Positions 1 through 64,000 of a DNA stretch of 64,000 bases are shown here, in pieces. Numbering within the stretch: the stretch's first letter is position 1; each line of letters begins with the position of its first letter. The notes beneath the pieces were generated by a model that saw only the letters and a program-made list of their open reading frames with translations, ran no database searches and was not told the DNA's origin. The DNA comes from Candidatus Altimarinota bacterium (GTDB lineage: Bacteria; Patescibacteriota; Gracilibacteria; UBA1369; LOWO2-01-FULL-3). A program made the position numbers and the translations under genes. Location of the stretch: positions 1 through 64,000 of the forward strand of contig JAESSS010000036.1 in NCBI GenBank assembly GCA_016763975.1, read 5' to 3'.

Positions 1-1
1 A

Positions 2-2317
2 GGATCATCCGTCACACTTGATGCCCAAATCGGCACCCCCTTCCCTGATGATGACCTCAACGCATGGTATTACCCCTACGTACACAAAGCTTATGCCGAA
101 GGATGGGTTGTAGGATATCCCGATGGAACTTTTAAACCTGAGCAAACAGTAAACAAAGTCGAAGCCCTAAAAATTGTCGCAGAAGTGCAAAACTGGGCCA
201 CAGAAACAAATATCCAAATTGAACCTTTCTTTGATGTAGAAATTGAACAATGGTTCATCACCTACGTCGACTTCGCAAAAAAGGCCAATTACCTTGAAGA
301 AGATGGCGCATTCTTCAACCCTGGAGAAGACATGACACGTGCCAAAATTTCTGAAATAATTTTCCGCACCCTCAACAATCAAACAACTACCACAGAAGAA
401 GTAGTTGTAGTCGAAGAACCTGAGGAAGCTGAGGAAACCCAAATAGAAACCCAACTTCCAACAATAGATGAATTCGTAGAAGAGCTAACGCTTACAGTGA
501 TTGACGAATCTGATGAAACAATTACTCCTGAAGAATACGATGAAGATTTCGTACCAAATTCTTTCAAAATGATCGACAGCGAATTTTATAAAAACATCAT
601 TTTAACTGAAGACATTCCCAATACTTTTTACAAAGACGAAGTATTCATCATAGAAGGTAGTTTAAATGACAAAAACGAGGACTTTGCCACCGTCATTCTC
701 GGCAACGCAACTGACAGCAACGATTACCAAACTTTTATCGGTGAAACTGACAATGGCGACTTTGCCATCCCTATATATATGCCAAAACCTGGCAACTACC
801 ATTTAGGACTAACTGCTGGCCAAAGCGGAACAAGTATCGCCACAAGCATTTCTGTATTATCCAATCTCCCAGACAATGCAGACACAGTGGCCGCCCCTGG
901 AGCTGCGACAAATCTCAAAGCAAATTTTTGGCAGGACACAAGCTACATCGAATTAACATCCAGCCAAAGCTCTGTATTAAACAGAATCACTTTTACCCAA
1001 GGAAGCAAAACTGCCACAGTGATCTCCAGACAAGAGATAGAAGACATCCCACTCGAATACACTGACTACAAAAACTTCACGGAAGGAACAGTAGAATTTT
1101 ACATCGAAACAGCCAAACTCGCAGACGAAGACCGCATAAACTTAATTTCTGAATTCAAAAAAAGTAGCAGTTCAACCTTTCTCAGCACAACACACCACTT
1201 TAGCCAAATAGACAAAACTCTTACCTCAGCAACTCCTGTCGACCTCTTGAATTCATCAATTTCCACCATAAATTTCAGTGGCAATCTCAGTACCGAAGCC
1301 AAAGTTGCAGCCTTCGTAATCAATCCAAAAGGAATGGTCGAAGATGTTGAACTACAAACAAACAACTCAAGTGATGGAATAATATCCAGTGGAGGAAATT
1401 TCACTTTTAACTACACCACCTCCGGCAAAGGAACTTACATTGTCGAAGTCAACGACTCAAGTGGCCTAGCCATCATCAACCACCCCATCTACGTAAACAA
1501 TGGAATACCGCTGATTCCTGACTATTTTGACCTCAATCCTCGCACATTATATGGAGGAAATTTCAATTTACAATCCGCACGACAAGAATTATTAGACGAA
1601 ATAAACGCCAGCCGCAAAGCCCATGGACTCAACGAAGTAATCCTCTCCGAAGAACTGAACGAACTCTCCCAAGAACATTCACAAGACATGTTTGATAATG
1701 ACTTTTTTGGACACGTAAATCCGGAAGGACTAAGCCCAAACGATCGTCGTCTCGCAGCCGGAATCAAAACTTCCGTTGGCGAAAACCTCTCTCGTGACGT
1801 AAATATCAAATTCTCTCACGAAGGACTTATGCGCTCAGCTGGACACCGCAAAAACATCCTCACCGCAGATTGGAAAAGAGTTGGAATAGGAATAGTGGAA
1901 AACAACGGTTATCTACTTGCTACCGAAGAATTCTCGACTTTTGAAAGCACCGCAGATGACATTGCAGAACACCGTGCCGAACTGCTCGACTCCATCAACA
2001 TCAAACGAAAAAACAACGGCGATGACAAACTGGCCTACATCCCAGAACTAAACGCATCCGCCAAATACATTAACGACTTAATTATCCAAGAAAACGCTAC
2101 TCTCACAAATGAAATTTTCTCAACAGCATTATCAGAAAATGGCATAACTGGGGCCTCTCAAGCATTAATCAGGTCTTTTAATATTTGGACAGACATTCTC
2201 ACTTCAATTCTAGAAGACGATCAAGTAATATTCGAAAGTGATTGGGTCAATCTAGGTGTAGACATCCAGTTGGATGATACTGGCAGCATTACAACTACAA
2301 TAATCATCAATAAATAG
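2..2317 (+). CDS. SLH-domain and CAP-domain surface protein (5' end outside window)
   Basis: The frame is open from base 2, so the start lies upstream. The first part shows S-layer homology signatures (FPDDDLNAWYYPYV, then GWVVGYPDGTFKP and a second SLH unit around 185-370), which normally anchor proteins to secondary cell wall polymer. An acidic Glu/Thr/Val linker follows at about 390-560, then beta-rich regions. A CAP/SCP (YkwD-like) domain lies at about 1577-1950 with the motifs FGHVNPEG, GENLS and AGHRKNIL. The last 120 residues look like a second, degenerate CAP unit (HRAELLDSINIKRKNNG, then VNLGVDI) that lacks the His/Glu motifs. It is probably an exported wall-attached protein; its activity is unknown. 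The LCP gene starts one base after its stop. Confidence 0.85.
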   Translation, partial: GSSVTLDAQIGTPFPDDDLNAWYYPYVHKAYAEGWVVGYPDGTFKPEQTVNKVEALKIVAEVQNWATETNIQIEPFFDVEIEQWFITYVDFAKKANYLEEDGAFFNPGEDMTRAKISEIIFRTLNNQTTTTEEVVVVEEPEEAEETQIETQLPTIDEFVEELTLTVIDESDETITPEEYDEDFVPNSFKMIDSEFYKNIILTEDIPNTFYKDEVFIIEGSLNDKNEDFATVILGNATDSNDYQTFIGETDNGDFAIPIYMPKPGNYHLGLTAGQSGTSIATSISVLSNLPDNADTVAAPGAATNLKANFWQDTSYIELTSSQSSVLNRITFTQGSKTATVISRQEIEDIPLEYTDYKNFTEGTVEFYIETAKLADEDRINLISEFKKSSSSTFLSTTHHFSQIDKTLTSATPVDLLNSSISTINFSGNLSTEAKVAAFVINPKGMVEDVELQTNNSSDGIISSGGNFTFNYTTSGKGTYIVEVNDSSGLAIINHPIYVNNGIPLIPDYFDLNPRTLYGGNFNLQSARQELLDEINASRKAHGLNEVILSEELNELSQEHSQDMFDNDFFGHVNPEGLSPNDRRLAAGIKTSVGENLSRDVNIKFSHEGLMRSAGHRKNILTADWKRVGIGIVENNGYLLATEEFSTFESTADDIAEHRAELLDSINIKRKNNGDDKLAYIPELNASAKYINDLIIQENATLTNEIFSTALSENGITGASQALIRSFNIWTDILTSILEDDQVIFESDWVNLGVDIQLDDTGSITTTIIINK

Positions 2318-2318
2318 A

Positions 2319-3794
2319 ATGGACTTCAAAACAAACAAGATTCGTAAAAAAGTACCCGACAAAAAATTAAAAGCAGCTCGCAGAAAAAACCTCAAAGAAA
2401 AAACAATAAAGATCAGCCTACCTATAGTTTTTTCACTAATCATAATTACCACTTTAGTTATTGGAATTAGCAAAGCTTTATCCAGCATAAATTTTGGCGT
2501 ATTCCTCTCTCTAGCCGGACAAGAATTACAAATAGATGAAAATGGCCAAACAAACTTCCTCCTTCTTGGAACCGGAAATCCCACTCACGACGGCGGCAAT
2601 CTCACGGACACCCTAATCATCGCCAGCCTCGATCACAAAAATAAATTAGTCTCACTCACCTCCATACCTCGAGACCTCTATGTAAACGACTCCATCATCG
2701 GTGATTCCAGAATCAACGAAGTTTTTTACCGCGCAAAAACAAAATTCGAGAGTATTACTGCCGGATACCGCCATCTCGCAATGAAAATAGAAGCAATCAC
2801 CGACACCAAAATCCATTACTGGGTCAAAGTGAATTTCATGGGATTCACTGAACTCGTCGACGCACTCGGAGGACTAGACCTCGTAGTCGACACAGCCATC
2901 TACGACCCTGATTATCCCAAAGACGGAACATACGAATACGAAACATTCCGACTCGCCGCAGGTCCTCAACACCTCGACGGCAAAACCGCACTTAAATATG
3001 TTCGCAGCCGCAAAAGCACATCAGACTTTGATCGCGCCGACCGCCAACAAAAAACAATTTTTGCCATTAAAGAAAAAGCCGTATCCACCAACACCCTTCT
3101 AGACAAAGACAAAATAACCGCAATTCTCACAGCACTCAAAAACAACATCGACACAAACCTCAAAGTAAAAGAAATGTTGTCCATGGGAGCTTTGGCAGAA
3201 GATTTCAGTGTAGAAAGTATCGAAAAACGCCTCATCCACGACGACTTCAACATATGTGGCGGATTTTTATACACACCCGAACGCAAACATTACAACAACC
3301 AATTCGTGCTAATCCCCGCAGGAGAGGGATTCACCTTTCTCAAACAATACATGGACCTAAACGCTAACTATCAACCAATCCTACACGAACAAGCACGAAT
3401 CCACATTCTCAACGGAACCAAAACCCCAGGAGTCGCTGGCGAAACAAAACAAATTCTCGACCGATTCTGCTTCAACATCACTCGCTTCGGCAACGGAGAA
3501 ACTCAAACCGTACTCAAAACAAAATACTATTACAAACAAAGCTTCGACGAAAACGGCAAAGAAACAACACAACGCCCTCTCGCAATAGATTACCTCCAAA
3601 AATTAATCCCCGGAGAAGCCCTCACCACCATCCCTCTTGAATACAGAGAATACATGCAGCAAACAGATGTAATCATCGAACTGGGCAGCGATTACGTGAA
3701 TTCCAATAATTACATCGAAGATCCCTTCAATAATCTCTACACTATCACAAAACCAGCCAATACCCCTTCCAACACAATAGATGAGATTGAATAA
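2319..3794 (+). CDS. LytR-CpsA-Psr (LCP) family cell wall glycopolymer transferase
   Basis: The 491-residue protein has a basic cytoplasmic N-terminus, one membrane segment at about residues 30-52 and an extracytoplasmic LCP domain. Family landmarks are visible: NFLLLGTGN, the SIPRDLYV motif with its phosphate-binding Arg, GLDLVVD and KYVRSRKSTSDFDRADRQQ. A C-terminal LytR_C-type domain (ARIHILNGT onward, about residue 365) follows. LCP enzymes transfer undecaprenyl-linked glycopolymers to peptidoglycan. The gene sits directly behind the SLH protein, which suggests it attaches the wall polymer that SLH domains bind. The function within the family is inferred. Confidence 0.9.
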   Translation: MDFKTNKIRKKVPDKKLKAARRKNLKEKTIKISLPIVFSLIIITTLVIGISKALSSINFGVFLSLAGQELQIDENGQTNFLLLGTGNPTHDGGNLTDTLIIASLDHKNKLVSLTSIPRDLYVNDSIIGDSRINEVFYRAKTKFESITAGYRHLAMKIEAITDTKIHYWVKVNFMGFTELVDALGGLDLVVDTAIYDPDYPKDGTYEYETFRLAAGPQHLDGKTALKYVRSRKSTSDFDRADRQQKTIFAIKEKAVSTNTLLDKDKITAILTALKNNIDTNLKVKEMLSMGALAEDFSVESIEKRLIHDDFNICGGFLYTPERKHYNNQFVLIPAGEGFTFLKQYMDLNANYQPILHEQARIHILNGTKTPGVAGETKQILDRFCFNITRFGNGETQTVLKTKYYYKQSFDENGKETTQRPLAIDYLQKLIPGEALTTIPLEYREYMQQTDVIIELGSDYVNSNNYIEDPFNNLYTITKPANTPSNTIDEIE

Positions 3795-4458
3795 ATACAT
3801 TGCAGAAAACTCCCAATATTCACGTCGAAAAGCCGACGAACTTATTAAATGGGGAAAAATTTTCATCAACGGCAAAAAAGCAGAACTCGGATCCCAAGTT
3901 GGAGAGGATGACAAAGTCAGCGGAATACCATTAAAAACATTCGAAAAAACTTACCTCGCATTCAACAAACCTGCAGGATATATCAGTACACGCAAAGACG
4001 AACTCGGACGCAAAACAATTATGGATCTATTACCAAAAATACCAAACCTCAAACCAGTTGGACGCCTAGACAAAGACACAGAAGGCCTAATGTTCATCAG
4101 TAATGATGGTTATTTCATCAACCACCTCACTCACCCAAAATACGAATGTGAAAAAGAATACTACGTTGAATATGAAGGATTTTTCACAGAACAAGACAAA
4201 AGAAAATTAGAAAGAGGAATCGTCATAGAAGGCCGAATCACAGCACCTGCAAAAATCAGCAATCAAAAAGAATCCTCCCTCAACATCATAATTCACGAAG
4301 GGCGCAAGAGACAAATCCGAAATATGTTTGCCACCCTTTCGCATCCTGTGAAATACTTAAAAAGAGTCAGAATTGGCAGTATAAAGCTAGGTTCTCTGAA
4401 AAAAGGAGAACACCGTAAACTTACTAAATCCGAAATAAATGCTCACAAGCCTACTTAG
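3781..4458 (+). CDS. 16S/23S rRNA pseudouridine synthase, RsuA/RluB family
   Basis: The 225-residue protein has an N-terminal S4 RNA-binding domain (MRLNKYIAENSQYSRRKADELI). The catalytic domain follows, with the invariant GRLDKDTEGL motif holding the catalytic Asp, and the C-terminal signature EGRKRQIRNMF. Members isomerise one uridine in 16S or 23S rRNA; the target cannot be chosen between RsuA, RluB, RluE and RluF from sequence alone. Its ATG overlaps the last 14 bases of the LCP gene, and the D,D-carboxypeptidase gene begins inside its 3' end, so it belongs to the envelope operon. Confidence 0.9.
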   Translation: MRLNKYIAENSQYSRRKADELIKWGKIFINGKKAELGSQVGEDDKVSGIPLKTFEKTYLAFNKPAGYISTRKDELGRKTIMDLLPKIPNLKPVGRLDKDTEGLMFISNDGYFINHLTHPKYECEKEYYVEYEGFFTEQDKRKLERGIVIEGRITAPAKISNQKESSLNIIIHEGRKRQIRNMFATLSHPVKYLKRVRIGSIKLGSLKKGEHRKLTKSEINAHKPT

Positions 4459-5344
4459 CTTGTACATAGCTTCACAAATCAACAGCGCCCAAATTCCCAA
4501 CCGTACATCTGAAATTCCAGAAATAATAAATACGGCTTCCGCAAACCTCAGCTCTTTTTTAGAAAAAGACATTTCCCCAATCAAAAAGCCACGTTTTATC
4601 TCACCCATTATCAAAGCAAGCTCCTCCATAGCAGTCGACCTTTCCACAAACTCCGTACTCTACGAAAACAATTCCCACCTCCGACTGCCACTAGCTAGCA
4701 TCACAAAATTAATGACCGTACACATCCTTCTACTCGAAAACGGCCTCGATGAGGAAGTAACAGTATCCTCAAATGCTGCAAATACAGAAGGATCAACCAT
4801 GTGGTTAAGAGCAGGAGAAAAACTAACAGTATCAAGCCTTATAAACGGGGCAATGATCAACTCTGCCAACGACGCCGCAGTTGCACTCGCTGAACACAAT
4901 GCCGGCACAGTCTCCGCTTTCGTTGAGAAAATGAACAACAAAGCCAAATCTATGGGACTGCTCAATACACACTTTGCAAATCCCATCGGATTAGATCAAA
5001 ATGGAAACTACTCATCTACCTTCGACATCGCAAAAATGAGCACAGAAATTTATAAAACACCCTTCATTCAAATCGCAGCCCAAACAAAAGAACTCGAAGT
5101 TTTTTCTACAAACAAAAAACAAAGCCACAAATTAATCAGCACAAATGATCTTTTAGACAGCTACTTAAATATAAAAGGCTTAAAAACTGGAAGAACCGAA
5201 AAAGCCGGACTATGCCTTGTAAGCATCGCCCAAAATGAGGAGGGTAAAGAAATCCTCACAGTTGTCTTAAATTCACCAGCTCGATTTACAGAAAGTAAAA
5301 TTCTAATCGACTGGATATTCAGAGCATTTAACTGGCCATCATGA
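4439..5344 (+). CDS. dacA: D-alanyl-D-alanine carboxypeptidase (peptidase S11)
   Basis: The 301-residue protein carries the three penicillin-binding motifs in order: SITK (SxxK nucleophile), SAN (SxN) and KTG. A short hydrophobic N-terminus (LTSLLSLYIASQI) can serve as a signal or anchor. It trims the terminal D-Ala of peptidoglycan stem peptides. It lacks the long C-terminal domain of E. coli PBP5, so it is a short catalytic form. The start overlaps the pseudouridine synthase by 20 bases, and its TGA stop overlaps the mraY ATG, which argues for co-translation of wall genes and shows TGA is a true stop here. Confidence 0.88.
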   Translation: MLTSLLSLYIASQINSAQIPNRTSEIPEIINTASANLSSFLEKDISPIKKPRFISPIIKASSSIAVDLSTNSVLYENNSHLRLPLASITKLMTVHILLLENGLDEEVTVSSNAANTEGSTMWLRAGEKLTVSSLINGAMINSANDAAVALAEHNAGTVSAFVEKMNNKAKSMGLLNTHFANPIGLDQNGNYSSTFDIAKMSTEIYKTPFIQIAAQTKELEVFSTNKKQSHKLISTNDLLDSYLNIKGLKTGRTEKAGLCLVSIAQNEEGKEILTVVLNSPARFTESKILIDWIFRAFNWPS

Positions 5345-6405
5345 ATCAAATACTAGAAGCAATCATCCAAGATCTAACATTAATCGCAGGCTCAGCAACT
5401 TTGGCTTTTCTTATAGCCTTTGCCTTTAGCCCGTGGTTTGCCAAAAAACTCCAAAGCCTCAAAATGGGGCAACAAATTCGCGAAAACTCCATGTCCGGAG
5501 AAAAATCACCGCTATTTACAGCACTACACGCCAAAAAAAGCGGCACACCAACCATGGGAGGACTACTTATCTGGGGTAGCATCGTCATCGTTGTTTTAAT
5601 TTCGGTATTACTACAAAAAAGCGGAATTTTTACACATTCACTACTCTCCAGAAAAGAAACATGGATACCTCTCTTTACTCTAGTTACATGCGGAATCCTA
5701 GGAGCAGTTGACGATTATTTAAACATCAAAGGAATTGGTAAAACAAAAGGATTAAGTGCAAAACTAAAATTCCTCTGGCTCACAATTTTCGCAGCAATGG
5801 GCGCATATTGGTTCTATAGCAAACTAGGCTACAACTCAATCAACATTCCCCTACCAGGATTTGAATCAATTTTTGTCGGATGGTGGTATATTCCAATTTT
5901 CATATTTGTAATTGTCGCCACAGCAAACTCCGTAAACTTCACTGATGGATTAGATGGACTGGCCAGCGGACTCCTTATCTTCGCTTTCAGCTCCTTTGGC
6001 ATACTAGCCTACACTCGTGGTCTATTAATACTAGCAGCACTCTGTGCAGTCATTGCAGGTGCCATACTAGGCTTCCTCTGGTTCAACATACCACCGGCAC
6101 GTTTCTACATGGGAGACACCGGATCACTCTCCTTAGGTGCCACCCTCGGAGTGATAGCCATGTTAACGGATTCAACACTCATCCTACCCATAATTGGATT
6201 TATATTTGTAATCGAAACTTTATCAGTCATCATCCAGCTAACTTCCAAAAAATTATTCGGCAAAAAGGTTTTTAAAATTGCCTCCATACATCACCACTTC
6301 GAACAAGAAGGCTTCGCCGAATTCACCATCGTCATGAGATTCTGGATCATTGGCGGCATGATGGCAGTATTCGGTACAATCCTAGGATTAATTTCTATTC
6401 TATAG
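5341..6405 (+). CDS. mraY: Phospho-N-acetylmuramoyl-pentapeptide transferase
   Basis: The 354-residue polytopic membrane protein transfers phospho-MurNAc-pentapeptide to undecaprenyl phosphate, giving lipid I. Family motifs are clear: the GTPTMGG segment near residue 67, DDYLNI, NFTDGLDGLA, the MGDTGSLSLG motif and the HHHFE sequence near the C-terminus. Length and the roughly ten hydrophobic segments match the family. It is the last gene of the envelope operon; its stop overlaps by a few bases the stop of the convergent FecR-domain gene. Confidence 0.95.
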   Translation: MNQILEAIIQDLTLIAGSATLAFLIAFAFSPWFAKKLQSLKMGQQIRENSMSGEKSPLFTALHAKKSGTPTMGGLLIWGSIVIVVLISVLLQKSGIFTHSLLSRKETWIPLFTLVTCGILGAVDDYLNIKGIGKTKGLSAKLKFLWLTIFAAMGAYWFYSKLGYNSINIPLPGFESIFVGWWYIPIFIFVIVATANSVNFTDGLDGLASGLLIFAFSSFGILAYTRGLLILAALCAVIAGAILGFLWFNIPPARFYMGDTGSLSLGATLGVIAMLTDSTLILPIIGFIFVIETLSVIIQLTSKKLFGKKVFKIASIHHHFEQEGFAEFTIVMRFWIIGGMMAVFGTILGLISIL

Positions 6406-8013
6406 AAGCGGATCCAAAGGTCTTCCATTTTCAACACGCACTCCGTAAGTTTCCTCCACAATCACCGGAGTCACAACCGGCAAATCAATAATCACCTCTT
6501 CTTCAACAACTCTAACTTCAACCTCAACAGCCTCCAAAAGTTCACGCCCAACTTCAACATCAATAACATCCTCCACTCCCCTCAAAACTTCCAAAGATTC
6601 TTCAATAATATCACCTGCAGCTTCCAAGTCACCTAATTCTATCTCCCCCTCAGCAACAGCAATTTTATCTATAGCTTGATCATATTTAACCTGAGCAACT
6701 TCCTCAACTCCATCAGCAGTAAATAATTCCAAGTCATCAATACCTTCCTTAACTTCATACAAAGGTGAAGAAACATCAGTCAGCACCAAATATTTTTTGT
6801 GAGACAATATCTTATCACCAACATATTCAGTCAATTCATCTGCATATACATCATCCGTCAAAGAAACTTCCTGAATCACTTCATAAAAATCCTCAACAGC
6901 AATTTTAAACTCAGACAAAGATTTATCTACTGAAAACTCAACATCTTCAACCGCCTCAACCTGAGCCACAATAAAATCCCTTTCCAATAAATCCAACTCC
7001 AATTGAGCTCTTTTCACATCATCAAAAGTTAGCAAAAGCACAGCACTTTCCATAATAGTTCTATCCGAAATATCTTTTCGCATTTCAAGATTTTGATCCT
7101 CCACCTGAACAATATATTCTTTATCACTCTCCAAATTTTGAACCACCCATTCTTCTTCTTTTTCAATTTCTTCATTCACCACAACTTTTTCACCACTCAA
7201 AACATCTTCAATTTCTCCATCAGAAAGTACTTCAACAGCATGTTTATAAACATCCACCTGTACATCATCACCATCAACTGAAACATTAAAACCCGCTTTT
7301 TTAGTTTTAATTTCAAGCTCATTAGCTGCAACTACAAAAGACGAATCTTCAACCAAATTCACAACCTTATTCCAAACAGAACCACTAGAAACCGAAATTT
7401 CAACCTCAGATTTCACAGAATTACGACTTGGATTAAACAACTTACTAACCTCAAGCTTTGTATCATTAGCCAATCTAGTCACACTATCATCAAAAAATTT
7501 AATACTCATCAACCCATCTGCACCTGTCACCATCTGATCTTTTTCCTTAACCTCCATTCCTTCATAAAGTTTCAAAAATTCACCATCACGACTAAGAGAA
7601 GCTTCTCCTGAAAATTCAGTCAAAGCACTAAAATTATCAGCCCACACAACGCGAGTATCAACATTCACAAAAGAAAATAACCCAAAAGTCATTGTTATAA
7701 GCAACAAACCACTAACTAACTTCCGATTAAAAGCAAAAAAGTTTCTCCAAAAATATTGTTTCTGAGAAACACTTTTAATTTTAGCAAAAACACGTTCCTT
7801 AACAGCAACACGTTGATACGAAGTCAATCTTACACCTTCCAACAAAACTCTTATCTTGGAAATCAAAACGCTCAAATCAGACTGAGCATTAATAGAACGC
7901 ATTAATTTAGCCTTCAATAAAACTTTATTTTCAGAATCTAAAATAGGTTTATCAATTTGCAACAATTTTTCTTCTAAATCTTGCAACCAATCTGTTTCTT
8001 TTTGCTTAATCAT
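6400..8013 (-). CDS. FecR-domain membrane protein, probable sigma-factor partner
   Basis: The 537-residue protein has a cytoplasmic helical N-terminus of about 90 residues and a single membrane segment at about residues 95-115 (LVSGLLLITMTFGLFSF). A FecR-like beta domain follows (GEASLSRDGEFLKLYEGMEV, MVTGADGLMSIKFFDDSVTRLA, GSVWNKV). The long C-terminus is very acidic, Val/Glu-rich and helical. It lies 32 bases downstream of an ECF sigma gene on the same strand, the usual arrangement for an anti-sigma or sensor pair. The partner role is inferred; the acidic tail is not a domain I recognise. Confidence 0.7.
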   Translation of the reverse strand: MIKQKETDWLQDLEEKLLQIDKPILDSENKVLLKAKLMRSINAQSDLSVLISKIRVLLEGVRLTSYQRVAVKERVFAKIKSVSQKQYFWRNFFAFNRKLVSGLLLITMTFGLFSFVNVDTRVVWADNFSALTEFSGEASLSRDGEFLKLYEGMEVKEKDQMVTGADGLMSIKFFDDSVTRLANDTKLEVSKLFNPSRNSVKSEVEISVSSGSVWNKVVNLVEDSSFVVAANELEIKTKKAGFNVSVDGDDVQVDVYKHAVEVLSDGEIEDVLSGEKVVVNEEIEKEEEWVVQNLESDKEYIVQVEDQNLEMRKDISDRTIMESAVLLLTFDDVKRAQLELDLLERDFIVAQVEAVEDVEFSVDKSLSEFKIAVEDFYEVIQEVSLTDDVYADELTEYVGDKILSHKKYLVLTDVSSPLYEVKEGIDDLELFTADGVEEVAQVKYDQAIDKIAVAEGEIELGDLEAAGDIIEESLEVLRGVEDVIDVEVGRELLEAVEVEVRVVEEEVIIDLPVVTPVIVEETYGVRVENGRPLDPLL

Positions 8014-8045
8014 ACAAGTTCTTTAACGGTAAAATATCAGGACTG

Positions 8046-8621
8046 TTACGCCATATAATCAATTCCCATATCCTGCAACTCTTTTTTCAAAGATTTCAAA
8101 GCTCTAAACTGCAAAATCCTCAAACTACCCTCAGATTTATTCAGAATCAAAGCGATCTCAGAATTAGAAAGTTCATTCATAAATTTATAAATAATAATTT
8201 CACGATAACTATCCTTCATCCTAGCCAAAGCTTTCTTTAAAGTATCTTTATCCATCGACTGTTTAGTTCTAACAATCGGATTATGCTGCCTATCCATATC
8301 CGGCAGCATCTCACTAAGCTCATCAACCTTCTTGTTCTTTGCTGCACGGTAATAATCAACAACCAAATTATGAGCAATACGAAAAACCCAAGCAGTAAAA
8401 ATATTCTTCATCGGCCGATACTTATTAATGTTTTTCCAAACCTTCAAAAAAACCGTCTCCGTCAAATCCTCTGATTCAGTAGCCGGAACACGATAATAAA
8501 TATAACGGTAAATAGGATCGATGAGAATTTCATATAGAGCTGCAAAAGCATCTTGATCGCCGGCTTGCACCTGAACCACCAAATTCTCAATTTCTAATTT
8601 TCTATCTTTTAATTTAATCAT
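8046..8621 (-). CDS. ECF-type RNA polymerase sigma factor
   Basis: The 191-residue protein has sigma region 2 (DAFAALYEILIDPIYRYIYYRV, then DLTETVFLKVWKNI and FTAWVFRIAHNLVVDYYR) and a region 4 helix-turn-helix (YREIIIYKFMNELSNSEIALILNKSEGSLRI). There is no region 1.1 or 3, as expected for extracytoplasmic-function sigma factors. It would direct RNA polymerase to a small regulon that may include its own operon. The FecR-domain gene follows at once. Its upstream gap of 42 bases to fbp holds no promoter I can assign. Confidence 0.88.
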   Translation of the reverse strand: MIKLKDRKLEIENLVVQVQAGDQDAFAALYEILIDPIYRYIYYRVPATESEDLTETVFLKVWKNINKYRPMKNIFTAWVFRIAHNLVVDYYRAAKNKKVDELSEMLPDMDRQHNPIVRTKQSMDKDTLKKALARMKDSYREIIIYKFMNELSNSEIALILNKSEGSLRILQFRALKSLKKELQDMGIDYMA

Positions 8622-8663
8622 CAGGTCCTCATTACGTATCTGGACGGCCCGATATTACAGTAT

Positions 8664-9548
8664 TCAAGCAAGAAAGTCTTTACAACGCTGAACTTCCATT
8701 TTACTACCGACAAAAATTGGCGTCCTTTGATGTAAGTCTTTAACTACAATTTCCAATACGCGATTTTGGCCATCGCTAGCCGATCCTCCCGCCTCCTCCA
8801 TCAACAATGCCATCGGCGCACATTCATACAAAAGTCGAAGTTTGCCATTTGGCTGATCTCCATACCCGGGATAAGCAAAAACTCCCATGCCCTTGATCAA
8901 AATATGATTAATATCCGGCACCATTCCACCCGAATATCTCAACCTATATTGATTCTCACACCAATAATTCACCAATTTCAAATAATCCTTTCTTTCAGAA
9001 CAGGCCCTCAAATTTCCCGGCGCAAACATTTTGCCCTCTTCAGCAACTTTTATATTTTCTTTAGTCATCACAAATTCACTATCAATCAAAGTAAACTCAT
9101 TAACCCCATCTCTCAAAGTGAAGAAAATCGTTGTCCTCGGCCCATAAACAGCAACAAAGGCCCCAACTTGATCGTCTCCCTTCACCCCAATAAAACTATT
9201 AGTTTTGTAAATCCCCACAATCGTACCAACTGACAAATTCACATCAAAAAGCGAAGATCCATCCAAAGGATCATGACAAATCGCATACTCCCCCTCCCCC
9301 ACCTTGTCCTCACCCTCCATCTCTTCCGAAGCAAGCAAACCAACCTGATCGCAAGCTTCCGCCATTTTACGCAAAATCTCATCCGCCTGTACATCTATCG
9401 CAATCTGTTCCTCACCAGAAGAATTCATCGTGCCAACCTTGCCCATATCAGCAGTCTTCACTGCTTGCGAAATCCCCTTAACCGCTTCAGCTAGCGCCAA
9501 AATTGTTGGGGAAAGTATGTGGTCACCGAGATGTTCTTTTAGATTCAT
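8664..9548 (-). CDS. fbp: Fructose-1,6-bisphosphatase, class I
   Basis: The 294-residue enzyme hydrolyses fructose 1,6-bisphosphate to fructose 6-phosphate in gluconeogenesis. The metal-binding signature DPLDGSSLFDVN, an upstream acidic LASEEMEGE motif and the YSGGMVPDINHIL and GKLRLLYECAPMA segments fit class I FBPase, though it is shorter than the E. coli enzyme (about 330). It lies downstream of fba and gap on the same strand after 60 bases that contain an AT-rich inverted repeat. The set fba-gap-fbp suggests a gluconeogenic transcription unit. Confidence 0.92.
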   Translation of the reverse strand: MNLKEHLGDHILSPTILALAEAVKGISQAVKTADMGKVGTMNSSGEEQIAIDVQADEILRKMAEACDQVGLLASEEMEGEDKVGEGEYAICHDPLDGSSLFDVNLSVGTIVGIYKTNSFIGVKGDDQVGAFVAVYGPRTTIFFTLRDGVNEFTLIDSEFVMTKENIKVAEEGKMFAPGNLRACSERKDYLKLVNYWCENQYRLRYSGGMVPDINHILIKGMGVFAYPGYGDQPNGKLRLLYECAPMALLMEEAGGSASDGQNRVLEIVVKDLHQRTPIFVGSKMEVQRCKDFLA

Positions 9549-9567
9549 AACAATAAATTAGTAAAGT

Positions 9568-9605
9568 TTATTTAAATAATCAGATACGAGACGGAATTTA
9601 AATAA
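9568..9605. repeat. AT-rich inverted repeat between gap and fbp
   Basis: TTATTTAAAT (9568-9577) and ATTTAAATAA (9596-9605) form a perfect 10-bp inverted repeat around an 18-base loop between the gap stop and the fbp start. It has no T-run of a classical terminator. It could be a weak terminator, an mRNA processing hairpin or an operator for fbp; the sequence does not decide. Confidence 0.5.
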
Positions 9606-9608
9606 GCT

Positions 9609-10625
9609 TTAAGCACACATCCACCTCACCAAATCCACTACTCGGCTAATATAAGCCCATTCATTATCATACCAAGCAATAACTTTCACAAAATTACCAT
9701 CCATTACTTTAGTAGAAAGTTGATCAATTACTGAAGAATATTTTGAACCTTTAAAATCAATAGAAACCAAAGGTTCATCAGTAAAACTCAAGATTCCCTG
9801 CAAATCACGCCGAGACGCTTTGCGGAACATTTTATTAACCTCCTCAACAGTCGTACCCTTTTTCACTTTCACACTCATATCCAAACAAGAAACTGTCGCC
9901 ACAGGCACACGCATCGCCATACCATCAATCTTGCCCTCAAGCTCAGGAATAACTCGTCCAATCGCTTTCATTGCACCTGTAGTAGTCGGAATAATCGATT
10001 GTGTAGTTGCACGAGCACGACGGAAATCATCAGGGTTAGAATTGTCATGAAGATTTTGTGTGTAAGTAAAAGCATGAATTGTAGTCACAAAAGCCTGTTC
10101 CACTCCAAAATGATCATTCAAAACTTTCAAAGTTGTCGCTAAACAATTAGTAGTACATGAAGCGTTTGAAAGCACTTGAAACTTGCTCAAATCAATCTCT
10201 TCATCATTCACACCCATCACAATATTTGGAATCTCTTTATCCTTGCACGGTGCTGTAATAAGCACATTTTTGGCACCGGAACCAAGATGTTTTTTCGCAT
10301 CTTTCATATTAGTAAAACGACCGGTACATTCAATCACAATATCCACATCATGTTCTCCCCAATCCATATCTTTTGGATCTTTGACCCGATGAACATAAAC
10401 TTTTTTACCTTGAATCTTCAGATGATTATCATCAAGCACTTCAATTTTTGCCCGACATTTTCCATAAATAGAATCATACTTCAGCAAATGAGCATGACTC
10501 GCAGCTTCTGAACGACTATTAATCGCAACTACTTCAATATCATCACTCTCAATAGCTTGTCTATGCACTCCCCTCCCAATACGACCATAACCATTGATAC
10601 CTAAACGAATTTTCTTTGTAGCCAT
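9609..10625 (-). CDS. gap: Glyceraldehyde-3-phosphate dehydrogenase, probably NADP-preferring
   Basis: The 338-residue protein has the active-site motif [10 protein letters not shown] with the catalytic Cys, plus the usual GAPDH segments (GINGYGRIGR, WYDNEWAYISRVVDL). The stretch after the second beta strand reads [19 protein letters not shown]. The Asp that normally contacts the NAD ribose is replaced by Ser, followed by Arg, which favours NADP in known GAPDHs. It overlaps fba by one base and precedes fbp. With the NAD-type paralogue at 14591 this suggests a division between gluconeogenic (this gene) and glycolytic enzymes. The cofactor call is an inference from one loop. Confidence 0.93.
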   Translation of the reverse strand: MATKKIRLGINGYGRIGRGVHRQAIESDDIEVVAINSRSEAASHAHLLKYDSIYGKCRAKIEVLDDNHLKIQGKKVYVHRVKDPKDMDWGEHDVDIVIECTGRFTNMKDAKKHLGSGAKNVLITAPCKDKEIPNIVMGVNDEEIDLSKFQVLSNASCTTNCLATTLKVLNDHFGVEQAFVTTIHAFTYTQNLHDNSNPDDFRRARATTQSIIPTTTGAMKAIGRVIPELEGKIDGMAMRVPVATVSCLDMSVKVKKGTTVEEVNKMFRKASRRDLQGILSFTDEPLVSIDFKGSKYSSVIDQLSTKVMDGNFVKVIAWYDNEWAYISRVVDLVRWMCA

Positions 10626-11548
10626 TAAGCTTTTTGGTTATCAAGCATTTTCTGGAAATCTTTTGTTAATTTAAGTGCAGATTTGTTTTCTCTCTTCCAC
10701 ATATTTCTTCCAAAAATAAATCCAAAAGCTCCAGCATCTACACAAGCCTGAGCATTTTCATAAAGATCATCATCACCGATTTTTGAACCTCCACTGAAAA
10801 GCACTGGCACACCTTGAGCCGCTTCCACAACACGTCTAGCGCGTTCCCATTTCTGTTCTTTTGGACTCAGTGCCAATAGTTGTTTTTCTACATCACGATA
10901 GTATTGAGGCACATCATCATTATTTACTACTTCAGGATTTGCTTCAGGCAAATTAGCTTTAATCACAGTCGCTCCCATCTCCATCGCCATTCTAGTAGCT
11001 GATTCAATCAAGTAAGAACATTCCTTACCACCTTTTGAATCTACAGCTTTACCACGTGGGTAAGCCCAAATCACTAGCGGCATTCCAAAACGATCACATT
11101 CTTCTCTCACCGCAGCCAGCTGAGGCATATCCTCATCCTGTCTAGGCGAACCGTAATACATTGTGTAACCCACGGCACACGCTCCCATTTTTACTGCATC
11201 TTCTACAAAAGAAGTGTGCACAGAAAGTGGAAGGGATTGATCAGGAATAGAAGTTTTTCCATTTAATTTAAGTATAAGTGGCACTTTGCCAGCAAGTTTT
11301 GTCCAATGTCTCTTAGCCACTCCATAATGAATCGCCACTGCATTGTATCCACCTTCTTCAGCCAACTTACAAATATAATCAGGACTCGCAGCACCGCTTT
11401 CAGTTTCTGCATGACGATTGTCGTGTTCGATAAACTGATCGTAAGGAAGAATCATAGAAGTCCCACTTGCTCGAACCAATTGTGCCATGCGCGCCATTTC
11501 GCCGGAAGAATAGTTATTTTGGCGAAAAAATCTCATTGAATCTTTCAT
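10625..11548 (-). CDS. Class I fructose-bisphosphate aldolase, FbaB/DhnA type
   Basis: The protein belongs to the archaeal-type class I aldolases: ILPYDQFIEHD near the N-terminus, the Schiff-base lysine in TVIKANLP, and phosphate-binding VLFSGGSKIG and GFIFGRNMWKR. It interconverts fructose 1,6-bisphosphate with triose phosphates. I place the start at ATG 11548 (MKDSMRFF) rather than the upstream in-frame TTG at 11584, because the TTG falls within the predicted -10 region. Its stop overlaps the gap ATG (TAATG). A Crp-type palindrome lies about 43 bases before the predicted transcript start. Confidence 0.9.
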   Translation of the reverse strand: MKDSMRFFRQNNYSSGEMARMAQLVRASGTSMILPYDQFIEHDNRHAETESGAASPDYICKLAEEGGYNAVAIHYGVAKRHWTKLAGKVPLILKLNGKTSIPDQSLPLSVHTSFVEDAVKMGACAVGYTMYYGSPRQDEDMPQLAAVREECDRFGMPLVIWAYPRGKAVDSKGGKECSYLIESATRMAMEMGATVIKANLPEANPEVVNNDDVPQYYRDVEKQLLALSPKEQKWERARRVVEAAQGVPVLFSGGSKIGDDDLYENAQACVDAGAFGFIFGRNMWKRENKSALKLTKDFQKMLDNQKA

Positions 11549-11583
11549 TTTGAATTGTGTTAGGAATGCCTTTGAGTACCTCA

Positions 11584-11628
11584 AATGTAACCGATATTTG
11601 ACATCTTTGCAAAGTGATTTACATCACA
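11584..11628 (-). promoter_or_regulatory. fba-gap promoter with Crp/Fnr-type operator
   Basis: Read on the minus strand, TGTGA-TGTAAA-TCACT (11628-11613) is a Crp-type palindrome. It is followed by TTGCAA (11611-11606), 16 bases, and a -10-like TTACATT ending at 11584. The operator centre is about 36 bases from the end of the -10, close to the spacing at three other sites in this window. This geometry resembles class II activation. The regulator is unproven; the Crp/Fnr protein encoded at 26262 is the obvious candidate. Confidence 0.6.
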
Positions 11629-11687
11629 ATGTTATAAACATGTCAAACAGGCCTTGTCCGCAGCACTAAGCCAACAAAGCTTAACGA

Positions 11688-11874
11688 CCGCTAAAGCCTA
11701 GAATTAGATGAAATGCGCAGTTCTGCAGTAAATTTTCTAAACGAAAGCGTACAAATAGTACGCTAAGTTGAAAATATACGAAGAACAAGCCCGCAGGGTA
11801 GTCTGCGCAGAGTTGCCAGCCCTGCTGGGAAGCAGGCGTAGACTACAGTTCACTAATTTTCTAGGCTTTAGCGG
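11688..11874. repeat. Large inverted-repeat element, possible structured RNA
   Basis: A perfect 16-bp inverted repeat, CCGCTAAAGCCTAGAA (11688-11703) and its complement (11859-11874), closes a 187-base element. Inside are AGCGTAC-AAATA-GTACGCT (11746-11764), flanked by pairable TTTTC/GAAAA and GTTCT/AGAAC, and a second arm GTAGTCT...AGACTAC containing CCTGCTGGGAAGCAGG with a GGGA loop. It would fold as a three-way junction. The right end covers the stop of the FtsL-like gene. A core resembling 11721-11764 recurs at 46741-46776. It may be a REP/MITE-like repeat or an RNA element acting on the upstream mRNA. Confidence 0.6.
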
Positions 11875-12221
11875 CTAGCAATCGCTGTATCACCATTCAC
11901 ATAAACCACAACTGCTGGACGTCTCATACCACTAACTTGCCCAGAATCTTCAATCCCAACCATAGATTTCACACGAGAAAGTTGCATATCTAATACTTCA
12001 CCTTCTTTCACCAACTCCACCTTAGTATCGTTTAAAGATGAAAGAACATTGCCTTTGGTAACTTGGCGAGTAGAAAACATCAAAGTAATTACTGTAATCA
12101 AAGCCACAAAAAAGACCAAAGATCCAATAAGGAAATAAGGGCCCAGTTGAAATCGACGGGAAAGACGGCGCATCCAAGCACCTCGATAAGAATTTCCACG
12201 ATTTAAAACTAGTTGTGACAT
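11868..12221 (-). CDS. FtsL-like small membrane protein
   Basis: The 117-residue protein has a basic N-terminus (about residues 1-28), one membrane segment (FLIGSLVFFVALITVITLMF) and a C-terminal extracytoplasmic part with a short helical stretch (NDTKVELVKEGEVLDMQL). It starts right after rsmH, the position of ftsL in division and cell wall clusters, and size and topology match FtsL. FtsL proteins are poorly conserved, so the call rests mostly on position and topology. Its stop lies inside the inverted repeat of the neighbouring element. Confidence 0.55.
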   Translation of the reverse strand: MSQLVLNRGNSYRGAWMRRLSRRFQLGPYFLIGSLVFFVALITVITLMFSTRQVTKGNVLSSLNDTKVELVKEGEVLDMQLSRVKSMVGIEDSGQVSGMRRPAVVVYVNGDTAIASR

Positions 12222-13160
12222 TTATGAGGGATAAGGTAATAATTTTTTGTAAGCTCTGAGCTTGGCACTGCGGCTACGAGGGTTTTCCTCAAGCTCTTGA
12301 TCAGTAGGTATAACTGGTTTGCGAGTCATTTTCTCAACGATTGGATCTCCATGAGTTTGGAATGCTGCTTGCTCAGGGGATGAGACAGGCGGATTCTCTA
12401 ACTTTCGGAAAAAATGTTTAACTAAACGATCTTCTATTGAGTGGTAAGAAATCAAAACGATTCGTCCTCCAACTTTCACAATCTCCATCGCCGCTTCCAA
12501 AGCCTCTTCTAGAACTCCCATTTCATTGTTCACCTCAATCCCCAAAGCCTGAAAGACTCGAGTGGCTGGGTGAGCCTTAGATTTCTTACTCGCACGCTTC
12601 TGTCTGAGAACTCTCTCTACAAAAGCTGCAAATTTCAAAGTAGATTCAAACAATTCCTCTTCACGATCCTGCACTATATAGCGCGCCAACTTGTGCGACT
12701 GCTTCTCCTCCGCATATTTAAAGAAAATCTCTGCCAACTTCTCTTCTGAATAAGTATTCAAAATAGTTGCTGCTGTGAGATCGCTTCGTGGATCAAAACG
12801 CATATCTAGCGGACCATCCTGTTGAAAGGAAAACCCTCTATCTGCCTCATCCACATGCGGTGATGAAAGTCCAAGATCAAATAAAATTGCATCTACTTCA
12901 CCAGTAACCCTACTTTTCAAATATCTAAAATTGTCGTGAATATAAGTAATTTGTCCTTCGTAATCCTTCAATCTTCTCTTGGCCTCTTCCATGTTTCTCT
13001 CATCTTGATCGAAAGCATAAAGTTTACCTTCCTTTCCAATCGCTTGCACCATCTCCAAAGCATGTCCACCTAATCCCAAAGTAGTATCAACCACTATTTC
13101 TCCACCTTTTAACTCCAAATACTTTTGCACAGACTCTTTCAGTACCGATAAATGCTCCAT
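12222..13160 (-). CDS. rsmH: 16S rRNA m4C1402 N4-methyltransferase
   Basis: The 312-residue protein is MraW/RsmH. It begins HLSVLKESVQKYL, followed by the SAM-binding DTTLGLGGHALEM, the DAILFDLGLSSPHVDEADRGFSF motif, PLDMRFDP and the C-terminal YHSIEDRLVKHFF and RSRSAKLRA segments. It methylates C1402 of 16S rRNA in the cytoplasm. It heads an rsmH-ftsL pair without mraZ upstream. A TATATA hexamer at 13174-13169 is only eight bases before the ATG, so the transcript may be nearly leaderless. Confidence 0.95.
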   Translation of the reverse strand: MEHLSVLKESVQKYLELKGGEIVVDTTLGLGGHALEMVQAIGKEGKLYAFDQDERNMEEAKRRLKDYEGQITYIHDNFRYLKSRVTGEVDAILFDLGLSSPHVDEADRGFSFQQDGPLDMRFDPRSDLTAATILNTYSEEKLAEIFFKYAEEKQSHKLARYIVQDREEELFESTLKFAAFVERVLRQKRASKKSKAHPATRVFQALGIEVNNEMGVLEEALEAAMEIVKVGGRIVLISYHSIEDRLVKHFFRKLENPPVSSPEQAAFQTHGDPIVEKMTRKPVIPTDQELEENPRSRSAKLRAYKKLLPYPS

Positions 13161-13497
13161 TTTGGCTGTATATAAAGTAAAAGTAACTAGAAATCAGTTC
13201 TTTCCATGTTCAAAACATGTGCACACCATGTGAATAACTTTTTTACACATGTTACTGGCCTCAGAGTAAGCAAAATAATCCCCTTGGTCAACGCAATAGT
13301 TAAATCAGGGTACAAAAAATATAGACAACACCCCTGCAAAACATCGTTCAGGCCGCTACGCATAAAGGAAAACAACGTTACTATATTAAACTTTACCAAT
13401 TTTGGGCCTATTGCATAACTTTTTTGCACTAACAATTTTCAGCTTTACCCCGCCTCCATTAAAGGCTAAAAATAAAGTATTAATATAAAAAGTAAAA
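13161..13497. promoter_or_regulatory. Divergent intergenic region, rsmH and small-exporter promoters
   Basis: These 337 bases contain no convincing gene; the short frames on both strands resemble no family and lack coding character. On the minus strand TATATA (13174-13169) precedes rsmH by eight bases. On the plus strand TTAAAG (13459-13464), 16 bases and TAATAT (13481-13486) precede the ATG at 13498 by 11 bases. Several ACATGTG-like words cluster at 13206-13255 (ATGTTCAAAACATGTG, CCATGTGAATAAC, ACACATGTTAC), which may be binding sites of an unknown regulator. Confidence 0.45.
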
Positions 13498-13965
13498 ATG
13501 CCTCCAGAGTTAACAGTATTCTTCACAGCGATGACTCCTCTACTAGAGATAAAACTAGCAATTCCAGTAGGACTTAAGCTCGGACTCTCCACAACTTCAA
13601 CCCTTTTATTCGCCACAGCAGGCAATCTCACCTTCTCAGCAGTGGCACTAGGCATTGCACCCTGGCTCACTAAATTTGCACGTACAAATTCTCAATACAT
13701 GGACCAATTTGCTGAAAAATTATTCGCAAAAACAAGAAAACACCACAGCAAAAACTTCGAACGTTACGGCAGCATCATCATTATGACTTTGGTCGCAGTT
13801 CCACTTCCCGGCAGCGGAGCAGGAATGGGCGCCTTAATCGCTTTTGTCTTTGGACTTGAATACTGGAAAACAATGGGCTTACTGGCAATCGGAGATATCA
13901 TTGCCGCCATGCTCTTGGTAGTGGGATTCGACTCATTTTTCAAATTACTAGACGTCTTTGTGTAA
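13498..13965 (+). CDS. Small multidrug export family membrane protein (COG2426-like)
   Basis: The 155-residue hydrophobic protein has about four membrane segments and the family pattern MTPLLEIKLAIPVGLKLGL near the N-terminus, then the conserved VAVPLPGSGAGMGALIAFVFGL re-entrant-like stretch. This resembles the Sm_multidrug_ex (PF06695) family, whose transport role is poorly established. It stands alone between divergent rsmH and convergent tsaC; the 3' ends of it and tsaC overlap by 18 bases. No substrate can be assigned. Confidence 0.75.
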   Translation: MPPELTVFFTAMTPLLEIKLAIPVGLKLGLSTTSTLLFATAGNLTFSAVALGIAPWLTKFARTNSQYMDQFAEKLFAKTRKHHSKNFERYGSIIIMTLVAVPLPGSGAGMGALIAFVFGLEYWKTMGLLAIGDIIAAMLLVVGFDSFFKLLDVFV

Positions 13966-14514
13966 AACCACTCCACCCTGTCTCAAAATTTCAATTCGAT
14001 CTCCCTCAACCTTCACAATGGTAGAAGGCTGATTTTGAGCAATAACTCCCCCATCAACCACAAGATGAATCTTTTCATCAAATTTCTTAGCTTCATAAAG
14101 CTGAGGCTCCCCCGTCCTATTTGCAGATGTTGTAGTCACCGGCATTCCCAATTCCTTCACCATTTCTCGACAAAAATCATTGCTAGAACATCTTATAGAA
14201 ACAAATTCATGTCCAGGATTAAAAAACGCAGGCAATTTTCTCGAACGAGGCACCAAAATAGACAAAGGCCCCGGCCAATGCTTCTGCGCTAACTCAAAGG
14301 CTTCTTCAGAAAAAACACCATACTCACTCGCCATGCCATAACTATCCACCAAAATACTCACTGGATTATCCTTGGCCATTCCCTTCACCTGATATAATTT
14401 TCGCAAAGCATCATGATCCGCAACCGCAACCGCCAAACCATAACAAGTTTCGGTCGCATGCATCACAACTCCCCCATTTTCCAACACCTGTACCGCTTGA
14501 TTTAGGTCATTCAT
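13948..14514 (-). CDS. tsaC: L-threonylcarbamoyladenylate synthase (TsaC/YrdC/Sua5)
   Basis: The 188-residue protein is a single YrdC domain: GGVVMHATETCYGLA, then KGMAKDNPVSILV, WPGPLSILVP, VSIRCSS and the PVTTTSANRTGEP motif. It makes threonylcarbamoyl-AMP from threonine, bicarbonate and ATP, the first step of t6A37 tRNA modification. It lacks the extra C-terminal Sua5 domain, so it is the short TsaC form. It is divergent from the second gap gene, with 76 bases between start codons. Confidence 0.93.
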   Translation of the reverse strand: MNDLNQAVQVLENGGVVMHATETCYGLAVAVADHDALRKLYQVKGMAKDNPVSILVDSYGMASEYGVFSEEAFELAQKHWPGPLSILVPRSRKLPAFFNPGHEFVSIRCSSNDFCREMVKELGMPVTTTSANRTGEPQLYEAKKFDEKIHLVVDGGVIAQNQPSTIVKVEGDRIEILRQGGVVLHKDV

Positions 14515-14534
14515 AAGCCAAATCTAGCATAAAC

Positions 14535-14562
14535 TTGCACAGTAAAACCACCCTGTTATACT
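14535..14562 (+). promoter_or_regulatory. Promoter of the NAD-type gap gene
   Basis: TTGCAC (14535-14540) and TATACT (14557-14562) are separated by 16 bases, placing the transcript start near 14569 and leaving a leader of about 22 bases before the ATG at 14591. No Shine-Dalgarno sequence is visible before the ATG. Confidence 0.6.
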
Positions 14563-14590
14563 CAGCCGGAACAAATAACCACTTTTTCAT

Positions 14591-15592
14591 ATGAAGGTAG
14601 CAATCAACGGATTCGGACGTATCGGTCGTGAAATTTTCCGCATAAATTTAGAAAAAAACTATTTCGAAATCGTCGCGATCAACGACTTAGGCAGCGCTGA
14701 AACAATGGCTCACTTATTAAAATACGACTCAAACTACGGAATTTTGCCAAACGAAGTAGAAGCACAAGGAACTGACATCGTAGTAGATGGCAAAACTTCC
14801 AAAGTACTATCGGAAAGAGATCCAGAACAACTCCCTTGGGCAGAAATGGGTGTAGATCTAGTAATCGAAGCCACTGGAGTATTCAGAACAAGAGAAGCAG
14901 CCGGAAAACACATCACCGCCGGAGCAAAAAAAGTAGTAATTTCCGCACCAGCAAAAGACGAAATCGACTTCACCGTAGTACTCGGAGTAAACGACCAAGA
15001 CTACGATCCAGCAACACACCACATCCTTTCGAATGCTTCATGTACAACAAACTGTCTCGCACCAGTAGCAAAAATCCTCAACGACGAATTTGGCATCGAA
15101 CAAGGCCTAATGACAACAATCCACGCCTACACCAACGACCAAAAACTCCTCGACCTCCCACACCCTGACCTCAGAAGAGCCCGCGCAGCAGGAATGTCCA
15201 TGATCCCAACCTCCACGGGCGCGGCCAAAGCAGTCGCTCTAGTAATCCCAGAACTAAAAGGCAAACTCAGCGGAATGGCAGTACGCGTACCAACATCAAC
15301 AGTCTCCCTCGTCGACCTCACCGTCAACGTCAGCAAAGAAACTACAGCTGAAGAAGTAAACGCAAAATTCGCAGCAGCAGCCCAAGGCCCAATGAAAAAC
15401 ATCCTAAATTTCACAACAAAACCACTAGTCTCCATCGACTACAAAGGCGATCCACACTCTTCAACAGTGGACGGCCTCTCCACCGAAGTCATCGGCGGCA
15501 AAATGGTCAAAGTCCTCTCTTGGTACGACAATGAATGGGGCTACGCTTCACGCGTTGTAGACCTCGTGAAAATCGTTGGAGACAAAGCCTAG
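14591..15592 (+). CDS. gap: Glyceraldehyde-3-phosphate dehydrogenase, NAD type
   Basis: The 333-residue protein has all GAPDH landmarks: [12 protein letters not shown], catalytic [29 protein letters not shown] and [15 protein letters not shown]. The cofactor loop reads [20 protein letters not shown] and keeps the Asp that selects NAD, unlike the paralogue at 9609. It is monocistronic, with its own promoter. It is probably the glycolytic enzyme; the division of labour is an inference. Its stop overlaps the convergent hypothetical gene within a CCTAGG palindrome. Confidence 0.95.
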
Positions 15593-16314
15593 GACTCGTC
15601 GTCTTCAGGCTCTATATCTTCAGGGCGCTTATCATAAATCCCTAAAGTACTATCAGATTTCCTCATCGTCTTTGTACGAATTTGAGGAAGCTCGTCAAAG
15701 TTTAAGATCCCACGAAATTGATCAGCTTTCATAGTTCCGAAACCATGCTTTTTCATTCCCCTTCGAATAGTCGCTGGTCTATTAGGAATTTGACGAAACT
15801 CAGCAGCAGTAGCATCAAACTCAAATTTATCGGTCAAAACAGGAGTCTCAACAATCACAGACAAATCAGCACCAGAAACATCATCTCTAACATCATCACC
15901 CAAGCCATTCAATTCAGGATTATTTTCCATAAACCTCTTCAACGCCTCTCTAGGATCACCTTCATAACCTTTAACAAAACCAAATCCACGAAAATTCCCA
16001 TCACTATCATGAGGTTTATCCTCTGAAAGGAGATGAGCATTAGGTCCAAGAACAAGCCTAAATCGTTCCTCAAGATCCCCCACAAAATCCTCCGGCAACT
16101 CACAATCCTCCGGACAATCTACAGCGCTCTCTTCAGGCTCTTCACAATTTTCATCTCCACAAACAGGCTCAGGCAAAGTAGCAAGAATTCGAGTCAAATC
16201 TGCACTTTTACCAACACCACCAGCTGAAATAGTAGCTATAATTTCAACCCCGTCAGGAATTCGAGTACCATCAATGTGATCCACTGGACCACCTTTATCT
16301 TTTTCATTACTCAT
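15589..16314 (-). CDS. Hypothetical acidic protein with a Cys-rich motif
   Basis: I do not recognise a family for this 241-residue, strongly acidic protein. Near residues 52-71 it carries [19 protein letters not shown] followed by Cys. This resembles the CGDGxCxxxE...CPxDC motif found in many secreted proteins of archaea and myxobacteria, where the cysteines may form disulfides or bind metal. No signal peptide is visible, which is odd for such a motif. It has its own promoter, divergent from hrcA, and ends against the gap stop codon. Confidence 0.7.
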
Positions 16315-16341
16315 AACAAAAAGTTAATAAATCAGATCAAG

Positions 16342-16369
16342 ATTGTAGCACGAAACGCACAATTGTCAA
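16342..16369 (-). promoter_or_regulatory. Promoter of the acidic hypothetical gene
   Basis: On the minus strand TTGACA (16369-16364), 16 bases and TACAAT (16347-16342) form a near-consensus sigma-70-type promoter. The start codon at 16314 is about 21 bases after the expected transcript start. It is back to back with the hrcA promoter. Confidence 0.65.
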
Positions 16370-16384
16370 GCGTTCAGCAAGACA

Positions 16385-16425
16385 TTGCAATAGTAAAACT
16401 AGCACTGTATACTTGCTAGTGCTAA
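16385..16425 (+). promoter_or_regulatory. hrcA-grpE promoter with CIRCE operator
   Basis: CTAGCACTG-TATACTTGC-TAGTGCTAA (16399-16425) matches the 9-9-9 CIRCE operator of HrcA (consensus TTAGCACTC-N9-GAGTGCTAA). TTGCAA (16385-16390) and TATACT (16408-16413) are 17 bases apart, so the -10 box fills the CIRCE spacer. Bound HrcA would block RNA polymerase directly and make hrcA-grpE autoregulated. Confidence 0.9.
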
Positions 16426-16441
16426 TTCATCACAATAAAAC

Positions 16442-17158
16442 ATGTCAGAAGAACGTAGAAAACGGGTACTAAAAGCCATAATTAAACATTTCGTAGATAC
16501 TGCTGAACCAGTGGGATCCAACACTATTTTGGTAAGTTACAAGTTTCACGTCTCCCCTGCCACTATCCGCAACGACATGATGACTTTGGAAAAAGACGGT
16601 TACATTTCACAACCACACACTTCCGCCGGACGTATTCCTACTACAAAAGGATATCGTTTATTTGTCGATGAAATGGCTGACTATAAAAAAGCACGAATTG
16701 AGGCGAAAAAAGCACTAACAGTCATTCGTGAAAAACATAAAGTAGAAAAAGTACGCGAACTACTACACGAATCCGTAACTTTGCTGGCTAGAGCCACAAA
16801 TTCAGTATCATTTGCCACAACTCCAGACAATCCGCGCACATTCTTCCTCGGAATGTCCAACGTACTGAAACAACCGGAATTTTCTCAAAACACTGCACGA
16901 GCATCAGAAGTAATCGAAGTTTTGGAAAAACACGACAATTTCGTAAAGACCTTACAAGACCTACACACCACCAAAACAGTACGATGTTTCATTGGTGAAG
17001 AAAATATACTTCCACAAATCAAATCTTGCTCTATAATCGTCACCGAATACGAAAAAAATGGCTTCAAAGGATACATCGGTGTCCTCGGACCACAACGCAT
17101 GAACTACGCCTACAACATCGTATTACTAGAAGAAATTAAAAAATTACTCGAACAATAA
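16442..17158 (+). CDS. hrcA: Heat-shock repressor HrcA, short form
   Basis: The 238-residue protein has the HrcA winged-helix N-terminus (ILVSYKFHVSPATIRNDMMTLEKDGYISQPHTSAGRIPT) and the C-terminal signature GYIGVLGPQRMNYAYNIVLL. Typical HrcA is about 340 residues, so much of the central dimerisation region is missing. It represses chaperone genes by binding CIRCE, and CIRCE elements are present before this gene and before dnaK. The stop overlaps the grpE ATG by one base (TAATG). Confidence 0.93.
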   Translation: MSEERRKRVLKAIIKHFVDTAEPVGSNTILVSYKFHVSPATIRNDMMTLEKDGYISQPHTSAGRIPTTKGYRLFVDEMADYKKARIEAKKALTVIREKHKVEKVRELLHESVTLLARATNSVSFATTPDNPRTFFLGMSNVLKQPEFSQNTARASEVIEVLEKHDNFVKTLQDLHTTKTVRCFIGEENILPQIKSCSIIVTEYEKNGFKGYIGVLGPQRMNYAYNIVLLEEIKKLLEQ

Positions 17159-17676
17159 TGACAAAAAAAGACGACCATACAAACGACGAAGAAATTGACT
17201 TAGCTGCAAAAGTTGAAGAAGCAAAAGCCGAAGACGACGTCCAAAACAGCGAAGTTGATGAAACTGAAAAGCTTCGCCAAGATCTTCAAGAAATGACCGA
17301 AGCCGCCAAACGCACAATGGCCGACATGCAAAACATGAAACGCCGCCAAGAAGAACAACGCAGCGAACTGGTACAAATGGCCAATGCCGCTTTGATGAAA
17401 TCTCTAATTCCAATTATTGATAATTTAAATCGTGCAGCCGAGCACATCACCGACGATGGACTTGTAATGTGTTTAAAAAACTTCGACACAGCACTAAGAG
17501 ATGCCGGACTGCAAACAATCGAAACGCTTGGCCAAACTTTTAATCCTGATATCCACGAAGCGGTACAGAGTGGACCAGGTGAAAAAGACACTGTCATCGA
17601 AGAATACGAAAAAGGCTACACTCTAGGAAAAAGAGTAGTCAAACACGCCAAAGTGATGGTTGGGAATGGGGAGTAG
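17158..17676 (+). CDS. grpE: Nucleotide exchange factor GrpE
   Basis: The 172-residue protein has an acidic, helical coiled-coil N-terminus and the GrpE head: SLIPIIDNLNRA, NFDTALRDAGLQTIE, FNPDIHEAV and GYTLGKRVVKHAKVMV. It exchanges ADP for ATP on DnaK. It is translationally coupled to hrcA. No dnaJ gene is present in the window; dnaK lies about 2 kb further on under its own CIRCE promoter. Confidence 0.95.
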   Translation: MTKKDDHTNDEEIDLAAKVEEAKAEDDVQNSEVDETEKLRQDLQEMTEAAKRTMADMQNMKRRQEEQRSELVQMANAALMKSLIPIIDNLNRAAEHITDDGLVMCLKNFDTALRDAGLQTIETLGQTFNPDIHEAVQSGPGEKDTVIEEYEKGYTLGKRVVKHAKVMVGNGE

Positions 17677-17711
17677 TATGTTAAAATTTCAAAAATTAAC
17701 TACTTCAGCCT

Positions 17712-19211
17712 ATGTCACGCTTAGCCGTTGATCTACAAAAAACCGCAGGATGGGGAGCAAAGCTTCTCTACTTTTCTACACTTATATTCGCCGCACTGGG
17801 AATCTGGATGCATCCATATTTTCATATTGGAAGTGGAATTTTTGGCTTTCTTTCACTAGTAAACCTCTATTACAAACACGTTCAAACGGAAGACATCCTC
17901 TTACGCAACTTCGGTCTTCTAGCCCAAATGCGCTATATCTTAGAAAGTATTGGACCGGAATTACGACAATATTTCTATGCTTCCGACACCGAAGAACGTC
18001 CCTTTAACCGCAACGAACGTTCAGAAGTATACAAAAAAGCAGAGAACGTCGACTCTACAACCTCTTTTGGATCACAACTCGAATTTGATCATCACGAAAT
18101 CAAACTGCGCCACTCTATGTTCCCTATTCTCAAAGAAGAACGCCAAAAATACTCCCTCACTTTCGGCGAAGAACGCGGCCTAAAAAATAAATTCGAAATC
18201 ACCAAACCATTCATGATCTCCGCCATGAGCTTCGGCTCACTCGGCGAAAACGCTGTACGCTCCCTCTCAAAAGGCGCAGCACTCGGCGGCATTCCCATCA
18301 ACACCGGCGAAGGCGGCCTCTCACCCTACCACCTCTCCGGAGGCGGCGACGTAATATTTCAATTAGGCACAGCCAAATTTGGTTGCCGCAACTCTGACGG
18401 CTCTCTCAACGAAGAAAAATTCAAAGAAATTGCAGCCAACAAACAAGTACGCATGATCGAGATCAAATTCTCCCAGGGTGCCAAACCAGGCAAGGGAGGG
18501 CTCCTACCAAAAGAAAAAATCACTAAAGAAATTTCCGAAATTCGCGGCGTACCCATGGACCAAGACATAGTCTCCCCGCCCCGCCACATCGAATGTGACA
18601 CAACAGTAAACACTGTAAAATTCATCGCCAAAGTACAATCTCTCGCCAACGACAAACCTGTCGGCATCAAATTAACATTAGGAAACGAAAAAGAATTCCG
18701 CGAAATGATCCTCGAGATGAAAAAACAAGACGTACTCCCAGACTACATGGACATTGACGGCTCAGAAGGAGGCACAGGAGCCGCTCCCAAGAGTTTTATC
18801 GACTCAGTGGGCATTCCACTCTTAGTCGCCCTTCCTAGGGTCCAAAAAATACTCACAGAAGAAGGCGTGCGCGACAAAATGAAACTAGTTTGCTCCGGCA
18901 AATTAATAAACGCCGCCAAACAACTCACAGCAATGGCTTACGGAGCCGACGCCATCTACACTGCCCGCGGATTTATGCTCGCACTCGGCTGCATCCAAGC
19001 CCTACAATGCAACAAAGGAACCTGCCCAGTCGGCATCACCACCCACGATCCCCTCCTTCAACACGGCCTCGTAGTAGAAAAGAAAGCCGAACGCATCAAA
19101 AACTACATCTTTAACATGGACCACGACTTTCACGAACTACTCGCAGCCACAGGCGCCAGAACAGTTCAGGATCTAAGTATGGATAAATTATACATTCCGG
19201 ATCATGCCTAA
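17712..19211 (+). CDS. Membrane-anchored glutamate synthase-domain FMN protein
   Basis: The 499-residue protein has two N-terminal membrane segments (about residues 15-60) and then a GltB central/FMN domain: AMSFGSLGENAVRSLSKGA, NTGEGGLSPYH, MDIDGSEGGTGAAPKSF and YGADAIYTARGFMLALGC. The cysteine cluster CNKGTCPVG corresponds to the 3Fe-4S site. It lacks the glutaminase domain of GltB, so it belongs to the stand-alone FMN-binding glutamate synthase family, whose reaction is not settled. It is inserted between grpE and dnaK with no obvious functional link to either. Confidence 0.85.
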   Translation: MSRLAVDLQKTAGWGAKLLYFSTLIFAALGIWMHPYFHIGSGIFGFLSLVNLYYKHVQTEDILLRNFGLLAQMRYILESIGPELRQYFYASDTEERPFNRNERSEVYKKAENVDSTTSFGSQLEFDHHEIKLRHSMFPILKEERQKYSLTFGEERGLKNKFEITKPFMISAMSFGSLGENAVRSLSKGAALGGIPINTGEGGLSPYHLSGGGDVIFQLGTAKFGCRNSDGSLNEEKFKEIAANKQVRMIEIKFSQGAKPGKGGLLPKEKITKEISEIRGVPMDQDIVSPPRHIECDTTVNTVKFIAKVQSLANDKPVGIKLTLGNEKEFREMILEMKKQDVLPDYMDIDGSEGGTGAAPKSFIDSVGIPLLVALPRVQKILTEEGVRDKMKLVCSGKLINAAKQLTAMAYGADAIYTARGFMLALGCIQALQCNKGTCPVGITTHDPLLQHGLVVEKKAERIKNYIFNMDHDFHELLAATGARTVQDLSMDKLYIPDHA

Positions 19212-19278
19212 AGTCGCAAATTAATCACCTCCCCACTTCTACCCTCAATTTCTTCCCGAACCAGTAATTGAAACTTTT

Positions 19279-19563
19279 TCAAAAACTCTCTTCTTCGAAT
19301 ATATTTGGCATCCCTCCCCTCAAAAATAGCCAAATAGCCTTCAACCAACTCAAAAAAGACTGCTCCAACAACAAAATTGCATCCAAAACATCCCCCAAAA
19401 CCCTTAGCTCGAACATTTCCATTCTTTTAATCTGCTCAAAATCAAATTCATCCCCCTCAGCAGATCTATACATATAATCCATCCATTCAACATAAGAAAC
19501 ACTTTCACAAAGAGCCCCCAAGGCGATATCACCCTCAATATTTCTCACTTCGCTATTCCCCAT
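19279..19563 (-). CDS. Hypothetical small protein
   Basis: The 94-residue acidic, helical protein (MGNSEVRNIEGDIALGAL...) resembles no family I know. It has a hydrophobic patch (SFLSWLKAIWLFLRGG) near the C-terminus that could be amphipathic. It is divergent from dnaK, the two start codons being 105 bases apart, and convergent with the glutamate synthase-like gene. The remaining gap 19212-19278 shows nothing else. Confidence 0.5.
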   Translation of the reverse strand: MGNSEVRNIEGDIALGALCESVSYVEWMDYMYRSAEGDEFDFEQIKRMEMFELRVLGDVLDAILLLEQSFLSWLKAIWLFLRGGMPNIFEEESF

Positions 19564-19583
19564 AATAAGTCGTTAAATTACTA

Positions 19584-19624
19584 TTGACCCAACTTTACTA
19601 GCACTCTATAATAGAGACTGCTAA
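19584..19624 (+). promoter_or_regulatory. dnaK promoter with CIRCE operator
   Basis: CTAGCACTC-TATAATAGA-GACTGCTAA (19598-19624) is a CIRCE element with the 9-9-9 layout; its arms pair at seven of nine positions. TTGACC (19584-19589) and a perfect TATAAT (19607-19612) are 17 bases apart, and the -10 box fills the CIRCE spacer exactly as at hrcA. The leader to the dnaK ATG is about 49 bases. Confidence 0.9.
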
Positions 19625-19664
19625 TCAATTTAGCTAGGACTCGAATAATAGCTTAAACAAATAA

Positions 19665-21626
<1,962 letters not shown>

Positions 21627-21637
21627 CTCACACAAAT

Positions 21638-21820
21638 ATGTCTAACTCACAAATCAATTCAGCTCTATCAGAATTACGTTCTGCTGGAGCAAAAGGAACT
21701 CCCAACGGATCAGTTGTGCTCTCAGCAAAAGATGGAGCTAAGTGGTCTGGCAAAAAATCCAACGGAGACCCATGGGAAATGATTAAAAACTCAGACACAA
21801 GCTACAACTGCATGTGCTAA
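21638..21820 (+). CDS. Hypothetical 60-residue protein co-transcribed with dnaK
   Basis: The small protein is polar, begins MSNSQINSALSELRSAG and ends YNCMC with a terminal CxxC-like Cys-Met-Cys. It lies 11 bases after the dnaK stop and just before a strong terminator, so it should share the CIRCE-controlled transcript. I recognise no family. The gene-like spacing, clean ATG and terminator position support it being real; a heat-shock role is only inferred from transcription context. Confidence 0.6.
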   Translation: MSNSQINSALSELRSAGAKGTPNGSVVLSAKDGAKWSGKKSNGDPWEMIKNSDTSYNCMC

Positions 21821-21835
21821 TAGAAAACATAGAAA

Positions 21836-21867
21836 AGCCCCGAGACTAAAATCTCGGGGCTTTTTTT
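21836..21867. terminator. Rho-independent terminator after the dnaK unit
   Basis: AGCCCCGAGA (21836-21845) and TCTCGGGGCT (21852-21861) form a perfect 10-bp stem with a six-base loop followed by seven T residues. The complementary strand also has a short T-run, so it may serve the convergent gene ending at 21869. Confidence 0.95.
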
Positions 21868-21868
21868 A

Positions 21869-22582
21869 TTAATTCCAACTACCAAGTACCAAAGCAGGAG
21901 CCTGATCCATAGGAATAAAAACATTCAAAACAGTATCAGGAGAAACAATAATTATCTCACTAATACGCTTACCACTACTATCCACACTTGGCCAAATTTC
22001 AATCTCAACCGCTCCGCCTTTTTTCCGCACCACAATTTGTGCACCCTTCCTCAATATTGATGAACTATCAAACATCATAGCCATAACATCACCACTAGAA
22101 GCAGGAGCAGGAACCGAGTCTTCATCAAGTGGATATAACCTAATTGCCCCAGCTCTACCAACTATCTGATAATTAGCCGTCAAAACCAAACTATAATTCT
22201 CAGGCAAATCACCAGCTTTCATAGCAACACTATGAGCTTTTTCTCCACTAACAAGCGAAGGCGCAAGATGATGCCTAACACCATCCATGCCCAAACATTC
22301 ATCACTATGCTCTACCCAGCCACTACCCTCCACAGAACCATCCTCCATCAAAGTACAAGTCACCAAATTACGCATATGCAAAACAATATATGTTACATCC
22401 ATTTTCTCGGCAACAGCATCCAAAAACAAGCGTCTTAAAACAGGCAAAGTTCTCCGATCAACAGAAACAAAAGACTTACCAGCTCTAACCATAGTGTCAG
22501 TCCCCACAGTGATATCATCAATCACAACAAAAACCTCATCTTTTGGCACCTCGTGAATCGGCAGTCCATCAAATTTCTCCAT
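21869..22582 (-). CDS. Hypothetical protein
   Basis: I do not recognise this 237-residue protein. It starts MEKFDGLPIHEVPKDEVFVVIDDITVG and is predicted to be mainly beta strands, with no signal peptide or membrane segment. It follows the NDH-2 gene on the same strand after 35 bases, so it could be co-transcribed, and it ends at the dnaK terminator. It may be a distant relative in style of the 218-residue hypothetical at 26918, but I see no clear shared motif. Confidence 0.6.
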   Translation of the reverse strand: MEKFDGLPIHEVPKDEVFVVIDDITVGTDTMVRAGKSFVSVDRRTLPVLRRLFLDAVAEKMDVTYIVLHMRNLVTCTLMEDGSVEGSGWVEHSDECLGMDGVRHHLAPSLVSGEKAHSVAMKAGDLPENYSLVLTANYQIVGRAGAIRLYPLDEDSVPAPASSGDVMAMMFDSSSILRKGAQIVVRKKGGAVEIEIWPSVDSSGKRISEIIIVSPDTVLNVFIPMDQAPALVLGSWN

Positions 22583-22617
22583 AATAAATTTATTAAAGGA
22601 GAATAAGATAGCATACC

Positions 22618-23856
22618 TTAGTCATTACTAACAAAAACCCGATTCGACCTCCACCATTTCGCCAAAGCTTTTCCAAAAGGCAAAATCCCCACTAAATACC
22701 AAAAATCTATCAACCTTCTCAAAAACCACACCCACACCCCAGAATACAAACGCCCTTTGAACCACCAAATCGCATATTTGCCCCCAATCGGCACCACCCA
22801 AGTTGGCTCACCCGGATTGTAGGCCTCGAACTCTTCTCCTCTACACACAGCCAAAACATTACGCGCCAAAACCTTGCCCTCCCTCATCGCAATACTCGCC
22901 AACATCGGCAATGAGCGCCCTTTTTCATAAGGATTTTCCAAATAGACATTGTCTCCAGCCGCAAAAACGTTGGGATATTTCACCGAATGCAAATATTCAT
23001 TAATCATGATCGCGCCACGAGTTTCCCTCGATCCAAAGCTAGCGGAAACCACAGAATTGACCATCACTCCCCCAGTCCAAATAAAAACATCACTCGGCAA
23101 AGTCTTTACCTTGCCCCTAAACTTGCATTTCACCTTATCTTTTTCTAAACCGGCAATCAGATGACCAGTCAAAACCTTTACTTTTAGCTTTCTCAAACGC
23201 TTCGCAACCAATCGCGTACCAGCAGGATGCAAATTGACCAAATTATTCCCGCCCTCAATCAACTGCACTTTCACACGCCCAACAGGATACTTATATTTCT
23301 TACAAATCTTCTTCACAAATCCACACATTTCAGCCACCGTCTCCACCCCCGTCGCTCCCCCGCCTCCGACATTAATCACCACATCTTTTACTATCCCCTT
23401 CTTCCAAAGCTGCTGAAAATACTGATCAATATGACAATTAATCTTCAGAGCATCATTGGCATCTTTCATTTGTAGACTATATTTTTCCAAACCTTTTATT
23501 CCATAAAAATTAGTAGTAGAGCCCAGTGCCACAACCAAAAAATCATAATCAATTCGCCCACCCTTTTTTAATCGAACATAGTTTTTTTCAGGAAAAATCT
23601 TCACAACTTTGTCACAAACAAAATCCTTCAAAAGATCCTCAAAAGGTGTCGCCACAGTCTCACGCAAATCAATCAAACACTGTTTAGTAATTTCATCATT
23701 AAAAGCCGTCGCCACTTCATAAAGATCCGCCTTATAAACATGTGAGCGACTACTATCAACCACCGTAACTTTTAGGCCTTTTTGACCCTGCAAATCCTGC
23801 GCAACACGAAGACCAGCAAAACCAGCTCCGAGAATTAAAACACGTTTTTTGGCCAT
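22618..23856 (-). CDS. NAD(P)H dehydrogenase type II (NDH-2-like flavoprotein)
   Basis: The 412-residue protein has an N-terminal FAD-binding Rossmann motif (RVLILGAGFAGLRVAQDL), VVALGSTTNFYGI, a second nucleotide-binding motif NVGGGGATGVETVAEM and FAAGDNVYLENP. The C-terminus is Trp-rich and amphipathic or hydrophobic (WWFKGRLYSGVWVWFLRR), as in membrane-bound NDH-2. It would oxidise NADH at the membrane, with quinone or another acceptor. The stop of phosphoketolase lies right before its start, linking NADH reoxidation to the phosphoketolase pathway. No other respiratory gene is seen here. Confidence 0.85.
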   Translation of the reverse strand: MAKKRVLILGAGFAGLRVAQDLQGQKGLKVTVVDSSRSHVYKADLYEVATAFNDEITKQCLIDLRETVATPFEDLLKDFVCDKVVKIFPEKNYVRLKKGGRIDYDFLVVALGSTTNFYGIKGLEKYSLQMKDANDALKINCHIDQYFQQLWKKGIVKDVVINVGGGGATGVETVAEMCGFVKKICKKYKYPVGRVKVQLIEGGNNLVNLHPAGTRLVAKRLRKLKVKVLTGHLIAGLEKDKVKCKFRGKVKTLPSDVFIWTGGVMVNSVVSASFGSRETRGAIMINEYLHSVKYPNVFAAGDNVYLENPYEKGRSLPMLASIAMREGKVLARNVLAVCRGEEFEAYNPGEPTWVVPIGGKYAIWWFKGRLYSGVWVWFLRRLIDFWYLVGILPFGKALAKWWRSNRVFVSND

Positions 23857-26202
23857 TTAAATTGTTCTTAAATGTTCAGGATCATTACCATATTTTTCGA
23901 TATAAGCTTGATGTTCATCAATAATTTTTTCCAATTTAGCACAAGCATCATCACGCTTCTTGCCTTTGACTCCACGTTTAATTAAATCAATAGCGAGGTG
24001 ATAACAACTCACCCCATTGCTGATCTTAATATCGAAAGGTGTGGTAGTAGAACCAGTTTCCCGATAACCATGAATTGTGAAACGGTCAGAACTTGTATAT
24101 GGCCACATAATTCCCTCAATATCATTCACATAACCGTGATAAGAGAAAACGACAGGTTTCTTTGCAGTGAAATAATGATTCACCCCACTCTCTGTCATAC
24201 AAACATTGCCACTACATGCATCTCCCAAACAAATCGAAGTCAATTCAGAAACATTTACATAACGAACCTTCAACGAAGGCACCAATTTTTTACAAAGTTT
24301 CACCGCACAAATTGCCTCTTGAGTGATGTAATCTCCAGCCGATGCCAATACCACATCAGGATTTTTGCTAGCAGACTTACCACCAACCCAATCCCAAATC
24401 GCAATTCCAGTTTTGGCCTGTTCACGCGCTTCTTTTAAAGAAAGCCACTGTGGCAAATCACGTTTGCCCGCAACTATCACAGCAATTCCGTCCTTCTTCG
24501 TCATACATTCTTCCAAAGCAACAAGCATCGAATTCGCATCCGCCGGATAATAAATCTGGCAGAAATCTCCATGTTTTTGAAGAACACTAGAAACAAAACT
24601 TGGATTCTGATGAGAATAACCGTTGTGATCCTGACGCCATCCCACAGATGACAAAATATAAATTGCCGATGCAACCGGCTTCCTCCATTTCACTTTAAAA
24701 CTCTGTTTCAAAAACTTAGCATGCTGATCAACCATCGTTCCAATAATCCCCGCAAACGCCTCGTAAGTTACAAACATGCCATGACGGCCAGTGAGGATAT
24801 ATCCCTGCATCCAGCCCTGCAAAGTATGTTCAGAAAGCATTTCCATCACACGCCCATCTGGAGACATTTGTTCATCAGCAATATTTGTCGGCCACATAAA
24901 TGCACGTTTTGTTTGCTCAAAAACAGAACCCAACTTATTGGATTCCATTTCGTCCGGACACATAATTCTAAAATTTTTCGGATTTTTCTTATACAAATCT
25001 CTCAAAAATTGCCCAGCAATTTTCATCGAAGATCCTTCATGACAACCACGTTCACCACAAGTCACTGAATACTTAGACAAAGCAGGTAATTTCAATTTTT
25101 TGTACTGATCACCACCAAATGCATGTTTGTTCAGCCCCATTCTCTTCGATCCTTTCGGCACAAACTGAATCACCTCCTTCAACGGCGCCCCCTTCTTATC
25201 AAGAAGCTCATGAACTTTGTAACTTTTTAACCACTTTTTGATCGCATTCATAGCCTCTGGATTCTCTTTTGGATGACCAATTGGAATTCCATGTGAATGA
25301 AAAGAGCCTTCCACCAAATGACCAGCATACTTATGAACTCCACCACGACCCTTCTCAGATATCAAAAGAATTACCGGCATTTTAGCCTTCAACAAAGGCT
25401 TTTTAGAAGAACGTGCCTTCTTCTGAACTGCTCGAATAATTTTGTATGCCTTGTCCAAAGCCTCTAAATATTTTTTATGAAGATTAGGAGCTTTTACAAT
25501 TATCGGCTCATAACCATATCCCTTAAACAGATGTGTTAATTCTTCATCATCCATTCGTCCGTAAATCGTCGGATTAGAAATTTTGAATCCATTGATATGA
25601 ACGATCGGCAACACTGCTCCACTCGTTCGCGGATTCACAAACTTGTTTGAATGCCATGCTGTCGCAGTTGGACCAGTTTCGGCCTCACCATCTCCCACAA
25701 CAACTGCCGCTATCAAATTTGGATTATCCAAAATCGCACCATAGGCTGTAGCAAGGGAATAACCCAACTCACCACCTTCCAAAATAGAACCCGGAACTGT
25801 CGGAGTTACATGTGAAGGAAACAGTGAATGTGGCCAAGAAAAATCCTTAATCACTTTGCCCATACCTTTGCCATTCACGGGGAATTTACGTGGATAAACT
25901 TTGTCCAAAGCACCTTCCGCAAAAACATTCGCCAAGATCGCCGGCGCCCCATGTCCCGGACCAGTCACAATCATCATTTCACATTTTTCATTAGAAATAA
26001 GCCAATTTAACCCGGCATAAATCACATTCAAGCCTGGAACCGTACCCCAATGTCCGAGAATTCTTTCTTTGATATGTTTTTCACTAAGTTCTTCTTCCAA
26101 CTGAAAATTATCCTTTAGATAAAGCTGCGCGGCACCAATATAGTCAGTATAACGCGTATAGAGCTTCATCCAATCAAGAGCCTTTTTTGTAGGTTTTGCC
26201 AT
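23857..26202 (-). CDS. xfp: Xylulose-5-phosphate/fructose-6-phosphate phosphoketolase
   Basis: The thiamine diphosphate enzyme cleaves xylulose 5-P (and perhaps fructose 6-P) with phosphate to acetyl phosphate plus glyceraldehyde 3-P (or erythrose 4-P). Hallmarks are TGPGHGAPAILANVF, VVGDGEAETGPTATAWHSNKF and HVTPTVPGSILEGGELGYSL. Length (about 780) is normal. I choose ATG 26202 (MAKPTKKALDWMKLY) over the upstream in-frame start at 26229, which matches the usual N-terminus better. It is divergent from the Crp/Fnr gene with about 59 bases between starts, and NDH-2 follows directly. Confidence 0.95.
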   Translation of the reverse strand: MAKPTKKALDWMKLYTRYTDYIGAAQLYLKDNFQLEEELSEKHIKERILGHWGTVPGLNVIYAGLNWLISNEKCEMMIVTGPGHGAPAILANVFAEGALDKVYPRKFPVNGKGMGKVIKDFSWPHSLFPSHVTPTVPGSILEGGELGYSLATAYGAILDNPNLIAAVVVGDGEAETGPTATAWHSNKFVNPRTSGAVLPIVHINGFKISNPTIYGRMDDEELTHLFKGYGYEPIIVKAPNLHKKYLEALDKAYKIIRAVQKKARSSKKPLLKAKMPVILLISEKGRGGVHKYAGHLVEGSFHSHGIPIGHPKENPEAMNAIKKWLKSYKVHELLDKKGAPLKEVIQFVPKGSKRMGLNKHAFGGDQYKKLKLPALSKYSVTCGERGCHEGSSMKIAGQFLRDLYKKNPKNFRIMCPDEMESNKLGSVFEQTKRAFMWPTNIADEQMSPDGRVMEMLSEHTLQGWMQGYILTGRHGMFVTYEAFAGIIGTMVDQHAKFLKQSFKVKWRKPVASAIYILSSVGWRQDHNGYSHQNPSFVSSVLQKHGDFCQIYYPADANSMLVALEECMTKKDGIAVIVAGKRDLPQWLSLKEAREQAKTGIAIWDWVGGKSASKNPDVVLASAGDYITQEAICAVKLCKKLVPSLKVRYVNVSELTSICLGDACSGNVCMTESGVNHYFTAKKPVVFSYHGYVNDIEGIMWPYTSSDRFTIHGYRETGSTTTPFDIKISNGVSCYHLAIDLIKRGVKGKKRDDACAKLEKIIDEHQAYIEKYGNDPEHLRTI

Positions 26203-26223
26203 ATGAAATGAGGTGAGGGTTTC

Positions 26224-26252
26224 TTGCAAATAAATTTATCACAAGTTAGAAT
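26224..26252 (+). promoter_or_regulatory. Promoter of the Crp/Fnr regulator gene
   Basis: TTGCAA (26224-26229), 17 bases and TAGAAT (26247-26252) stand only nine bases before the ATG at 26262, so the mRNA should be nearly leaderless. A TTGTGA half-site on the minus strand (26239-26244) lies in the spacer but has no matching second half. Confidence 0.65.
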
Positions 26253-26261
26253 CGGAATCCA

Positions 26262-26921
26262 ATGACAGAAGGAACAAAAACTTGGTACCTACAACAAATC
26301 GATCTCTTCGAAGGCATTCCTGACGAAGAAATTATGCGTATTGCCGAAAAAATGGAAGAACGTCGCTGCACAAAAAAAGAACTTATCTACACCCCTTTTG
26401 AAGCTAACGATTCAGTCTGCGTTTTGAAAAAGGGCGAAGTAACCCTCTATTATTCTCACAACGGCAAAAAATTAATCATCGACGTTTTGAAACCCGGTTC
26501 AATTTTCGGAAACATCGCTTTTAACGACAAAAACAGCGACCATTTCGCCGAAGTAACAGAAGACGCCTACATTTGTTTCTTCTCCGTGGAAGACTTTATG
26601 AAAATAATCCAAGCCAAACCGGAACTGATGATGAGATTTTTAAAAATAATGTCTGAAAGAATAAGCGATTATGAAAAACGTATAAAAAGCGGACTATTCG
26701 ATGCTAAAGAAAAAATCATTCAACACTTAGAAATAATCAAAGAAAAAGGCAACAAAGGAATCCTCACCAAACTAATCGGCGGCAAAAAACGCATCACCCA
26801 CGAACGCCTCGCCCAATTCACTGGCCTCTCCCGCGAAACAGTCACCCGCGCCATCAACGACCTCAAAAAAGAGGGTCGAATCGTCGACTGCGAAGAAACT
26901 GGAATCTGTTTAAGTCACTAG
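26262..26921 (+). CDS. Crp/Fnr family transcriptional regulator
   Basis: The 219-residue protein has an N-terminal cyclic-nucleotide-binding-like beta-roll (YTPFEANDSVCVLKKGEVTLYY, VLKPGSIFGNIAF), a dimerisation helix (about residues 115-140) and a C-terminal winged helix with the recognition helix GLSRETVTRAINDLKKEGRI. The Arg-Glu pair in SRETVTR resembles proteins binding TGTGA/TCACA half-sites. The N-terminus has no FNR-type four-cysteine cluster, and the Arg-Ser pair that binds cAMP is not clear, so the ligand is unknown. It is the likely reader of the AGTGA-N6-TCACT palindromes found at four promoters here. Confidence 0.92.
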   Translation: MTEGTKTWYLQQIDLFEGIPDEEIMRIAEKMEERRCTKKELIYTPFEANDSVCVLKKGEVTLYYSHNGKKLIIDVLKPGSIFGNIAFNDKNSDHFAEVTEDAYICFFSVEDFMKIIQAKPELMMRFLKIMSERISDYEKRIKSGLFDAKEKIIQHLEIIKEKGNKGILTKLIGGKKRITHERLAQFTGLSRETVTRAINDLKKEGRIVDCEETGICLSH

Positions 26922-27574
26922 AGATTCGCTTTAAAAAGCTCTAAGAATAATTGAAAATTTTCAATATCAGTAAAGGCAACTCCATGAGCCTCCGGTTTAA
27001 CAATGCCATAAGTCACCAAATCAGATCCTCCATCATCTTCTTCAGTCAAAAGAAGCGCTTTAGTCAAATCCGAATCTTGATCATTTGTAAGCACCAATAA
27101 ATAATAATGTCCATCACGATCAATCCCTATCTCAATCCCTGAACAAATATATTTCTCCACCAAATTAGCATCGAGAGTACAAACCGCGACCTGAGCAACC
27201 AGTTTTTCACCAATCCTCTCAACAACCCCAACTCTCTTTCTTACATCCAAACATCTATGATCTGCACCAATAATCATACCACTCAACTGTAGTCCAATAT
27301 TTCTAAAAACCACTTCAATATCCACTCCCTCTGGCAAAACATCCAACCCTTCAACTTCTCCATTAGGTAACACATATAGGGTGTAATCTCTCATGTCAGT
27401 TCTTAGAGAAACCCAAACCTTCCCCTCTTCGACCGGTTTAAAATAAATATGAGTCACGCCTCTGACCCCATTCACCTCATACCTTCTACTTTCCTCTCCA
27501 TCTCCACAACATTCACAAACCTTAGCAAAATCCAAAACAACAGGACCTTGAACAACTCTCTCTGGATAAGCCAT
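26918..27574 (-). CDS. Hypothetical protein
   Basis: I do not recognise this roughly 218-residue protein. I place the start at ATG 27574 (MAYPERVVQG) instead of an upstream TTG. A CECCGDGEE cluster near residue 20 could bind metal. The rest looks like alternating beta strands with acidic loops and no export signal. A TAGAAT -10-like box ends eight bases before the ATG. The gene converges on the Crp/Fnr gene, their ends overlapping by four bases. Confidence 0.6.
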   Translation of the reverse strand: MAYPERVVQGPVVLDFAKVCECCGDGEESRRYEVNGVRGVTHIYFKPVEEGKVWVSLRTDMRDYTLYVLPNGEVEGLDVLPEGVDIEVVFRNIGLQLSGMIIGADHRCLDVRKRVGVVERIGEKLVAQVAVCTLDANLVEKYICSGIEIGIDRDGHYYLLVLTNDQDSDLTKALLLTEEDDGGSDLVTYGIVKPEAHGVAFTDIENFQLFLELFKANL

Positions 27575-27636
27575 AATAAACAATTCTATTGATAAGACAG
27601 AAAATTACCCGCAAAAATAAACAAAAGCAAACTTTT

Positions 27637-27680
27637 AAGTGACAATAATCACTTCCAACAAATCCAAGCGCACATACAAT
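27637..27680 (+). promoter_or_regulatory. Crp/Fnr-type operator and promoter of the thioredoxin lipoprotein gene
   Basis: AAGTGACAATAATCACTT (27637-27654) is a perfect 6-6-6 palindrome of the AGTGA-N6-TCACT type. The -10 box TACAAT (27675-27680) has only a poor -35 (CTTCCA). With a transcript start near 27687 the operator centre is at -41.5, the classic class II activator position. This suggests the promoter depends on the activator. Confidence 0.7.
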
Positions 27681-27707
27681 GCAGCTACATTTTTAACCAA
27701 TACAAAT

Positions 27708-28178
27708 ATGTACAAGATCTTACGAGTATCAATCCTTTCAATGTTTGTGCTCAGCGCATGCACATCTGGACAAACATCGACAACACACTCCTCAACTGAT
27801 CCAGAAACAGTTGTCGTGGAAACTATAGAAAGCACTGAAACACCATCAGTACAACTCGCTTCAGCCCAATTCATCGACTACGACAAAGAAACTTTCAAAG
27901 AATATGAAGGCCAAAAACCAGTAGCACTTTTCTTTCACGCCGATTGGTGTCCATCATGCCGCGCTGTAGAAAATGATATCAACAAAAACCTCTCCACTTT
28001 GCCGGATGGAGTGACTATTATTAAAATAAATTTTGACACAGAGCTAGTACTTAGGCAAAAATACGGAGTAGCTATTCAATCAACAATAGTAATACTAGAC
28101 GCAGATGGAGAAATTACAGAGAGGCTCGCCTCACCATCTAGTCGTGAAATAGTCGCTGCTATAAACAAAAACCTCTAA
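27708..28178 (+). CDS. Thioredoxin-like lipoprotein
   Basis: The start at ATG 27708 gives a lipoprotein signal peptide, MYKILRVSILSMFVLSAC, with lipobox LSAC; the upstream in-frame GTG at 27639 lies inside the operator and is rejected. A Ser/Thr-rich linker precedes a thioredoxin fold with active site WCPSC (PVALFFHADWCPSCRAVE) and a C-terminal half without a clear cis-Pro motif (IQSTIVILDADGEI). It should act outside the membrane in thiol-disulfide exchange, receiving electrons through the CcdA-like protein encoded four bases downstream. Confidence 0.88.
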   Translation: MYKILRVSILSMFVLSACTSGQTSTTHSSTDPETVVVETIESTETPSVQLASAQFIDYDKETFKEYEGQKPVALFFHADWCPSCRAVENDINKNLSTLPDGVTIIKINFDTELVLRQKYGVAIQSTIVILDADGEITERLASPSSREIVAAINKNL

Positions 28179-28181
28179 ACT

Positions 28182-28904
28182 ATGGACCTACTAATTGTCT
28201 CATTCATCGCAGGACTGTTAACAGTAATCGCACCGTGTGCCCTAGCAATTCTGCCAGTAATACTCGGTGGCTCACTAGGAGAAAATAATCCCTGGAGACC
28301 TGTGATCATCACAGTGTCTCTAGGAATATCCGTACTAGTTTTTTCCCTTTTACTGAAAGCCACAACTGCCCTCCTCGGAGTTCCTACCGAAGTTTGGCAA
28401 ACAATTTCCGGCGGTCTAATCCTAGTATTTGGACTAATAACTATCTTTCCAAGTATCTGGAACACAATCGCTTTTAAACTAAAACTCTACAAATCTGAAG
28501 AGGCCATCGCCAACAACCAAGACAAAAGTGTGAAAGGACTAATCTTTCTCGGCGCAGCACTTGGACCAGTATTTTCCAGCTGCTCCCCTACTTATGCAGT
28601 GATTCTCGCGGTCGTATTGCCACAAAGTTTCGCAACCGGTTTCCTCAACCTGACAGTTTATAGTATCGGACTGATGATCCCATTGTTGTTGATCGGATAC
28701 GGTGGACAAAAAGTCGCCCAAAAATTCCGTTTCGCCGCAAACCCAAATGGCTGGTTCAAAAAAATTCTCGGAATCATGCTCATCGTCATAGGCTTACTAG
28801 TTCTGACTGGATACGACAAAGTACTTGAAGCAAAAATTCTAGACAGTGGATATCTGGGGCCAATTGGAATTGAGCAATCATTACTTGATAAAGTCAATCA
28901 GTGA
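28182..28904 (+). CDS. CcdA/DsbD-type transmembrane electron transporter
   Basis: The 240-residue protein has six predicted membrane segments and the paired cysteines of the family: APCAL in the first segment and SSCSPTYAVIL near residue 133. Such proteins carry electrons from cytoplasmic thioredoxin to extracytoplasmic partners. It is four bases after the thioredoxin-like lipoprotein gene, so the pair forms a reductant relay. Control by the Crp/Fnr-type site upstream of the pair is likely. Confidence 0.88.
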   Translation: MDLLIVSFIAGLLTVIAPCALAILPVILGGSLGENNPWRPVIITVSLGISVLVFSLLLKATTALLGVPTEVWQTISGGLILVFGLITIFPSIWNTIAFKLKLYKSEEAIANNQDKSVKGLIFLGAALGPVFSSCSPTYAVILAVVLPQSFATGFLNLTVYSIGLMIPLLLIGYGGQKVAQKFRFAANPNGWFKKILGIMLIVIGLLVLTGYDKVLEAKILDSGYLGPIGIEQSLLDKVNQ

Positions 28905-28907
28905 AAA

Positions 28908-28936
28908 TTGAAAAACAAATCTTTATGACATAAGAT
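28908..28936 (+). promoter_or_regulatory. Promoter of the tetrapeptide-repeat gene
   Basis: TTGAAA (28908-28913), a 17-base spacer and TAAGAT (28931-28936) form a good sigma-70-type promoter about 21 bases before the ATG at 28958. It begins a unit containing the repeat protein and the overlapping O-antigen-ligase-like gene. Confidence 0.6.
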
Positions 28937-28957
28937 GGAAAAAATAATCCATTTTAT

Positions 28958-29341
28958 ATGTCCAAAAGATCAAAAATCACACTAGCACTAGCAGTAATAG
29001 TTGTTGGTGGCGTTTTATTTAGTGCGCAAAGCGGCCTATTCCAAGGCAGACTTGCCAGATGTCCTGCAGGAACCCAATGGGTAACATCTAATGTTGCTTC
29101 AGAAGTTGCCTCAGAAGTGACATCAAGAGTAGCATCCGAAGTAAGTTCAAAAATCACATCTAACGTAACTTCTAAAGTAACTTCAAGAGGTGGCACATCA
29201 AAAGTCGCATCTAAAGTAACATCAAGAGTAACTTCAGAAGTCACTTCCGACGTAAGCTCACGTCCAGCATCTGGAGAAACTTCAAAGGTAACTTCAAAAG
29301 TAGGATCATGTGTTAAACAAGAAAGAGAAGTACGAAGATAA
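28958..29341 (+). CDS. Membrane-anchored or secreted tetrapeptide-repeat protein
   Basis: The 127-residue protein has an N-terminal membrane segment (about residues 6-25) and then about 18 tandem copies of a four-residue unit V-[TAS]-S-[EKRND], for example VTSKVTSRVASEVSSK, broken once by Gly-Gly. Synonymous codons vary between copies, so the repeat is kept at protein level. One Cys before the repeats (ARCPAG) and one after (GSCVKQ) could form a disulfide outside the cell. I know no family; a regular beta structure is possible. It lies next to thiol-disulfide genes, and its stop overlaps the next ATG. Confidence 0.7.
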   Translation: MSKRSKITLALAVIVVGGVLFSAQSGLFQGRLARCPAGTQWVTSNVASEVASEVTSRVASEVSSKITSNVTSKVTSRGGTSKVASKVTSRVTSEVTSDVSSRPASGETSKVTSKVGSCVKQEREVRR

Positions 29342-31128
29342 TGAAAATATACAAAGCACACTGGCAAGAAATCAGTAAAGGGATTCTCGCCAGTGTGCTT
29401 TTTCTTGTACCGCTATTTTTTTGGCCTGGATTTACCCAAAATTTTGAATTACCAAAAGCTCTATTATTCAGAAGTCTCATACTGATAGCACTTTCATTCA
29501 ACACCATAAAACTTCTTAAAACAAAACACCCCTTAATCAAAATCATCCTTGCATTAACAGCCTTACTGACGATAGCAACTATAATTTCTCCCGCAAGAAT
29601 TCAAAGTTTCTTTGGTACACAAGAACGAACACAAGGACTCATTCAATGGTTTTACTATCTAGGTTTCTTTTTTTTACTACTAGCAAATCTCAACAAGAAA
29701 CACCTTCAAGAACTAATTTCAGTATTCCTAATATCTTCAGGAATAGTTGCAGGATACGCAATTTTTCAAAACTACGGATACGATCCTTTTTTTAAACATT
29801 ACGACACTGCCTTTCTTCTTGGCAGAGCATTTTCGACACTTGGAAACCCGGATTTTCTAGGACAATTCATCTCACTAGCAATCCCTCTGTCTATTTCAAG
29901 AATCAGAAAAAACAAACTTCTCTACCCACTACTGACAATCATACTTTTTCTAGCACTTTTTTACTCACAAAGCCGTGCACCAATCGCAGGTCTATTAGTA
30001 GCGGGATCCATATACCTACTTCATTTAATAATTAAGAAAAAAGCATTCAAACTAGTCGCAACAACAATCGCAGCTACAACCGTCATCCTCCTAACTTTAT
30101 TCTTCACAACAAACTTACTAGAACGCTTCACGCCCAACTCTACAAATTTCAATTCAATTTCATCCAGAATCACAATTGCAAAAGCATCAACAAAAATAAT
30201 CAGCCAAAATCCTCTATTCGGTATCGGACCAGAAAATTTCGGCAGCCAATCAAAAGAATATCTTTCTCCACAATTTCACGTCGACGAGTTAAGCATGAAC
30301 ACAACAACAGACCGAGCTCACAACGATCTCTTAGAAATTGGTATCGCAACAGGAATACCGGGAATAATCACTTGGATCATACTAATTTTCTACCTTATAA
30401 AAGGTTTCTTTCGCAGCACAGAAAAAACTCACCAAGCCCTATATCTCGCCTCATTAACTTACATATTCCAGAATTTCTTCAGCTTTTCTCTAACTTCACA
30501 TTTCGTCATATTTTTCTTCCTCCTCTCAGCAATTGTAAAAACAGAAAGCACAGAAAAAAACACAGAAAAATTCAATCCACTCACACTACTCATAATCCCA
30601 ATCGTTTTTTACTTCTCCATTTTTAAAGTAGCCCAAGCAGAAAACACTTTTTCCTACGCCCTACATGTTCAAACCTACGATTATGATAAAAGTATCGAAT
30701 TAATAGAAGATACCATCGAATCAAATCCATACTATGCATATTATCGTTACAAATTGTTAATCAGAGACGAATCAATAATCCCCGAACAAAGCACAGAAAT
30801 CAGGAAAATTGAGGGAGAAACAATGGATAATCTTGGATGGGAAGCAGTTTCTATATCAAAATCCGACTTAAGCAAATCCATAACACTTTTTGAAAAAATA
30901 ATAGAAAAAAACCCTGAGTATCCAGCAGGCAATCGCATTTTTGGCGACGCATACTATCGAAACGGAAAATATGCAGAAGCAATCCCCCACTATGAGAAAT
31001 TTCTCGATCTTGCACCTCAATTCTGGCGATGGTGTCCGGAAATTAATGAGAAAACAGAATGGGAACGCTGGCAATATCGCATTTTCCACAAAAACACATT
31101 CGACTTCACAACACAACAAGACATTTAA
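29341..31128 (+). CDS. O-antigen ligase/polymerase-like membrane protein with TPR tail, probable 3' frameshift
   Basis: The 595-residue protein has about ten or more membrane segments with a Wzy_C/O-antigen ligase-like region (GTQERTQGLIQWFYYLGFF, FSTLGNPDFLGQFISL, RAHNDLLEIGIATGIPG), followed by a soluble TPR-like C-terminus. It stops at 31128. A second frame continues from 31122 to a TGA at 31217 with HLKEAYEKTGKHEKAGELEQ, a typical TPR helix, so the frame is probably broken by one base near 31110-31122. It likely transfers or polymerises surface glycans; the substrate is unknown. Confidence 0.8.
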   Translation: MKIYKAHWQEISKGILASVLFLVPLFFWPGFTQNFELPKALLFRSLILIALSFNTIKLLKTKHPLIKIILALTALLTIATIISPARIQSFFGTQERTQGLIQWFYYLGFFFLLLANLNKKHLQELISVFLISSGIVAGYAIFQNYGYDPFFKHYDTAFLLGRAFSTLGNPDFLGQFISLAIPLSISRIRKNKLLYPLLTIILFLALFYSQSRAPIAGLLVAGSIYLLHLIIKKKAFKLVATTIAATTVILLTLFFTTNLLERFTPNSTNFNSISSRITIAKASTKIISQNPLFGIGPENFGSQSKEYLSPQFHVDELSMNTTTDRAHNDLLEIGIATGIPGIITWIILIFYLIKGFFRSTEKTHQALYLASLTYIFQNFFSFSLTSHFVIFFFLLSAIVKTESTEKNTEKFNPLTLLIIPIVFYFSIFKVAQAENTFSYALHVQTYDYDKSIELIEDTIESNPYYAYYRYKLLIRDESIIPEQSTEIRKIEGETMDNLGWEAVSISKSDLSKSITLFEKIIEKNPEYPAGNRIFGDAYYRNGKYAEAIPHYEKFLDLAPQFWRWCPEINEKTEWERWQYRIFHKNTFDFTTQQDI

Positions 31129-31198
31129 AAGAAGCTTACGAAAAAACAGGAAAGCATGAAAAAGCCGGAGAATTAGAACAGTATTTAAATTGTATATC

Positions 31199-31242
31199 AG
31201 TGACAAAGCTCACTTGATAGCCCCATACAAATAAACTATATT
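31199..31242 (+). promoter_or_regulatory. Crp/Fnr-type operator and promoter of tal-pgi-tkt
   Basis: AGTGA-CAAAGC-TCACT (31199-31214) precedes a TATATT -10 box (31237-31242). The operator centre is 35.5 bases from the end of the -10, within one base of the spacing at 27637 and 34964. The operator lies inside the shifted 3' extension of the preceding gene. The transcript would start near 31249, 18 bases before the tal ATG. Confidence 0.65.
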
Positions 31243-31266
31243 GAGGGCACAAACTAACCTCACATT

Positions 31267-31911
31267 ATGCAATTCTTTTTAGACACAGCTAATATCGATG
31301 AAATCAGGAAGTACGCCGCTTGGGGCCTTGTTGATGGAGTGACAACCAATCCTAGTTTAATCGCTAAGGAAGGGGTGAAACTTGAAACACGTATCAAAGA
31401 AATCTTAGAAGTGGTAGACGGTCCAGTTTCTTCAGAAGTTATCTCCACAGACGTCAAAGGCATGGTCAAAGAAGGTCTGGAATATGCCAAATGGGGTAGC
31501 AACATCTTCGTAAAAGTACCAATGACACCGGACGGACTGATGGCTGTACAAGAATTTAACAAAGAAGGAATCGCTACAAACGTCACTCTTTGTTTTTCAC
31601 CAAGCCAAGCCCTAATGGCCGCAAAAGCCGGAGCAACTCTAGTCTCCCCTTTTGTTGGAAGGCTCGACGACATCTCAAGTGATGGAATGGAATTAATCGC
31701 AAAAATAGTTCAAATTTATGAAACTTACGAATACGAAACAAAGGTACTTGTAGCCTCAATTCGTCACCCAGAACACGTTGTAGAATCAGCCCTCCTAGGT
31801 GCAGACATTTGTACAATGCCAGCTGGAATTTTTGACAAACTTATCAAACACCCACTCACTGATAGCGGAATTGAAAAATTCCTCTCTGATTGGAAAACTG
31901 CTAAAAAATGA
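31267..31911 (+). CDS. tal: Transaldolase, small TalC/FSA-type
   Basis: The 214-residue protein matches the short transaldolase/fructose-6-phosphate aldolase family: [41 protein letters not shown] with the Schiff-base Lys, and [13 protein letters not shown]. In this context, next to pgi and tkt, transaldolase activity (sedoheptulose 7-P plus glyceraldehyde 3-P) is more likely than FSA activity. Its TGA stop overlaps the pgi ATG (ATGA). It is first in a tal-pgi-tkt operon behind the Crp/Fnr-type operator. Confidence 0.93.
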
Positions 31912-33059
31912 TCTTTCTCGACATCGCAAATCTAGTTGAATTTGGTGAGGCCGACCTAGACGGTCGCCCCATTGCTGAATACTTAGAAAAAATAGAAGCC
32001 CGTGAACTAGGATTCTACGATCTTCACAAACAAGACACTTCAGCCATCAAAAAATTCGCAGCAAAAAGCACACACGAACACATTGTAATATGTGGAATCG
32101 GAGGTTCTTCTCTAGGCACAATCTGCCTACAACAAGCCCTCACCCACCTCTACAAAGACAAAAAACTCCACGTTCTCGACAACATCGACCCCGTAATGTT
32201 TACCGAACTAGAAGAATCAATCGACTTCAACAAAACACTATTCATTATCATCAGTAAATCCGGCAACACTCCCGAAATCCTCAGCCAATACGCTTATTTC
32301 AGTGAAAAAGCTCCTGCCGAAAACTTCGTATTCATCACTGGCAAATCCGGCAAACTCAGAGAAGCAGCCGGCGACAGAACAATATTCGAAGTTCCTGAAA
32401 ATGTTGGTGGCAGATTCTCAGTACTCACTCCAGTAGGACTTCTACCGGCTGCCCTACTCGGACTCGACATCGACAAAATGCTCGAAGGTGCCGCTCACAT
32501 GCGCGAAAAATTCTTCTCAACTGATGTCACACAAAACCTGCCGTTTACCCTCGCTCAAATCCAACACAAACTAAACAAACCCGTCACAGTGATGATGCCT
32601 TACAGCCAAAAACTGAGTAAACTATCAGACTGGTACAGCCAACTTCTCGCAGAAAGCATCGGCAAAAACTCAACAACCGGAATCACTCCCCAAAAAGCTC
32701 TCGGCGTCACCGACCAACACTCCCAACTCCAACTTTATAATGAAGGGCCCAATGACAAGCTCCTCATTTTCATCGAAGTGACTGACTTGGGCCCAGAACT
32801 CCCAATCCCGGGAAAATCATATTCATTCAACAAACTACTAAAAGTAGAACTCGACGCCACTCGCAAATCACTGACCCAAAACAAGAAGCCAAACCTCACC
32901 ATCAAAATCAACAAAGTATCAGAACAAAGCCTTGGAGAACTCTTCATGCTCTTCGAAGCAAGCATTGCATTTCTTGGTGAATTCTATAATATCGATGCGT
33001 TCAACCAACCAGGCGTTGAACTTTCAAAAAAATTAACACGCGAAGCACTTGATCTTTAA
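31908..33059 (+). CDS. pgi: Glucose-6-phosphate isomerase
   Basis: The 383-residue protein interconverts glucose 6-P and fructose 6-P. Visible SIS-fold landmarks are [36 protein letters not shown] and [19 protein letters not shown]. The segment [17 protein letters not shown] carries the His/Gln motif of the PGI signature 2. It is shorter than the E. coli enzyme (549), like other short bacterial forms. It overlaps tal by four bases and tkt by 11, supporting coupled translation. Confidence 0.93.
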
Positions 33060-34965
33060 ATCCCTTCCAAAACTCGGAGAAAAACTAAACGAAGATCATC
33101 TCGAATTTCTCGAAGCTTTCAGCAAATCTTGTCGTCACAGTATTTTGCAAATGGTAGTAAACGCCCAAAGCGGCCACCCAGGTGGTTCACTTTCTTGTAT
33201 CGATTACCTTTCTGTAATTTACGCCTTTCTTATCGGACAAAACGGCAATAAAATCGTAGTTTCCAATGGGCACATTTCACCAGGAGTTTATTCAACCCTT
33301 GCTGAAATGGGCTACATTCCCAAAAAAGAAGTAGTCGCAAATTTCCGTAAAATCGGATCAGTCTACGAAGGACACATCACCCGTCACGTTGACGGAGTAG
33401 ATTTTGGAACAGGACCACTTGGAGTAGGAGTTTCAGCGGCAACAGGATTTGCTATCGCTGAAAAAATGCACAAATCAGACAAAAAAGTCTTCACCCTAAT
33501 GGGAGATGGCGAATGCCAAGAAGGACAAGTACACGAAATGATCCACTTCGCCCGTCACTACAACCTAGACAACCTAATCGCCTTCGTCGATTACAACAAA
33601 GTACAACTCACAGCCAGCCTCGCTGACACAATGGACATCGACATCTGCAAAATCTTTGAAGCCGGTCACTGGCACGTAATCGAAGTAGACGCTCACGATC
33701 CACAAGCAATCTGGAAAGCGCTAGCAGAAGCCCACAAAGTCACTTGCAAACCTGTAGTACTCGTCGGACATTCAATCATGGGACAAGGAGTAGCAATGAT
33801 GGAACAAGCTGGCCGCGACCACAAACCAGACTGGCACGGCAAAGCTCCAAAACCGGAAGATGCGGTTGATCCAATCAAACTATTAGAAATTTCAGCAGAA
33901 CAAGAAGCCCTACTCGACGAATTCCGCAAAACACACGTCACTTACAAACCAACACCGGCCAACGATCCAAAAAACCTCACAAAACTCGACGTCGAAACCG
34001 GAACTCCAATAGTTTACGACGCTGACGAAGTGACAGATTGCCGCACAGCATACGGCAAAGCCCTACTCGACCTAGCAATGCACAACGAAAACATTATCGC
34101 CCTCACCGCAGACGTAAAAGGCTCAGTAATGACAAAATTCGTAGCCTCCGACCTTCCGGCACAGTACGTAGAATGTGGAATCGCCGAACAACATATGGTT
34201 TCAGCCTCAGGAGCATTCTCCCTCGCTGGATTCATACCTTTCTGTTCAACATTCGGAGCCTTCCTTTCTAGCCGCGCCAAAGACCAAGCTCGCGTCAACG
34301 ACATCAACCACTGCAACGTCAAAATGGTCGCAACCCACTGCGGACTTTCCGTTGGTGAAGACGGCCCGACTCACCAAGCAATCGACGACAAAAGTTCATT
34401 CACAGGAATGTTTAACACAATGATCATCGAACCTTCTGACCCAAACCACACAGATAGAGTAATTAGATATGTCGCTTCCCACTACGGAAACTTTTACGTT
34501 CGCATGGGACGCCACAAATTCCCAATCATCACAAAAGAAGACGGATCAGTATTTTACGGAGAAGATTACAAATACCAATACGGCAAATGCGACATCATCC
34601 GCAAAGGATCAGACATCACTATCGCTGCATGTGGAGCAACCATCCACGAAGCGCTAGAGGCAGCCAAAGAATTAGAAGGAGTATCAGTAGAAATCATCGC
34701 TGTTCCTTCACTGAAAAAATTCTCAGAAGAAATTCTAGAATCAGTAAAGAAAACTAAAAAACTAATCACAGTAGAAGACCACAACATTCACTCTGGAATG
34801 GGAGCAATGCTCGCAAGCCACATCCAACAAAACGGAATCACTCTCGAAGCAATCAAAGTGATCGGCGTCGAAGAATACCAATTCTCAGGCAAAGCAGATC
34901 AACTCTACGAAAAAGCTGGAATCGATTCAAAAGCTATCGCCAAAGCAGTCAAAAACCTCCTCTAG
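33049..34965 (+). CDS. tkt: Transketolase
   Basis: The 638-residue thiamine diphosphate enzyme has SGHPGGSLSCIDYLSVIY at the N-terminus, the ThDP motif MGDGECQEGQVHEM, the central pyrimidine-domain motifs (CGIAEQHMVSASGAFSLAG, GEDGPTHQAIDD) and a C-terminal domain. It exchanges two-carbon units between pentose phosphates, feeding phosphoketolase and glycolysis. The best start is a TTG at 33049 overlapping the end of pgi; no ATG fits before the conserved region. The stop codon touches the next Crp/Fnr-type operator. Confidence 0.94.
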   Translation: MIFKSLPKLGEKLNEDHLEFLEAFSKSCRHSILQMVVNAQSGHPGGSLSCIDYLSVIYAFLIGQNGNKIVVSNGHISPGVYSTLAEMGYIPKKEVVANFRKIGSVYEGHITRHVDGVDFGTGPLGVGVSAATGFAIAEKMHKSDKKVFTLMGDGECQEGQVHEMIHFARHYNLDNLIAFVDYNKVQLTASLADTMDIDICKIFEAGHWHVIEVDAHDPQAIWKALAEAHKVTCKPVVLVGHSIMGQGVAMMEQAGRDHKPDWHGKAPKPEDAVDPIKLLEISAEQEALLDEFRKTHVTYKPTPANDPKNLTKLDVETGTPIVYDADEVTDCRTAYGKALLDLAMHNENIIALTADVKGSVMTKFVASDLPAQYVECGIAEQHMVSASGAFSLAGFIPFCSTFGAFLSSRAKDQARVNDINHCNVKMVATHCGLSVGEDGPTHQAIDDKSSFTGMFNTMIIEPSDPNHTDRVIRYVASHYGNFYVRMGRHKFPIITKEDGSVFYGEDYKYQYGKCDIIRKGSDITIAACGATIHEALEAAKELEGVSVEIIAVPSLKKFSEEILESVKKTKKLITVEDHNIHSGMGAMLASHIQQNGITLEAIKVIGVEEYQFSGKADQLYEKAGIDSKAIAKAVKNLL

Positions 34966-35054
34966 TGACAAGAATCACTTCATTTCTCAATTTGAAGCGA
35001 TAAAATAAGCTCAAGAAATGTCATCTTATGAAAAACTCCTATTTCTGTTATAAT
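34964..35054 (+). promoter_or_regulatory. Crp/Fnr-type operator and tandem promoters of LOG-gnd-zwf-pgl
   Basis: AGTGA-CAAGAA-TCACT (34964-34979) lies 34.5 bases (centre to -10 end) before TAAAAT (35001-35006), the same geometry as at 27637. A second promoter, TTATGA (35026-35031), 17 bases, TATAAT (35049-35054), lies downstream and looks activator-independent. The unit would have a regulated and a basal start. Confidence 0.68.
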
Positions 35055-35081
35055 TCAGGGAAGTAAATTTTAACAAAAACC

Positions 35082-35735
35082 ATGGCTAAAAAGAAAAATT
35101 CAGTAGAACAAGAACTACAAAAGGAACATTTCCGAGTCGCAATATTTGGATCAGCCCGCATCCAAAAAGATGATGAGATATACAAGATGGTCTTTCGCTT
35201 AGCAAAATCTATCGGCAAAGAAAAATTCGACATCGTAACCGGTGGCGGTCCCGGACTAATGGAAGCCGCAAACGCTGGACACGAAGCCGGAGACACAAAA
35301 CACGACTCCGATTCAATCGGACTTCTGATCAAACTTCCTTGGGAAGCAAAAGGCAACGGACACCTGGAAATCAAAAAGAAATTCAATAAATTCTCAACCC
35401 GCCTCGACCACTTCATGGCTCTATCCAGAGCAATTGTAGTTGTACCAGGAGGAATCGGAACTGCGCTAGAACTTTTTTACACTTGGCAATTAATTCAAGT
35501 AAAACACATCCCAGCAATGCCTATCATTTTAGTAGGCAAAATGTGGGAAGAGCTAATCAAATGGGTCAAAAAATATCCAGTAAAAAACGGCTTAATTAGC
35601 CCCGAAAACCTAAATGTGATCCACATTGCCAAAGACGAAAAAGAAGCAATGAAAATGATCAAAAAAGCTAATAAATGTTACCTAAAAGAAGGTAAACATT
35701 ATTTCGACAATATCGGAAAATATAAAATCAGCTAA
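35082..35735 (+). CDS. LOG family (lysine decarboxylase-like) nucleotide phosphoribohydrolase
   Basis: The 217-residue protein has the two LOG signatures: GGGPGLMEAANAGHEAGD and VPGGIGTALELFYTWQLIQVKH. Family members hydrolyse cytokinin-type or purine nucleoside monophosphates to base and ribose 5-phosphate. Being first in the gnd-zwf-pgl operon (12 bases before gnd), it could return ribose 5-phosphate to the pentose phosphate pathway. The substrate is not shown by the sequence. Confidence 0.88.
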   Translation: MAKKKNSVEQELQKEHFRVAIFGSARIQKDDEIYKMVFRLAKSIGKEKFDIVTGGGPGLMEAANAGHEAGDTKHDSDSIGLLIKLPWEAKGNGHLEIKKKFNKFSTRLDHFMALSRAIVVVPGGIGTALELFYTWQLIQVKHIPAMPIILVGKMWEELIKWVKKYPVKNGLISPENLNVIHIAKDEKEAMKMIKKANKCYLKEGKHYFDNIGKYKIS

Positions 35736-35747
35736 ACATTATTAACA

Positions 35748-37220
35748 ATGGATTCTTCAAAAATGCCAGATACAAGGCAGCAGGAAAATTTTGACTCGGA
35801 GCGTACAAGCAGTACTCGAGAATCAAAATTTTCTGATAACGAAGTAGATGGTAATTTAGAAGAATTCAGTAAAATCGGTGTTATTGGACTAGCAGTAATG
35901 GGCGCAAACTTAGCTCGCAACATTGCTAGTAGAGGCAATAAATGCTCCGTTTATAATCGTACAACAACTAAAACAGAAGAATTCATCAAAGAATTTGGTG
36001 AAGAAAATCTCCAAGGAACTAAAACCCTTGAAGAATTCGTAGAATCACTCGAGAAACCACGCAAAATCCTGATCATGGTCAACTCATCAGCCATTGATAC
36101 AGTGATGGCACAACTTACTCCCCTATTAGATAATGACGACATCATCATCGATGGAGGAAATTCCAACTACCATGACACACTAAGACGCCAAAAAGAATGG
36201 CCAAACTTTATCGGCATGGGCGTATCCGGCGGCGAAGAAGGCGCACTCCACGGGCCAAGCATGATGCCTGGAGGAAGCAAACAGGCCTATGAGGCAATCG
36301 AGGCCATCTTTCTGCCAACAGCAGCAGACGACGGCATAGGAGGCAAATGCTTCACTCACATCGGCCAAGGTGGCAGCGGACACTTTGTGAAAATGGTTCA
36401 CAACGGAATCGAATACGGAATTATGCAACTTATTGCAGAAATTTACGACCTCTTACGAAAAGTCGGCAAACTCAGCAACGAAGAAATGCAAAAACTATTC
36501 GAACAATGGAGCAAAGAAGAAAATTCAACATCTTTCTTAGTAGAAATCACCGCAACAATTTTCAAAAAAGGTGACATCCTCGACAAAATCAAAGACCAAG
36601 CCAAACAAAAAGGCACCGGCAAATGGACAACTTTCGCTGCAATGGACTACGGAGTTTCCACTCCAACAATCAACGCAGCTGTAGACGCCCGCATAATTTC
36701 CGGCGACAGCAAACAACGCCAAAGACAACTAATCCAAAAACATCTCAAAATAACACTACCTGAAAATCTTAAAGAACTAGCAAAATCAGCCCTCGACCTC
36801 GCAACAATTTGCACTTACAACCAAGGTTTCCAACTAATGCGCCAAGCATCAGAAGAATACGATTGGAACCTAAACCTCAGCGAAATCGCTCGGATTTGGA
36901 GAGGTGGCTGCATCATTCGCAGCGACCAACTGGGCAAATGGGCAGATGCCTTCAGCGACAACAATGAAAAATCAATCAAAGCCAGTGAAACAATCGTTTT
37001 AAATTTCGAAAAACAAGATCAATGGCGAGAATTCCTCACACTGGGAATCGCTAATGGCATACCAATGCCGGCACTCTCAGCATCACTCGCCTACTACGAC
37101 GCTCTAGCAGCGGACAATCTACCCCAAAATCTCACACAAGCTCAACGTGATTTCTTCGGCGCGCACAGCTATGAACGTACAGACCAAGAAGGAACATTTC
37201 ACACTAACTGGGAAGAATAA
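35748..37220 (+). CDS. gnd: 6-phosphogluconate dehydrogenase (decarboxylating)
   Basis: The 490-residue enzyme oxidises 6-phosphogluconate to ribulose 5-P. Motifs are GVIGLAVMGANLARNIASRG (cofactor), the NRTT loop with NADP-type Arg-Thr, DGGNSNYHDT, GMGVSGGEEGALHGPSMMPGG and GSGHFVKMVHNGIEYG. About 40 extra polar residues precede the usual N-terminus; an internal start is not excluded, but the ATG at 35748 is close behind the LOG gene. Its stop overlaps the zwf ATG by one base. Confidence 0.95.
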   Translation: MDSSKMPDTRQQENFDSERTSSTRESKFSDNEVDGNLEEFSKIGVIGLAVMGANLARNIASRGNKCSVYNRTTTKTEEFIKEFGEENLQGTKTLEEFVESLEKPRKILIMVNSSAIDTVMAQLTPLLDNDDIIIDGGNSNYHDTLRRQKEWPNFIGMGVSGGEEGALHGPSMMPGGSKQAYEAIEAIFLPTAADDGIGGKCFTHIGQGGSGHFVKMVHNGIEYGIMQLIAEIYDLLRKVGKLSNEEMQKLFEQWSKEENSTSFLVEITATIFKKGDILDKIKDQAKQKGTGKWTTFAAMDYGVSTPTINAAVDARIISGDSKQRQRQLIQKHLKITLPENLKELAKSALDLATICTYNQGFQLMRQASEEYDWNLNLSEIARIWRGGCIIRSDQLGKWADAFSDNNEKSIKASETIVLNFEKQDQWREFLTLGIANGIPMPALSASLAYYDALAADNLPQNLTQAQRDFFGAHSYERTDQEGTFHTNWEE

Positions 37221-38638
37221 TGAATATTTTCCGCATCAAAAAGCCTTTTATACTTACAATCTTCGGCGCGTCCGGAGATCTGGCTAAGTTAAAGATTTTT
37301 CCTGCACTGTATTCTTTGGCGGAACAAAATCGTTTCCCAAAAAACTTCCACATCGTTGGTTATGCTCGTACAGAAAAAAAACGTGGAGAATTTCAAAAAG
37401 AATTCAGCGATTCAATTAAAAAAAATTACAAAGGAAAAATTGACGAAAAATTACTAAAAAAGCTCACTGAACACGTACAATATTTCTCAGGAAAATACGA
37501 CAAAATTGCTGATTTCAAAAAATATCGTACTTTCCTCGCAAAGCTAACAAAAGCCAAACAAGCACACATCGCTTATTTTTCAGTACCTCCATTTGTCTTT
37601 AAAGACATCATCAGCAATCTCGGTGAAACCAAAACATCAGAAAACGAAGACCTCAGAATAGTTCTCGAAAAACCTTTTGGTGAAGACACCAAATCCGCCC
37701 GAGACTTATTCCATTTCGTCGCACGTTATTTCCACGAAGATTGCGTTTATCTTTTGGACCATTACCTTGGCAAAAACGCAGTACAATCAATTCTACACCT
37801 CCGCCACAGCAACCGTTTCCTCAATTTAATGATGAAAGGACCTGAAGTGGCCAACATCCAAATCACCGCTGCAGAGGAAGTTGGAGTGACCAATCGTGTT
37901 GGATATTTTGATACGGTGGGAACCATAAAAGACATGGTTCAATCACATCTATTACAAATCCTCGCCTTCGTCACAATGTCTATTCCAATTACTGAAAATG
38001 CAGATGCAATTCATCGCGAAAAACAAAACATTCTCTCTGCATTAAAATTTATTCCATCAGAAAAAAACATCGTCATCGGACAATACGAAAGTTATAAAAA
38101 AGAAAAAGACGTACCCAAAGATTCAAAAACTGAAACTTTTGCAGCCCTCAGACTATTCATCGATCGTGAATCTTGGTACAAAGTTCCAATCTACATTCGT
38201 ACCGGCAAAAAACTACACGAAAAACACAATTACATAGTAATAGAATTAAAAAAATTCGGCTTCCAACCAAAAGAAGAAGAACCAAACAGGCTAATCATCG
38301 AACTCCAACCCAAAGAACAAATCAACATCCGCCTACTCAACAAATACGGCATCACCGAAAAAGCCAAAACTCTAACAACAACAGAATCAATCGCTTGTGT
38401 TGGCGACTATTGCCTACCAGAACACGCCCTACTTTTACTCGACGTTGTACGTGGAAGACGAGCAAACTTCCTTTCCTTCCAAGAAATAATCTCAACCTGG
38501 CGCATCACTGACAACATCATCAACTTTATCAAAAAAGCAAAACTGAAACCCCAAAAATACAAAGACGGATCTGAAGGACCTGAAAGCCAAAACCAACTGA
38601 CCAAAATGCAAGGATTTAAATGGTTCGACATTCATTAA
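37220..38638 (+). CDS. zwf: Glucose-6-phosphate 1-dehydrogenase
   Basis: The 472-residue enzyme performs the first oxidative step of the pentose phosphate pathway. It shows the N-terminal dinucleotide motif FGASGDLAKLKIFPAL, the active-site motif LLDHYLGKNAVQSIL and YIRTGKKLHEK. Length is close to the family norm (about 490). It lies between gnd and pgl with no spacer, so the complete oxidative branch is one operon. Confidence 0.95.
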   Translation: MNIFRIKKPFILTIFGASGDLAKLKIFPALYSLAEQNRFPKNFHIVGYARTEKKRGEFQKEFSDSIKKNYKGKIDEKLLKKLTEHVQYFSGKYDKIADFKKYRTFLAKLTKAKQAHIAYFSVPPFVFKDIISNLGETKTSENEDLRIVLEKPFGEDTKSARDLFHFVARYFHEDCVYLLDHYLGKNAVQSILHLRHSNRFLNLMMKGPEVANIQITAAEEVGVTNRVGYFDTVGTIKDMVQSHLLQILAFVTMSIPITENADAIHREKQNILSALKFIPSEKNIVIGQYESYKKEKDVPKDSKTETFAALRLFIDRESWYKVPIYIRTGKKLHEKHNYIVIELKKFGFQPKEEEPNRLIIELQPKEQINIRLLNKYGITEKAKTLTTTESIACVGDYCLPEHALLLLDVVRGRRANFLSFQEIISTWRITDNIINFIKKAKLKPQKYKDGSEGPESQNQLTKMQGFKWFDIH

Positions 38639-39235
38639 ATGCAAATCAAAACTTTCAGCACAGAAGAAGAATTCATCTCTGAAACATTAGCTTTCATAGC
38701 TCATGCACACCCCAAAACCATCGCACTCTCCGGCGGTTCAACTCCCCTGCCACTCTACAAACGAATGAAAATCCAAGCCCAACTCTACCAAGTCGACGAA
38801 CGTTACGTACCCAGCGACCACCCCGACTCAAACTACAAAATGATCACAGATGCCGGATTAAATCTCGAGCACTATTTCGACACATCCCTCCCAATCGAAG
38901 AATGCCTCACAAATTACGAAAAAGAACTACCAGAACAATTCGACCTCACCATCCTCGGAATCGGTCCAGACGGCCACATCGCCTCTATTTTTCCAAACAC
39001 AAAATTACCAGAAAAAAACGTAGCACACAGCAAAACCACCAACTTCGCAATAGAAGATCGACTAACACTGACATTTACACCCATACTAAACTCCAAGAAA
39101 ATCCTCATTCTCCTCAAGAACAAGCCAGAAATCCTCAAAAAACTACAAGAGCCGTCATCATTAAACGTGGACAATTTCCCAGCTTCAACAATCCTCCCCC
39201 ACCCAAACCTAACGATCCACTACCTGCAGAGCTAA
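38639..39235 (+). CDS. pgl: 6-phosphogluconolactonase (DevB/SOL type)
   Basis: The 198-residue protein resembles SOL/DevB lactonases: IALSGGSTPLPLYKRM, the VDERYVPSDHPDSNYKM motif and LGIGPDGHIASIFP. It hydrolyses 6-phosphogluconolactone to 6-phosphogluconate. It is a little shorter than typical members (about 230). It begins right after zwf and ends the operon; a hairpin follows. Confidence 0.92.
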   Translation: MQIKTFSTEEEFISETLAFIAHAHPKTIALSGGSTPLPLYKRMKIQAQLYQVDERYVPSDHPDSNYKMITDAGLNLEHYFDTSLPIEECLTNYEKELPEQFDLTILGIGPDGHIASIFPNTKLPEKNVAHSKTTNFAIEDRLTLTFTPILNSKKILILLKNKPEILKKLQEPSSLNVDNFPASTILPHPNLTIHYLQS

Positions 39236-39307
39236 TTGGACAAAATCACAAAGTCCAAGATACAATACTCTCCTGATTGCAAATACGATCTAGGGTTATT
39301 TTATAAT
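39236..39307 (+). promoter_or_regulatory. Hairpin after pgl and promoter of ctlX
   Basis: TTGGAC (39236-39241) and GTCCAA (39253-39258) form a 6-bp hairpin without a T-run just after pgl, a possible weak terminator. TATAAT (39302-39307) is a perfect -10 box ten bases before the ctlX ATG; a TTGCAA at 39277 is 19 bases upstream of it. The ctlX mRNA would be almost leaderless. Confidence 0.5.
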
Positions 39308-39317
39308 CATTTTCCAA

Positions 39318-40367
39318 ATGTCAGTAAATCTAGAAACACTAAGTTTTGGTCTCACCCCTCAAGAAGCCAGCAATGACAATCGCCAACAACCACTAGTGCC
39401 AGAAGGACAAACTGAATTTTCTCAAACCACAAGTTCCGTAATCATGGTCAAACCAACCTACTTCGGATACAACCCTCAAGCAGCAAAAACAAATCACTTC
39501 CAACACGATCTGGACGGTGAACTAACTCAAGAAGAAGTAAACAGAAGAGCACAAGAAGAATTCGAAACATTAGTAGCAAAACTTAGAGCCAAATTTATAG
39601 ATGTATTATTAATAGAAGACACCCCACTACCACACACACCCGACGCAATTTTTCCAAACAACTGGATGTCCACACACCAAACAGAAAGAGGCCCAGCTCT
39701 AGTCACATACCCAATGCTAAACGACAACCGCCGCCAAGAACGAAGAAAACTAGACGAAATAATAGGAAAATTAAGAAAAGATAATCATACCAAAATTAAA
39801 CTGGTACGAATGGATCAAATCGAAAACCAAGGCCAAATTTTAGAAGGAACCGGCAGCCTTGTACTCGATCGCACTCACGGCATAACCTACGCCTGCATAT
39901 CAGCACGTACAACTCCCGGCGGAGTAGACCATTTTGAAAAAAACAGCCCTTACGACGCCATACGTTTTCACGCAGTAGATATTGATGACAACCCTATCTA
40001 CCACACCAACGTAGTAATGTCCGTCGGCACAAACTATGTAGTAATCTGCCTCGACGCAATTCCAAATGAATTTGAACGGGAAACCCTAAAAAGAAGTTTT
40101 GAAAAAAACGGCAAAGAAATAATAGAAATATCTCGCCAACAAATGGATAATTTCTGCGGCAACATCCTAGAATTAGAAAATATATTTGGCGGACACCTCC
40201 TTGTAATGTCAGACACAGCTTTCAATGCCTTCAATGAAAAACAGTTAACAACTTATAAGAGACTTAACTTAGAAGTTACACATTCCTCACTCGACATCAT
40301 CGAAAAAGTCGGTGGCGGATCTGCACGTTGCACCATCGCTGAAGATCACACAATACCAAGGTACTAA
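39318..40367 (+). CDS. ctlX: Citrulline/arginine hydrolase of the CtlX (GME superfamily) type
   Basis: The 349-residue protein belongs to the guanidino-group modifying enzyme superfamily. It has VMVKPTYFGYNP near residue 35, TPDAIFPNNWMSTH, ILEGTGSLVLDRTHG with the catalytic Glu, HTNVVMSVG with the His, and a late GGGSARCTIAEDH that supplies the nucleophilic Cys. This pattern fits CtlX, described as a citrulline hydrolase, more than classical arginine deiminase. It lies beside the arginine operon with an independent promoter. The exact substrate (citrulline, arginine or a succinylated form) is open. Confidence 0.82.
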   Translation: MSVNLETLSFGLTPQEASNDNRQQPLVPEGQTEFSQTTSSVIMVKPTYFGYNPQAAKTNHFQHDLDGELTQEEVNRRAQEEFETLVAKLRAKFIDVLLIEDTPLPHTPDAIFPNNWMSTHQTERGPALVTYPMLNDNRRQERRKLDEIIGKLRKDNHTKIKLVRMDQIENQGQILEGTGSLVLDRTHGITYACISARTTPGGVDHFEKNSPYDAIRFHAVDIDDNPIYHTNVVMSVGTNYVVICLDAIPNEFERETLKRSFEKNGKEIIEISRQQMDNFCGNILELENIFGGHLLVMSDTAFNAFNEKQLTTYKRLNLEVTHSSLDIIEKVGGGSARCTIAEDHTIPRY

Positions 40368-40666
40368 TTCTGCATTCTCTGATTAACAGTGATCACCCAA
40401 TTCAATACTTGGAATAACTGAGTTTTGATACCCGTACCTCCCTCAACCATACTCTGAAGCACGTCAGAAGGTTTTTCACCTAACTTTAACTTTGGATTAA
40501 CCGCACCTTCTCCTGGATCAACGGCCGGGAAATCATTTTCAACCCCCAAAGACCAAACTCTTAAACGCTCAAGAACAGCCTGCAACCCATCCCTCTGATC
40601 ACTTTCAAGATTCCCAAATAAAGTATAAATTGCATTTTTAGCCTCTCCAACACTACTAATCTCCAT
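40364..40666 (-). CDS. Hypothetical protein after argH
   Basis: The 100-residue protein (MEISSVGEAKNAIYTLFGNL...) has no recognised domain and looks like a small helical protein with a Gly/Pro-rich middle. I take ATG 40666 as start; the longer open frame upstream is only the antisense-frame shadow of argH. It lies 25 bases after the argH stop and may be read from the arginine operon. Its end overlaps the ctlX stop. Confidence 0.5.
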   Translation of the reverse strand: MEISSVGEAKNAIYTLFGNLESDQRDGLQAVLERLRVWSLGVENDFPAVDPGEGAVNPKLKLGEKPSDVLQSMVEGGTGIKTQLFQVLNWVITVNQRMQN

Positions 40667-40691
40667 ACAATTGTGATTATTAATTAAATCA

Positions 40692-41942
40692 TTACAATCC
40701 CAAATTACCCGGCGCTCCCGGACTAACTTTTGATGCGATATTCTCTGCAAAATCAATTTCAGCATCTTCCAGCCTCTCCATCGCCACCTTGTAAGCATCC
40801 CTGAAAGGCATACCTTCGTTTTTAACAAGATCATTCGCAATATCCGCAGCGAACATCCCTTTAGAAATTTTCGACTCAATCACCTCAACTTTCGGCTCAA
40901 TAGCAGCCAGCATTTTCTTCACCACTGTTAGTGATCCCATCACAGAATCAAAACTATCCATCACAGGCTGTTTCACAAATTTTAGATCCTTGTTGTAACC
41001 AGAAATCTGATTCTTTGTTAAATCGCAAACCAAAGAGTGAAAAGAAATCACTCTAGAAACTTCGCCCCTCAACACTTCCATGTAATCCAAGTTCTTTTTT
41101 TGCGGCATGATAGATGAACCAGTCGTCATCGAATCTTCCACAGAAAAATAATCGAATTCTTGAGTTGTAAAAATAATCATATCCTGAGCAAATCTACCCA
41201 AAGTCAGCATAGTTTGAACAAGAGACTCAATCACAAAAGCCTCAAACTTCCCCCTCGATGTCTGACAATACAAAGAATTATTCTGCACCTTAGCAAAACC
41301 CAATTCCTTAGTCGTCATCTCTCTATCCAATGGAAAAGACACTCCAAAACCAGCAGCAGAACCAAGTGGATTCTGATCAATCAGTTTAAGCGCCGCCTTT
41401 TGCATTTCACCATCATCGACCAAACTCTCAGTGAATGAAGCGAAATAATGCCCTAAACTAGAAAGCATCGCCTGCTGAGAATGAGTATATCCTGGGAAAG
41501 GAACTTTTTCATGTTTCTTGGCCATTTGCAAAAAAGCATCAGCCACTTCCAAAGTGAGTTCAATGACAGAAGAAAGTTTATCTTTCATCAATAACCTCGA
41601 TGCCACCAAAACTTGATCATTTCTACTTCTACCAGTGTGAATTTTTTTACCAACATCTCCAAGTTTTTCAGTCAGAAAAGCCTCAATAGTCGAATGACAA
41701 TCTTCCCCATCCACCACAAACTTGCCAGCTTCAAACAAAGAAAGAATTTCATCCAATCCCTCCTGCAAAGATTTATTTTCTTCATCAGTCAAAACTCCAA
41801 TCGATGCCAACATATTTGCATGAGCCTTGGACGCAATCACATCATAAGGAATCAATACATTGTCTGGCACACCTTTGCTAATCAAGAAATCTTCACTCCC
41901 TGAGCTAGCTGACGACCCCTTTTTGTCCCATATTTTTTTCAT
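40692..41942 (-). CDS. argH: Argininosuccinate lyase
   Basis: The protein of about 416 residues splits argininosuccinate to arginine and fumarate. It carries the fumarase/aspartase superfamily signature GSSIMPQKKNLDYMEVLRG (family consensus GSSxMPxKxN), plus HTGRSRNDQVLVASRLLMKD and PGYTHSQQAML. I choose ATG 41942 (MKKIWDKKG), whose ATGA overlaps the stop of the preceding deacylase gene, rather than a longer start. It is the last biosynthetic gene of the arginine operon. Confidence 0.95.
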   Translation of the reverse strand: MKKIWDKKGSSASSGSEDFLISKGVPDNVLIPYDVIASKAHANMLASIGVLTDEENKSLQEGLDEILSLFEAGKFVVDGEDCHSTIEAFLTEKLGDVGKKIHTGRSRNDQVLVASRLLMKDKLSSVIELTLEVADAFLQMAKKHEKVPFPGYTHSQQAMLSSLGHYFASFTESLVDDGEMQKAALKLIDQNPLGSAAGFGVSFPLDREMTTKELGFAKVQNNSLYCQTSRGKFEAFVIESLVQTMLTLGRFAQDMIIFTTQEFDYFSVEDSMTTGSSIMPQKKNLDYMEVLRGEVSRVISFHSLVCDLTKNQISGYNKDLKFVKQPVMDSFDSVMGSLTVVKKMLAAIEPKVEVIESKISKGMFAADIANDLVKNEGMPFRDAYKVAMERLEDAEIDFAENIASKVSPGAPGNLGL

Positions 41943-42790
41943 TTTTGGTAGGCTAAGTAACAAGCAATATTGCCTTTGTTTAAGGCAGTTTTTGGAAATA
42001 CTAAATACGAATCCTTCTTAACTCTCACCTCTTCCCCACCATCATAAGCCAAAACAAAACCTTCCTTCAAAAAATCAAAATTCGAAACATCCGGATTATC
42101 AAAATGAAAATCATCAGTTTCACAAATCACCTGTTCATAAATCGCCAAATGAGGTTGCCCTTCACAAATCGGCCTCACCGCAAAATCATACATACCAACC
42201 TTTTGCAAAAATATCTTCACCTTCTCCAAAACCTTATGATCAGCATGATCATCTTGATGCCAACCCGATTCAAAAGTTATACCAATCCCTCCATGCCTAT
42301 CAACCATGTTGTCAGTAGACGAAATTAAATCCGGCAATCTGATTTCAGGAGAAACAACGTATTTTGGTTCCATACAAAAAGCCAAATCAAGATGTAACTC
42401 ATTATATTCACAATAACAAAAAGGCACAGAAGGCCTGATAGTCGAATGTAAATCCAAAAGGAAGTCTGCACTTTCCAAAATAGGACCAAGCTCCAACGCT
42501 CTAGACTGCTCATAATTTCTCTCATCCACCGGTATCTTTTTTAACTCATCATAATCAGGACCAAAAAGTCTATTAAGATCTGAATCCATATATCTCACAT
42601 TATGTGCATAAGCTTTTGGATTTCCAATAATCAAATAAATTTCTCCAGTAAAATTCAAATCAGGCATTTCCTCCGCCAACATATCCACCACAAAAGCGCC
42701 AACCCTCTCATTGCCGTGAATCGTACCCATCACAACAACAGTTGGACCTGGCTTCTTCCCTTTGAAATGTCTCACAAAATCTGGCAACAT
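41939..42790 (-). CDS. AstE/aspartoacylase-family zinc deacylase, candidate N-acyl(succinyl)citrulline deacylase
   Basis: The 283-residue protein is an M14-type AstE/ASPA enzyme: GTIHGNERVG gives the zinc His and Glu, LLDLHSTIRPS the second His, and GITFESGWH the likely catalytic Glu. Known relatives remove succinyl from succinylglutamate or acetyl from acetylaspartate. It sits between argB and argH, where an ArgE-type deacylase is needed, and no argE or argJ is present. As the operon's ArgF looks like an N-acylornithine transcarbamylase, I infer that it frees citrulline from N-succinylcitrulline (or the acetyl form). Confidence 0.85.
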   Translation of the reverse strand: MLPDFVRHFKGKKPGPTVVVMGTIHGNERVGAFVVDMLAEEMPDLNFTGEIYLIIGNPKAYAHNVRYMDSDLNRLFGPDYDELKKIPVDERNYEQSRALELGPILESADFLLDLHSTIRPSVPFCYCEYNELHLDLAFCMEPKYVVSPEIRLPDLISSTDNMVDRHGGIGITFESGWHQDDHADHKVLEKVKIFLQKVGMYDFAVRPICEGQPHLAIYEQVICETDDFHFDNPDVSNFDFLKEGFVLAYDGGEEVRVKKDSYLVFPKTALNKGNIACYLAYQK

Positions 42791-42793
42791 TGT

Positions 42794-43645
42794 TTATTCG
42801 TTTAAATATTTTTCCTTTTCCTTCCCTGAAATAATCATCGTACCTACACCACTTTTTGTACAAACTTCAGCCACCAAACTATGTGGATGAAGTCCATTCA
42901 AAACATGTACTCTCTGCACACCAGCCTCAACAGCTTGCATACAATTTACCAACTTTACTAACATTCCATCCTTCACAATCTTATCATCAATCAACTTTTG
43001 CGACTCCTTCAAAGTCAAAGTATGAATCAAATCTTTGCCGTTAAAAATACCATCTGTCGTCGTAAATAAAATTAGTTTAGAAGCATTTAAACTGATCGCA
43101 ATCTCTGTTGCAATAGTATCTGCGTTAATATTAACAATCGTTCCATCATCGGTCACTCCCAACGGTGATACTACAGGTAAATAACCATAATTCATCAAAT
43201 CCACCAGAACCTTGGGATGAACTTTTTCCACGTCACCCACAAAACCAAAATCATGTTCACCTTTTTCCCTCATTTTTACATCCAAAAGTCCCCCATCCAA
43301 TCCCGAAACCCTCAAACCTTTAGCACCCAATTTCTTTAAAATACTCAAAATATCCAAATTCAAAGAACCACCAAACAACATCTTCACCACTTCCAAATCT
43401 TTCTCACCAGTAACCCTCCTTCCATCAATTTTTGTCGTTTCATGTCCCAACTTTTTAGATAAATCATCAGCCTGAGAACCTCCTCCATGCACAAAAACCA
43501 CATGAATCCCATGCGCCATCAATTCAACCACATCTATCAAAATATTTTCCAAAATATCTTTTGAAGCCACAACTTCACCCCCAATTTTTATAACAAAAAC
43601 TTTGCCTTTAAACTGCGAATAATAAAAACTTTTATGATCATTCAT
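42794..43645 (-). CDS. argB: N-acetyl(acyl)glutamate kinase
   Basis: The 283-residue amino acid kinase phosphorylates N-acylglutamate. It has FVIKIGGEVV, FVHGGGSQADDL, GRRVTGEKDLEVVKML and NINADTIATEIAISL. It lacks the N-terminal helix of arginine-inhibited hexameric ArgB, so feedback inhibition is not expected from the sequence. Whether the acyl group is acetyl or succinyl is not evident from ArgB alone. It overlaps the argD stop by four bases. Confidence 0.93.
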   Translation of the reverse strand: MNDHKSFYYSQFKGKVFVIKIGGEVVASKDILENILIDVVELMAHGIHVVFVHGGGSQADDLSKKLGHETTKIDGRRVTGEKDLEVVKMLFGGSLNLDILSILKKLGAKGLRVSGLDGGLLDVKMREKGEHDFGFVGDVEKVHPKVLVDLMNYGYLPVVSPLGVTDDGTIVNINADTIATEIAISLNASKLILFTTTDGIFNGKDLIHTLTLKESQKLIDDKIVKDGMLVKLVNCMQAVEAGVQRVHVLNGLHPHSLVAEVCTKSGVGTMIISGKEKEKYLNE

Positions 43646-44736
43646 GACGATGCTTTTTTAAATTTTTCCAAAAATTCATCCACCTCTTCATCACTAACAG
43701 TCAAAGGCGGGGTAATTCTATAAATATTTTTCTTAGCTGAACCTCCAATAATCAAACCTTCGACCAAACACTTTTTCACCAAATCATCACACTCAATTTC
43801 AATTCCTAATAAATAACCCTCACCAAAAGCCCCCAACTGATCTTTTATTTTCTGAGACCTAACATTCAATGCCTCAAAAAATCCTGGCTCCCCCAACTTA
43901 TCAAAAACCGCACAAGCAGCCACACAAGGAATATTCCCCCCACCAAAAGTAGTAGCATGTTCACCGGCATTCACTTCAATGCCATCCTTGACCATCACCG
44001 CCGCCAAAGGCAAACCACTGGCAATACCCTTCGCAGTCGTAATGAAATCAGGCTCAATTCCAACAATATTAGCAAACCAATAATCCCCACATCTCCCACA
44101 ACCAGTCTGTACCTCATCAAAAATTAGATAAATACCCTTTTCAGCACAAAAATCTGCCAATTCTTTATAAAATTCATACGACGCCATATTCACACCACCA
44201 ATACTCTGAATCGGTTCACAAATCACCGCTGCAACATCTTCTTCCCAAGCCTCCCTCACACTTTCCATATTTCCCAATTCAGCAAAATTAGTATATTCAT
44301 CCAAATTCGGCTCAAATTTATGATAAAAATCAATACCCGTCACACCAATTCCCGTAATCCCTCTACCATGAAAAGAATTTTCAAATGAAATCATCTTCTT
44401 CTTGCCACTAGCCTTTCTCGCCATCTTAATCGCCGCTTCATTGGCCTCAGAACCGGAATTTGTCAGATAAACTTTATAAGGCGATTGCATTGCCGCAACC
44501 ATCTTTGCGGCGAGATCCACCGCTGGCTTCATATGAAAAATATTAGAGTAAAAGTAAAATTCTTCAGCCTGTTTTTGAACAGCTTTCACCAATGGCTCAA
44601 AAGCATGCCCCATACTACAAACCGCATGTCCTGCATAAAAATCTAAGTATTTATTGCCCTCATCATCCCAAAGATAAGAACCCTTGGCTTTGACAATTGT
44701 CTGCGGAAACCTTTTGTAAACTTCTAATAAACTCAT
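43642..44736 (-). CDS. argD: N-acetyl(succinyl)ornithine aminotransferase
   Basis: The 364-residue class III PLP aminotransferase shows LDFYAGHAVCSMGHAFEP, NSGSEANEAAIKMARK, SFHGRGITGIGVTG, LIFDEVQTGCGRCG and TTAKGIASGLPLAAVM with the PLP Lys. ArgD and AstC are the same family, so it can serve both the synthesis of N-acylornithine and AST-type breakdown of succinylornithine. Its ATG overlaps the argC TGA. Confidence 0.93.
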   Translation of the reverse strand: MSLLEVYKRFPQTIVKAKGSYLWDDEGNKYLDFYAGHAVCSMGHAFEPLVKAVQKQAEEFYFYSNIFHMKPAVDLAAKMVAAMQSPYKVYLTNSGSEANEAAIKMARKASGKKKMISFENSFHGRGITGIGVTGIDFYHKFEPNLDEYTNFAELGNMESVREAWEEDVAAVICEPIQSIGGVNMASYEFYKELADFCAEKGIYLIFDEVQTGCGRCGDYWFANIVGIEPDFITTAKGIASGLPLAAVMVKDGIEVNAGEHATTFGGGNIPCVAACAVFDKLGEPGFFEALNVRSQKIKDQLGAFGEGYLLGIEIECDDLVKKCLVEGLIIGGSAKKNIYRITPPLTVSDEEVDEFLEKFKKASS

Positions 44737-45677
44737 GGGTATAGTGGAAAAATAGTAAGACCTAAACTTTCATCAAATCCGTTCATTAAATTAAAATTCT
44801 GCACAGCCGATCCAGCCGCCCCTTTTACCAAATTATCAATCACTCCTTGAACCACAATCTTATCACCAACTTGCTGCACCGAAATATCACAATAATTTGA
44901 ACCCACTACATCAACCAATTGCACAGAATCTTTGATCCTCACAAAAGGGTGCCCCTTGTAGAACTCTTTGAAATCAACCATCTCCGCATCCACAAAAGCA
45001 GTACAATGAATCCCTCTCACAAATGGCCCACTCGTCGGCACAAAAGTAATCTCTTTACATCCAGTCGACTGAATAATTTCAGGAATATGCCTATGTTTAC
45101 CAATTTTATAACTCTTCATATTATGAGATCTCAAAGGATGATGAGTTGAATCACTAGCATCCTTTCCTGAACCTGAAGATCCGGTTACTGCAGAAATATC
45201 CACCGAATTAACTTTTGCAAATGGCAATAAACAAAGCTGTGCAACTGTCGCAAAACATCCGGGATTTGCCACCTTGTCAGCCCCCATAATCGCCTCCCTA
45301 TTTAACTCCGGCAAACCATAAACGTACTCTGTAGAACTTTCATTTCCATAAAATTCCTTCCTTCCCTCCTTCCCAAGTCTGAAATCCCCAGCCAAATCAA
45401 TAACTTTGCATCCCTCCAACTTCAGCCCACCAGAAACCCCGTGAGGCAAAGCCAAAAACACAACATCACTTTCATCAGCAACCTGCTGTAAATCTTTCTC
45501 CACAATCTCCAAATCACAACAATCCATCAAGTGCGGATAAACATCACTCATTTTTTGACCGGCCGTTCTCTTGCCCAGTAAATTGATAATCTCAACTTCC
45601 GGATGTGCACTCAAAAGTCTCACAAGCTCAAGTCCTGTGTATCCGGCCGCCCCAACTATTGATATTTTTAAAGACAT
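44733..45677 (-). CDS. argC: N-acetyl(acyl)-gamma-glutamyl-phosphate reductase
   Basis: The 314-residue NADP enzyme reduces acylglutamyl phosphate to the semialdehyde. It has SIVGAAGYTGLELVRLLSAHP at the N-terminus and the catalytic Cys in VANPGCFATVAQLCLLP, plus SGSGKDAS and HRHIPEI segments. It overlaps the P-loop gene by ten bases and argD by four. It also provides the AstD-like oxidation step if run in reverse with ArgB, a speculative point. Confidence 0.94.
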   Translation of the reverse strand: MSLKISIVGAAGYTGLELVRLLSAHPEVEIINLLGKRTAGQKMSDVYPHLMDCCDLEIVEKDLQQVADESDVVFLALPHGVSGGLKLEGCKVIDLAGDFRLGKEGRKEFYGNESSTEYVYGLPELNREAIMGADKVANPGCFATVAQLCLLPFAKVNSVDISAVTGSSGSGKDASDSTHHPLRSHNMKSYKIGKHRHIPEIIQSTGCKEITFVPTSGPFVRGIHCTAFVDAEMVDFKEFYKGHPFVRIKDSVQLVDVVGSNYCDISVQQVGDKIVVQGVIDNLVKGAAGSAVQNFNLMNGFDESLGLTIFPLYP

Positions 45678-46690
45678 TTTTCTTTCAGGTAAGAAAATAA
45701 TTTCTCTGAACTATTAAATGCATTGAATGCTTTGACATCAATGTTTTCCTCAACAAAACAAACACCAACTTCATTATCACTAATCGGTCCAGACATAACA
45801 GTTAGTGGCAAACCAATTTCTTCACATACTTCAGCCATCTTCAACGCTCCCGGCGGATCATATGCACAACCAATGTGCGCCACAACATACTGTTGAATCT
45901 GAGGATCTTTTAACACATCCATCACTCCATATTCTCCATAAATTCCATCACCAAACTCAATCACAATAAAATCAGGATTATCATCAGACAAATATTTCAA
46001 AGCTCCTTTGGCCACAGTAATCGAATCTTCACAGGCAACCGTCGACGGATATCCTGCATCCACAAAACTAACTGCGTTTACCGCCCCGTAATCAATCATA
46101 GTCTCCACATCTCTCAAAGCCGCAACTCCTGACAACTTAGTCGCCATTACCTTGAATCCACCCCTTCTAGCATGTTTAATGATTTCACTAGCCACAGTCG
46201 TTTTGCCCACGTGCATACAAGAACCCGAAACGATAATCAGCTTGGCACAACTATCTAAATCCTTCAGTGGTTTAAACAAAACATAATCTTTGATGTTTGA
46301 AGGTTCATTATCTTTTAATATCGCTCCCAAAACTTTCACTTTTAACGCATGTCCCACTTCTTGAACATTCTCAGAAGTACAAATTCCAGCTACTCCTCCA
46401 AGATTCAAAACATTAATAGTCTCCCCTACATTAATAGCATCAGGAACCTTGCCCACAAAACCTCTCAAAGCCTTTCTATTCCCCAAAGCAACAGCGATAA
46501 TATCTCCTTTATGCAAAGTCGACATCCTGCCAGAAACTAACTCCAATTGATTGTAAACTTTCTTGTCCTCCAAAACTTCTACAGCCAAAATCGCTCCTTC
46601 TGTAGAAACAATTTTGTCACCCAATTCCACTTCATCAGAAAAGTTAGCATTTTTCACAACAGATCCAATTTTATCTAATATAATTTTCAT
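45668..46690 (-). CDS. P-loop NTPase-like protein of unknown function in the arginine operon
   Basis: The 340-residue protein starts at ATG 46690 (MKIILDKIGSVV). An N-terminal beta-rich domain of about 140 residues precedes a P-loop domain with IIVSGSCMHVGKTTVASEI and later FIVIEFGDGIYGEYG. The fold resembles dethiobiotin synthetase or the DUF1611 (DgcN-like) group, whose members include an amino acid N-acyltransferase. It is embedded in the operon between argF and argC, overlapping argC. The operon has no ArgA, ArgJ or GNAT-type acyltransferase, so it may take part in making N-acylglutamate; that is inference. Confidence 0.75.
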   Translation of the reverse strand: MKIILDKIGSVVKNANFSDEVELGDKIVSTEGAILAVEVLEDKKVYNQLELVSGRMSTLHKGDIIAVALGNRKALRGFVGKVPDAINVGETINVLNLGGVAGICTSENVQEVGHALKVKVLGAILKDNEPSNIKDYVLFKPLKDLDSCAKLIIVSGSCMHVGKTTVASEIIKHARRGGFKVMATKLSGVAALRDVETMIDYGAVNAVSFVDAGYPSTVACEDSITVAKGALKYLSDDNPDFIVIEFGDGIYGEYGVMDVLKDPQIQQYVVAHIGCAYDPPGALKMAEVCEEIGLPLTVMSGPISDNEVGVCFVEENIDVKAFNAFNSSEKLFSYLKEKCL

Positions 46691-46734
46691 GATCTTTTGA
46701 GTATTATGGGGAAATAAGTAACGTAACGAGAAAT

Positions 46735-46824
46735 AAAAATTCTGCGCGAAAATTTTGAAAAACGAAGCAGGCGTATCCAAACAGATACATTAATGAGTTT
46801 TAAACAATTTGCAGCCAGAATTTT
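46735..46824. repeat. Inverted-repeat element inside the arginine operon
   Basis: AAAATTCTG (46736-46744) and CAGAATTTT (46816-46824) bracket a 90-base element between argF and the P-loop gene; the right arm touches the argF stop. It contains GTATC-CAAACA-GATAC. Its left half (TTCTGC, AAATTTT, AAACGAA, a GTA...TAC hairpin) parallels 11721-11764 of the larger element near fba. Both lie at the stop codon of a minus-strand gene, which suggests a related repeat acting in mRNA, such as an intercistronic stabiliser. Confidence 0.55.
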
Positions 46825-47858
46825 CATTTCGTAGTAGTTAATGATTTTTTCATAGTACTCCCCTTTAATAAATATGAAAGAATGCCCATTTGAGCCCACA
46901 TTCTGTTTTCAGCTTCTTGGATCACCACAGAATTATCAATCACTGAATCACTTGCCACTAAGTTCCTTCTCACTGGCAAACAATGCATAAATTTCGCCCC
47001 AGCAACATCATCCACCATCCAATCTGCATATTTCTCCCTAGCTTCACTAGCAAATTCACTTAAACCATAATTCTCCAAACTCATCCAAGATTTGGCACAA
47101 ACAATATCCGCACCCTCAAGTGCAGCCTTTTGATCGTGCGTCACCTCAAATGAACCTCCAGCCTTTTCTGCAGCCATTCTAGCCTTTTCCATCAGACCAG
47201 CATCAAGATTAAATTCCGGAGGACAAGCCACAACCACATCCATTCCAAAAATACTCGGAGTAATCATTTGAGAATGAGGCGTCGCAAGTGGCAAAGCTTT
47301 AGTATGAGGCGCCCAAGTGAGAACGTATTTCTTTTTCTTCACGTCCCCCAGTATCTCCTGCATCGTCAACATATCCGCCAAACTCTGACAGGGATGAAAC
47401 ATATTTGATTCCATATTAATCACTGGTTTGTCACTTAGCTCCACCAAAAGATCAAAAAACTTATCCGCTAAATAGTCTTCTTTTGAAATACCATCATTTT
47501 GATGCCCCTTTTTGTTCGGAATAAAATCGCTCTTCCTCACAGCAATAACATCGCTATAAGAAGCCACAACTTTCACAAATTCCTTGATGTGTTCACTAGC
47601 TCCACCATCCATCACAGTACCTTCACCATATTCCAACTTTCTCGAATCCCCCATCTGCATAACATTGGCAATTCCTCCCAGTTTTTGCATTCCAGTCTGA
47701 AATGACAAAAGAGTTCTTAATGAAGGATTATAAAAAACCGCAGTCAAAACTTTACCCTTCAGCTCATCGCTATATCCATCAGCTTTAAATTGCTTCGCCA
47801 AATCCAGCATCTCTTGAAGCTGTTCTTGAGAAAAATCTGATGTGCTTATATAATTCAT
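46824..47858 (-). CDS. argF': N-acylornithine carbamoyltransferase, probably succinylornithine-specific (ArgF')
   Basis: The 344-residue protein has carbamoyl phosphate motifs (FYNPSLRTLLSF, HPCQSLAD, MHCLPVRRN) but otherwise follows the acetyl/succinyl-ornithine transcarbamylases, not ornithine OTC: GTVMDGGASEHI, KKYVLTWAPHTKALPLATPHS, CAKSWMSLENYG and EAENRMW. Ser88 stands where Xanthomonas AOTCase has Glu92 and Bacteroides SOTCase has Pro90; Glu-to-Ser at this site is known to switch the enzyme to succinylornithine. The WAPHxxxLPxAxPxS segment also resembles SOTCase. ATGA-coupled to argG. Confidence 0.88.
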   Translation of the reverse strand: MNYISTSDFSQEQLQEMLDLAKQFKADGYSDELKGKVLTAVFYNPSLRTLLSFQTGMQKLGGIANVMQMGDSRKLEYGEGTVMDGGASEHIKEFVKVVASYSDVIAVRKSDFIPNKKGHQNDGISKEDYLADKFFDLLVELSDKPVINMESNMFHPCQSLADMLTMQEILGDVKKKKYVLTWAPHTKALPLATPHSQMITPSIFGMDVVVACPPEFNLDAGLMEKARMAAEKAGGSFEVTHDQKAALEGADIVCAKSWMSLENYGLSEFASEAREKYADWMVDDVAGAKFMHCLPVRRNLVASDSVIDNSVVIQEAENRMWAQMGILSYLLKGSTMKKSLTTTK

Positions 47859-49042
47859 TTTCTTTTGTGATTAGCAATTACTCCTTCTAGACCATAAATT
47901 TTAGCAAAACCTTGAGCATCTCTTCCATCCCAAAATGCGTTTTCTTCTCCATAACTGGCAATCGAACTATCCATTAATGAAAATTTGCTCTTAGAACCAA
48001 TCAAATAAACATTTCCTTTTACCAAATTGATATAAACCTCACCACTAACCGTCTCCTGACTCGATTGCATCATTGCTTCGATATCCGTAATAACAGGATC
48101 AAAATACAAACCCTCATGCACCATATCTCCCCAAACAGTTCCTAAATGATTCTTCCAAAAAACTTGTTTAGAGGTCAAAACTGATTTTTCCAATTCTGTA
48201 TGCGCCGCAATAATCACTTTCATCGCCGCAGCTTCAAATACAATCCTGCCTTTGATTCCCAAAATCGTCGTACCCAGATGAGATCCCTTGCCCACACCAT
48301 TATCCTCAGCAATCTTTCTAATCTTTTGAATCATCGGCACACCAACAATCGCTTCCCCGTTCACCTCCACAACTTCACCCTTCTCAAATTTTAAAGTCAT
48401 TTTTACTCCATCACCACATTCTTTCAATGGCTTCACAAAAGGAAAAACATCATCCGGAGGCAAACTTTCAGTAGTCCCGGTTTCTTTACCACCAATAGTC
48501 GTACCAAGCACTCCAACATTCACAGAATAATCCTTGGCACCAACGTCCACTTCAATCCCCCTTTCCTTCAAATATTCAACTTCTTGAGCTCTAGTAAGCT
48601 GTTCATCCATAATCGGCGCAATTATTTCCACTTCCGGCAAAATCGCCCTCAAACAAAGATCAAATCTAATCTGATCATTACCTGCACCTGTCGAACCATG
48701 TACCACAGTGTGAATTCCTTTTTCTTTAGCAACCTCCGCAATAGTTTTGGCAGCCACTACCCTCTCCGGGCCTACACAAGCTGGATAAGATCCACCTCTC
48801 AGGTAATTAGCCCAAACAACTTTCTTCACAAAGTCCTCATAAAATTCATCAACAGCATCAATAAATATATGTTCCACAGCACCTAGTTTCTTACTTTTAG
48901 CCTCAATTTTCTCCAATTCTTCTTTAGTAAAACCACCTGTATTCACAGTTATCGTAGTCACCTCATATCCCTTCTCCTGCAAATATGGCATACAGAAAGT
49001 AGTGTCCAAACCGCCGGAAAATGCTAACAATGCTTTCTTCAT
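47855..49042 (-). CDS. argG: Argininosuccinate synthase
   Basis: The 395-residue enzyme joins citrulline and aspartate using ATP. It has the N-type ATP pyrophosphatase motif AFSGGLDTTFCMPYL, VHGSTGAGNDQIRFD and GTTIGGKETGTTESLPP. It is the first gene of the operon, directly behind the arginine T-box, so charged tRNA-Arg levels would control the whole pathway. The leader shows no Shine-Dalgarno sequence before its ATG. Confidence 0.95.
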   Translation of the reverse strand: MKKALLAFSGGLDTTFCMPYLQEKGYEVTTITVNTGGFTKEELEKIEAKSKKLGAVEHIFIDAVDEFYEDFVKKVVWANYLRGGSYPACVGPERVVAAKTIAEVAKEKGIHTVVHGSTGAGNDQIRFDLCLRAILPEVEIIAPIMDEQLTRAQEVEYLKERGIEVDVGAKDYSVNVGVLGTTIGGKETGTTESLPPDDVFPFVKPLKECGDGVKMTLKFEKGEVVEVNGEAIVGVPMIQKIRKIAEDNGVGKGSHLGTTILGIKGRIVFEAAAMKVIIAAHTELEKSVLTSKQVFWKNHLGTVWGDMVHEGLYFDPVITDIEAMMQSSQETVSGEVYINLVKGNVYLIGSKSKFSLMDSSIASYGEENAFWDGRDAQGFAKIYGLEGVIANHKRK

Positions 49043-49105
49043 AATATAATTAATTAGATTATTGTTGTGCGGGGATTTTAGACCAATTTTGCTCTATAGA
49101 GAAAC

Positions 49106-49410
49106 AAAAAAACTCTCATCTCCGCATTCGTCATAATGACGATTACAGGGACGAGAGTTCGAGAACTTCGTGTTACCACCCTACTTTATTTCACAGATCA
49201 CTCTGCAAAACCTTGACCAGTTCTCTACCTTGCGGCGATAAACTGTAAGCTTGATTACGGACTTTGCCGGCTAAATCTCTCGATTAGCACTCTTGATAAA
49301 GGTGCGTTCAGTCCGTTTTGATTACCTGGCTTACAACTACCCAGACTCGCTAGAATCAAATTAAAGACTTACTTTTCCTTAAAGTTTTCCTCTCAAATTT
49401 TTAATGAACA
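49106..49410 (-). ncRNA. T-box riboswitch leader, arginine (CGC specifier)
   Basis: The minus-strand leader of argG has the T-box core AGGGTGGTAACACG (49182-49169; consensus AGGGUGGNACCGCG). In stem I the 3' side reads GAACGCACC: the GAA of the E-loop is followed by specifier CGC, an Arg codon (49306-49304), then A. The facing strand has AGTA, as in canonical specifier loops. A terminator follows, AACTCTCGTC paired with GATGAGAGTT (49159-49111) and a T-run to 49106. Uncharged tRNA-Arg should allow read-through into the arginine operon. Confidence 0.85.
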
Positions 49411-49416
49411 ACCCTC

Positions 49417-49444
49417 ACTCTACTCAGAATACCCGCATTGTCAA
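49417..49444 (-). promoter_or_regulatory. Promoter of the arginine operon T-box leader
   Basis: On the minus strand a perfect TTGACA (49444-49439), 16 bases and TAGAGT (49422-49417) put the start near 49410, giving a leader of about 370 bases before argG. Confidence 0.65.
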
Positions 49445-49454
49445 GCGCTTTTTA

Positions 49455-49484
49455 TTGTACATGACTAATCAAAGCCTTCATAAT
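49455..49484 (+). promoter_or_regulatory. Promoter of the hypothetical-argS-ast unit
   Basis: TTGTAC (49455-49460), 18 bases and CATAAT (49479-49484) precede the ATG at 49504 by 19 bases. It is divergent from the arginine operon promoter, the two -35 boxes being 10 bases apart. Confidence 0.5.
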
Positions 49485-49503
49485 AGCGCCCATATTTTCA
49501 TCT

Positions 49504-50106
49504 ATGCAAACTCTCAACTACAGTAAAGACCACTACCATCCCCGCTCAGTTTCAGTGCACCCTGCAAAAGGATGCCAAAACATGGAACGTGAAAATTTAG
49601 AAAGCGCAGCAGAACTTCTAAGAAAATTCTGCGCAGTATTCGTAGATGAAGAAATCACAATTCCACCCCTAGAAAAAGGAACTATCATAAAAGGACAAAA
49701 ATACAACATCCACGTTCACCAAACAAATGAAGGTCAATATGGATTGTCATTTTTTGATTCCGGAATACTAAAACCCCTAGCTTACGAAGCAATGGCCTGG
49801 CTTTCCGATCACGGACACTTGGGCCTTACTGAACACAAAGGAGTAAGAATTATTAAAGACACAAGAGAGTCATTAGAAAAAATATTAACAGAACTATGGT
49901 CAGATCTATCGTCAATCCAACCTCCCCCACTACAAACAGACATCGAAACTGAAACCATAATATGGGAAAGAAGACATCTTCCCTCCTACCGCTACCACCT
50001 CAAAATCCAAGCACCAGAAAACCAAGAAAACATAACTGACCAACGAGCACTAGCCTGGCTCAAACAAAGGCGCCTGCACCCTAACCCAAAGTATTATGGT
50101 CGATGA
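49504..50106 (+). CDS. Hypothetical protein upstream of argS
   Basis: I do not recognise this 200-residue protein. It is mixed alpha/beta, without signal or membrane segments, and rich in His, Glu and Arg near the C-terminus (RRHLPSYRYHLKIQAPENQ). Its 3' end overlaps argS by 11 bases, so the two are co-translated. The position between a promoter and argS suggests a link to arginine or tRNA metabolism but gives no function. Confidence 0.65.
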   Translation: MQTLNYSKDHYHPRSVSVHPAKGCQNMERENLESAAELLRKFCAVFVDEEITIPPLEKGTIIKGQKYNIHVHQTNEGQYGLSFFDSGILKPLAYEAMAWLSDHGHLGLTEHKGVRIIKDTRESLEKILTELWSDLSSIQPPPLQTDIETETIIWERRHLPSYRYHLKIQAPENQENITDQRALAWLKQRRLHPNPKYYGR

Positions 50107-52366
50107 ACTAGTAGTCACCCCCGAAACAGCTGAATCCGCTGAAGAAACTGAAACCGTAGATTTGAGAGAAATTAATGCAGCGCTGCAAACCGATCTACTC
50201 ACTCTAGTTACCCAAAAAGAAAGCCAAGCAACAGTACAAGAACACCACAGACTAGACAGTTATGCACTGGGAAGAGCAAAAACTCGCATCAAAATTTTCC
50301 TACATAATCGAGGAAAAGCTGCCTTCCGCAGAACCCCAGATAGTGTCACTGCAGACTATTCAATAATGGTTCCTGATCTTACCAAAGCCGATCCTAAAGA
50401 ACTTGAGGCAGCAGAAGGCAAAAAAGCAAAAAAAGCACTGGGAAGTGAAGCAATGAACAACTACCGCACAAAAATTCTTCCAGCACTTGCCGCCGAATTA
50501 TCAGCACAATTCCCTTGGGCAACATTTGAAATCCAAGAAATCTACATCAACATGACTTTAGAAAAAGGCCCATTCCTCGACGCAACCCTCCAACAAGTCC
50601 ACCAACTCGATGAAGAATATGGAAACAATGAATCACAAGCAGGCCAACGCACTCTTCTCGACTTTTCCAGCCCAAATATCGCCAAAACTATGCACGTCGG
50701 ACACCTCCGATCTACTATCATTGGTGAAGTCCTCAAACACATCCTAGAAGCAAACGGTTCCATTACATATGGCGTCAATCACCTCGGAGATTGGGGCACA
50801 AATTTCGGCCAGATCATCCACGCACAAGAACTTTGGGGAGAAGAAACAGCAGAACTATTCGATCCGGAAACGCAACCAATGGAATACCTCGCCGAACTTT
50901 ATAAACGTATGAAAACTGCAATCGGAGACAAAGAAACTGATGGACAAAAAGCAATGGATCAAGAAAGTCGCACACGTTTCACTCGTCTCGAACAACTCGA
51001 CCCAGAAATGCTCAAACACTGGCAAGAATTCCGCCGTCTCAGCTTCATCGAGTTTGATCGCATGTATCAACGCCTCGACATCAGTTTTGATGCCTCGTTA
51101 GGAGAAAGTTTTTACAACGACCAAATGGCAGCCCCAGTCGAAGAACTAGCAGAACAAGGAATATCAGAAAAAATAAAAGATGGCAGAACCGTAGTTAGGC
51201 TAAAAAAAGAGGAAGAGGAAGGAACAGAATCTTTAGAAACTATAGAGGGCGACAACAACATCGAAATAATAATTGGCCAATTCCAAGCAAAATTTGAAGT
51301 AAAAGGCAAAATTCATATACTAAGAAACAAAAAAAACAGAATAATAGTAAGGATAGACAATGACGCAACATTAATACACCACGGCAACAGTCATGAAGAG
51401 CCTGAAGGAGAAGTTAAAAAAGAAAAAAGATCTAAAACAATAGGGGCATTCAAAAAAGGATTGCGGCTACAAGATGCCAAAATAAAAATTGGAGAAAAAG
51501 AATACCCCTCTCCTCTCCTTGAAATCGACCAAGACAAAATGCACGTCATTCTCAAAAGCGACGGCAGCACAATGTATCTCACCCGTGACATTGCCGCACT
51601 AAGACACCGTGTCGAAAGTTGGAAAGCAACAAAAATGCTTTACGTAATCGGAAACGAACAAGAATCAGACATGGAAGCCCTCTACCATATTTCAGCAAAA
51701 CTTGGAGACACAGAACCAGGCGAAGCAGAACACCTCGCATTTGGAATGATCACCAAAGAGGGTAAAAAAATCTCTAGCCGAGAAGGAGCTGGATCACTAG
51801 AAGGATTGATCGACCAATTAAAAGAAGCAGCACTAGCAAACCTCAAAAAGCGCGAACACTCAGCTCCAGAAACAATTGAAGAGGATGCTGAAAAAATCGC
51901 CACCGGCGCACTAATATACGGAAATTTTGCAGCAAGCATGAGCAAAAACATGGAATTCGATCTTAAAAAAATGCTCAGCCTCGAAGGCCAAAGCGGACCA
52001 TACCTCCAATACAGCGCTGTCCGCCTCACAAGATTATTAGAAAAAATGAAAGAAATAGAATCCCCTGCTCAATCTTCCACAGAATTCCTCACAGAACTCG
52101 ATCCCAAAGCTACAAAATTAGTAAAAATGATGGCCGAATTCCCTGAACAACTTGCTCAAGTAGGAAAACTCAACGCACCTCACCTCCTCGCCAGTTTCTT
52201 ATACGAATTCTGCTCCTCATTTAACAGTCTCTATTCCGGCGAAATAAAATTCACCAAACTAGATATTGCCACACAAGCCGAGTACAAATACCTTTTCGAA
52301 GCAACCCTCATTGTGCTAAAAAGAGGACTCGACCTCCTACACATACAAATCCCTAACCAAATGTGA
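50096..52366 (+). CDS. argS: Arginyl-tRNA synthetase with a large insertion
   Basis: The 756-residue enzyme charges tRNA-Arg. It has an N-terminal additional domain, the class I HIGH motif as SSPNIAKTMHVGHLRST, GDWGTNFGQII, KSDGSTMYLTRDIAALRHR, a KMSKS-like KKISSREG and a C-terminal all-helical DALR anticodon domain (GPYLQYSAVRLTRLL). Most ArgRS are 550-640 residues. About 100 extra residues, charged and strand-rich, lie at roughly residues 366-482 just before the KSDG motif. A 60-residue acidic N-terminal extension is also present. The astA-like gene starts at its end. Confidence 0.95.
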   Translation: MVDELVVTPETAESAEETETVDLREINAALQTDLLTLVTQKESQATVQEHHRLDSYALGRAKTRIKIFLHNRGKAAFRRTPDSVTADYSIMVPDLTKADPKELEAAEGKKAKKALGSEAMNNYRTKILPALAAELSAQFPWATFEIQEIYINMTLEKGPFLDATLQQVHQLDEEYGNNESQAGQRTLLDFSSPNIAKTMHVGHLRSTIIGEVLKHILEANGSITYGVNHLGDWGTNFGQIIHAQELWGEETAELFDPETQPMEYLAELYKRMKTAIGDKETDGQKAMDQESRTRFTRLEQLDPEMLKHWQEFRRLSFIEFDRMYQRLDISFDASLGESFYNDQMAAPVEELAEQGISEKIKDGRTVVRLKKEEEEGTESLETIEGDNNIEIIIGQFQAKFEVKGKIHILRNKKNRIIVRIDNDATLIHHGNSHEEPEGEVKKEKRSKTIGAFKKGLRLQDAKIKIGEKEYPSPLLEIDQDKMHVILKSDGSTMYLTRDIAALRHRVESWKATKMLYVIGNEQESDMEALYHISAKLGDTEPGEAEHLAFGMITKEGKKISSREGAGSLEGLIDQLKEAALANLKKREHSAPETIEEDAEKIATGALIYGNFAASMSKNMEFDLKKMLSLEGQSGPYLQYSAVRLTRLLEKMKEIESPAQSSTEFLTELDPKATKLVKMMAEFPEQLAQVGKLNAPHLLASFLYEFCSSFNSLYSGEIKFTKLDIATQAEYKYLFEATLIVLKRGLDLLHIQIPNQM

Positions 52367-52368
52367 AA

Positions 52369-53631
52369 ATGCCAGAATTATACAGAATCAGACCGGTAGA
52401 AGCACGCGATGCCGAACAACTCGCCGAACTTTATGAAAGGCTAGACACTTGCAACGGATCAGTAGATCAAGTTGATGCAATCATTGCCGAATCACAAAAA
52501 AGCCTAAACGAACGCCCCTTCAAAAGGGTAACTCTTGTCACAGAAATGGTAGAAGACAACCCGGAAGCAGAAACAACATTAGTCGGAACCGGCAGCCTCA
52601 TCAAAGTTAACAGTATAAATTCAAACGACACCATCAACCAAGCACCAAACACAAAACTCACATCAAGACCACTACCTCCACGCAGAAGCACCGCAAATTT
52701 AAGCTCATCTTTTGCTCCGGGCCAAAACCCAAAAACTGCTCAAATCATAGAACCAAAATCTCTCCCAACTATGATGTATCGAGACGTAGCAGGAGGATTA
52801 CAACTCGTGCCATATCGCACCAAGGCAGTAGAATTCGCAGCAGTAACAACAAGAGATGGCTGGGAAGGAAGAGGTATTGGCAAATCAATGACAGCACTCC
52901 GAGCACTTCTGGCACGAAAATTTTCCGGTGTATTCGGAGCAGACAACGTCATAGTAGAATTTCTCCCACAATACGACGAAAAAACAACAACAAACGCTTT
53001 TTGGGAAGAATTAATTCTCTCCTCTTTAAAAGAAGCTGACACACTAGACGCTTTAATGAAATTTTGCAGCAAAGAAACAAAGAAAGAAATTACAAAAGTA
53101 GAAGAATTACCCCATGCCTTAGCAATCGAACTCTCCAACGGAGACCGCAACGAAGCAATTAACAAATATTTCCCTAGCTTCATAATGGGAAATAAAATAA
53201 GTGCCCAAGCCAGAAAAGTAAGTAGAAATGTTGGCAGAAAAACTCAAGGCGCTCTCATAAACCTCCAGACATTCTACGGTAGTAGCGCATTCGACAGAAT
53301 TGGACATTTCGCCATCGACGGAGGACCAAACTACAGCGCCAAAACACAGTACGGTGCACCCGGAGAAAAAACTGTTCCCACAGAGTTCACTGACTCCTCA
53401 TTGGAAGATGCAAGAACGATGAGAGAATCAAGCGAAACAGCAATCGTATACAAACCTGTAGCAAACACATTAGCCGGATTACGAAGCCTCATTGCCATAG
53501 TAACTCCAGGAATTTTTGACAGTGAATTAGCAAAACTACCACGAGATATACAAACCTTACTAGAGCTAGAAGATGGTGAAGAAATCACTTATTTCAAACT
53601 TCCCCAAAGCACACGCACACACAGACCCTAA
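52369..53631 (+). CDS. astA: AstA-like arginine N-succinyltransferase
   Basis: The roughly 420-residue protein resembles AstA: RIRPVEARDAEQLAELYERL at the N-terminus, an acyl-CoA site region EFAAVTTRDGWEGRGIGKSMTA, and a C-terminal HFAIDGGPNYSAK that matches the DGGPxxxxx segment of AstA. It is about 75 residues longer, with a low-complexity insertion at about residues 75-140. AstA transfers succinyl from succinyl-CoA to arginine. The astB gene follows after ten bases, which strongly supports the call. A GTG six bases upstream of ATG 52369 is an alternative start. Confidence 0.78.
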   Translation: MPELYRIRPVEARDAEQLAELYERLDTCNGSVDQVDAIIAESQKSLNERPFKRVTLVTEMVEDNPEAETTLVGTGSLIKVNSINSNDTINQAPNTKLTSRPLPPRRSTANLSSSFAPGQNPKTAQIIEPKSLPTMMYRDVAGGLQLVPYRTKAVEFAAVTTRDGWEGRGIGKSMTALRALLARKFSGVFGADNVIVEFLPQYDEKTTTNAFWEELILSSLKEADTLDALMKFCSKETKKEITKVEELPHALAIELSNGDRNEAINKYFPSFIMGNKISAQARKVSRNVGRKTQGALINLQTFYGSSAFDRIGHFAIDGGPNYSAKTQYGAPGEKTVPTEFTDSSLEDARTMRESSETAIVYKPVANTLAGLRSLIAIVTPGIFDSELAKLPRDIQTLLELEDGEEITYFKLPQSTRTHRP

Positions 53632-53640
53632 CCCCCCACC

Positions 53641-54999
53641 ATGCCCCTGTCCTCCAACACAAACTACAAAGAACACGATTTTAACGGCATTCCAAGCACA
53701 ACACATGGTTATGCTGCACTCGCACCTGGCAACAGGGCTAGCATGGACAGCAGCGGCGATACTTCCCACCCACGAGCAGCCGCCCAACAAAGCCTCGACC
53801 TCATAGAACATCTGATGGACCAAGGCTCAGAACCAGCAATCATTCCGCCACACGAAAGACCAAGAATCTCATCATTAAAAGCATTGGGATTTTCTGGAAG
53901 CGATTCCGAAGTATTAGAACAAGCATATAAAGAAAATCCTCAATTAGTAGCACGTGTTTCCAGCTCAGCCGCGATGTGGACAGCAAACGCCGCAACAGTC
54001 GCTCCAAGTTGCGACACTACAGACGGTCGCCTACAAGTGGTGCCTGCCAATCTACATTGTCACCCCCACCGAAACCTCGAAGCCGACATGTCAGAAATAA
54101 TTTTCCGTAAAATTTTTGAAGCTCTCGTAGAATCTGACGGTGCTGTAATTCACGACCCCGTGCCTTCCCACGATCAAACTGGTGATGAAGGAGCTGCCAA
54201 CCACATGCGTTTTGCAGCAAGACACGGAGATCAAGGACTCCACGTCTTTGTTCACGGCAAAAATCACTCTTATCCAGCTGCTGCGAAACCTCACATCCAC
54301 CCAGCACGCCAAGATTTCGCTGCTTCAAAAGCACTAGTGCGCAAACTAAAACTCTCACCAGAAAACGTCATACACGTTCAACAAAACCCCGTCGCCATCG
54401 ACACAGGAATCTTCCACAACGACGTAATCGGCGTCAATAATCTTGGCGCATTCATGGTCCACGAAATCGCCTATGAACAACACGACAGAGCAATAAACGC
54501 CATTCGCAAAGAATTCCAAGGACAACTTCATTTACTAGTAGCCAGAGACTTGTCCCTAGAAGACGCTGTTAACACTTACATTTTCAACAGCCGCATAGTA
54601 CTTCTGCCAAACGGCAAAATGCAACTCCTCGCCTCAGAACACTGCCAAGCAAACCCAAGAGTTATGGCCTACATCAATAAAATAGTAAGCGACCCAAACA
54701 ACCCAATCACAGAAGTAAAATTCTTCGATCTCACCCAAAGTATGGAAAACGGTGGCGGTCCAGCATGTCTCAGATTAAGAATGGTCCTTTCCCAGGAAGA
54801 AAAAGCCGCAATGAACGGACGAATGTTCGTAGACCAAACAATGCTTGGAGAACTAAGATCATGGGTAGACCGCAACTATCGCGAAGACCTCACACCAGCA
54901 GAGCTCGCAGACCCACAACTCCTCAATGAATCCCGCACAGCCCTCGACGAACTCACCCAAATAATGGAACTCCCATCCCTTTACGAATTCCAAAGATGA
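53641..54999 (+). CDS. astB: N-succinylarginine dihydrolase
   Basis: The 452-residue protein follows AstB along its whole length: NGIPSTTHGYAALAPGNRAS, PPHERPRISSLKALGFSGSD, SSAAMWTANAATVAPSCDT, TGDEGAANHMRF, VQQNPVAIDTGIFHNDVI, and MENGGGPACLRLRMVL with the catalytic Cys. It converts N-succinylarginine to N-succinylornithine, two ammonia and CO2. Length equals E. coli AstB (447). The product is the substrate proposed for the transcarbamylase of the arginine operon. Confidence 0.93.
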   Translation: MPLSSNTNYKEHDFNGIPSTTHGYAALAPGNRASMDSSGDTSHPRAAAQQSLDLIEHLMDQGSEPAIIPPHERPRISSLKALGFSGSDSEVLEQAYKENPQLVARVSSSAAMWTANAATVAPSCDTTDGRLQVVPANLHCHPHRNLEADMSEIIFRKIFEALVESDGAVIHDPVPSHDQTGDEGAANHMRFAARHGDQGLHVFVHGKNHSYPAAAKPHIHPARQDFAASKALVRKLKLSPENVIHVQQNPVAIDTGIFHNDVIGVNNLGAFMVHEIAYEQHDRAINAIRKEFQGQLHLLVARDLSLEDAVNTYIFNSRIVLLPNGKMQLLASEHCQANPRVMAYINKIVSDPNNPITEVKFFDLTQSMENGGGPACLRLRMVLSQEEKAAMNGRMFVDQTMLGELRSWVDRNYREDLTPAELADPQLLNESRTALDELTQIMELPSLYEFQR

Positions 55000-55216
55000 T
55001 AAAGAAAAGCTGAACTTTACAAAACAGCCACAAAACGCTAAGTTAAGGCACTTTTAAATATAAAATAGTGGAAAAACCTAGCATAAAAGAAGTCGGAGCA
55101 CTTATAACTTCAATCCCTTTCCCAACAGCAACCGCTCTTGTAATATCTAATATGATATATTCAAGATTAGGTATAGAAATCGGTTCAATATTAGTGGAAG
55201 AATCTGACATCCCAGC
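55000..55216 (+). promoter_or_regulatory. Upstream region of epmA with promoter and possible small ORF
   Basis: TATAAAAT (55058-55065) looks like a -10 box for the epmA-efp-serS unit. A GTG at 55068 opens a 75-codon frame whose last 26 codons overlap epmA in another frame. The first 50 residues (MEKPSIKEVGALITSIPFP...) are plausible but match no family, so I do not call it a gene. Nothing else is seen in these 217 bases. Confidence 0.4.
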
Positions 55217-56098
55217 ATGCATGAAAAACTCATCACAGACAGAGCAAGAATTACCCAACGAGTACGAGACTTCTTCACAGACAACAACTTCTTAGAAGTC
55301 GAAACTCCGATAATGGTAGATATTCCAGGAATGGAACCTCATCTCACCCCTTTCGAGACCACTGATGGTAAATTCCTCAACCACTCCCCAGAACTTCAAA
55401 TGAAAAAACTGCTAGGCCAAGGCCTCAAACGGATTTTTAACATTACAAAAGTTTTTCGCTCAGGTGAAAAAAGCAACACCCACAATCCAGAATTCACAAT
55501 GTTGGAATGGTATCGCCTCAACGCAGATTACAAGGATATGATGACTGATTGTGAAAATCTCATCACCTCCCTCACAGACAAATACTCCAAACCCTTCAAA
55601 CGCAAAACCTGCCAAGAACTTTTTCAAGAACATCTGCAAATCGACCTCACCTCAGACAATTTCGCTGAAGAAGCCGCCAAACACATCGACGTTTCCCAAT
55701 TAAAAACTTGGGACGAAATATTTTTCAAACTATTCCTCAATTTTATAGAACCAAATCTCGGCCCAGAACCAATTTTTGTCACAGACTATCCCGCAAGCCA
55801 AGCAGCCTTAGCCAAAACCAAAGGATTCTTTGCTGAACGCTTCGAGCTCTACATAAACGGCCTCGAACTCGCCAACGCCTTCTCCGAGCTAACAGACGCC
55901 ACAGAACAACGCCACCGCCTCGAAGAAGAACAAGAAGAACGCCGCCAAATGAACAAAACCGTATTCCCCATTGACGAAGAATTCCTCTCTGCACTAGACT
56001 CCATTCCAGAAGCCGCAGGAATCGCCCTCGGCCTAGATCGCCTAATAATGGTGCTTCTAGACAAAAAAACAATTCAAGAAGTAATCCTTTTCTCATGA
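55217..56098 (+). CDS. epmA: EF-P beta-lysylation enzyme EpmA (GenX/PoxA)
   Basis: The 293-residue class II LysRS-like protein lacks an anticodon-binding domain. It shows motif 2 (FRSGEKSNTHNPEFTMLEWY) and motif 3 (AAGIALGLDRLIMVLL), plus the EpmA-like ERFELYINGLELANAFSELTD. EpmA attaches (R)-beta-lysine to a Lys of EF-P. The efp gene overlaps its stop by four bases, and EF-P keeps the modified Lys. EpmB, the aminomutase that makes beta-lysine, is not in the window; alpha-lysine attachment is possible without it. Confidence 0.93.
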   Translation: MHEKLITDRARITQRVRDFFTDNNFLEVETPIMVDIPGMEPHLTPFETTDGKFLNHSPELQMKKLLGQGLKRIFNITKVFRSGEKSNTHNPEFTMLEWYRLNADYKDMMTDCENLITSLTDKYSKPFKRKTCQELFQEHLQIDLTSDNFAEEAAKHIDVSQLKTWDEIFFKLFLNFIEPNLGPEPIFVTDYPASQAALAKTKGFFAERFELYINGLELANAFSELTDATEQRHRLEEEQEERRQMNKTVFPIDEEFLSALDSIPEAAGIALGLDRLIMVLLDKKTIQEVILFS

Positions 56099-56652
56099 GC
56101 AGCACAACACATATCGTCAAAGGCATCGCCATCGCATTCAAACACGGCACCTGGCTAGTAACCGACGCCCAATTTGTCAGTCCCGGCAAAGGTTCAGCTT
56201 TTACCCGTACAAAACTAAAAAACCTCAAAACCGGCCAAGCAATCGACCACACTTTCCGTTCAGGCGAATCCGTAGAAACAGTGGACGTACAACGCAACAA
56301 AGCCCAATACCTTTATTCCGACGGCACTGACTTTCACTTCATGGAAAACGACACTTACAAACAATTCTCCCTCAGCGCTGATGCTGTTGGTGATATGAAA
56401 AAATACCTCCTCGACGACACCGACTGCTACATCCTCAAACTCAACGACAATCCGGTATCCGTGCAAGTCCCAGCCAAAATGGAATTCACAATCACCTCAA
56501 CTCCTCCCGGCGAAAGAGGCAACACAGCAACCGGCGGCAACAAAGAAGCCGTACTCGAAACCGGCCTCGTAATAAAAGTGCCACTCTTCCTGAAAGAAGG
56601 CGAAAAAATCATCATCAACACCGAAAACGACACTTATGTGAGCAAGGCTTGA
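56095..56652 (+). CDS. efp: Translation elongation factor P
   Basis: The 185-residue protein has an N-terminal KOW-like domain with VSPGKGSAFTRTKLKN. Lys32 in PGKG corresponds to the lysylated Lys34 of E. coli EF-P. The central and C-terminal OB domains follow, ending in LFLKEGEKIIINTENDTYVS. EF-P rescues ribosomes stalled on polyproline. ATGA coupling to epmA provides enzyme and substrate together. Confidence 0.95.
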   Translation: MSSTTHIVKGIAIAFKHGTWLVTDAQFVSPGKGSAFTRTKLKNLKTGQAIDHTFRSGESVETVDVQRNKAQYLYSDGTDFHFMENDTYKQFSLSADAVGDMKKYLLDDTDCYILKLNDNPVSVQVPAKMEFTITSTPPGERGNTATGGNKEAVLETGLVIKVPLFLKEGEKIIINTENDTYVSKA

Positions 56653-56683
56653 CCAAAACAATCCCCATCACTAGGATAGAGCC

Positions 56684-57922
56684 ATGCAAGATATCAAATG
56701 GATTTTAGAAAACCCGGAAGCAGTAGAAAAAGGCGCAAAACGCAAAGGTGGCGAAGTCGACATCGACAAAATAGTCTCACTTTCAGCTAAAAGAAATGAA
56801 ACTCTACAAAAAGTAGAAGCCCTCCGCGCACGCCAAAACGAAGTATCAAAACAAATCCCCAACACAGACGACAAAAAAGCTCTTTTAGAAGAAATGGGCA
56901 AGGTCAAAGCAGAAATCAAATCACTAGACCCAGCACTAACAAAACTCGAAGCTGAAATCGACGAACTAGCCATGCAAGTTCCCAACCCGCCTCTAGACTC
57001 AACCCCCGACGGCGGCGAGGAAGACAGTGTTGTAGTTTCAACACATGGAGAAAAACCAGAATTCGACTTTGAAATTCAAGACCACATTCAATTAGGCAAA
57101 AAACACGACATAATCGACATCGAACGTGGAACCAGAACATCTGGCGTTCGCTTCTACTATCTCAAAAACGAAGCGGCAATGATGGAATTTGCCCTCATCC
57201 AATTCGTCTCACAAAAACTAATCGCCAAAGGCTTCTCCCCTATCATTCCACCAGTTTTGGTAAAAGAAGAAGCAATGTTTGCCACTGGATTTTTCCCAGC
57301 AGACAAAAACGAAATATACCAAGTAGACGATTTATACCTAGCCGGAACATCAGAAGTGCCACTAACAATGTTGCACTACAACGAAATCATCGACGTCACA
57401 GAACCAAAAAGATACTTCGCATTCTCCCCTTGTTTCAGACGAGAAGCAGGATCTTACGGCAAAGACACAGCCGGAATAATCCGCGTACACCAATTCAACA
57501 AAATGGAAATGTTTGTCTTCTGTCACCCAGAGCAATCCGAAGCAGAACACGAACTAATCCGCGAAACTGAAGAAGAAATCATGCAAGAACTCGGATTTCA
57601 CTACCAAGTAGTAAACATCGCAGCCGGCGACCTCGGCGCACCAGCAGTAAAAAAATACGACATCGAAGTTTGGATCCCAACCCAAGACAAATTCCGCGAA
57701 CTAACTTCAGCCTCAAACTGCACAGACTTCCAATCACGCCGTGCCAAAATCCGCTACACCGAAGATGGCAAAAAACACTACGTTCACACATTGAACGGAA
57801 CAGCCTTTGCCGACACTCGCACCCTAGTCGCCCTAATCGAAAACAATCAAAACTCCGACGGCACAATCACAATCCCCGAAGTGCTACGACCATTCATGGG
57901 TGGCAGAGAACAGATTGGATAG
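56684..57922 (+). CDS. serS: Seryl-tRNA synthetase
   Basis: The 412-residue class II synthetase has the N-terminal coiled-coil arm (about residues 25-100), motif 2 FSPCFRREAGSYGKDTAGIIRVHQF and motif 3 LNGTAFADTRTLVALIENNQ. Length matches the family. It follows efp by 31 bases and is probably in the same operon. Confidence 0.96.
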   Translation: MQDIKWILENPEAVEKGAKRKGGEVDIDKIVSLSAKRNETLQKVEALRARQNEVSKQIPNTDDKKALLEEMGKVKAEIKSLDPALTKLEAEIDELAMQVPNPPLDSTPDGGEEDSVVVSTHGEKPEFDFEIQDHIQLGKKHDIIDIERGTRTSGVRFYYLKNEAAMMEFALIQFVSQKLIAKGFSPIIPPVLVKEEAMFATGFFPADKNEIYQVDDLYLAGTSEVPLTMLHYNEIIDVTEPKRYFAFSPCFRREAGSYGKDTAGIIRVHQFNKMEMFVFCHPEQSEAEHELIRETEEEIMQELGFHYQVVNIAAGDLGAPAVKKYDIEVWIPTQDKFRELTSASNCTDFQSRRAKIRYTEDGKKHYVHTLNGTAFADTRTLVALIENNQNSDGTITIPEVLRPFMGGREQIG

Positions 57923-57950
57923 TAGCCCTTCTGAAAAACAAAAAAAAATC

Positions 57951-58187
57951 ATGACAAGAAGCTGGGAAGATAATAACAAAGAAATCGGCAAGGAATACGA
58001 ATTTAGAAACTTCAAAGAGGCACTCGATTTTGTTAATGTGGTTGGTAAATTGGCTGAGGAGGCAAATCATCATCCAGATATTAGGATATATGACTACAAG
58101 AAAGTCAAACTAACGTTAACAACTCATAACGAAGGAAAAGTGACTGAGAAAGACTGGGAATTAGCAAAGAAAATCGATCGAATCTGA
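57951..58187 (+). CDS. phhB: Pterin-4a-carbinolamine dehydratase
   Basis: The protein of about 78 residues (MTRSWEDNNKEIGKEY...) carries the PCD core FKEALDFVNVVGKLAEEANHHPDIRIYDYKKVKLTLTTH, with the His-His-Pro motif and the late TEKDWELAKKID. It dehydrates 4a-hydroxytetrahydropterin, or has a role as a moonlighting protein. I choose ATG 57951, since the upstream frame overlaps serS. No pterin-dependent hydroxylase is seen nearby, so its partner is unknown. Confidence 0.88.
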   Translation: MTRSWEDNNKEIGKEYEFRNFKEALDFVNVVGKLAEEANHHPDIRIYDYKKVKLTLTTHNEGKVTEKDWELAKKIDRI

Positions 58188-58203
58188 TTTCACTTCATGT
58201 AAA

Positions 58204-58228
58204 AACGTATATCTGGCTCACGTTGTTC
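58204..58228 (+). repeat. Direct repeat, copy 1 (25 bp)
   Basis: This 25-bp segment with core TATATCTGGCTCAC recurs at 58978-59002 with one mismatch (G for C at the 18th base). The copies flank two hypothetical genes and a terminator, about 750 bp in all. Confidence 0.7.
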
Positions 58229-58255
58229 GTATAAATGCTTGTTAGCAGATATAAT

Positions 58256-58284
58256 TTGAATTTTCAACTTTATTACGCTAAAAT
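58256..58284 (+). promoter_or_regulatory. Promoter of the 91-residue hypothetical gene
   Basis: TTGAAT (58256-58261), 17 bases and TAAAAT (58279-58284) precede the ATG at 58312 by 27 bases. Confidence 0.55.
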
Positions 58285-58311
58285 AAAGCACTAAATATTA
58301 AAAAAATCCAA

Positions 58312-58587
58312 ATGAGAGAATCTCCAGGAAGCATTTATGAAAACAGCCTAATACCACGAGGTACCTTCAGGACATTATTACTCGCAGTTCTGCTAGGTCA
58401 GGGGGTCGGTTACGCTACAAGCGGTACAGATTTTGAGAGAGCTGCAGATTGCTTTGCCCTCGCAGCAGGCGCAGAACCCCTAGCAGAATTGACTAACACA
58501 TGTGCAGTTGATGGAGAACCGGCGTTAGATAGTCTCAGAAATAAAACTATAGACGCGATGCGGGAAACTTTAGAAGACACCTTTTAA
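58312..58587 (+). CDS. Hypothetical small exported or membrane protein
   Basis: The 91-residue protein has a hydrophobic stretch at about residues 17-35 (FRTLLLAVLLGQGVGYATSG) that could be a signal peptide or anchor. An acidic mature part with two Cys (DCFALAAG, NTCAVDG) that may pair follows. It has a clear promoter and terminator of its own. No family is recognised. Confidence 0.55.
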   Translation: MRESPGSIYENSLIPRGTFRTLLLAVLLGQGVGYATSGTDFERAADCFALAAGAEPLAELTNTCAVDGEPALDSLRNKTIDAMRETLEDTF

Positions 58588-58603
58588 AGGTCAAATTACA
58601 TGC

Positions 58604-58640
58604 GACAACAGCCTATACGCGGCCGTTGTCTGATTTTTTT
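58604..58640 (+). terminator. Rho-independent terminator
   Basis: GACAACAGCC (58604-58613) pairs with GGCCGTTGTC (58621-58630) with one mismatch around a seven-base loop, followed by seven T residues (58634-58640). It ends the preceding one-gene unit. Confidence 0.85.
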
Positions 58641-58648
58641 ATCACTAC

Positions 58649-58963
58649 ATGCAACATATGGAAAATAATCCTAATCCAGAATCAGCCCAAATAGCAGTTT
58701 TTCAAAGTTGGTGTGTTGTAGTAGGTGCCTGTAACAGAAAGTATGTAAGATATGATGCTAGCAAAATGCCAAGTGAAAAGGCTGTCCACGCTTACGAACG
58801 TTACCGCGATAGCTTTAATTATCAGCAGCGTGATAGTTTGAATTATGGAGAAGGTCGTCCGGGCACCGTTAAATGGGCAGAAATATTTGAATCCGAAACT
58901 GGATATAGCTCAAAAGAGTTCAGCGATTTCATGTTCACCTGGCAACAAGAACTCAGAAAGTAA
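58649..58963 (+). CDS. Hypothetical protein
   Basis: The 104-residue soluble protein (MQHMENNPNPESAQIAVF...) is rich in Tyr, Ser and charged residues and has no recognised domain. ATG 58658 (MENNPNPES) is an alternative start. It begins nine bases after the terminator T-run, so its own promoter is not obvious. A copy of the 25-bp repeat follows its stop. Confidence 0.5.
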   Translation: MQHMENNPNPESAQIAVFQSWCVVVGACNRKYVRYDASKMPSEKAVHAYERYRDSFNYQQRDSLNYGEGRPGTVKWAEIFESETGYSSKEFSDFMFTWQQELRK

Positions 58964-58977
58964 AAACATCCGACAAC

Positions 58978-59002
58978 AACGTATATCTGGCTCACCTTGT
59001 TC
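58978..59002 (+). repeat. Direct repeat, copy 2 (25 bp)
   Basis: This is the second copy of the repeat at 58204, 24 of 25 bases identical. It ends 23 bases before the -35 box of the trpR promoter. Confidence 0.7.
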
Positions 59003-59025
59003 ATGCACACCCCTAAATTAAGCCC

Positions 59026-59074
59026 TTGACTTATTTACGGTTTTTCCATAAGATTCCTATGTACCGCTACATAG
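59026..59074 (+). promoter_or_regulatory. trp operon promoter with candidate TrpR operator
   Basis: TTGACT (59026-59031), exactly 17 bases and TAAGAT (59049-59054) form a strong promoter whose -10 ends four bases before the trpR ATG, so trpR mRNA should be leaderless. A perfect palindrome CTATGTA-CCGC-TACATAG (59057-59074) covers the start site and start codon. Its position is ideal for autorepression by TrpR. The sequence differs from the E. coli trp operator, so binding is only a proposal. Confidence 0.65.
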
Positions 59075-59340
59075 AAACACTACTTATGCCTGCAAAAGAC
59101 CTAGCCGACGCCATTGTCCAGATCAAAGATCGCAAACTCGCCAAAGAGTTTCTGAAAGATCTTTTGACCCCTCAAGAAAGGGAAGAGATGGAGGCGCGCA
59201 TCAAATTGGTAAAAATGTTATGTAAAGGAACGCCGCAAAGAAAAATTGCAGAAAAACTGAAAATATCTCTCTGCAAAATCACTCGTGGCTCCCGCGAAGT
59301 GAAGTACGGAACTGGAGCATTCAAAAAACTATTATCATGA
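59059..59340 (+). CDS. trpR: Trp operon repressor family protein TrpR
   Basis: The 93-residue protein shows LLTPQEREEMEARIKLVKMLCKG and the helix-turn-helix TPQRKIAEKLKISLCKITRGSREVKYG, the ITRGS motif being typical of TrpR. With Trp bound it should repress its target. I take ATG 59059; a TTG at 59026 is the -35 box instead. It is the first gene of a trpR-trpL-trpE-trpGDCF-aroF unit, and its TGA overlaps the leader peptide ATG. Confidence 0.88.
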   Translation: MYRYIETLLMPAKDLADAIVQIKDRKLAKEFLKDLLTPQEREEMEARIKLVKMLCKGTPQRKIAEKLKISLCKITRGSREVKYGTGAFKKLLS

Positions 59341-59390
59341 TCAGAACAAATACAACTTGGTGGAATTGGAATCAAAAGAGTCGCTTTTGA
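59337..59390 (+). CDS. trpL: trp leader peptide TrpL
   Basis: ATG 59337 overlaps the trpR TGA. The 17-codon frame reads MIRTNTTWWNWNQKSRF, with three Trp codons at 59358-59363 and 59367-59369, and stops at TGA 59388-59390. The stop lies inside the 5' arm of the antiterminator hairpin. This is the layout of a ribosome-mediated attenuator: stalling at the Trp codons leaves that arm free, completing the peptide covers it. Confidence 0.85.
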   Translation: MIRTNTTWWNWNQKSRF

Positions 59391-59439
59391 GGACATTTGT
59401 ATCCGCCAAAAGACGACTCAAAATCTGAGTCGTTTTTTT
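59378..59439 (+). promoter_or_regulatory. trp attenuator: antiterminator and terminator hairpins
   Basis: GAGTCGCTTTTG (59378-59389) pairs with CAAAAGACGACTC (59407-59419) as a 12-bp stem with one bulged A, the antiterminator. The same 3' arm, ACGACTCA (59413-59420), pairs with TGAGTCGT (59426-59433) as an 8-bp terminator with a five-base loop and a T-run (59433-59439). The two structures exclude each other. The trpE ATG follows at 59456. Confidence 0.88.
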
Positions 59440-59455
59440 AATTAAACCCAAAACC

Positions 59456-60928
59456 ATGACAACCCAACTAATCCAAGGCATCTGCCAAATCAAACATACA
59501 GAAGCTACTGAAATCTTTGCCAAAATCAGAGACGAAAACCCAAACTTTCTCTTTGAATCCAAAGACATATCCCCTATTTACGGTCGCCTCAGCCTAATCG
59601 GCATCGATCCAATTCTGCACATCACCGGCAAAGACAATAAGTTTACTATCGAAACTCTAAATGAACGTGGACTACCTTTTCTCAAAGAACTGCACGACCT
59701 GCCTCACGATGAAATCACTAAGACAAAGATCACCGGAACGATAGAAAAAGACAGCAGCGAACTGGAAGAATCCAAACGTAGTAAACGAAAAAACATCGCT
59801 CAGGTCATCCGCCATATTCTAGATAAATTCAAAATAGAAGAACGCACATTATTGGGATTGTACGGCGCTTTTTCATACGATTTTGTCAGACTTTTTGAAG
59901 ATATTGAATCCAAGAATCCAAACACAGACACTCAAGATTTTAATTTATTCCTCTTCGATACTTTCGTCTTCTTTGACCATCTAAAAGAAAAATCCGAAAT
60001 CATCCTCTTCCGCCAAAACCAAGAAGAAATAAGTCGCGATCTCAAAAACATCCAAACAAAACTCGCAACAGAAGCCGAAGAAACAGAATACAAAATCGAG
60101 AACCAAAGTTTCAACTACAACCAAGAACAATATGAAAAAATGGTCGAAACAGCTAAGGAATACTGTAAAAAAGGCGAACTCTTCGAAGTAGTCTTTTCAC
60201 AAAAACTAACAGCAGATTTTAAAGGAGACCCCTTCGCACTCTACCTAAGATATCGTGAAGTAAATCCTTCACCATATTTATTTTACTTTGATTTCCAAGA
60301 CCAACAACTCGTCGGCGCCTCACCAGAAATGATGATCCGTTGCGAAAACAATCAAGTACACCTTCGACCGATTTCCGGCACAGCTAAGCGAGGAACCGAT
60401 CCCATCGCCGATCACGAAAACATGAAAGAACTACTCAACGACGAAAAGGAACGTGCCGAACTCGACATGTTAATCGACCTCGGCCGCAACGACCTCTCCC
60501 GAATCTGCAAAGCCGGAATCAAAATCTCCGACTATCGTTTCGTCGAAAAATACTCCGCAGTAATGCACACCGTCGCCCACCTCACCGGCGAACTTGAAGA
60601 AGAAAACACAGCACTCGACGCCCTCATCGCCTGTGTAAATGCCGGAACACTCACCGGCGCTCCAAAAGTCGCAGCCATGCAATGCATCGAAGAACACGAA
60701 AACCAAAGACGCGACTATTATGGCGGAACCATCGGCTATCTCACTTTTTCAGGTGTAATGGACAGCGGCATAATTATTCGCACCGCTCATATCAAAAACG
60801 ACAAACTAACATTTCAAGTCGGCGCTACTCTCCTATACGACTCAAATCCCGCAAAAGAATATGAAGAAACCCTCAGCAAAGCCGCAGCATTCCTTAACCT
60901 CATCAAATCATGGAAAAAATACTACTAA
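59456..60928 (+). CDS. trpE: Anthranilate synthase component I
   Basis: The 490-residue protein converts chorismate to anthranilate with ammonia from TrpG. The N-terminus keeps a Trp feedback-site motif (FLFESKDISPIYGRLSLIG). The catalytic half has GELFEVVFSQKL, SPEMMIRCENNQVHLRPISGTAKRG, DLGRNDLSRI, AVMHTVAHLTGEL and GAPKVAAMQCIEEHE. It overlaps trpGDCF by 19 bases, so both subunits are made together. Control is expected by TrpR, attenuation and feedback inhibition. Confidence 0.95.
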   Translation: MTTQLIQGICQIKHTEATEIFAKIRDENPNFLFESKDISPIYGRLSLIGIDPILHITGKDNKFTIETLNERGLPFLKELHDLPHDEITKTKITGTIEKDSSELEESKRSKRKNIAQVIRHILDKFKIEERTLLGLYGAFSYDFVRLFEDIESKNPNTDTQDFNLFLFDTFVFFDHLKEKSEIILFRQNQEEISRDLKNIQTKLATEAEETEYKIENQSFNYNQEQYEKMVETAKEYCKKGELFEVVFSQKLTADFKGDPFALYLRYREVNPSPYLFYFDFQDQQLVGASPEMMIRCENNQVHLRPISGTAKRGTDPIADHENMKELLNDEKERAELDMLIDLGRNDLSRICKAGIKISDYRFVEKYSAVMHTVAHLTGELEEENTALDALIACVNAGTLTGAPKVAAMQCIEEHENQRRDYYGGTIGYLTFSGVMDSGIIIRTAHIKNDKLTFQVGATLLYDSNPAKEYEETLSKAAAFLNLIKSWKKYY

Positions 60929-63519
60929 TCGACAGTTTCAACTCATTCACATTCAACCTCGTTGATTATTTTAAACAACTCGGATGCAAAGTCGAGATCC
61001 ACAGAAACACTATGCATCCAGCAGAAATCGAAAATATAAATCCCGACCTCATTGTTTTCTCCCCGGGACCATCCATTCCTTCAAACGCTGGGAACATGAT
61101 GAAAATGATCGAAATGTACAAAGAAAAATATGCAATGTTTGGAGTATGTCTCGGACACCAAGCCTTTATCGAAGCCTTTGGAGGTAAATTGAAATTTATC
61201 GAACCAGTACATGGGAAAAGTTCTGAAGTTGAACATGATGGCAAAGGAATTTTTGCAAACATCCCCCAAAACTTCAAAGCCGGCAGATATCATTCTCTTG
61301 TTGCTGAAGAAGTACCAGATTGTTTCGAAGTCTCAGCAAAAACAGGAGACATCGTCATGGCCATTCGCCACAAAGAGCTGCCAATAATCGGCGTTCAATT
61401 TCATCCAGAATCAGTATTGAGCATGAGAGATGGCAATGGATTCAAATTAATCGCCAACCTGATTTGTGAAAACTTTATCGAAAAAACCGTCGCCAACCTT
61501 ACCACTCCAGAAGAACAAAAAGACTACTTGGAAAACTTAGAAATCACAGCTGAAAAATTAGCAGAATTTGCAAAATCACTACTTCCGGAAAAACTAAACA
61601 TGCCAGAAGCAATCGACCTTTGTGGCACAGGTGGCTCAGGATTAAATCGCATCAACACTTCCACAATCTCAGCCTTCTTAGCCAACCGAGCAGGAGTAAA
61701 AATCGCTAAACACGGCAACAAAGCGGCCAGTGGACGCTTCGGAAGTTTCGATCTATTAGAAGCGATGGAAGTAGACTTCAAAGATCCAGAAAAAGACTTT
61801 GCCCACACAGGACTTGCATTCATCTATGCACGCCAATTCCACCCCGCAATGAAACATTTCGCCGCAGTACGCAAAGAGATTAAAGGCAAAACAATCTTTA
61901 ACCTTCTCGGCCCTCTACTAAATCCAGCCCAACCAGAACGCCAAATAATCGGAGTTTCCAGCAAAGAAGACATGCAAATAATGATCGAAGCTTGCCAACT
62001 TCTCGGCAAAAAACATGTACTCGTCGTACATGGATCAGATGGATTAGATGAAGTCACTCTCACTGGCAAAACTTTTGTAGCAGAACTATTTGAAGGCAAA
62101 ATAAAACACTATGAAATAACTCCAGAAGACTTCGGACTGACACGCTGCGAATTCGAGAAAATAGAAGGCGGAGAGAATCTCAAAATAGCCCAACAGATAC
62201 TTAACGGAGAATGCCAAACACGCCATCTCGATCTTGCACTACTCAACACTGCACTGATTCTACATTTCACTGGCAAAGCAAAAAACTACAAAGAAGCGCT
62301 AGAACTAGCACAAAAACTCGCGATAGCTCCATCAACAAAATCATTCAAAAATGCCCTCAAAAACCGCGCCCTCATTTGTGAATTCAAACGTAAATCCCCT
62401 TCTCAAGGACAACTATCAGAAAAAACTCCTCAAGAAGTCGTCGACTTTTACGAAGCAAACGGCGCAGCGGCACTTTCTATTCTAACCAACAAAGAAAGAT
62501 TTAACGGCTCTGTAAAAGACCTCAGCGTCAAAACAAATCTGCCAATCTTAATGAAAGACTTCATCACAACAAAAGAACAAATTTATGCCGGCAGAAAACA
62601 TGGAGCCAACGCAATTCTACTGATCGCAGCACTACTCGACGCAAAACAAATCGACGAATTTATCATGATCGCCCGCTCGTTAAAGATGCATGCACTGGTA
62701 GAAGTTCACAACAAAGAAGAATTAGAAAAAGTGCTCACTACCAAAGCTGAAATAATCGGCGTCAACAATCGAAACTTAGAAACCCTCGAAATCGACATCC
62801 GCACAGCACTAAAATTGTTACCACTAATCCCAAAAGACAAAATAACCGTCGCAGAAAGTGGCTACAACAAGGACAATATCCACTTCGCACTCGCTGACGC
62901 AGCTTTAATCGGCACTGCACTAATCAAAGATCCAGAAAGCCTAAAAGAGATGAAAGGCAAAATATTCAAAGCCTGTGGCATTCGCACAAAAGAAGCTGCA
63001 GAATTCTGTGAAGCACACAAAATCCCATTAGCAGGACTGAATTTCGTAGCATCATCAAAAAGAAAAATCACTCTAGAACAAGCCAAAGAACTAAGACCAA
63101 TTTTTCAAAACACATTGGTAGCAGGAATATTCCAAAACCAAGATCTAGAAGAAGTGAATCGCATAGCCGCAGAACTTAATCTCGATTTCGTACAGCTTTC
63201 CGGACAAGAATCACCAGAATACTGCGCACAAATCGACAAACCCTTAATCAAAACCATTACTTCCCAAGACCAAAACGATTACAAAGCAGCCCTCTACATC
63301 ATCGACGGCCACAATCCCGGTTCAGGCCAAACCCACGACCTCTCTCTAATCAACATCAAACGACCTTTCCTCATCGCCGGCGGCATCACGCCAGACAACG
63401 CCTCCCGCATCCTCAGCCGCCTCCCAAACTCACTCGGCATCGACGTTGCCAGCGGAATCGAAAGCGACGGCCAAACAGACAATGAAAAAATTTCTAAACT
63501 CCAAAAATCATGCAAATAA
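60910..63519 (+). CDS. trpGDCF: Four-domain TrpG-TrpD-TrpC-TrpF fusion enzyme
   Basis: The 869-residue protein joins four activities. Residues 1-190 are the glutamine amidotransferase TrpG (FSPGPSIPSNAG, GVCLGHQAF, QFHPESVLS). About 200-470 is anthranilate phosphoribosyltransferase (DLCGTGGSGLNRINTSTISA, KHGNKAASGRFGS) with a shortened N-terminal helical domain. About 475-695 is indole-glycerol phosphate synthase (LICEFKRKSPSQG, MKDFITTKEQIY, VNNRNLETLEID). About 695-869 is phosphoribosylanthranilate isomerase (KACGIRTKEAAEF, LDFVQLSGQE, GHNPGSGQTHDLSLI). The frame is intact. Common fusions are TrpGD and TrpCF separately. Confidence 0.95.
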   Translation: MEKILLIDSFNSFTFNLVDYFKQLGCKVEIHRNTMHPAEIENINPDLIVFSPGPSIPSNAGNMMKMIEMYKEKYAMFGVCLGHQAFIEAFGGKLKFIEPVHGKSSEVEHDGKGIFANIPQNFKAGRYHSLVAEEVPDCFEVSAKTGDIVMAIRHKELPIIGVQFHPESVLSMRDGNGFKLIANLICENFIEKTVANLTTPEEQKDYLENLEITAEKLAEFAKSLLPEKLNMPEAIDLCGTGGSGLNRINTSTISAFLANRAGVKIAKHGNKAASGRFGSFDLLEAMEVDFKDPEKDFAHTGLAFIYARQFHPAMKHFAAVRKEIKGKTIFNLLGPLLNPAQPERQIIGVSSKEDMQIMIEACQLLGKKHVLVVHGSDGLDEVTLTGKTFVAELFEGKIKHYEITPEDFGLTRCEFEKIEGGENLKIAQQILNGECQTRHLDLALLNTALILHFTGKAKNYKEALELAQKLAIAPSTKSFKNALKNRALICEFKRKSPSQGQLSEKTPQEVVDFYEANGAAALSILTNKERFNGSVKDLSVKTNLPILMKDFITTKEQIYAGRKHGANAILLIAALLDAKQIDEFIMIARSLKMHALVEVHNKEELEKVLTTKAEIIGVNNRNLETLEIDIRTALKLLPLIPKDKITVAESGYNKDNIHFALADAALIGTALIKDPESLKEMKGKIFKACGIRTKEAAEFCEAHKIPLAGLNFVASSKRKITLEQAKELRPIFQNTLVAGIFQNQDLEEVNRIAAELNLDFVQLSGQESPEYCAQIDKPLIKTITSQDQNDYKAALYIIDGHNPGSGQTHDLSLINIKRPFLIAGGITPDNASRILSRLPNSLGIDVASGIESDGQTDNEKISKLQKSCK

Positions 63520-64000
63520 TCAAAACAATCCACATTGAAGAGGCCAAACCCAAAAAAGCCGCAGCCTATCGCCACGTTAGTCGCGAAATTCAAGCCGAAG
63601 ACAGCACTGTGCAAGTCGGCGACGTTACTTTTGGCGCCGAGAAGCCAGTAATCATCGCTGGCCCATGTTCCATCGAATCCAAAGAACAACTACTAGCAAT
63701 CGCCAAATCCGTCAAAGCCAGCGGCGCGCAAATGCTTCGCGGCGGCGCCTTTAAGCCACGCACTTCCCCCTATTCCTTCCAAGGACTCGGCATAGAAGGC
63801 CTACAAATTCTAAAAGAAGTCAGCGACGAAATCGGCATCCCCACAGTCTCCGAACTAACCTCCATCGACGAACTCCCCCACTTCATCGACACTGTGGACA
63901 TGCTACAAATCGGAGCCCGCAACATGCAAAACTTCGACCTACTCAAAAAAGCAGCACAAAGCCAAAAACCAATCCTCCTAAAACGAGGAATGTCCGCAAC
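63510..64000 (+). CDS. aroF: 3-deoxy-7-phosphoheptulonate (DAHP) synthase, 3' end outside window
   Basis: The 163 residues in the window belong to the AroF/AroA-beta-type DAHP synthase: VIIAGPCSIESKEQLLAIA, MLRGGAFKPRTSPYSFQGLG, VDMLQIGARNMQNFDLL and ILLKRGMSAT. It makes DAHP from phosphoenolpyruvate and erythrose 4-phosphate, the entry to aromatic synthesis. A short N-terminal domain of about 35 residues precedes the catalytic core. The ATG overlaps the end of trpGDCF by ten bases, so aromatic entry is under trp operon control. Confidence 0.93.
   Translation, partial: MQIIKTIHIEEAKPKKAAAYRHVSREIQAEDSTVQVGDVTFGAEKPVIIAGPCSIESKEQLLAIAKSVKASGAQMLRGGAFKPRTSPYSFQGLGIEGLQILKEVSDEIGIPTVSELTSIDELPHFIDTVDMLQIGARNMQNFDLLKKAAQSQKPILLKRGMSA

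Follow-up and report, generated by a model that had tools for sequence, protein, structure and literature searches.

What does a short tryptophan-rich reading frame do at the junction between a repressor gene, trpR, and trpE, the first biosynthetic gene behind it? The junction lies near the end of a 64,000-nt stretch of DNA from a Candidatus Altimarinota bacterium (hereafter the window, meaning the whole stretch that was analysed). The frame opens with an ATG (59337–59339) that overlaps the TGA of trpR (59338–59340), runs for 17 codons (MIRTNTTWWNWNQKSRF) and stops at a TGA at 59388–59390, with TGG codons at 59358, 59361 and 59367. Clustering of this kind (at least three Trp codons within five codons) did not arise once when the spacer was shuffled 2,000 times and has no second instance on the plus strand of the 64 kb. 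UGA is a genuine stop in the source genome, where it terminates 12 of 45 large ORFs; read-through of UGA is thus ruled out. From the sequence features and their conservation described below, we consider it highly probable that the element is a three-segment, ribosome-mediated trp attenuator, translationally coupled to the repressor gene of its own operon.

The features of the locus are given in Table 1. The product of trpR scores 76.6 bits against PF01371, for which the curated cut-off is 27, and is therefore a member of the TrpR family. Downstream of the genes listed, trpB comes next on the same contig, beyond the end of the window. The fusion of trpG, trpD, trpC and trpF into one ORF (869 amino acids) is not the common arrangement: in most relatives checked, these lie in different frames, so that they are separate genes or smaller fusions.

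Table 1 Features of the trp locus in the window (coordinates count from the first nucleotide of the window).
Feature	Coordinates	Strand	Basis
Predicted trpR promoter (TTGACT, 17-nt spacer, TAAGAT)	59026–59054	+	Sequence; position and spacing same in relatives
Predicted TrpR operator CTATGTACCGCTACATAG, immediately 3′ of the −10 box	59057–59074	+	Inference
trpR, TrpR-family repressor, 84 aa	59086–59340	+	Pfam PF01371, E = 1.6e-21
Leader ORF MIRTNTTWWNWNQKSRF	59337–59390	+	Sequence; ATGA overlap with trpR stop
Antiterminator 5′ arm	59378–59389	+	Folding; within leader ORF, leader stop codon over arm end
Antiterminator 3′ arm (A59413 bulged)	59407–59419	+	Folding; overlaps terminator 5′ arm
Intrinsic terminator (stem 59410–59420/59426–59436, T run 59433–59439)	59410–59439	+	Folding
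trpE, anthranilate synthase component I, first controlled gene	59456–60928	+	Pfam PF00425, PF04715
trpG-trpD-trpC-trpF, one fused ORF, controlled gene	60910–63519	+	Pfam PF00117, PF00591, PF00218, PF00697
DAHP synthase (aroF/G type), gene start	63510–64000	+	PF00793

The operator-like site in front of trpR is an 18-bp palindrome. In relatives whose trpR precedes trpE, the same place is in most cases occupied by a promoter together with a GTACTATTACAATAGAAC-like site, and these sites are close to the TrpR motif TGTAcTnGTnnACnAgTACA (PMC9413887). The window's own operator differs from the GTACTATTACAATAGAAC type of its relatives, and its TrpR has the recognition helix KISLCKITRGSRE where the relatives have GVSIGTVSRGSRE; co-evolution of the repressor and its predicted operator is a possible reading of this joint divergence. 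With a predicted promoter and operator before trpR and the attenuator behind it, repression and attenuation would therefore be stacked on one transcript.

Between the leader and trpE, two hairpins compete. The antiterminator has 12 bp, and the stretch containing it folds with −18.7 kcal/mol (z = −5.2), and no shuffle out of 200 gave so low an energy. The terminator, which precedes trpE, has −12.9 kcal/mol and a tail of seven T residues. The two are mutually exclusive, as the 3′ arm of the antiterminator overlaps the 5′ arm of the terminator. The initial annotation had described a 17-codon ORF with three Trp codons that overlaps the trpR stop, ends within the 5′ arm of a 12-bp antiterminator and is followed by a 3′ arm that doubles as the 5′ arm of a terminator, and each of these points is borne out by the sequence. 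Attenuators are recognized by end-product codons in a short ORF before the structural genes (here 3 Trp in 17 codons), by an intrinsic terminator between the leader and the first structural gene and by an antiterminator 5′ arm placed so that a stalled ribosome leaves it free and one at the stop codon covers it; all of these are found at the junction.

To place the locus among its relatives, we searched the order (89 genomes), the class (353 genomes) and a sample of the phylum (380 genomes), which added 24 loci that have a trpE of this type and hence, with the window, gave a set of 25. The switch is present in 16 of them, as a separate Trp leader in 13 and as Trp codons in the C-terminal end of TrpR in three. 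Ten of the separate leaders lie behind trpR and three have no adjacent trpR (L019, L113 and L117); examples in relatives are MIKNLRKNWWNNLIALL, MMTRNNKNWWWINTSEQLRR, MSSISKKTWSWHWFSPKRH and MISLLSTFHDSWWTHSF. No leader behind trpR begins more than about 10 nt from the trpR stop (counted in L003 from the upstream of two possible leader starts), and seven of the ten share the ATGA overlap. Apart from Trp, the leaders have little sequence in common, and four loci (L114, L117, L005 and L020) have only a single regulatory Trp codon. In the three loci with the fused form, which have no separate leader, the TrpR frame itself passes through Trp codons before hairpins of the same type, with protein ends NQVIAWWQPSTIWQMWS (L009), KKLWRLNPSGRLRE (L005) and KNKNWRNTEKSRQSLA (L020). 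In the trpE tree, the sister of L005 and the sister of L009 both bear separate leaders (support 99/98 and 93/90), and the fusion of leader and trpR has therefore probably happened more than once. One locus (L158, G002:C12) has trpR moved behind the trp operon, and the leader and a TrpR-box-like site (GTACTAATGTACTAGTAC) remain before trpE. Among other types of trpE, none of the loci L021–L031 has a Trp leader; in other phyla with other trpE types, five loci have candidate leaders, two of them in Deltaproteobacteria.

The remaining 9 of the 25 loci have no attenuator. These have lost the spacer, and their trpR directly adjoins trpE, overlaps it or sits a short distance away. Five of the nine are from the window's own family, and seven form one moderately supported group in the trpE tree (80/79) together with one leader-bearing locus. 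According to the initial annotation, loss of the leader or of both hairpins in close relatives with conserved flanking genes would speak against the element; this applies only in part, as nine relatives do lack leader and hairpins but have lost the spacer as well.

The arms themselves match locus by locus. The antiterminator reaches a z-score of −2 or lower in 13 of the 16 switch-bearing loci; it is weak in L008 (for which the folded stretch ended inside the loop), L018 and L117. Duplexes between each leader end and the terminator arm of its own locus have a mean energy of −14.28, against −8.42 (s.d. 0.73) when arms are permuted among loci, and none of 20,000 permutations was as low. The same holds for the 5′ and 3′ arms of the terminator (−10.14 for own arms and −6.25 for permuted ones, again 0 of 20,000). 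This locus-specific matching is covariation across lineages that are too diverged for alignment by columns. The geometry matches as well: the first Trp codon lies 17–31 nt before the start of the arm in the 16 loci (20 nt in the window), and in 14 of these loci the stop codon falls within the arm or directly at it. A ribosome stalled on the Trp codons would therefore leave the arm free, whereas one that finishes the leader would cover it.

An ordinary terminator behind trpR, which lowers downstream expression by a fixed amount next to a Trp-rich ORF and a longer pairing that are there by chance, would be a simpler explanation. An operon can use a terminator behind its first gene for plain polarity, and the nine relatives manage without the element. 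We regard this explanation as very improbable, however, because it leaves unaccounted for the Trp leaders of 13 loci, the three TrpR tails and arm matching that no permutation equalled; furthermore, in the same lineage such pairing is absent from the ends of ordinary genes that have a terminator behind them (mean z = −0.12). Overall, the comparison of the 25 loci makes ribosome-mediated attenuation very likely. The initial annotation had proposed this reading and a comparison of trpR–trpE spacers in relatives; the comparison brought out conserved Trp codons and locus-specific arm complementarity in 16 of 25 loci, where leader, antiterminator and terminator recur with matching geometry.

Whether the attenuator has three pairing segments or the four of the Escherichia coli type, with a pause hairpin, depends on what else the leader RNA can form. 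The ribosome-free minimum-energy fold of the window contains two pairings that were absent from the initial annotation, a small and weak local hairpin (59372–59378 with 59384–59390) and a pairing of 59357–59364 with 59402–59409, and either could serve as the pause hairpin of a full four-segment attenuator. When we folded the RNA from the leader start to the antiterminator arm with the partner of the arm excluded, z-scores ranged from −1.4 to 1.3 across the 16 loci (0.9 in the window), no better than shuffles; the 1:2 pause hairpin that defines the E. coli-type Trp_leader was thus absent by this measure, although the pairing of 59357–59364 with 59402–59409 lies outside the folded stretch. No hairpin between leader and arm exceeds chance in any of the 16 loci, and a pause-type hairpin is therefore not conserved. 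We consider a four-segment design unlikely, and the earlier proposal of three pairing segments stands.

Other ways of sensing tryptophan were also considered. In Firmicutes, trp genes are controlled by T-box, TRAP-type protein or riboswitch systems, and the spacer could in principle hold a sensor of this sort. An Rfam scan of the window gave no match to Trp_leader at E-values up to 10, with only chance-level matches; at the same threshold the T-box covariance model had no match in the window and no other fitting RNA family was found. Moreover, the conserved parts of the spacer are the Trp codons and the two competing hairpins, which leaves a different sensor with hardly any probability. We give equally little weight to a leader peptide that acts mainly in trans after its synthesis, as described for peTrpL of Sinorhizobium (PMC7298713), given that little of the leader apart from Trp is conserved and that the three relatives with Trp codons in the TrpR tail produce no free peptide at all.

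On the attenuation reading, the parts and their conservation come from the present loci, and reinitiation, stalling and antitermination are taken by analogy from known attenuators. TrpR would set initiation at the promoter before trpR, and the attenuator would set read-through. As the overlap of the two genes suggests, a ribosome that ends trpR would restart at the overlapping ATG and read the leader close behind RNA polymerase. When charged tRNA-Trp is scarce, it would stall on the Trp codons; the 5′ arm would stay free to pair with the 3′ arm, the terminator would be blocked and trpE transcribed. When tryptophan is ample, the ribosome would reach the stop codon within the 5′ arm and cover it, so that the terminator forms and transcription ends. 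In the fused form of some relatives, translating the repressor would itself be the sensing step. A ribosome that has been translating upstream may already keep pace with RNA polymerase when it reaches the leader, and we hypothesize that the pause hairpin is missing because the sensing ribosome already runs behind the polymerase.

The same design recurs with another member of the repressor family. TrpR-family genes are present in 201 of the 353 genomes of the class, and many lie directly before hisG, which is why we regard these as HisR-like (PMC9413887). The last part of the HisR frame in such loci contains His codons, with protein ends KRKHGHHSHARERGERLASTAA, NAKHHHHPAASRAERMASTVRK and TKNHHHTTHATRGKRPTPTS in one family and AHW(L/F/I)HHG in others. 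Coding sequence just past these codons pairs with the spacer behind the stop codon, and usually this pairing also involves the 5′ arm of a terminator. Pairing from coding sequence to spacer (17–28 bp) was found in 20 of 21 loci, a set made up of 20 with HisR and one stand-alone His leader (L182), with z-scores down to −6.0 and the first pair usually 12–31 nt past the first His codon. In the order, the gene after HisR is often HisS/HisZ-like, and z-scores reach −8.4. Permuting partners among these His loci gave no energy as low as that of the own arms in 5,000 trials, a result that holds in a diverse subset also. His codons, an embedded antiterminator arm and then a terminator are found with HisR genes that precede hisG or hisS/hisZ-like genes in L173, L174, L183, L190, L191, L207, L210, L197, L198, L202, L205, L126, L144 and others. 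Long-tailed HisR relatives that are not next to a his gene have His-rich ‘HRHHR’ motifs; these may be protein motifs and were left uncounted.

We considered that such pairings might be the mere look of terminator-bearing gene ends, and the control of ordinary gene ends (n = 26) rules this out: the mean z-score is −2.78 for HisR loci (n = 35, a few loci counted twice) against −0.12 (p = 2.6e-6). The HisR ORF seems, from these sequence patterns, to act as the attenuator leader of its own operon.

Two individual loci vary this arrangement. A hisR with an embedded antiterminator and a terminator is also found in the genome that the window comes from (L125; G000:C37, around 16899–17153, minus strand; z about −3.8), and the genes downstream resemble a D-Ala-D-Ala dipeptidase and a cyclase-like protein, not his genes. 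In L182, a stand-alone His leader (FSSHRHAHHHSHTREERMASVDLQF) and a terminator precede hisG with no HisR directly in front, and the tail of the leader resembles the HisR tails of relatives.

These observations suggest that in this bacterial class a TrpR-family repressor gene probably doubles as an attenuator leader, its last codons sensing the amino acid (Trp in TrpR, His in HisR) and its 3′ coding sequence supplying the antiterminator arm. One ORF would then make the repressor and, during its translation, measure charged tRNA; the window would be a related form, in which a separate leader ORF is hooked onto the repressor stop codon. ‘Classical’, the label of the initial annotation, fits the attenuator parts but undersells the coupling to trpR, the fusion in relatives and the recurrence with HisR. 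In the open-licence literature, we found no report of attenuation in Patescibacteria/CPR and no paper on a repressor ORF that serves as the leader of its own operon. If correct, our reading extends ribosome-mediated attenuation to the reduced-genome bacteria of Patescibacteria/CPR. A genome of about 1.45 Mb in which ribosomal protein L30 was not found, and sizes of 0.9–1.4 Mb for every genome listed from its large phylum, fit this placement. The reading would also mean that repressor and attenuator, thought of as separate controls, can be combined in a single translational unit or a single ORF, and that RNA function, and not protein function alone, explains some of the sequence at the C-terminal ends of TrpR and HisR here.

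Leader-peptide attenuation has long been documented in Proteobacteria and Actinobacteria and later in some Firmicutes (PMC2965389, PMC9413887), and the attenuator described here is known in function and parts; its arrangement is unlike that of the systems compared. E. coli trpL shares with the window the Trp codons, an antiterminator and a terminator that compete for one arm and TrpR control of initiation. In E. coli, however, trpR is not linked to the operon, the transcript opens with trpL as its first ORF and a 1:2 pause hairpin is present, whereas here the leader overlaps the end of trpR or, in relatives, is fused to it, with no conserved 1:2 hairpin and no Rfam match. The trp attenuators of Corynebacterium and Streptomyces likewise have leaders with double or triple UGG and three complementary segments, but these leaders are described upstream of the first biosynthetic gene and not tied to trpR (PMC1262725).

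The nearest arrangement is trpRBA of Chlamydia, in which trpR comes first and a putative Trp-containing trpL and attenuator lie in the trpR–trpB spacer (PMC7755916, PMC3937554). That trpL is unusually long (59 amino acids), unproven and judged a poor attenuator (PMC7755916), and neither overlap with nor fusion to trpR is described in these two sources (PMC7755916, PMC3937554). Firmicutes, too, have TrpR-family HisR proteins for histidine genes, as well as His leader attenuators; there the attenuators are found in lineages without HisR (PMC9413887), the reverse of the situation here, where the HisR ORF itself appears to supply the regulatory codons and the antiterminator arm. YtgCR of Chlamydia trachomatis, in which a WWW motif in a functional protein links Trp supply to termination (PMC7755916), resembles the fused form in having its Trp codons within a functional ORF. 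Stalling in YtgCR promotes termination of the regulator's own transcript and acts in trans, whereas stalling here is predicted to prevent termination in cis. New, as far as our literature searches go, is a repressor and a leader joined as one translational unit, or as one ORF.
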